Below are positions 1 through 21,073 of a stretch of 21,073 nucleotides of DNA, in pieces. This DNA is from a virus, in IMG/VR virus record IMGVR_UViG_3300046018_000152, positions 1 through 21,073 of that record; one strand, 5' to 3'. Position 1 is the first letter of the stretch, and every line of letters begins with the position of its first letter. The notes under the pieces were generated by a model. The model ran no database searches and was not told the DNA's origin. It saw nothing but the letters and a program-made list of their open reading frames with translations. Position numbers and translations under genes: made by a program.

Positions 1-244
1 GCTCTGCCCCTTCGATCGCGCACCACCAGCAGGCCAGCCGAGCACACCACGCACCGGCCCGGGCCGAAAGCGTGATGCCGGGCCGCTGGGTGCCCATCCA
101 CATCGCAAGCAGGCCCCACAGTAGCGCAGCCTCTGCGCCCCAGGCTACGGCCTGCGACGCGAAGTAATTCCAGCCAATGGACTCCCCGACATCCGGACCG
201 AACTGGATCGCCCAGGCAAACAGCAGGACGAGCGGGGGGATCAA
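1..244 (-). CDS. Trp-rich small membrane protein, C-terminus cut by window edge
   Basis: An open frame runs from a TTG at 244 off the left edge (81 residues visible). The TTG overlaps the stop of the preceding 52-residue gene as TTGA, the same coupled junction style used elsewhere in this operon, and no ATG or GTG lies close upstream in frame. Codon third positions are strongly G/C, which supports real coding. The protein begins with a hydrophobic stretch (IPPLVLLFAWAI), then a second one around residues 33-50 (AVAWGAEAALLWGLLAMW), followed by a Trp/Cys-rich segment with C67, C72 and C75. It is probably an inner-membrane protein with two or three helices. The position directly after other small membrane proteins and downstream of the tailspike suggests the lysis cassette, but no holin or spanin family signature is recognisable and its function is unknown. 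An internal ATG at residue 48 is a less likely start. Confidence 0.6.
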   Translation of the reverse strand, partial: MIPPLVLLFAWAIQFGPDVGESIGWNYFASQAVAWGAEAALLWGLLAMWMGTQRPGITLSARAGAWCARLACWWCAIEGAE

Positions 245-399
245 TTCTTTTGCCGGCCGCCGGCCGCGAGCGGGTTGATGGTCGGCTGCGTGCCAGCCAC
301 CAGAGCCGCGGCGTCCGCCTTTTTCTGCGCCCGGCGGCGCGCGTAGACCCAGACGCCAGCAATGATGGCCAGCGCACAGACGATTGCGATGATGTGCAT
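241..399 (-). CDS. Small single-pass membrane protein, lysis region
   Basis: This 52-residue protein starts at ATG 399, with a GGGG stretch about 9 bases upstream as a possible ribosome binding site. Residues 2-19 form one hydrophobic helix (HIIAIVCALAIIAGVWVY), followed at once by a strongly basic patch (ARRRAQKK) and an Ala/Gly/Pro-rich soluble tail. By the positive-inside rule the C-terminus should face the cytoplasm. Third codon positions are G/C-rich, as in accepted genes here. It lies 63 bases after the holin-like gene and overlaps the next gene by 4 bases (TTGA). Small one-helix proteins in this position can be holins, antiholins or accessory membrane proteins, and sequence alone does not separate these options. 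The 400-462 gap before it shows no clear promoter or hairpin. Confidence 0.6.
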   Translation of the reverse strand: MHIIAIVCALAIIAGVWVYARRRAQKKADAAALVAGTQPTINPLAAGGRQKN

Positions 400-462
400 G
401 ATGATCGACCCCGTGTAGTTTGTGGGCCGATTGTCACCGAAGCGCGCAAATTTGGCACGGCA

Positions 463-768
463 TCAGTCCAGCTTTGCGGGCCTAGTGCGCATGCGGGCGA
501 GCATGTCGGTGGCCCAGGACTTGAGGGGCTGGTTGTCCGTCTCCTCGGCCGCAAGGAACACTTCCTGCACAAGCTCCAGATCGCGCCGACGGGTCAGCTT
601 CTCGCGGATCGTCAGCCACGTCAGCCAGGCCGCCAGCACTGCGCCGAGTGCGCTGATTCCTGACATCTCGCCGAACATGAACTGATACCCGACCGCGCCC
701 CATGCTGGGATATTGCCCCACAGGGACAGCAGCCGGTTGTGCAGCCAGTCGATGCAGGCCGTGATCAT
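463..768 (-). CDS. Putative holin-like membrane protein
   Basis: The 101-residue protein starts at ATG 768, chosen because it overlaps the stop of the zinc-ribbon gene as ATGA (765-768); an open frame continues upstream to 816 but would overlap that gene by about 50 bases. Residues 1-36 are amphipathic and Trp-rich (IDWLHNRLLSLWGNIPAW). Residues about 37-57 form a clear membrane helix (SGISALGAVLAAWLTWLTI). The rest is a charged cytoplasmic-type tail with a coiled-coil look (REKLTRRRDLELVQEVFLA). Small size, one strong helix plus a charged tail, and position after the tailspike fit a phage holin or lysis regulator. This is a context-based inference: no holin family motif is identified and no endolysin gene is in the window to confirm the cassette. 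Confidence 0.65.
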   Translation of the reverse strand: MITACIDWLHNRLLSLWGNIPAWGAVGYQFMFGEMSGISALGAVLAAWLTWLTIREKLTRRRDLELVQEVFLAAEETDNQPLKSWATDMLARMRTRPAKLD

Positions 769-995
769 TTCGCTGCGCCCGTCGACAAATACGGCGACGC
801 CTTCCCGGTCTGCCAATACCGCCTGACGGCACCGCTGTCTTCATCCTCGGCCCATGTGCCGCATGCCCGGCATGTGAGCCGCAGGTATGGCACATTGCCG
901 GAGAAAACAGATGACCCTTTCATTGGATGCGACTCTTCCGGCTGCGAGGTGTCACCGCATTTCGGACAGGTGGATTGCTTGGGTGTGGTGATCAT
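765..995 (-). CDS. Small zinc-ribbon protein
   Basis: This 76-residue protein starts at ATG 995, two bases after the tailspike stop (TGA-TC-ATG). It carries two CxxC knuckles, CPKC (C10, C13) and CRAC (C42, C45), separated by 28 residues, the layout of a treble-clef or zinc-ribbon fold binding one zinc ion. Beta-type residues (VPYLRLTC) precede the second knuckle as expected for such a ribbon. The C-terminal part is acidic then basic (EDEDSG, RRYWQTGK). It ends inside the start codon of the holin-like gene. Its role is unknown: it could bind nucleic acid or another protein, or help regulate late or lysis genes. The longer open frame upstream to 1262 lies inside the tailspike gene and is rejected. 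Confidence 0.7.
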   Translation of the reverse strand: MITTPKQSTCPKCGDTSQPEESHPMKGSSVFSGNVPYLRLTCRACGTWAEDEDSGAVRRYWQTGKASPYLSTGAAK

Positions 996-997
996 GA

Positions 998-3268
998 TCA
1001 GTACAGGGTCGTTGTGATCAGCCGCGCATCGGCGTCGAATACCCTGACTGCTGCATTCGTCGCTGTGGCATTGTGCGTCAGCACATAGTTTGGATAGGTT
1101 CCGGAAAGGATCGATGCCCCCGCAGGGATGCCGGTCCCCTGGATACGCTGCCCTGCCGCAAAGTCGTTGAAGCCTGTGACGGTGTGCGTCACTGTGATAT
1201 TCGGGCTTCCGCTTGTCGTTGCCGCTGTTGCTGCCACGTGCGCCGCTGGATACCACATGCATGTCAATGCGATGGCGCCGGATGGTGCATTCAGGCCGAT
1301 ACCTTCAAGTGTGATGGTCGACCCGACAATGGTTTTGATGATGCCGATGGGCCAGTTCAATGCGGTCAGCGTCGTGCCATCGATACGCTCGATTGAGCAC
1401 GTCGACACATAGATGGCATCTGACGCAGCCAGCACGAGTGGATCAGTCGCCGTAAATGTGGCATTGTAGTTGCTCAGCGATACCGTCGGCGAGCCCAGCG
1501 AGACAGACCCCATGCCAAGCTGTACGCGCAGAAGATTCCCGGTGGCCTTGTCATCAATAAACGAGCCGGGCCAAACCTGATAGTTGCCGCCGATGAAATC
1601 GTTTCCATCATCGGCCCGATAAACTTCATCAAATGAAGCCCGGAAACCCTGCGCCTTGTTTGTGGCGCTGCGGTGCGTGACACCACGCATCTTCACCCAT
1701 TTCAGTGCTTCTCGGTTGAACAGCACAGCCGGAGCGCATTGGAATGTGCACTGATCGAACAGTAGGGTATTTTTCTGCCCTCTGTCTGTAGAGTGGTAGA
1801 AGCGGATCGGGAAGCCATACGTTCTAGCGCCTACCGCATTCGGCGCGATGAAAGTGCAATCTCGGAAACTGACCGGGGCGAAGCTGGTCATCGACGCATC
1901 TTTGCCGGAAATCGTCTCACCAGACCGAAGCCAGAACGTGCAGTTTTGGAAGCTGAACGGTATCAGGTTGAAATTACCGCTATCGCCAATGAATCCAATC
2001 GACCAGATGTTTTCGGCATACACGCCGTAAAGTGATCCCTTTTGTGTGATGACACCAGCGCCCCCCGTCATACTAAGGGTCTTGACGAGGTGAGTACAGT
2101 TTGCAATGTCACCACCTACCCATGTAAACCCGCTACTACCCGTCTTCGTTGAATATGTGTAGTCATCAACGACAGTGTGAACGTTGCTGGCGTTTATGTT
2201 AGTTATGAGCCATCCCTTATGGTTCAACTGCCCAAATGAAATTGCCACCTTGACACTTGTGAAGCTGCAGTACTCGATAGCACCATCTTCATTGTTGTTG
2301 ATACTCCATCCGCCGGGGCTTGCGGAAATTCCAACAACTTGATTACGAAACCTACACCTACTGATGCGGACCTGCGACCCTGCCAACGAGGTAGTCGAGT
2401 TATAGAATGATGACAGGCCAGAATATCCGCCATCAGGCGGTAACCCTGTTGAAAATGGATCTATAGCAATAGCACACTGTGGGCTGTACTGCGTATCCCG
2501 GCACGACCCATTATTAAAATCAGACGCCAACAGGAAATTCGTAGTCGTGAAATTGTTTGGACCGATAAACTGCACGAATTCTATACTCACCGACCGGGCA
2601 CCCTGCACGATGATCGCCGGCCTGTCGGTGATGGCCGTATGGTCGAGAATCACGCCTTTGTCGGTGCGGGTCGTCACGCCTTCGCCACGGATATGCAGAT
2701 GAATGAACGTACCAGCGAGGTACACCATCAGCGGCGAGCTGATCTTGTAGATCCCGGACGGCCAGAACCCTCCGTGATTCCCGGCGACACAGGCATCAAG
2801 CCACGCCTGCAGGCCCGTGGTCGAATCCGCCACGCCTGTGGGGTCGACCCCCGGGAATGCCGTGGCGATCAGGCTGCGGCTCTTGAGGTATGCATCGACC
2901 GTCGTGCTTGATGCTGTGCTGGCCGGCTTGAATCCCACCAGCGCCGCTCCCTTGCCGCTTGCGGTGCTGGCAAGGTCTGCGCGCAGCCCGATGTCTGGTA
3001 CGGAAACACCATTGATTGACGCCCCGATCAATGCGCCGGCAACAGTCTTGAGTTGGAATGTGTACGGGCTATCACCCAGCCAAACCTGCGCCTCCCCACG
3101 AGAATCAAGCTGCACTGGGTTTGCATTCGGCGTGCCAAGCGTTGAATCAGTGAAAGTCGCAAGTGGCGTAGCCGTTCCGCTGGCGTAGGTGTAGAGTAAG
3201 GCCCCGACTGCCGGGCTGTTGTCGTCAAGAAAGCCCTTGAAGATCCCGCCTGTGTAGCTGTATGCCAT
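998..3268 (-). CDS. Tailspike / tail fibre with beta-helix (receptor-binding)
   Basis: A 756-residue protein at the P22 gene 9 position, after the ejection proteins. Residues 1-73 form the head-binding type N-terminus common to many podovirus and siphovirus fibres (GTATPLATFTDSTLGTPNAN, then PVQLDSRGEAQVWL). A linker (LRADLASTASGKGAALVGF) follows at about 95-113. From about residue 138 (FPGVDPTGVADST, later GGFWPSGIYKI) it resembles the start of pectate-lyase-like right-handed beta-helix domains. Repeated NCTFWL, DCTFIA and QCTFQC rungs at mid-protein support a parallel beta-helix. The last about 150 residues look like beta-sandwich modules (GSPNITVTH, GQRIQGTGIPAG). It should bind, and may cleave, a surface polysaccharide; no catalytic residues can be assigned by eye. 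The middle third is less GC-rich than the flanks (26 of 60 bases in 2161-2220), a sign of modular exchange. Confidence 0.9.
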   Translation of the reverse strand: MAYSYTGGIFKGFLDDNSPAVGALLYTYASGTATPLATFTDSTLGTPNANPVQLDSRGEAQVWLGDSPYTFQLKTVAGALIGASINGVSVPDIGLRADLASTASGKGAALVGFKPASTASSTTVDAYLKSRSLIATAFPGVDPTGVADSTTGLQAWLDACVAGNHGGFWPSGIYKISSPLMVYLAGTFIHLHIRGEGVTTRTDKGVILDHTAITDRPAIIVQGARSVSIEFVQFIGPNNFTTTNFLLASDFNNGSCRDTQYSPQCAIAIDPFSTGLPPDGGYSGLSSFYNSTTSLAGSQVRISRCRFRNQVVGISASPGGWSINNNEDGAIEYCSFTSVKVAISFGQLNHKGWLITNINASNVHTVVDDYTYSTKTGSSGFTWVGGDIANCTHLVKTLSMTGGAGVITQKGSLYGVYAENIWSIGFIGDSGNFNLIPFSFQNCTFWLRSGETISGKDASMTSFAPVSFRDCTFIAPNAVGARTYGFPIRFYHSTDRGQKNTLLFDQCTFQCAPAVLFNREALKWVKMRGVTHRSATNKAQGFRASFDEVYRADDGNDFIGGNYQVWPGSFIDDKATGNLLRVQLGMGSVSLGSPTVSLSNYNATFTATDPLVLAASDAIYVSTCSIERIDGTTLTALNWPIGIIKTIVGSTITLEGIGLNAPSGAIALTCMWYPAAHVAATAATTSGSPNITVTHTVTGFNDFAAGQRIQGTGIPAGASILSGTYPNYVLTHNATATNAAVRVFDADARLITTTLY

Positions 3269-3271
3269 GAC

Positions 3272-3385
3272 TCAAAAGGCCCCGTGATGATTGGAAGTTT
3301 GCTGCTGCTTTGGCTGGTCTGCTGGTGCGTGCACAAGGCGGTTTACCCCTATGCGATGCTCAGCCAAGAGGAATTCGATGCGCAT
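3272..3385 (-). CDS. Possible 37-residue coupled ORF between ejection protein and tailspike
   Basis: A short frame starts at ATG 3385, overlapping the stop of the large ejection gene as TGATG, and ends at 3272, three bases before the tailspike ATG, so it fills the gap exactly. The product (MRIEFLLAEHRIGVNRLV..., ending QQQTSNHHGAF) resembles nothing I know. About half its codons end in G/C, lower than accepted genes here. It may serve only to carry ribosomes from the ejection gene to the tailspike gene, or be chance. It competes with an opposite-strand ORF at 3287-3433, and both are unlikely to be real together. Confidence 0.3.
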   Translation of the reverse strand: MRIEFLLAEHRIGVNRLVHAPADQPKQQQTSNHHGAF

Positions 3386-3433
3386 CACTTGCCCGTGTTG
3401 AGGAAGTCGGACAAGTTGACAAACCGGCCTTGA
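3287..3433 (+). CDS. Possible opposite-strand membrane micro-protein
   Basis: This would be the only plus-strand gene: 48 residues from ATG 3287, preceded by AAAGG seven bases upstream. Residues 2-20 form a strong membrane helix (IGSLLLLWLVCWCVHKAVY), followed by a charged soluble tail (LSQEEFDAHHLPVLRKSDK). About 35 of 47 codons end in G/C, better than the competing minus-strand frame. It converges with the ejection gene and overlaps its 3' end by 49 bases. Only a weak promoter-like pair lies upstream (TTGAAG, 18 bases, TATGCC). In P22 the gap between genes 16 and 9 holds the immI region with the superinfection-exclusion gene sieA; that positional match is the reason to keep this candidate, not any sequence similarity. 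Confidence 0.3.
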   Translation: MIGSLLLLWLVCWCVHKAVYPYAMLSQEEFDAHHLPVLRKSDKLTNRP

Positions 3434-5796
3434 GCCGCCTTGAGTTCTGACTGAGTCGCCAATCGGTTTGCAAGGCGGTTGCCCATGAATGCCCCAGCGC
3501 CGCCGCCGACAGGGCCGCCGACCATCGTGCCGAGCCCCAGGCCACCCGCCTCAAGTGCCCGCGATGTTGCCGCTTGAACGAGATTGTGCCCCTGCACATG
3601 CGCGCCCGGATAGGCCTGCGATTTTTCGAGGATGTCGCCAGCTTCTCGCAAGGTGCCGAAACGCTGCATCTCCTCGGGCGAGAACACGGAACCAAGCCGC
3701 TCGCTGTTCGCTTTCAGATACTCACGCACACCCTTGGCATTCCACTGCCCGACTTGCTTGCTGCCGAGTTCATGGATGCGGGTGGCAAACTGTGCTCGGA
3801 TCTCGTTGAGGGCGGATTGACCCTGCGCCTGCAGCTCTGGCGGCATCTCTTTGAGAGTCCGCACAACATGCCGCATCTGATCTACCGGCATGGTCGTGAT
3901 GGCGTTTGGGATCTTCTCGACCGGTACCGTTCGGTTGATGCCTTCGGGCCCTGATACATCGGCGATCTTGGCGATTCCATTCGGGTTGTCCAGCTTGGCG
4001 CCACGCTCTGCGCGCATTGCCCTGGCTTCCGAGTAGATATCTTGCCCGGCTGCTGATGTCACATCTTCATCAAGCGCATCCTTGAGCTTGCCGACCCACT
4101 TGCTGTTTTGTGGGCTCCACTGCTCGTTAAGGTACTTCCGCAGCGTCTCGGCTTGCTGCGCAGTCGAGAACACCGAACCGTCGTCACCGATCAGGCTGAG
4201 CTTTTTGGCGTAGGCATTGACAGCGACGCGCAGATGTACACGGTCGCTATTCGTCATCTCAGCGTCGTCACCCAGCACAGTTCGGAACCTGTCTAGCTGT
4301 GTCGGCACGCCGCCTGCTCGCTCATCGGCGATCTTGTAGAGCGCGCTGGTGCGGGTGTTGTACCAATCCTTGAGCGAGTCAAGCGCCGTTGCGACCGTAG
4401 CGCCCCGTGTCATCACGTCAGCTTGGTCAACCCCGAATGTCCCGCCCGTCTGTCGCGCCAGGCCTTCAGCATGGCTCGTGATAGCGGCCTTCTCCGCATC
4501 AAGCCGGGCCTTCATCAGATCGCCGGCCGGGCCATCTTTCTTCGCCCACTGGTTCTCAGTCGCTGCGTCCTTGGCATTCCCACTCAGGGCCGACTTGCGG
4601 GCATCGGTGATGCCAACTTCTTGCAGGATGGCGGCTCGCCGGGCCTGCTCGGATGCCGGCAGGGTCTTCGTGGCCGACAACTCCGGCACCTGCCCAACCT
4701 CGCCGACAGCGGAAATCGTCGGCCCGGCACGCTCAGCAACCATCGTCGGGTAGGCTGGGGCAGCCGGGATAGGCTGGGCAGATCCAGGCGCGGGCAGGCG
4801 GATCAGCGGCGCAGGGGGAACAGCGGCAGGCGCTGGCTGGATGAGCGGGCGCGGTGCTGGTGTGATCGGCGGCAACGGGGCCAGAGGCTGCGCAGCCACT
4901 GCCTGCGGCACGACTGGCGATGTCACCGCAGCTTGCGGCGCATCAACAGCAGCCGGTGCCGCAGCGACAGCCCCCATGGTCGGCTCGACACGCGGCTGAA
5001 TGAGCGCCGCAGGGGTATCGGCGTTTCGAATTAGCCGCAGCGAAGCGCCCGTAGCAGCCCCGGCCCCCTTCAGTGCGACCCCTGGGCCGATGAAGCTGGT
5101 GGCCGCATTTGCCAGCACGCCCAGCGCAGGGCTGCCGGTCGCCTCTGCCAGCCTGCTTCCGACATACTCGCCGGCATGGCCAGGCCATGTCAGCGGATTT
5201 GCTGGGTGCTGCATAGCCTCAACCCCAGCTATGCCCCCGGGTGTCTCTGGCTGGTAGGTGTGGGCCTGCTGGTAGTCAGTCACAGCCTGGCCGCCAGCGA
5301 CAGCAGCATCAGACAGGCTCTGCCCGTTGTAGACGCCGCGTGCAGTGACACCCAGACCCTTCAGCCCGCCGACGATACTGGAACCGATGCCGGTGAGTGT
5401 GTTTGCTGCCGTCTCAAGCGCCCCCTTCTCTACAACATAGGGATCTCGCCTTGCCGGCCTGTCAGACTGCGACTGTGGAGGCGGTGCGACGGGGGCGGGA
5501 GTGCGCTCTTGCTGCCTGCCTGGGCTTGACGGCTGGCTCAGCAGATTCGCGATGGCGTCGAAACGGTCTGGAGCAGCGGGTGGGGCCTGCTCCGGTGCTC
5601 CCATGCGCTGCAGCTCGCGAGAGACTGCACCCGCACTGGCCTGGTCGCCTGATGCGCGGGCCTTGGCAAGCTCTTGCTGCCTGATCCTTGCGCCGATGGC
5701 GTCGCGCTGCGCCTGGACGGATGGGTCAACCCGCGCTCCTGCGTTGGCGGATGCCGGGGCAGCAAGTAGGGCATTCAGGGCGTCAAAGTCGGCCAT
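3385..5796 (-). CDS. DNA ejection (injection) protein, gp16-like position
   Basis: An 803-residue protein, third of three ejection proteins; in P22 this slot is gene 16 (about 609 residues), whose product enters the cell with the DNA and helps it cross the inner membrane. The start at 5796 overlaps the previous stop as TAATG. Visible regions: Ala-rich N-terminus with a repeated FDA..LL..P motif (residues 4-16 and 79-91); hydrophobic Gly-rich segments at about 134-152 (TGIGSSIVGGLKGLGVTA) and 222-255; a Pro/Ala-rich linker at about 268-350; a helical, charged central and C-terminal region; and a Gly-rich amphipathic segment near the end (GGLGLGTMVGGPVGGGAGAF). Such Gly-rich amphipathic stretches suit a protein that inserts in a membrane. 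Function rests on gene order and composition; no lytic transglycosylase motif is evident. Confidence 0.8.
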   Translation of the reverse strand: MADFDALNALLAAPASANAGARVDPSVQAQRDAIGARIRQQELAKARASGDQASAGAVSRELQRMGAPEQAPPAAPDRFDAIANLLSQPSSPGRQQERTPAPVAPPPQSQSDRPARRDPYVVEKGALETAANTLTGIGSSIVGGLKGLGVTARGVYNGQSLSDAAVAGGQAVTDYQQAHTYQPETPGGIAGVEAMQHPANPLTWPGHAGEYVGSRLAEATGSPALGVLANAATSFIGPGVALKGAGAATGASLRLIRNADTPAALIQPRVEPTMGAVAAAPAAVDAPQAAVTSPVVPQAVAAQPLAPLPPITPAPRPLIQPAPAAVPPAPLIRLPAPGSAQPIPAAPAYPTMVAERAGPTISAVGEVGQVPELSATKTLPASEQARRAAILQEVGITDARKSALSGNAKDAATENQWAKKDGPAGDLMKARLDAEKAAITSHAEGLARQTGGTFGVDQADVMTRGATVATALDSLKDWYNTRTSALYKIADERAGGVPTQLDRFRTVLGDDAEMTNSDRVHLRVAVNAYAKKLSLIGDDGSVFSTAQQAETLRKYLNEQWSPQNSKWVGKLKDALDEDVTSAAGQDIYSEARAMRAERGAKLDNPNGIAKIADVSGPEGINRTVPVEKIPNAITTMPVDQMRHVVRTLKEMPPELQAQGQSALNEIRAQFATRIHELGSKQVGQWNAKGVREYLKANSERLGSVFSPEEMQRFGTLREAGDILEKSQAYPGAHVQGHNLVQAATSRALEAGGLGLGTMVGGPVGGGAGAFMGNRLANRLATQSELKAAQGRFVNLSDFLNTGK

Positions 5797-7319
5797 TACA
5801 GGCGCCCTTTCTTCGTCAGGGTCTGAATGGCCTTGTTCTTCATCATCAGCGTGTTTGCGCCCTTCGATCCGGGGCCGCCAGCCTCTTCGATGATGGCCTG
5901 AACTTCGGCGTCGTCGCCCTGATCCATGGCGCTGTGCAGCCGCATGAGCCGCACATCGAAGTTGTCCGCCCAGACCTTGTCAAAGGTGCGCTTTGCTGTG
6001 ACATCCCCACCGGCAGCATCGATAGCCGCCGTGACGCCTGATCGGTAGAACTCAGCTCCCGTGGTCAGTGCGTCATTGAGCGCGGCAATCTTCTTCAGTG
6101 CAGCCGGGGTGTACTCAAGCGATCCGTTCGCTCGCACGGCAGCTTCAAGCCCTGCATTCGTGTGCGGCCCCATGCTCTGTGCCGCAACTAGCGCCTGCCG
6201 CTCAAGCATCTTGCCAAGAACGTTGTTGTCTGTGGCCGCATCTCCCGCCACAGACCCGCCAGACAGGTCAGACAGCTTCTTGGCGGCCTGCCCCCACATG
6301 CCCGATTTCGTTCCCTTGTCGACCTCGGCAATGATCGTGCGGTTGATGTCGTGCATCACCGGGGCGTTGTTCGCCGCTGCATGCGCTGCCGTCAGCTCAT
6401 CCGACTGCGCTGCAATCTGCTGCGGCTGGCCTGGGGCAAGCACGATTGGGCCGGAACGAGGCGCAGGCTTCGCGCCGGGTGCTGCGGGCACAGGCGGTGC
6501 GTTGCCTGGGGTGTAGGCACCGGGAACGCCGCTGGTGCCGGTGATATTCCCGTTCGCGTCTCGGTTGACGACATACGGGTTGTGCAGTTGGTCGTTCTGG
6601 ATGACCTGCCGCTCGCCCGGAGGGATCTGGTTCGCTACTGCTCCGACCTGCTGCGGTGCGCCCGGCATGTATGGGCTGCTCTGCAACAGCGTGGTCTGCG
6701 CCCCGTTGTTCACCGGCAGCGTGTTCACGCCCTGCGAGGTTGGCGCCAGCATGCTGTTGCGGGTGTTCAGTGCCCAGCTCCGAAGCGCGTTGACATCGTG
6801 CAGCGGGGCGTATTTCGACACCTTGGTGATGAGCGGGGCAAGCGCCGGGTTTGTGTCGGCAAGCTGCGCCATACTGGACGCGAACCGCTCAGGCGACAGC
6901 GCCGGGTCCATCGCAAGCGCCCCGACCGTCGATGCGATGTCCGTGCGCTGCTTGGCGTTCAGGTCTTGCGTGCTGTTCTTGATGCTGATGAGGTCTTTGG
7001 CAGTCTCGTTGAGCTGCTTGGCGATGGCCGGGCCGTAGTAGGCGGGGCTTGCCTTGAGCGCAGCATTCGATGCGCCGACAGCATCAAACCCGCCGTCAGG
7101 CTGGTGATATGCGTTCCAGTCGATGGCCCCCAACCGTTCGCGCTCTGCCGTCTGCGCGGCAAGCTGCTGCTGTTGCAGTCGGCTGGTTTCGATGTTCTGC
7201 GTGCTGGCCTGATTCGCAAGCTGCTGGCCTTGGATGCCGAGCAGCGAGGACACAGGCCGCAGCACCGTGTCGAAACTCGGTGGCGTGACTTGCAGTGGGA
7301 TGCTGGTGTCGAGTGGCAT
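5796..7319 (-). CDS. DNA ejection (injection) protein, gp20-like position
   Basis: A 507-residue protein starting at ATG 7319, one base after the previous stop. P22 gp20, in the equivalent slot, is about 471 residues. The N-terminus has a Gln-rich helical stretch (GQQLANQAS, SRLQQQQLAAQTAERERL), followed by a mainly helical domain, a Pro/Ala/Gly linker near residues 250-300 (PPVPAAPGAKPAPRSGP), and a helical C-terminal domain ending in a basic tail (NKAIQTLTKKGRL). It should be packed in the virion and expelled into the cell envelope ahead of or with the genome, with the proteins encoded on either side. The assignment rests on gene order, size and composition; I see no enzymatic motif. Confidence 0.78.
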   Translation of the reverse strand: MPLDTSIPLQVTPPSFDTVLRPVSSLLGIQGQQLANQASTQNIETSRLQQQQLAAQTAERERLGAIDWNAYHQPDGGFDAVGASNAALKASPAYYGPAIAKQLNETAKDLISIKNSTQDLNAKQRTDIASTVGALAMDPALSPERFASSMAQLADTNPALAPLITKVSKYAPLHDVNALRSWALNTRNSMLAPTSQGVNTLPVNNGAQTTLLQSSPYMPGAPQQVGAVANQIPPGERQVIQNDQLHNPYVVNRDANGNITGTSGVPGAYTPGNAPPVPAAPGAKPAPRSGPIVLAPGQPQQIAAQSDELTAAHAAANNAPVMHDINRTIIAEVDKGTKSGMWGQAAKKLSDLSGGSVAGDAATDNNVLGKMLERQALVAAQSMGPHTNAGLEAAVRANGSLEYTPAALKKIAALNDALTTGAEFYRSGVTAAIDAAGGDVTAKRTFDKVWADNFDVRLMRLHSAMDQGDDAEVQAIIEEAGGPGSKGANTLMMKNKAIQTLTKKGRL

Positions 7320-7320
7320 A

Positions 7321-8367
7321 TCAACCCGGCCCGGTGAAGGCGTTCGGCGTGCTGGGCTGGCGCTGCTGTTGCTGCAGTAGCTGCTGAGCCAGATTCATGC
7401 CCTGATAGTTGCTGATGGCGCCGTTGACAGCATTCGCAGTGCCGACAAGGCCGGACGCCGCAGCATTGCCGCCTGCCATGATGGCATTCGAGCTATTCCC
7501 CGCGAGGTTCGCGCCGATGGTTCCAGACCCTGCTGCCGCGTTTTGGCCGACCTGCAGCAACCCGGCAAGGCGGTTGTAAGTGTTCTGGTTGCCGGTTTGG
7601 AAGCGATTGAAGGCGTCGTTGTAGCCAGTGCTTGCCACGCCTTGGTTGTAGTCGATCAGGCCCTTCATGGCCGCGCCCGACATCACGCCGCTGCCGGCTG
7701 CTTGGCTGTTCTGCAGGGCCAACTCACCTTGATGACGTTGGAATTCGTAGCCGGGATCTTTGTTCGCCAGGAAGTCGGCCGGTGTGAACTGGTGCGACAT
7801 CTGCCCGAACGTGGCTGCGTCTGTCGGCTTGCCAATGCCAAGGTAGTTGCTCAGGCTCGCGCCGGCACCCTGTCCCATGGCGTTGTATGGCATCAGGTCT
7901 GCACGGGTCTGTGCGGCCTGCTGCTGATTGAAGGCGAGCGCGTTTCCGGCAGCGTCCTTTTGTGCGTTCGCGGCCTGGTTCGCGGCATAAATGCCAGTCA
8001 CCCCCTGCACGATGCTCGGGCCGAATGATCCCCACCCGCCAAGCATCCCGCCCAGGCCGCCGCCAGCAGAACCGAGAACTGCATCAGTCCCAGCTCCTGC
8101 CCCGGCCGACCCCATCACGCCAGCCATGGCGCCCGCATCGGCAGCGCCTGCCACGGCTTCCGCGCCGCCGAATAGCCCGCCAAGCCCGCCGCCACCCAGC
8201 ATGCCAGACTGATACAGCCCATATCCGCCAGCCGCCGCAGCCAGTGCCGCCAGTGTTGCCGGGTCTTGCAGGCCATCCTTGACTGCTTTGATCGGGTTGT
8301 TCACGATGTCGCCGACACCGCCGACGATGTTCGAACCGAGTTTCCCCAGGCTGCTTAGAAGGCCCAT
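7321..8367 (-). CDS. DNA ejection / transfer protein, gp7-like
   Basis: A 348-residue protein whose ATG at 8367 has a strong ribosome binding site (GAGGGG, 6 bases upstream). Residues about 44-115 are Gly/Ala-rich and hydrophobic (GLYQSGMLGGGGLGGLFGG, later GGGLGGMLGGWGSFGP), resembling membrane-active segments in phage DNA transfer proteins. The central part is a polar helical domain (AANQAANAQKDAAGNALAF) with a pattern often seen in proteins annotated as DNA transfer protein p32 or gp7 (ADLMPYNAMGQGA, DPGYEFQRHQGELAL). The C-terminus is Gln-rich (LAQQLLQQQQRQ). It is the first of three consecutive ejection genes, matching P22 gene 7, though P22 gp7 is shorter (about 229 residues). It probably forms part of the channel through which DNA crosses the envelope. 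Confidence 0.82.
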   Translation of the reverse strand: MGLLSSLGKLGSNIVGGVGDIVNNPIKAVKDGLQDPATLAALAAAAGGYGLYQSGMLGGGGLGGLFGGAEAVAGAADAGAMAGVMGSAGAGAGTDAVLGSAGGGLGGMLGGWGSFGPSIVQGVTGIYAANQAANAQKDAAGNALAFNQQQAAQTRADLMPYNAMGQGAGASLSNYLGIGKPTDAATFGQMSHQFTPADFLANKDPGYEFQRHQGELALQNSQAAGSGVMSGAAMKGLIDYNQGVASTGYNDAFNRFQTGNQNTYNRLAGLLQVGQNAAAGSGTIGANLAGNSSNAIMAGGNAAASGLVGTANAVNGAISNYQGMNLAQQLLQQQQRQPSTPNAFTGPG

Positions 8368-8376
8368 TTCATCCCC

Positions 8377-8634
8377 TCACAGCAGCGTCACCGTGGGCGC
8401 CACTGCATACGTGATCACAACACCGTCGCCACGCTGCACCGGCACGAGTCCAGCGAGGATCCCGGTCGCAACAGTCGCCCCTCCGCGCGTGAGTTGCACG
8501 AGCGAAGGCGTGCCGCCAGTGATCGCCAGCGTCCCAGCCCGGGACGCCACGAATGTCCATGGCGATGCGCCGACCGTTTGCACAGCCGGGGCCGGCTGGA
8601 GTGCATAGGTCTGGACGAGTCCTGATGCGTCCAT
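8377..8634 (-). CDS. Small beta-rich hypothetical protein, gp14 slot
   Basis: An 85-residue protein. The start at ATG 8634 is set by a TAATG overlap with the preceding stop; the longer open frame upstream lies inside the neighbouring gene. Sequence is rich in Val, Thr, Ala and Gly with alternating hydrophobics (GTLAITGGTPSLVQLTRGG, later GVVITYAVAPTVTLL), pointing to a compact beta-barrel or sandwich. No membrane helix, no cysteine and no catalytic motif. It sits just before the gp7-like ejection gene, where P22 has gene 14, but I see no similarity. It may be a small virion or tail component. Function is unknown. Confidence 0.7.
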   Translation of the reverse strand: MDASGLVQTYALQPAPAVQTVGASPWTFVASRAGTLAITGGTPSLVQLTRGGATVATGILAGLVPVQRGDGVVITYAVAPTVTLL

Positions 8635-8978
8635 TACGTCGTGCTCTGCAGCCGGCCGGTGGCCGCCGTGTTCGTGCCGGCCAGGGTGCTGATGGCAACC
8701 ACCGAACCACCGGCCAGCATCGTGTGACCGCGAACCCCTTGAGGGATCTTCGTTTCTCCAGGCAGCAGAGTCATCACTTCCATTTCCGTCGTGCTGCCGG
8801 CGCTTCCTCCGCTTGGCACCAGATACCACGTCACCGTCGCCGTCGTAGTTGTGCTGGTGTTGTGCGCCGTGATCCAGTCAAGAATCCACTTTGACCCAGC
8901 AGCCACCGTTGGTGAAAGCACGGTGTTAGTCAGGCCAATGGCAGTGGGCGGCCAGATAGTTTGTGTGCTGCTGCTCAT
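8634..8978 (-). CDS. Small Thr/Ser-rich beta protein, probable virion component
   Basis: A 114-residue protein from ATG 8978, overlapping the preceding stop by four bases (ATGA 8975-8978) and the next start by one. It is rich in Thr/Ser and alternating beta residues: LDWITAHNTSTTTTATVTWY, then MEVMTLLPGETKIPQGVRGH. The second motif, a leucine-proline-glycine-(D/E) turn, is common in small phage structural proteins that describe an interface or fibre-like beta-sandwich. No signal peptide or membrane helix. Located between the needle-slot gene and the ejection genes, it is probably a minor tail or head component, inferred from context only. Confidence 0.7.
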   Translation of the reverse strand: MSSSTQTIWPPTAIGLTNTVLSPTVAAGSKWILDWITAHNTSTTTTATVTWYLVPSGGSAGSTTEMEVMTLLPGETKIPQGVRGHTMLAGGSVVAISTLAGTNTAATGRLQSTT

Positions 8979-9370
8979 GTGTTCGGCCCTGTGGCAATGT
9001 CATTGATGGCCGACTCCAGCGCAACAACTCGCGCAGTGATATCGACCGGATCGGGTAGCGTGGCATATTCGAGGGCAGCAAGTCTCGCCATGATGTCAGC
9101 CAGTTCAGTCGGGGAATACTCGACAGGCGGCATGTAGACATAAGGCACTGATGCAGACTCACGGTCGATGCGAGACACTTCAAACCCGTACTGCTCTGCC
9201 GGCTGGTCTTCCGGCACTGCCGCTGCAATGTCGTCTGCGGATGTTCCGGCGGTGCCTCCAGTGCGGTTCCACAGGGTCTGCAGCAGCAGTAGCCACTCGC
9301 GCCGCCATTGACCTGTTTTCGGGTCGATAGGCGTGCTTGAGAGCTGCGGGAAGCCTGTCGTGACAGTCAT
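8975..9370 (-). CDS. Tail protein in the needle (gp26) slot, coiled-coil C-terminus
   Basis: A 131-residue protein from ATG 9370 (ATGA overlap with the gp10-like stop). Residues about 8-39 (FPQLSSTPIDPKTGQWRRE, then WLLLLQTLWNRTGG) match a N-terminal pattern I recognise from many phage structural proteins in which a 'conclude with W..FFQ.LW.RTGG' helix precedes a variable part. The middle is Pro-rich. The C-terminal region shows heptad-like spacing of Leu/Ile/Val (ELADIMARLAALEYATL and DITARVVALESAINDIA), consistent with a short trimeric coiled coil. P22 gp26, encoded at this place, is a trimeric coiled-coil needle of about 233 residues that plugs the portal. This could be a shorter plug or a fibre adaptor; similarity to gp26 is not visible by eye. 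Confidence 0.65.
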   Translation of the reverse strand: MTVTTGFPQLSSTPIDPKTGQWRREWLLLLQTLWNRTGGTAGTSADDIAAAVPEDQPAEQYGFEVSRIDRESASVPYVYMPPVEYSPTELADIMARLAALEYATLPDPVDITARVVALESAINDIATGPNT

Positions 9371-10851
9371 GAATCTGTGGCCTCACCGCGCAAGGTGGCG
9401 CCGACTACATCGCGGTTCACAGGGTCGGAAATGGTCACTTCGTACACCCGGTCTCGTGCGGCGCCTAGTCGGCGCTTGATGGCTCGCCGGCCTGTTTCGC
9501 CGAGCTTGCCAATGCCGAGCAAATGCGTGTTGCCCCACGTAAACCCGCCGTCGTTCGACCACCTGAGCATGATCTGCGGGTCCGAGCCCTGGCCTGTCAC
9601 TAGGCCAACCCCTGGCTTGAATTCTACCTGTAGCCGAGTCTGCACGACCCGATTGCGTTCGCCCTTGTCCCACACGTGGGGAGCGCGCCGAACAGCGACC
9701 AAAGGCCCAGGCCCATCCACATACGTGTGCCGAGACATCCGGTATATCTGCCCATCGTTGAAACCGCCCACAAGCCGCTGCCCAGCAAACGACAAGTAGC
9801 AGTTTGATCGGTGCCGTCCGAACAGCCCGGTACTGGTGTCGAACATCGCGCGCTGGTGCCACAGGGCTGTGGTCAGGTCATAGACCCACGTCACCCCGGC
9901 TGTCGGGAATGTCAGCACGTAGAACTCGTGCCCCTCCTCGGTGTACAGGTAGGCGATTGCATCATCAATCACTGAATACTGCGCGATGGCATAGGCAACT
10001 GCAGGCGTTGAAACCTGCGTGTGTTGATAATCTTGCGTCTGTATTACGAGGTTTTCCCCCCGCTCTGACCGGCCCAGCCACATCAGACCGGAGCCAGTGC
10101 GGCAGATGGTATGAGCGGCAGAGCAGCCGATTTGCATCGCAGCGCCTGCCAGACGTGCAAATGCAAACCCGACAGACCCAGATCCAACCCATACTTCAGA
10201 AGTCCTGGCCCCGATCAGCCACAATTCACGCTTGTTCTCTATCAGCATGATCAGGTTATCGCTTGAATTATCTTTTGAGGCAAATTGCGTCGCATCAATA
10301 GCGCTCGTGCCATTCCAGAATATCGGCAAGGTGTAGAACTGCTGTGTACCCGGCCTGTTTAGGATGAAAAACCCGTCAATGTAGGCAATCCTATCTGCCC
10401 CAAGAAACCCGGTATCCGTGATTTTCACCAGCGTGCCGGCCGCAATGTTGTAGACATACCCGTTCGGACCATCCACGATCAGGACAACCCCGCCAGCCCC
10501 GTTGTCCCGGATGCAGACCTGCCCAGATGACGTGTCGATAGTGCCGACCGTTGCCAGTGTGAACGTGGCCGCAGCCGTTGCCGTCGCGGCCGTTGCAATT
10601 GTCATCAGCACAACGGTGTTGCCGATTGCCCAAAGCGCCTTCGTATTGCCCGAAAAGGCCCATGCGCCGCGCACCTCTCCTGTATAGGCACTGGCCACAG
10701 CAGATGACAGCCCAGGTGTGCCAAGCAGCCCAATTGCAGCCTTCGCATCGGATGCCGGGTCGACCTCGACATACCAATTCACCAGCCGCTGCGCATCCTG
10801 CATCGGGTTGGCGGCCTCATAGGACGGGCCGACGAATGCAAAGGCCGGCAT
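9367..10851 (-). CDS. Packaged DNA stabilisation protein, P22 gp10-like
   Basis: A 494-residue protein; P22 gp10 is about 472. ATG 10851 is chosen over the longer frame because it overlaps the upstream stop as TGATG and has GGAGGA five bases before it (10857-10862). The N-terminus (FVGPSYEAANPMQDAQRLVN, then WYVEVDPAS) is characteristic of this family, as is the early LGTPGLS element. The rest is beta-propeller-like: repeated short strands with Gly/Asn turns, WAIGNTVVLM, REDN-type loops, IMLIENKRELWLIGARTSEV, and VTWVYDLTTALWHQR. In P22 six copies form the tail hub that closes the portal below gp4 and anchors the tailspikes and needle. It follows the gp4-like gene directly, as in P22. Confidence 0.9.
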   Translation of the reverse strand: MPAFAFVGPSYEAANPMQDAQRLVNWYVEVDPASDAKAAIGLLGTPGLSSAVASAYTGEVRGAWAFSGNTKALWAIGNTVVLMTIATAATATAAATFTLATVGTIDTSSGQVCIRDNGAGGVVLIVDGPNGYVYNIAAGTLVKITDTGFLGADRIAYIDGFFILNRPGTQQFYTLPIFWNGTSAIDATQFASKDNSSDNLIMLIENKRELWLIGARTSEVWVGSGSVGFAFARLAGAAMQIGCSAAHTICRTGSGLMWLGRSERGENLVIQTQDYQHTQVSTPAVAYAIAQYSVIDDAIAYLYTEEGHEFYVLTFPTAGVTWVYDLTTALWHQRAMFDTSTGLFGRHRSNCYLSFAGQRLVGGFNDGQIYRMSRHTYVDGPGPLVAVRRAPHVWDKGERNRVVQTRLQVEFKPGVGLVTGQGSDPQIMLRWSNDGGFTWGNTHLLGIGKLGETGRRAIKRRLGAARDRVYEVTISDPVNRDVVGATLRGEATDS

Positions 10852-11567
10852 CAGAATCCTCCGCTCAAGATCCACCCGGCGTCAGCATGGCCTGACCCGC
10901 ACACAGCCGGGTCAATGCTCATCGTGCTGCTTGGCGTGGCATTCAGCGACTTAATGATCTTGAGCGAGTCGCGTGCGGCTTTCTGAAGCTCAGGCGTCAC
11001 GCCGCCGTATTCCAAACCAAGCAGGCAAGCAAGGTTAGTTTCGATTGCAAGCTGATAACCCTGCGGCATCGATAGCGCAGTGGTCAAGCTCGCAAACTGG
11101 CTGATTAGCATGTCGTACCAAAGATGGAACTCATACCCAGCCTGTGGAACAGGCCAAAGCCTGATTTCCGCAAGAGGAAAGCCCGTATTGAAGTACATCA
11201 TTTTCGGCCACGGGCCGGGCTGATTCTTCAGGCCGATCTGCGAGTAACGGTCAAAACTTACCTCTTGGCAATCGAAGTCAACCGATGAGCTTGTGGTGAT
11301 TCGGGTGTATGCGCTGGAAAGGCGAAGCGGGCGCGCGATATTCCAATCGCCGCCAGTCCCTACGCTGTACGCCGACTTGCCGGGGACAAGCGCAAGCACT
11401 GCCTCGACGTTGTTGAACACGGCCAGGTGTTGAGCTGACCACTGATCCATCATGCCGTTGAGTTGCCCCAGGGCATCGGTGGCGTCGTCCGCATCCAAAG
11501 CCTCGCCCGGGGCATATTGCTTGATCTTGCGCAGGGCGCCTTTGATGAGGTCGAGTGCTGTTGTCAT
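10851..11567 (-). CDS. Tail accessory / head-closure factor, P22 gp4-like
   Basis: A 238-residue protein starting at ATG 11567 with AAGG about 7 bases upstream. The N-terminal helix pair (TTALDLIKGALRKIKQYAPG, later DALGQLNGMMDQWSAQ) is typical of the gp4 family of portal adaptors, where it lines the portal-binding ring. A beta-rich centre (GKSAYSVGTGGDW, GFPLAEIRLWPVP) and helical C-terminus follow. P22 gp4 is about 166 residues, so this is a longer version with an extended C-terminal part. Twelve copies bind the portal after packaging and create the platform for the gp10-like hub; P22 gp4 also has muramidase activity, for which I see no residues to judge. It overlaps the gp10-like gene by one base. 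Confidence 0.87.
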   Translation of the reverse strand: MTTALDLIKGALRKIKQYAPGEALDADDATDALGQLNGMMDQWSAQHLAVFNNVEAVLALVPGKSAYSVGTGGDWNIARPLRLSSAYTRITTSSSVDFDCQEVSFDRYSQIGLKNQPGPWPKMMYFNTGFPLAEIRLWPVPQAGYEFHLWYDMLISQFASLTTALSMPQGYQLAIETNLACLLGLEYGGVTPELQKAARDSLKIIKSLNATPSSTMSIDPAVCGSGHADAGWILSGGF

Positions 11568-11618
11568 TTTCTACCTTCGCAGGGCGTGCGGGCCGGCTGG
11601 GTGGTGGGTGGTCATGCG

Positions 11619-12956
11619 TTACAGCAGCGCAGGCAGGTCTGCAAGTTCGTAGTTGCGAATTTGCACATACCCCGCATCAGTCGGGTGGGTTCCGTCAGCC
11701 GTGGCAATGCCAGTCCACGCAGAAGTCGGCATCCACTTGACATTGGCATTTCCGATACTGGTAACCAGGGCAGAAATACCGTTGTTAACTGTTGGCCAGA
11801 TGTTTGCGCCTTCGGGTAGCACGCCACGGCAAATAATCGTTTTGTACTTCACCAGTAGTTGATTGATGATATCTGTGTAATTGGTGATGGCTGTCGCATC
11901 CCATAAAGTGTCGTTGCGGCCTATGGCGATGATGGCAACGTCCTTTGTATTATCGGTATCTTTTACCAGAAGCGCGGCCGACATGCGCGCCTGAAGAGTT
12001 GCAATTGTGTTCCCGTCAATACCATATGTAGACCCAACTCGACCGAGCATTGCGCCAACTTGCATCGTATCTACGTCGCCACTGCTCGTGGAGCCAGCGC
12101 CGCGCGTAATTGAATCGCCATATTGGTCAATGCGCCCGGCATTTGTTAGCGTCAGTAGCGCACTATCGGCATAAACGTAGAATACCCCAGCAGCACCATT
12201 AACATTTGCTGACCACACGTTATAAGTGTGTGTTGTCCCATCAAATGTGGCTGGCACATTAAACACGGCGGACGCCGTAGGTGATGCGCCCGTCGAATAC
12301 CGTGTCGGTGCAGCATTATCGACAGATACAAAAACAAATAACTGGTTTGTGTAGACCCATATTTGAGTCAGCGCCGACGAAAACCGCACGACAGGTATTG
12401 AACTGCCTGCCGTAGTATTAACGCCGAACATCGCAGCGCGCTTTGGCGGGTTATTGTATGTCGCGGCTGGTTGTGTAAATGCGCAGCTCCACGATGCATT
12501 GCCGGTGATGTCATAGGGCTGCGAAACGAACCTCTTGGTAATGCCGGCAGCCACGCCAGTACACGAGAAAACAGTACCAGTGGACAAGAAGAATGCATTA
12601 TTACCAAAAGCGCCACCAATCCTGATGATCACGACGTGATTGATGTCGGAAAGGCCCGTGAAAAGCGTGTAAGACCCTGAAACTTGATTTAGAGCCGTGA
12701 ATGCCCCGCCGTCGACGGATACTTCATACGCACCGTTTGGCGTACCTGTATGGCTGGCTGTGATTGTCGCGACAGTGCCTTTGATTAATCCATACCAGAA
12801 GGTATTGCCAGCGGCCCAAAATATGCGACCAGCCGTGCGGGTGGTATCTGTCGGGCCGGCTACCCCGCCTTGATCAAACTGAGCATAGGTCAAATTAACG
12901 GTGACTGGCGCACCCCCACCCATCGCCCGCAGCAGTTGATTGAAGCGCAGGCCCAT
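11619..12956 (-). CDS. Virion-module SGNH/GDSL-family esterase
   Basis: A 445-residue protein from ATG 12956, one base after the previous stop. Residues about 20-270 are beta-rich (LTYAQFD, GAYEVSVDGGAFTAL, FYVYADSALLTLTNAG) and could be one or two jelly-roll or Ig-like modules. Residues 275-445 carry the hydrolase signature: block I YGDSIT with the nucleophile Ser282, block III GRND with Asn348, and block V DGTHP with Asp421 and His424. Serine, Asp-x-x-His and Asn together indicate a complete SGNH site, so an active esterase or deacetylase is likely. The substrate is unknown; a surface O-acetylated glycan is the natural guess because the phage G7C tailspike gp63.1 is an O-antigen deacetylase. 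The gene has no P22 counterpart between genes 5 and 4 and is less GC-rich than its neighbours (23 of 60 bases in 11821-11880). Confidence 0.85.
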   Translation of the reverse strand: MGLRFNQLLRAMGGGAPVTVNLTYAQFDQGGVAGPTDTTRTAGRIFWAAGNTFWYGLIKGTVATITASHTGTPNGAYEVSVDGGAFTALNQVSGSYTLFTGLSDINHVVIIRIGGAFGNNAFFLSTGTVFSCTGVAAGITKRFVSQPYDITGNASWSCAFTQPAATYNNPPKRAAMFGVNTTAGSSIPVVRFSSALTQIWVYTNQLFVFVSVDNAAPTRYSTGASPTASAVFNVPATFDGTTHTYNVWSANVNGAAGVFYVYADSALLTLTNAGRIDQYGDSITRGAGSTSSGDVDTMQVGAMLGRVGSTYGIDGNTIATLQARMSAALLVKDTDNTKDVAIIAIGRNDTLWDATAITNYTDIINQLLVKYKTIICRGVLPEGANIWPTVNNGISALVTSIGNANVKWMPTSAWTGIATADGTHPTDAGYVQIRNYELADLPALL

Positions 12957-12957
12957 G

Positions 12958-13323
12958 TCAGGAACCCGTCACCACAAACACATTTGGCACGACATCCCCA
13001 GGGAATAGTGCGAACGATGCGTTAGCCGCCGCAGCCCTGGTGATAGTGGTAGACGCGCCATTCCCAGTCGCGCCCTGAAACGCAATCGAGGCATTCCCAG
13101 CCGCAGGGGGAACCCCGACGAACCCGAACCCATCCAGCCCCGCAGTGATGGTCATAACTGCAGCAGTCGACCATTTGACTGTCCAGCCGTCATACAGTGA
13201 CCGATTCGCCCCTGTCACCACCGTATCGCCCGTGATGAGAACCACCCCGAACGCATTCGGCGCGCTGGCAGGGATTACGTTTGGCGTGACCGTGACAGAT
13301 GGGCCAGCGTTTGCAAATGGCAT
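12958..13323 (-). CDS. Tag-sharing small head protein B (paralogue pair)
   Basis: A 121-residue protein from ATG 13323. Its first nine residues, MPFANAGPS, repeat those of the gene immediately upstream (MPFTNAGPS), while the rest differs. After the tag come beta-rich segments (GVVLITGDTVVTGANR, WTVKWSTAAVMTITAGLDGF, ASTTITRAAAANASFALFPG). No membrane helix, no cysteines. Because it lies between the coat gene and the esterase gene, it could be a capsid decoration or head fibre protein whose N-terminal tag docks on a shared site. It starts 25 bases after an intrinsic terminator, so it is probably expressed at a lower level than its paralogue. The function is inferred from position only. Confidence 0.72.
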   Translation of the reverse strand: MPFANAGPSVTVTPNVIPASAPNAFGVVLITGDTVVTGANRSLYDGWTVKWSTAAVMTITAGLDGFGFVGVPPAAGNASIAFQGATGNGASTTITRAAAANASFALFPGDVVPNVFVVTGS

Positions 13324-13344
13324 GAGAAGAACCCCAAAGCATAG

Positions 13345-13363
13345 AAAGCCCGCCGAAGCGGGC
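13345..13363 (-). terminator. Intrinsic terminator with TTCG tetraloop
   Basis: On the minus strand a perfect 6-bp stem GCCCGC-TTCG-GCGGGC (13348-13363) is followed by TTTCT. The loop is the very stable UUCG tetraloop. It begins 5 bases after the stop of the upstream tag-sharing gene and lies before the start of its paralogue. The T-run is short and interrupted, so partial read-through into the downstream tail genes is expected; otherwise they would need another promoter, and none is visible in the 24 bases left. Confidence 0.72.
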
Positions 13364-13368
13364 AGCCA

Positions 13369-13752
13369 TCAGAAGCTGTTCATGTAGCCAGTTGGCGACA
13401 CTGACAGTGTTTGCGCACGGTTGACCTCGAACGTGTAGGTGCCAGCCGGAGGCGTGAGCGATCCTGCCGTCACATTGGCCCACACGATTTGAACTGTGTC
13501 GGTGGCCGTCACATTTGCGCCGATGGGGAACGTCCCAGCGGGGGTAATGGCCGGGACACCGGAAACTGCCACCTGATCGCCGACAACGACGCCAAGGCCG
13601 GTTAGCGTGAAAGATTGGCCAGCGGTAGTGGCAGCGGCAACTGCTGCAGGGGTGATGCTGGCCGTCAGGATGGCGGACTTCTGGATATTCCCGACACCGG
13701 CTTGCGGCTGCGGGTTGCTCGATGTGCTCGGGCCGGCATTCGTGAAAGGCAT
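13369..13752 (-). CDS. Tag-sharing small head protein A, probable decoration protein
   Basis: A 127-residue protein encoded 47 bases after the coat gene, starting at ATG 13752 with AGGAAA about 5 bases upstream. N-terminal tag MPFTNAGPS is followed by a low-complexity linker (TSSNPQPQAGVG) and a beta-rich domain (SFTLTGLGVVVGDQVAVSG, TDTVQIVWANVTAG, GTYTFEVNRAQTLSV). The (L)GV.VGD.VAVSGVPAI element is frequent in small phage head or tail beta-sandwich proteins. Location next to the coat gene and upstream of a terminator suggests high expression, as expected for a decoration or head fibre protein present in many copies. Not recognised as any named P22 protein. It shares the tag, but little else, with the next gene. 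Confidence 0.75.
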   Translation of the reverse strand: MPFTNAGPSTSSNPQPQAGVGNIQKSAILTASITPAAVAAATTAGQSFTLTGLGVVVGDQVAVSGVPAITPAGTFPIGANVTATDTVQIVWANVTAGSLTPPAGTYTFEVNRAQTLSVSPTGYMNSF

Positions 13753-13780
13753 GATGATTTCCTATCTGATGAAATTAGCA

Positions 13781-13794
13781 GGCCCCGAAGGGCC
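13781..13794 (-). other. Hairpin after the coat gene
   Basis: Five-base-pair stem GGCCC/GGGCC around a TTCG loop on the minus strand, 5 bases beyond the coat stop. It is followed by TGCTAATTTC rather than a T-run, so it is more likely an mRNA-stabilising or processing hairpin than a terminator. Confidence 0.5.
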
Positions 13795-13799
13795 ATTCA

Positions 13800-15116
13800 T
13801 TAGCCGGCGACGCGCACAGCCATTTCGCGGTACAGCGGGGCCCAGCCGTACAGCACATCGATGCGGGTCGGCAGCGCGTCGTTGTTGATGGTGTACTGGC
13901 GCACCACCCGCAGCGACATGCCGATGTCCTTGTGCGATGCACGGGCCGCCATGTCCACACCTCCAGGCAACGGCAGGTCAGCCGACACCAGGGTGAATGC
14001 ATCGCGGTGGAAGGCCAGATTCTGCGGCGATACGGCAGCGGAGCCAGCGAAGAAGGTTAGGTTCGCAGAGTTCGCAGGCGCGGCGGTCACGTTCTGGAAC
14101 TGGCCGGCGCTGATGACAGCGGAAGAGACCTGCAGTTGCAGCAGGCCGCCCGCATCCGACGTGTAGGTGCCGCCGATGACCACGCCGGCAGAGTCGGTGA
14201 CAGGGACAAACGCGCCATTGCTGGGCGTACCGACGAACGGGCGCACGACGAAGAAGCGGGCTTTTCCGTTGCCGACAGCCGAACGGTTCTGCGGGTTCAC
14301 CGCATTGACGTTGGCCGCGCTGAACACGTCACCGACCTTGACCACAGCAGTGGATGCCGTCCAGCCCTTGGTCTGGAAGGTGCCGCCATCAGCCCAGCCC
14401 GAGGTCAGCAGCGCAGAGCTGGTGCCGGTCGTGCTGAACTGCGGGGTGCCGCCCAGGGCGCCGAACGTCTGCGTGATGATGTTCTGGTCTTGATACCAGT
14501 CGAAGCCCAGCGTGGCCTTGCCGAGCATGCCCTTCTCGTACTGCTGGCTGATCTTCACCTGCGGGTTGAACAGGCCGGTGAGTGCGCCAGCCATCGACGC
14601 CATGCTCCACTGATCCATGACGATGCAGCGATTGCCATCGCGCGGGACGCCTTCTGAGTCCAGCCAGGCGCCGGCTTGCAAGAACGGGGCGACGGTGGTC
14701 GGGGAGGTGCCGGCAGTGCCGGTGATGTTGGCAACGTTGGTCGCCATCATCGTGGCGCCGTCGAAGTCCACCCGGTTGGCAATGGTGGCGATCTTGGGCT
14801 TCAGCACGCGGTCACTGAACATGTCCATGCTCAGCAGCAGATCCGACGTGATGAACTGCGTGTCGACGTGGAACTGCGTGGTCAGCGTGACTGGCACGCT
14901 GGTCTCCACGAAGTCCTCGACGTTCAGGGCTGGCCCAGTGGTGCCCTTGAATCGGCCGGGCCGGCGAGCGTTGACGGTGTAGCCGATCTTCGCGCCGTCG
15001 ATACCGAATTTGTCGTCATACTGACGGTTGACCTTCGCGGTCAGCATCAGTTCGTTTTCCAACACCATCAACGCTTCGTTGGTGATGTCGCTGATATTCA
15101 GCAAATTGTTGCTCAT
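13800..15116 (-). CDS. Major capsid (coat) protein, P22 gp5-like
   Basis: A 438-residue protein, close to the about 430 residues of P22 coat protein, directly after the scaffold gene. An HK97-type fold with a P22-like layout is suggested: N-terminal helix (ITNEALMVLENELMLTAKV), a GxxxGYTV strand (GAKIGYTVNARRPGRFKG), a spine-type region (RVLKPKIATIANRVDFDGAT), an inserted beta-rich stretch around 240-340 (VGDVFSAANVNAVNPQNRS, ARFFVVRPFVG) resembling the P22 I-domain, and a C-terminal strand (TRIDVLYGWAPLYREMAVRV). The start is ATG 15116, not the in-frame ATG 15125: the ribosome binding site AGAAGGA ends directly against 15125 but sits 9 bases from 15116. Expected to be the most expressed gene here. 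Confidence 0.92.
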   Translation of the reverse strand: MSNNLLNISDITNEALMVLENELMLTAKVNRQYDDKFGIDGAKIGYTVNARRPGRFKGTTGPALNVEDFVETSVPVTLTTQFHVDTQFITSDLLLSMDMFSDRVLKPKIATIANRVDFDGATMMATNVANITGTAGTSPTTVAPFLQAGAWLDSEGVPRDGNRCIVMDQWSMASMAGALTGLFNPQVKISQQYEKGMLGKATLGFDWYQDQNIITQTFGALGGTPQFSTTGTSSALLTSGWADGGTFQTKGWTASTAVVKVGDVFSAANVNAVNPQNRSAVGNGKARFFVVRPFVGTPSNGAFVPVTDSAGVVIGGTYTSDAGGLLQLQVSSAVISAGQFQNVTAAPANSANLTFFAGSAAVSPQNLAFHRDAFTLVSADLPLPGGVDMAARASHKDIGMSLRVVRQYTINNDALPTRIDVLYGWAPLYREMAVRVAG

Positions 15117-15125
15117 GACTGCCAT

Positions 15126-15132
15126 TCCTTCT
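15126..15132 (-). promoter_or_regulatory. Ribosome binding site of the coat gene
   Basis: AGAAGGA on the minus strand, 9 bases before ATG 15116 and touching the alternative ATG 15125. It decides the start codon in favour of 15116 and is one of the best sites in the window. Confidence 0.75.
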
Positions 15133-15133
15133 C

Positions 15134-15150
15134 GCGGCGATTCACGCCGC
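15134..15150 (-). other. Hairpin just upstream of the coat ribosome binding site
   Basis: Perfect inverted repeat, GCGGCG and CGCCGC around a 5-base loop, ending one base before the AGAAGGA site. No T-run follows, so it is not a terminator. A stem here could protect the 5' end of a processed coat mRNA while leaving the ribosome site free. Confidence 0.5.
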
Positions 15151-15173
15151 TAGCTGTTGAATGGCACCGCTTC

Positions 15174-16076
15174 CTATCGTCGGCGCTGAGCCAGCCTTTG
15201 AGCCCGGTAGTCCTCGAAATTCTTCGCAGGGCCAGGGATCGCGCTTGCCGTCTCACGCACTTGCCGGATGGGCGGCGGTGCCTTTGATATTTCGACGGCA
15301 GGGGATGTCTTGCGAGCGACAGGCGTAGGAACAGGCTCGTCGTCCGCCTCAAGCGCGTCTTCCAGCTTGCCAAGTTGGCGAAGTGCTGTCGTTGGCGTCA
15401 TCGCCTCGAACCGCTTCGCTTCCTCGGGATGCTTGGCGAAGTAGTAGGCCAGGTATGGCCCCTGATCGCTCTCAAGAATCGCTTGATGCATGTGAGTCGG
15501 GAGATTCACCTTTGACGCGCTGATCACTTCAGCGTAGTCATCGACTTCAGCCCTGACTCGTTCCTGACGTTCCGCCCATTTCCGCTCAAGCGCCGTTTGT
15601 GCCGCCTGAGCCTGGGCCTGTTCCTGCTGCTTTTCCCGTTTCCGAATCGCCGCGTCTGCCTTCCACTCGCTCAGGGCTTCGATGAACTGCTCATCGTCCG
15701 CGAACGCGTTTCGTTCAGGCCGTGGCGCTACGTCGCCGGGCGCCGCTCGCACCTCCAGGGCCTTCAGGCGGGCCTCAAGCTCAGTCTTCGATCGCTCAGC
15801 GGCTTCAGCTTTCGCCTCGGCTTCACGGCGCTTGTGGACAAGCTCAGAGATCCGCTCTTGGACCCTGTTCCTCTTTCCGTCTTTGCCGCCTTCCTCGGGC
15901 TTGTCTGCTGCTTTCGCCGCAGTTCCCACCGACTCTTGCGAGTCACCCTGTTTCGCCGGGTCAGGCGTTGAGTACATGGCCGCAATGGTTTCGCTCGTCA
16001 CCAGATTAGGGGTAACTCGCCCTGCGTGACGTGCAGGCGTCGATTCTTCAGCTTGGGTTTGCTGGGTGTCAGACAT
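15174..16076 (-). CDS. Scaffolding protein
   Basis: A 300-residue protein between portal and coat, the P22 gene 8 position (P22 scaffold is about 303 residues). It is highly charged and almost wholly helical. Residues about 65-110 form a Glu/Lys/Arg-rich coiled coil (RVQERISELVHKRREAEAKA), 145-185 another rich in Gln/Ala (EKQQEQAQAQAAQTALERKW), and the end is basic (FEDYRAQRLAQRRR). In P22 a basic C-terminal helix-turn-helix of the scaffold binds the coat protein, so the basic C-terminus fits. A disordered N-terminus (about 1-60, Thr/Glu/Lys-rich) is also usual. It should direct procapsid assembly and leave before or during packaging. No protease motif is seen. Confidence 0.87.
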   Translation of the reverse strand: MSDTQQTQAEESTPARHAGRVTPNLVTSETIAAMYSTPDPAKQGDSQESVGTAAKAADKPEEGGKDGKRNRVQERISELVHKRREAEAKAEAAERSKTELEARLKALEVRAAPGDVAPRPERNAFADDEQFIEALSEWKADAAIRKREKQQEQAQAQAAQTALERKWAERQERVRAEVDDYAEVISASKVNLPTHMHQAILESDQGPYLAYYFAKHPEEAKRFEAMTPTTALRQLGKLEDALEADDEPVPTPVARKTSPAVEISKAPPPIRQVRETASAIPGPAKNFEDYRAQRLAQRRR

Positions 16077-16122
16077 GATTTCTCATGGATTGGACCCCGT
16101 GAATGTGCTCACGGGTAAGCAT
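16069..16122 (-). other. Possible 17-codon coupling minicistron
   Basis: An ATG at 16122 overlaps the portal stop as TAATG; the frame runs 17 codons and ends in a TGA at 16071-16069, just inside the scaffold gene (scaffold ATG at 16076). Ribosomes finishing portal could therefore be handed to the scaffold start across the 45-base gap. No separate ribosome site is visible, and a frame this short may be chance. Confidence 0.22.
16096..16115 (-). other. Hairpin in the portal-scaffold gap
   Basis: Perfect 7-bp inverted repeat CCCGTGA/TCACGGG with a 6-base loop, about 6 bases beyond the portal stop. On the minus strand it is followed by GTCCAATCC, not a T-run, so termination is unlikely. It may affect mRNA stability or scaffold translation. 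Confidence 0.5.
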
Positions 16123-18260
16123 TATTCGCCCGGATCGTTCCGCTGGTTGCCTTTGTCGGCCCCTAGCTTCAGATCCGTGTGTGCGTCAAGTATAGCTTCG
16201 AAGCGCTCCTCTGCAATCCACGCCTGCGTATCCTGCAGTTTGACGTTCGCCGCAAGCTGCGCGCGCTCATGCTCGCCTTGCTCCTGGTGGGCTGTGCGCT
16301 CGTTGATGGCGTGCTCTTTTGCGAGTAGCCGCTGATTCTCGGCCTGCTGGCGCATGGCTTCGAGTTGCTGCTGCCCCTGCTGCTGGGCCTGCACGCCTAT
16401 GATCTTGGCGGCCTTCTCCTGTTGCAGTTGCTGCAGCTCCTTCTGCATGGCCTGGGTCTTCTGCATCATGGCTGCGATGATGGCCTTCGCCTCGTCTGGC
16501 ATGTCCTCCGGCGCAGCCTTGTCGAGTTGCGCAAGCGGGCTCGCGGCTTCGAGCCTGTCGGCAATCTTGTCGATCCCTGGGATGTCGAGTTGACGCACGA
16601 CGATGTCGCCGGCCAGTTGCCCAATTTGCTTTCCGAGTTCCGTCTTGAGTAGATCCATGAACATCGCAGCGGCCTCTTGGCGCTTGGTCTGATACCCCGG
16701 CCCGGTGTCCATCACCACGTCATACAGGCCCGTGGTCACATCGTTCAAAACCTTCTCGATCTCGTCGGTTTCGTTGCCGGCCTCGTCCTTCTTCATCACC
16801 TTCTCGTTCAGTGTGACGCTGGAAGGCTCGCCATCCTCGCCGATGATTCGAACGATGCGCTTCGTGTCGTAGTAGTGCGGAATCCACGACAGCAGCACCT
16901 TTGCCGTGTGGCAAATGGTGCGGGTCAGGTTGTCATAGAAGTGGAAGTTGGACAGGTCGGATTGCCCTTGTCGCTGCTTAACCATCGTCCCGCTTGTTTC
17001 ATTGCCAGGCGCACCTAGGCTCGGGTCGAACATCCCGAAAACGGCCTTCAGGTCTTCGCTGGCGTTCTGCGCGGCAGTGATCTGCGCTGACGGGATTTGC
17101 TGCGGCTGCTCGCGCCTAGGCGGCGGCAGCATGGTTCCATTTTCGTCAGTGACTGGCTTGTACTTCAAGCTCGAATAATTGGCATTGTTCGCGGTGCGCC
17201 ATTCGTCCTCGTGGCCCTCGTCCTGGCCTTCTGCCATCAGCCACGGGGCCTTGGGCGCCAGCGCGACAACCTCGGTTTCTGACGTGCGCCAGAAGTTGTA
17301 CATCCGCTGGGGGTCTTTGGCATGCCGAACTGCGCCGAACCTGATCACCTTGCCATCGATCACCAGCTCTGCGCCGTAGACCGGGAAAACAGGGATGTAC
17401 TTCCCCGGGATCTCAAGCGGGCCTTCCAGCACCTGTGTCCCGGTGATCTTGTGCCACGTCACCCGGATGCGCATGGTGTCGCGCGCCTTGATTATCTCAA
17501 CGCCGGCGGATCGCAGGGTCTTGGCATCCGGGCATGCAGACTTGTACAGCTTGCTGCCGTCGCTCAGGATGTAGAGTTCATCTGGTGTTTCCTCGACCTG
17601 GTAGAACTCGCCTACGGTGATCTCTTCCCGTGTCGACCATGCGGCATCATCATCGCCTGCGCCGCGCTGTGGAAGGCTCTCTGGATCAGCCTTCGGGTAG
17701 AGCTTCTCAAACGTCTTTCGCTTAATCCGTTCAGTGATCAGGCACCGCGTCTGGTCGCTCCCATCCGGCATTTTCGACAGTGGGTCGAAATACACCGTGA
17801 ACGGGTTTCGGATTGCGTCGATGTACAGCTCTTGATCAAACGAATCAGGCTCGACATACCGGGCAGCAGCGCGCCAGTATCCCCAGCCCATGCGCACCTG
17901 ATATTCAGCCCCGGTGTCATATGCGAGGTCTGCGACTGAGTTGATCTCGATGTGCCGCATCAGGCCCTGGATCACATCGGCAACTTTCACATCGCCATCA
18001 CCCACTGCATGCACCTTGATGCGTGGGCGCTGCTGGCGCATGTTGTTGACGATGGACCGGACGAACGTGTCCGTTTTGTTGATCGTCAGGCAAGGGCGCT
18101 TTGCCAACTTGCGCGACATCTCAAGCTCTGCCGGCCACTGGTCTCCGTGCGAGAACTTCAGGTCTTCGAGCGCCGCATCTCGGTTCCCGCCGTCTGCGTC
18201 GTTGCACAGCCGCATGTACTCGCGGGCGTCCTTGATAACCTTCAGCGTATCACCGCTCAT
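16122..18260 (-). CDS. Portal protein, P22 gp1-like
   Basis: A 712-residue protein, near the about 725 of P22 portal. The start at ATG 18260 overlaps the terminase stop as ATGA; the longer upstream frame is inside terminase. The N-terminal region has family features (REYMRLCNDADGGNRDAALE, FSHGDQWP, KRPCLTINKTDTFVRSIVNN, MRQQRPRIKVH). The core includes YDTGAEYQVRMGWGYWRAA, RNPFTVYFDPLS and an active-looking clip/stem. The last about 130 residues are a Gln/Glu-rich helix (MQKELQQLQQEKAAK, QGQQQLEAMRQQAENQ), comparable to the long C-terminal barrel of P22 portal that projects into the head. Twelve copies form the DNA channel at one vertex, to which terminase, gp4-like and gp10-like proteins bind in turn. 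Confidence 0.93.
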   Translation of the reverse strand: MSGDTLKVIKDAREYMRLCNDADGGNRDAALEDLKFSHGDQWPAELEMSRKLAKRPCLTINKTDTFVRSIVNNMRQQRPRIKVHAVGDGDVKVADVIQGLMRHIEINSVADLAYDTGAEYQVRMGWGYWRAAARYVEPDSFDQELYIDAIRNPFTVYFDPLSKMPDGSDQTRCLITERIKRKTFEKLYPKADPESLPQRGAGDDDAAWSTREEITVGEFYQVEETPDELYILSDGSKLYKSACPDAKTLRSAGVEIIKARDTMRIRVTWHKITGTQVLEGPLEIPGKYIPVFPVYGAELVIDGKVIRFGAVRHAKDPQRMYNFWRTSETEVVALAPKAPWLMAEGQDEGHEDEWRTANNANYSSLKYKPVTDENGTMLPPPRREQPQQIPSAQITAAQNASEDLKAVFGMFDPSLGAPGNETSGTMVKQRQGQSDLSNFHFYDNLTRTICHTAKVLLSWIPHYYDTKRIVRIIGEDGEPSSVTLNEKVMKKDEAGNETDEIEKVLNDVTTGLYDVVMDTGPGYQTKRQEAAAMFMDLLKTELGKQIGQLAGDIVVRQLDIPGIDKIADRLEAASPLAQLDKAAPEDMPDEAKAIIAAMMQKTQAMQKELQQLQQEKAAKIIGVQAQQQGQQQLEAMRQQAENQRLLAKEHAINERTAHQEQGEHERAQLAANVKLQDTQAWIAEERFEAILDAHTDLKLGADKGNQRNDPGE

Positions 18261-19618
18261 CCCATCCACCCATGATCTACGAAGCGTTGCGGGGGTGCGG
18301 TTTTCTTCTCTTCCGCAGCTTTGCTCTTGACCAGGGCAGGGAACAGCGAGGCGAGAACCCATATCCACGCATCGGCCCGGTTTGGCGACTTGTCGCCCAG
18401 GTATCCATACGTCGAGAACGCTGTCAGCTCGTCCTCAAGCTCGAAATACTCGCCAACGTGCCGCACCTTGCCCTGTTCATACAGTGCAGAAAATGGCTCT
18501 GCGCGGACTACTTTACCACGTGAGGCTGTGACGGTCCTGTATGAGGGGCGCACGCCAGCCTCCTTGGCAGCAGTGGCGATGGTATGCCCGACCATAGCGC
18601 CGCCGTAGTTTGTCTCGCCCACGATGCAGTCCGCTTGGTGGCGCTCCCATGCGGACACAGCCAGCCGGCCCCATGTGCCAGGGCCTGCCTTGACGGTCAG
18701 GTCTTCGATCAGATAGGCGTTCCCATCAGTCCCCAGGCCACCGACGCAGATGCCGATCGCATCGTTGTCGGCATTGTCCACGTCACCCGAGCCGGACGGG
18801 TCAACCCCCACAACGATGCGCACCATGTCAGGCAGTTCACCGCCCTTCACACGCCACTTATCGATATGGTCGGATGGGAATAGCTGGTTTGGCGTGGCGT
18901 CGGCGAACTCGCCTTTCAGGAACCGCTTCTGCAGCCTGGCAGACATGCCCTGAAGCGTCGCTAGGTAGTTCCCGCTCAGGTTCTGTGCGTTGTCGCCCGG
19001 GTTGATTTGGAATGAGGCGTAATCGTCGCCGTTCGGCATTGGCCTGTTTGTCTCGGGGTCGCGCTTTTCGATGAAGCGCTTGTATGTCCAGTGCGCTTTG
19101 CTGGGCGGGTTGCAGTCGTAGTAAGCACGCGGCTTGAGCGGTCCGGCATCCCTGCCCTTGATCTGCTGCTGGACAAGCTGAGCCAGGCGCGTCATGGCCG
19201 TGTCGACGCTGCTCATGGGGATCTGTGAGCACTCGTTGAAGTACAGCGTGGCGAACTCCTTGCCGAGCACCTTCTCGACGCGCTCCTTATCGTCCAGGCC
19301 CGAAAACCAGATCTCACTGTCCTCAGTGCCGGTATGGATCGAGGCATACCCGTCGCCCTTGTGCAGCGTGTAGCGGATGGCGGGGAATGCCAGCTTCATC
19401 GCCTTCGGGAACGTATCCAGCACGATTGACTCGTGCACATGCAGCGCGCGAAACCGGAAGATCCCGTGACGTGAACCTGGCGCCTTGAGTGCGCGCATGA
19501 TGATGTTGCGCACATGAAGGAATGTTTTCCCACTGCGTGAGCCGCCGAACAGCATGCAGTGCGTTGCCGGGCCACTCAGGATGGCCTGCGCCTGTAGCTG
19601 TTTCGGGGTCAGTTGCAC
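18257..19618 (-). CDS. Terminase large subunit
   Basis: A 453-residue ATPase-nuclease that powers packaging and cuts the concatemer. Numbering from GTG 19618: Walker A GGSRSGKT (25-32), Walker B LYFNE (125-129), coupling motif YYDCNPPS (166-173), then the RNase H-like nuclease with Asp273 (VVGVDPSGSGD), Glu335 (VGETNYGG) and Asp416 (NRADAWIW). All key residues are present. GTG 19618 is chosen because the protein then begins MQLTPKQLQAQ, the usual beginning of this family; the only other start in frame is GTG 19729, which would overlap the small terminase by 47 bases and add a Lys/Arg-rich extension. The ribosome site before 19618 is weak. It ends in an ATGA overlap with portal. Confidence 0.94.
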   Translation of the reverse strand: MQLTPKQLQAQAILSGPATHCMLFGGSRSGKTFLHVRNIIMRALKAPGSRHGIFRFRALHVHESIVLDTFPKAMKLAFPAIRYTLHKGDGYASIHTGTEDSEIWFSGLDDKERVEKVLGKEFATLYFNECSQIPMSSVDTAMTRLAQLVQQQIKGRDAGPLKPRAYYDCNPPSKAHWTYKRFIEKRDPETNRPMPNGDDYASFQINPGDNAQNLSGNYLATLQGMSARLQKRFLKGEFADATPNQLFPSDHIDKWRVKGGELPDMVRIVVGVDPSGSGDVDNADNDAIGICVGGLGTDGNAYLIEDLTVKAGPGTWGRLAVSAWERHQADCIVGETNYGGAMVGHTIATAAKEAGVRPSYRTVTASRGKVVRAEPFSALYEQGKVRHVGEYFELEDELTAFSTYGYLGDKSPNRADAWIWVLASLFPALVKSKAAEEKKTAPPQRFVDHGWMG

Positions 19619-19682
19619 GTTTTGTCTGGCTCTTTTCGGTCTAGGCCCGAATTTTAGAGCACAGCGTGCACGTTTTGTCCGG
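19615..19682 (-). repeat. Direct repeat in the terminase intergenic gap
   Basis: Two copies of GCACGTTTTGTC(T/C)GG, 14 of 15 identical, at 19615-19629 and 19668-19682 (53 bases between starts). They flank a relatively AT-rich, 64-base gap (19619-19682), one of the longest intergenic stretches in the packaging region. A weak inverted repeat TTCGG/CCGAA lies between them (19635-19651). The second copy overlaps the large-terminase start. A protein- or terminase-binding site is possible. Confidence 0.6.
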
Positions 19683-20120
19683 TCACAGCGCCTCGTCGTG
19701 GTCCGTAGCGATGATCTGCACCGGCCCACCGTTCGCGCCTGTCAGCTCAGTCTGCACCTTGTCGCCCCACCTGCGCGGGTTCCACTTCGCCAGCAGCTTC
19801 AGGCGGGTGTCGATCCGCAGCTTTGCGCGCTGGACATGCTCGCCGTTGAGCTTGTAGGCCGCAGCAGCCGCACCCTCGCTGTGCTGCTCCATCCAGTCGT
19901 TTGTGCCGTCGTCAGCAATTGCGAGGCATTCCTGGGCGATAACATCTTCGCCTTGCGCGCGCGCGGACGCGATGCGTGCCGCAAACTCCGGCTGTTCATC
20001 CTGCCATGTGTAGACGGTGCGAAAACTCGGCATCCCATCTTCACGGCAGATGGCCCGCAGCGTCTCACCCTCTGCGATGCGAGCACAGATGATCTCGGCA
20101 ATCTCCGGCTTGTAGGCCAT
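19683..20120 (-). CDS. Terminase small subunit
   Basis: A 145-residue protein that recognises phage DNA and starts packaging with the large subunit. The N-terminus carries an HTH-like motif (IICARIAEGETLRAICREDG, then MPSFRTVYTWQDEQPEFAAR) typical of the Sf6/P22-type small terminases, followed by a helical oligomerisation region (AQECLAIADDGTNDWMEQ) and the RLKLLAKWNPRRWGDK element often seen near the end of this family. Length is close to P22 gp3 (about 162). ATG 20120 is preferred over the TTG at 20123: AGGGG lies 6 bases upstream and the ATG overlaps the previous stop as TGATG. It precedes the large subunit, as usual. Confidence 0.88.
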   Translation of the reverse strand: MAYKPEIAEIICARIAEGETLRAICREDGMPSFRTVYTWQDEQPEFAARIASARAQGEDVIAQECLAIADDGTNDWMEQHSEGAAAAAYKLNGEHVQRAKLRIDTRLKLLAKWNPRRWGDKVQTELTGANGGPVQIIATDHDEAL

Positions 20121-20335
20121 CAATGCCCCTTGTGCGCTGCCATCACAGCAGCGACAGCAGTCTGCGTAGGTGTCGGGTACACGAACGTCTGCCGGATGAT
20201 ACCTGCGGCTCTCTGCGGGTGATCCTCACACACCTTGGCGCAGTGCTCACCGATTGCGCGAACCAAAGCGTCCAGCTTGCCGTCTGGCTCTGCAGCGCTC
20301 GCTTGGATCATGCTGTTGATGAGGAAAACGTTCAT
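20120..20335 (-). CDS. Small hypothetical protein upstream of terminase
   Basis: A 71-residue soluble protein from ATG 20335, overlapping the preceding stop by four bases (ATGA 20332-20335) and followed by the small terminase with a one-base overlap. It has a helical centre (KLDALVRAIGEHCAKVCEDH) and an Ala-rich C-terminal helix (TQTAVAAVMAAHKGH). Two cysteines (C33, C37) are spaced as CxxxC and no further metal ligands are obvious. No recognisable family. Its tight packing between co-chaperonin and terminase suggests a role in packaging or late-stage control, but that is only position. Confidence 0.68.
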   Translation of the reverse strand: MNVFLINSMIQASAAEPDGKLDALVRAIGEHCAKVCEDHPQRAAGIIRQTFVYPTPTQTAVAAVMAAHKGH

Positions 20336-20565
20336 GCTGGCCCCATGTCGAGTAGGTAGTTTCCTCCGCCGGCCGACCGCTCAAAGATGACGCGGCGAAC
20401 CTTTCCCTCTGCGCGGATTAGAGCCTCATCGCCTATGCGCCTTGGCTTTTCCGTCAGGAACTCGGGCGCGTCGTCGCCGGCTTGCGCAACAGGGACAGGG
20501 CCGAATCCATTGAACCATGCGCACAGCCTGTTGGCGGGCCGCTTGAAGAATCGTTTGTTTGTCAT
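20332..20565 (-). CDS. Small basic hypothetical protein
   Basis: A 77-residue protein from ATG 20565, fixed by an ATGA overlap (20562-20565) with the GroES-like stop; the longer frame upstream lies inside that gene. The first half is basic and aromatic (NKRFFKRPANRLCAWFNGFG), the second half reads like a small beta-barrel (GDEALIRAEGKVRRVIFERS, then GGGNYLLDMG), suggestive of an SH3-like or nucleic-acid-binding fold. No family identified. Confidence 0.65.
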   Translation of the reverse strand: MTNKRFFKRPANRLCAWFNGFGPVPVAQAGDDAPEFLTEKPRRIGDEALIRAEGKVRRVIFERSAGGGNYLLDMGPA

Positions 20566-20867
20566 GCGGGCTCCTCGACTGTGGTGATGTCCATCTCGCT
20601 GATGAGCGCGAGCTGCTTGTCCACAGGGTCCCGCGGGTATTCCAACTCGCTGAACCGGACGACATCGCCGACTCGCACTGACATCGGCAAGACTTGGCCC
20701 TGCGAGTTGCGCCGGCCCGGGCCGACAGCCACCACGGTGCCACGGTTGCCGATCTGGTCGGTAGCTTCTCTCCACTTGCTCACATCAGTGGCAAGGTAGA
20801 TCCCCGCAGCGCTCGGAAGGCTCTCATCAAGCCTGACAAGGACTCGGTCACCTAGTGGTTTCAGCAT
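20562..20867 (-). CDS. Phage-encoded GroES-like co-chaperonin (Cpn10 family)
   Basis: A 101-residue protein that aligns end to end with GroES (97 residues in E. coli). Shared elements: KPLGDRVLVR at the start (GroES RPLHDRVIVK), a mobile loop with AGIYL at 21-25 (GroES GGIVL, the tripeptide that binds GroEL), RGTVVAVGPGR (GroES RGEVLAVGNGR), VRVGDVVRF (VKVGDIVIF) and LISEMDI (IMSESDI). The mobile loop to strand connection is about 7 residues longer and the region after the GDVV strand about 3 shorter. It has a good ribosome site (AAGGAG inside the previous stop). GroEL is not in the window, so it should work with the host chaperonin, as phage T4 gp31 does for capsid protein folding. Confidence 0.9.
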   Translation of the reverse strand: MLKPLGDRVLVRLDESLPSAAGIYLATDVSKWREATDQIGNRGTVVAVGPGRRNSQGQVLPMSVRVGDVVRFSELEYPRDPVDKQLALISEMDITTVEEPA

Positions 20868-20876
20868 CCTGGCTCC

Positions 20877-21073
20877 TTACGCCGCCACCCGGTAGTGATC
20901 CAGCGTGCCCGCCTCACGCGCGGCCACCACCGCAGCTGGAACGCGCCCGCGCTGGCCCTGCACGTAGATCGTGCCGTTGATGTTGTAGGTGATGGCGCCC
21001 GGCTTGGTCTCAGCCTTCTTGCGCGCTGGCTTGCTGGCCTTGGCTGCAAGCTTGACAGCCAGATGATCGGCCG
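20877..21073 (-). CDS. C-terminal part of a basic hypothetical protein, 5' end outside window
   Basis: The last 64 residues of a protein entering from the right edge (reading frame starts at 21071, TAA at 20879-20877). It begins with a Lys/Ala-rich helical stretch (KLAAKASKPARKKAETKPG), followed by a beta-like segment (ITYNINGTIYVQGQRGRVP) and a helix ending AREAGTLDHYRVAA. The basic N-terminal part suggests nucleic acid or membrane contact. Its stop overlaps the ribosome binding site of the co-chaperonin gene, implying joint transcription. Family not recognised. Confidence 0.7.
   Translation of the reverse strand, partial: ADHLAVKLAAKASKPARKKAETKPGAITYNINGTIYVQGQRGRVPAAVVAAREAGTLDHYRVAA

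Follow-up and report, generated by a model that had tools for sequence, protein, structure and literature searches.

Searches for the sugar-modifying enzymes of phages usually turn to tailspikes and tail fibres, and the tailspike gp63.1 of phage G7C is reportedly a deacetylase. The CE2 esterases, such as those of Cellvibrio japonicus (2waa), Butyrivibrio (Est2A, 3u37/4dev) and Clostridium (CtCE2, 2wab), have a common architecture in which a jelly roll is joined to an SGNH part. In lactococcal 936 phages, the C-terminal module of the neck-passage proteins of groups F and G was matched to 2waa by HHpred (PMC6669499). These virion proteins are 500-900 aa long and have a conserved N-terminus of ~180 residues. 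Known decoration proteins dock through N-terminal arms (PMC7602432), and gp87 of P74-26 and Dec of the P22-like phage L are small beta proteins of this kind, encoded next to the coat gene.

The window analyzed here (the whole stretch of 21,073 nucleotides, positions 1 to 21,073 of IMG/VR record IMGVR_UViG_3300046018_000152) codes for a CE2-like SGNH esterase. The CE2-like neck-passage proteins of 936 phages (e.g., that of ASCC191) appear to be its closest precedent, both being head-tail-region proteins with a CE2-like module. However, the esterase belongs to a P22-type phage, follows the coat gene, and has only ~16 leader residues; the ~180-residue N-terminal domain is absent from it, and no PHROG of the neck-passage type was matched. 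What is new with respect to the 936 proteins is the P22-type setting, the recurrence in unrelated phages as a neighbor of the coat gene, and the variable slot marked by an N-terminal tag.

The esterase gene and its surroundings

The genes of the window are transcribed in the order terminase, portal, scaffold, P22-type coat, 127-aa protein, 121-aa protein, and esterase, and then gp4/Ad3-like adaptor, gp10/Hc3-like protein, ejection-type proteins, and P22-type tailspike. The coat and tail-adaptor neighbors named in the earlier note were therefore recovered, as were its two head proteins with a common tag. The main features are these:

13800..15125, minus: P22-type major coat protein (Pfam 3.5e-39; PHROG major head protein)
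13369..13752, minus: 'deco1', tagged 127-aa post-coat protein, MPFTNAGPS... (family, alignment, model)
12958..13323, minus: 'deco2', tagged 121-aa head-region protein, MPFANAGPS... (ORF list, tag)
11619..12956, minus: CE2-like SGNH esterase gene, 445 aa, stop included (ORF list, Pfam, alignment, model, Foldseek)
12909..12956, minus: esterase N-terminal leader, residues 1-16 (model and alignment)
12135..12908, minus: esterase beta-rich N-terminal region, residues 17-274 (AF2 model, Foldseek)
11622..12134, minus: SGNH hydrolase domain, residues 275-445 (Pfam, model, Foldseek, alignment)
12113..12111, minus: codon of S282
11915..11913, minus: codon of N348
11696..11694, minus: codon of D421
11687..11685, minus: codon of H424
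11578..11704, minus: 127 nt also present, without mismatch, at the end of a contig from another podophage (L112/L129)
10851..11567, minus: gp4/Ad3-like head-tail adaptor, which closes the slot on its far side (PHROG 637)
998-3268, minus: P22-type tailspike

The earlier note named no strand; the plus strand has stops throughout 11619-12956. The stop of the 121-aa protein sits 1 nt before the esterase start codon. A frameshift fusion of the two found no support, since their reading frames are one base apart, with a separate start or stop for each. Translational coupling argued from a missing Shine-Dalgarno site was likewise discarded, as this site is no more than moderately weak, and equally weak ones precede other genes.

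The window had no close relative at the DNA level among deposited phages, and a single-sequence scan with gp4 gave no matches. The nearest coats in bacterial genomes are from Paraburkholderia and Burkholderia, so a host within the Burkholderiales is likely. Elsewhere in the window, an ORF upstream of the terminase genes (20562-20867, minus) codes for a GroES-like co-chaperonin, found in the same region in PBR31 and ctn9Y15. The ORF at 8975-9370 (minus) has 40-80 N-terminal residues conserved in 16 relatives, while the rest of the protein and its length (140-500 aa) vary; this N-terminus is possibly a second modular anchor.

Fold and catalytic residues

A full catalytic set preceded by about 270 residues of beta-rich sequence had been read from the letters alone in the earlier note, and later evidence agrees on each element. 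Residues 279-430 match Pfam Lipase_GDSL_2 with 45.2 bits, well placed above the cut-off of 32.9 (E=1.9e-11). The block I serine (GDS) is S282 in YGDSIT, the block II glycine is G315, the block III asparagine is N348 in GRND, and the DxxH of block V is D421/H424 in DGTHP. The alignment of 21 phage homologues has no variation at G280, D281, S282, G315, G346, N348, or H424, and 20 of them keep D421, a conservation far beyond chance. Given that S282, N348, and H424 never vary and D421 does so only once, the esterase looks active, and we consider enzyme activity likely. Decoration and neck proteins often bind glycans (PMC7602432, PMC6669499), and the protein could accordingly be a catalytically silent carbohydrate-binding module devoted to adhesion only. 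However, nearly all of the 21 homologues retain active-site blocks I, III, and V, which would be unexpected for a pure binder, and this explanation is very improbable.

The AF2 model (pLDDT 80 overall, ~90 over the SGNH domain) is beta-rich ahead of the domain, and the domain itself has an SGNH fold, with many SGNH matches in the PDB by Foldseek (TM to target up to 0.74). The best of them are the CE2 esterases 2waa, 3u37/4dev, 4xvh, and 2wab/2wao, with E values of 5e-11 to 8e-9 across ~330-390 columns; the nine top matches are all CE2 or Est2A, and the alignments take in the jelly roll as well as the SGNH part. The beta-rich region is jelly-roll/CE2_N-like at residues 34-111, where Pfam CE2_N scores 16.8 bits, below its cut-off of 27.9, which is why we call the enzyme CE2-like and not CE2. 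Identity to the CE2 esterases is 12-16%, and the phage protein is about 70-110 residues longer. A jacalin likeness of the beta region (sequence similarity with E about 0.2) was judged to be chance. In the leader, the model places a short helix (residues 4-12, low confidence) followed by a Gly-rich linker, a possible docking segment.

Of the enzyme reading in the earlier note, the complete SGNH esterase in the head block stands, with a CE2-type architecture consistent with O-acetyl removal from surface glycans, while the G7C tailspike is not the better parallel. gp63.1 and the window protein would have in common a phage-borne O-acetyl removal of SGNH type, but the G7C enzyme is a tailspike, whereas in the window a P22-type gene of its own codes for the tailspike and the esterase lies in the head block. 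The 936 neck-passage protein fits better: 2waa, its HHpred match in PMC6669499, is also the top PDB match of the window protein by Foldseek, and the neck-passage protein of Lactococcus phage ASCC191 ranks second for the esterase model in the BFVD viral fold search.

Homologues and signs of mobility

Full-length homologues with 30-39% identity are present in four deposited phages (five records), namely, Nitrincola phage 1M3-16 (orf106), Pseudomonas phage phiK7A1 (gp64), Pseudomonas phage Lebethron (gp59), and ctUhy936 (a GDSL protein), and no published function was found for any of the four, nor virion proteomics for any homologue. They differ from the window protein in N-terminal additions (FN3-like repeats, leaders) or, in ctUhy936, in a second C-terminal SGNH-like part. 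Scanning viral contigs with the esterase sequence by itself gave no matches, but a profile built from the family alignment found about 25 further loci in IMG/VR. Unlike the CE2 esterases, the window enzyme is phage-encoded, and no cellular relative appeared in 399 genomes of one bacterial order (that of a Paraburkholderia prophage host), a small sample in which the search was backed by positive controls that worked on virus records.

The esterase gene lies next to the major capsid gene in the window and in at least five other settings. The same protein, at 450-470 aa, turns up in unrelated phages in at least six genomic contexts, with the major capsid gene on one side and the connector or portal gene on the other:

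L091: major head protein, two ORFs, esterase, head-tail adaptor Ad1
L092/L093: major head protein, two small ORFs, esterase, Ad1
L097: head protein (P22-coat PHROG), esterase, Ad1
L099, L105: head protein, esterase, small ORF, portal (head-protein and portal PHROG matches in L099)
ctUhy936: major capsid protein, small ORFs, esterase with the second SGNH-like part, head-tail connector

Other homologues are found ahead of the terminase (phiK7A1, L090, L094, L098, L102-L104) or close to tail genes (L095, L110). Throughout the family the bodies are conserved and the first 10-35 residues are variable, alike within a phage type and unlike between types, as expected of lineage-specific docking segments, although relaxed drift would look similar.

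These settings bear on whether the protein belongs to the virion at all. It might instead be a non-virion late enzyme that de-acetylates peptidoglycan or surface glycans in lysis or to block re-adsorption, as would suit its late gene position, the several homologues outside the head block, and the presence of the peptidoglycan O-acetylesterase Ape1 among the fold matches. Yet the CE2 matches are stronger and longer than that to Ape1, the N-terminus has no obvious export signal on reading the sequence, and the placement between major capsid protein and connector is repeated in unrelated phages, all of which make a non-virion enzyme improbable.

With a GC content of 0.523 and a GC3 of 0.529, the esterase gene is the lowest among the late genes examined, the others ranging from 0.55 to 0.64 and from 0.62 to 0.84, respectively. 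The 127 nt identical to the other podophage contig comprise the last 86 nt of the esterase gene and 41 nt of intergenic DNA; on that contig a portal gene follows, and its portal and head-protein families differ from those of the window. The shared stretch appears to mark a cassette border, although the L112 identity covers the 127-mer alone, not the whole gene, and misassembly is possible. As 127 is a common assembler k-mer length, a graph segment common to both probably forms the end of the L112/L129 contig; the presence of the 127-mer in both genomes would then imply that they exchanged DNA recently, barring a join created by the assembly. Given the lowest GC content and a 3' end in common with an unrelated podophage, the gene seems to behave as a horizontally mobile cassette in the slot between the coat and gp4 genes. 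L129 also has unassigned ORFs of 487 and 251 aa between portal and scaffold, possibly further accessories.

The coat-gp4 slot and the location of the esterase

We surveyed the slot in 80 coat relatives from IMG/VR and, in addition, in genome and phage records, counting ORFs of 40 aa or more and taking as post-coat ORFs those that start within 400 nt of the coat stop. The slot is hypervariable: its length from coat to gp4 varies between about 0.2 and 9 kb, and its contents differ greatly. At the N-terminus of the post-coat ORF, the motif N-[PAGF]-G-P-[ASTV] was found in 77 of 90 loci. In all, 93 of 5469 ORFs carry the tag, all but three of them in the slot; these three are copies of one and the same unrelated protein. 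The slot nearly always holds at least a small tagged protein, so that the esterase is inserted, as the earlier note put it, when compared with P22 itself but not when compared with these relatives. The exact esterase family of the window was found in the slot of none of the 80 loci. Other passengers include the following:

L015: tagged 440-aa SGNH esterase of another type (Pfam 3.3e-12)
L019: tagged 467-aa deacetylase-like protein (E 0.042, label tentative)
L021, L025, L026: tagged fibre-like proteins
L052: tagged protein related to the 121-aa one, followed by an untagged glycosidase-like ORF (GH10-like label tentative, E 1.9e-4, just under cut-off)

The N-x-G-P-[AS] tag is thus common to non-homologous bodies (SGNH esterase, deacetylase-like protein, fibres), and the pattern, as judged from sequence, is that of a modular docking peptide. 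The deacetylase-like body of L019 recurs with 81% identity and a different N-terminus in another phage (L128:4444-5973), where it is flanked by portal and scaffold-like genes. The 628-aa slot protein of L020 and the slot proteins of L036 had no informative Pfam match. Among more distant coat relatives, we also observed fibre-like slot proteins of 700-925 aa with a common N-terminus, ...TTNIVPVQG (L064, L065, L070, L073, L080, L086, L088, MW202674, MW202520). At another locus, an HNH-endonuclease-like ORF (L046:9076-9702) separates the coat gene from the tagged protein.

In the family of the 127-aa protein (42 members), N5, G7, and P8 of the tag are among six invariant columns, and the model has an extended N-terminal arm followed by a beta fold, much as in gp87 and Dec. 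Unlike these, its tag is common to unrelated passenger bodies and its fold search gave no significant PDB match, so a decoration role rests on position and tag, and a lambda-gpD-like or Dec-like fold is not claimed. The 121-aa protein is similar to the N-terminal part of L052:10808-11632. Both proteins upstream of the esterase carry the tag, which is absent from the esterase itself, making the 121-aa protein a candidate that may anchor it. L052 repeats this layout, with a tagged relative of the 121-aa protein before an untagged enzyme-like ORF, and a tagged adaptor and enzyme pair is therefore plausible in the window.

The recurrence of the same protein near capsid genes in unrelated phages and the tag-fused esterase of L015 favor virion display, and association of the window esterase with the virion is likely. 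A site at the neck or tail, as a collar or adaptor whisker like the lactococcal neck-passage structure, would agree with the gene lying directly before the gp4-like adaptor, with the ASCC191 and 2waa matches described above, and with the homologues near baseplate or tail genes. However, the esterase has no separate neck-binding domain, its beta module beginning at about residue 17, and the tagged proteins of the slot track the coat gene in the lineage of the coat relatives. We consider the neck or tail, rather than the capsid shell, somewhat unlikely as its site, and the capsid is only slightly favored over the neck.

Taken as a whole, we find it reasonably probable that this is a mobile, virion-borne (head or neck) CE2-like esterase that de-O-acetylates a host surface polysaccharide. 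An SGNH-fold serine hydrolase with a CE2-like jelly-roll module would remove O-acetyl groups from the O-antigen, capsule, or exopolysaccharide of the host, carried at the neck or on the surface of the head, as an auxiliary of the separate P22-type tailspike. The lineage would use the coat-gp4 slot for virion accessories, many of them probably docking by the N-x-G-P-[AS] tag; the 121-aa protein, which bears this tag and whose gene ends 1 nt upstream, might anchor the esterase, or the short N-terminal helix of the enzyme could serve instead.

Since sugar-acting enzymes and fibres of related phages occupy this slot, several of them with the tag, the head or neck may be a swappable enzyme platform. 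More tentatively, this P22-type lineage might possess a capsid-display system in which the peptide docks interchangeable bodies on the head (small decoration proteins, SGNH esterases, deacetylase- or glycosidase-like enzymes, and fibres) as a swappable enzymatic surface. Our literature search, of incomplete coverage, found neither the tag nor a capsid-borne esterase described. If the display reading is true, such a surface would help the phage through host polysaccharide, and the tag would offer a route to predict virion-borne enzymes as well as a natural capsid-display tag. A conserved and mobile CE2-like esterase by the capsid genes of unrelated phages, together with a tag common to enzyme passengers and the post-coat protein, suggests that phages carry enzymes on heads or necks too.
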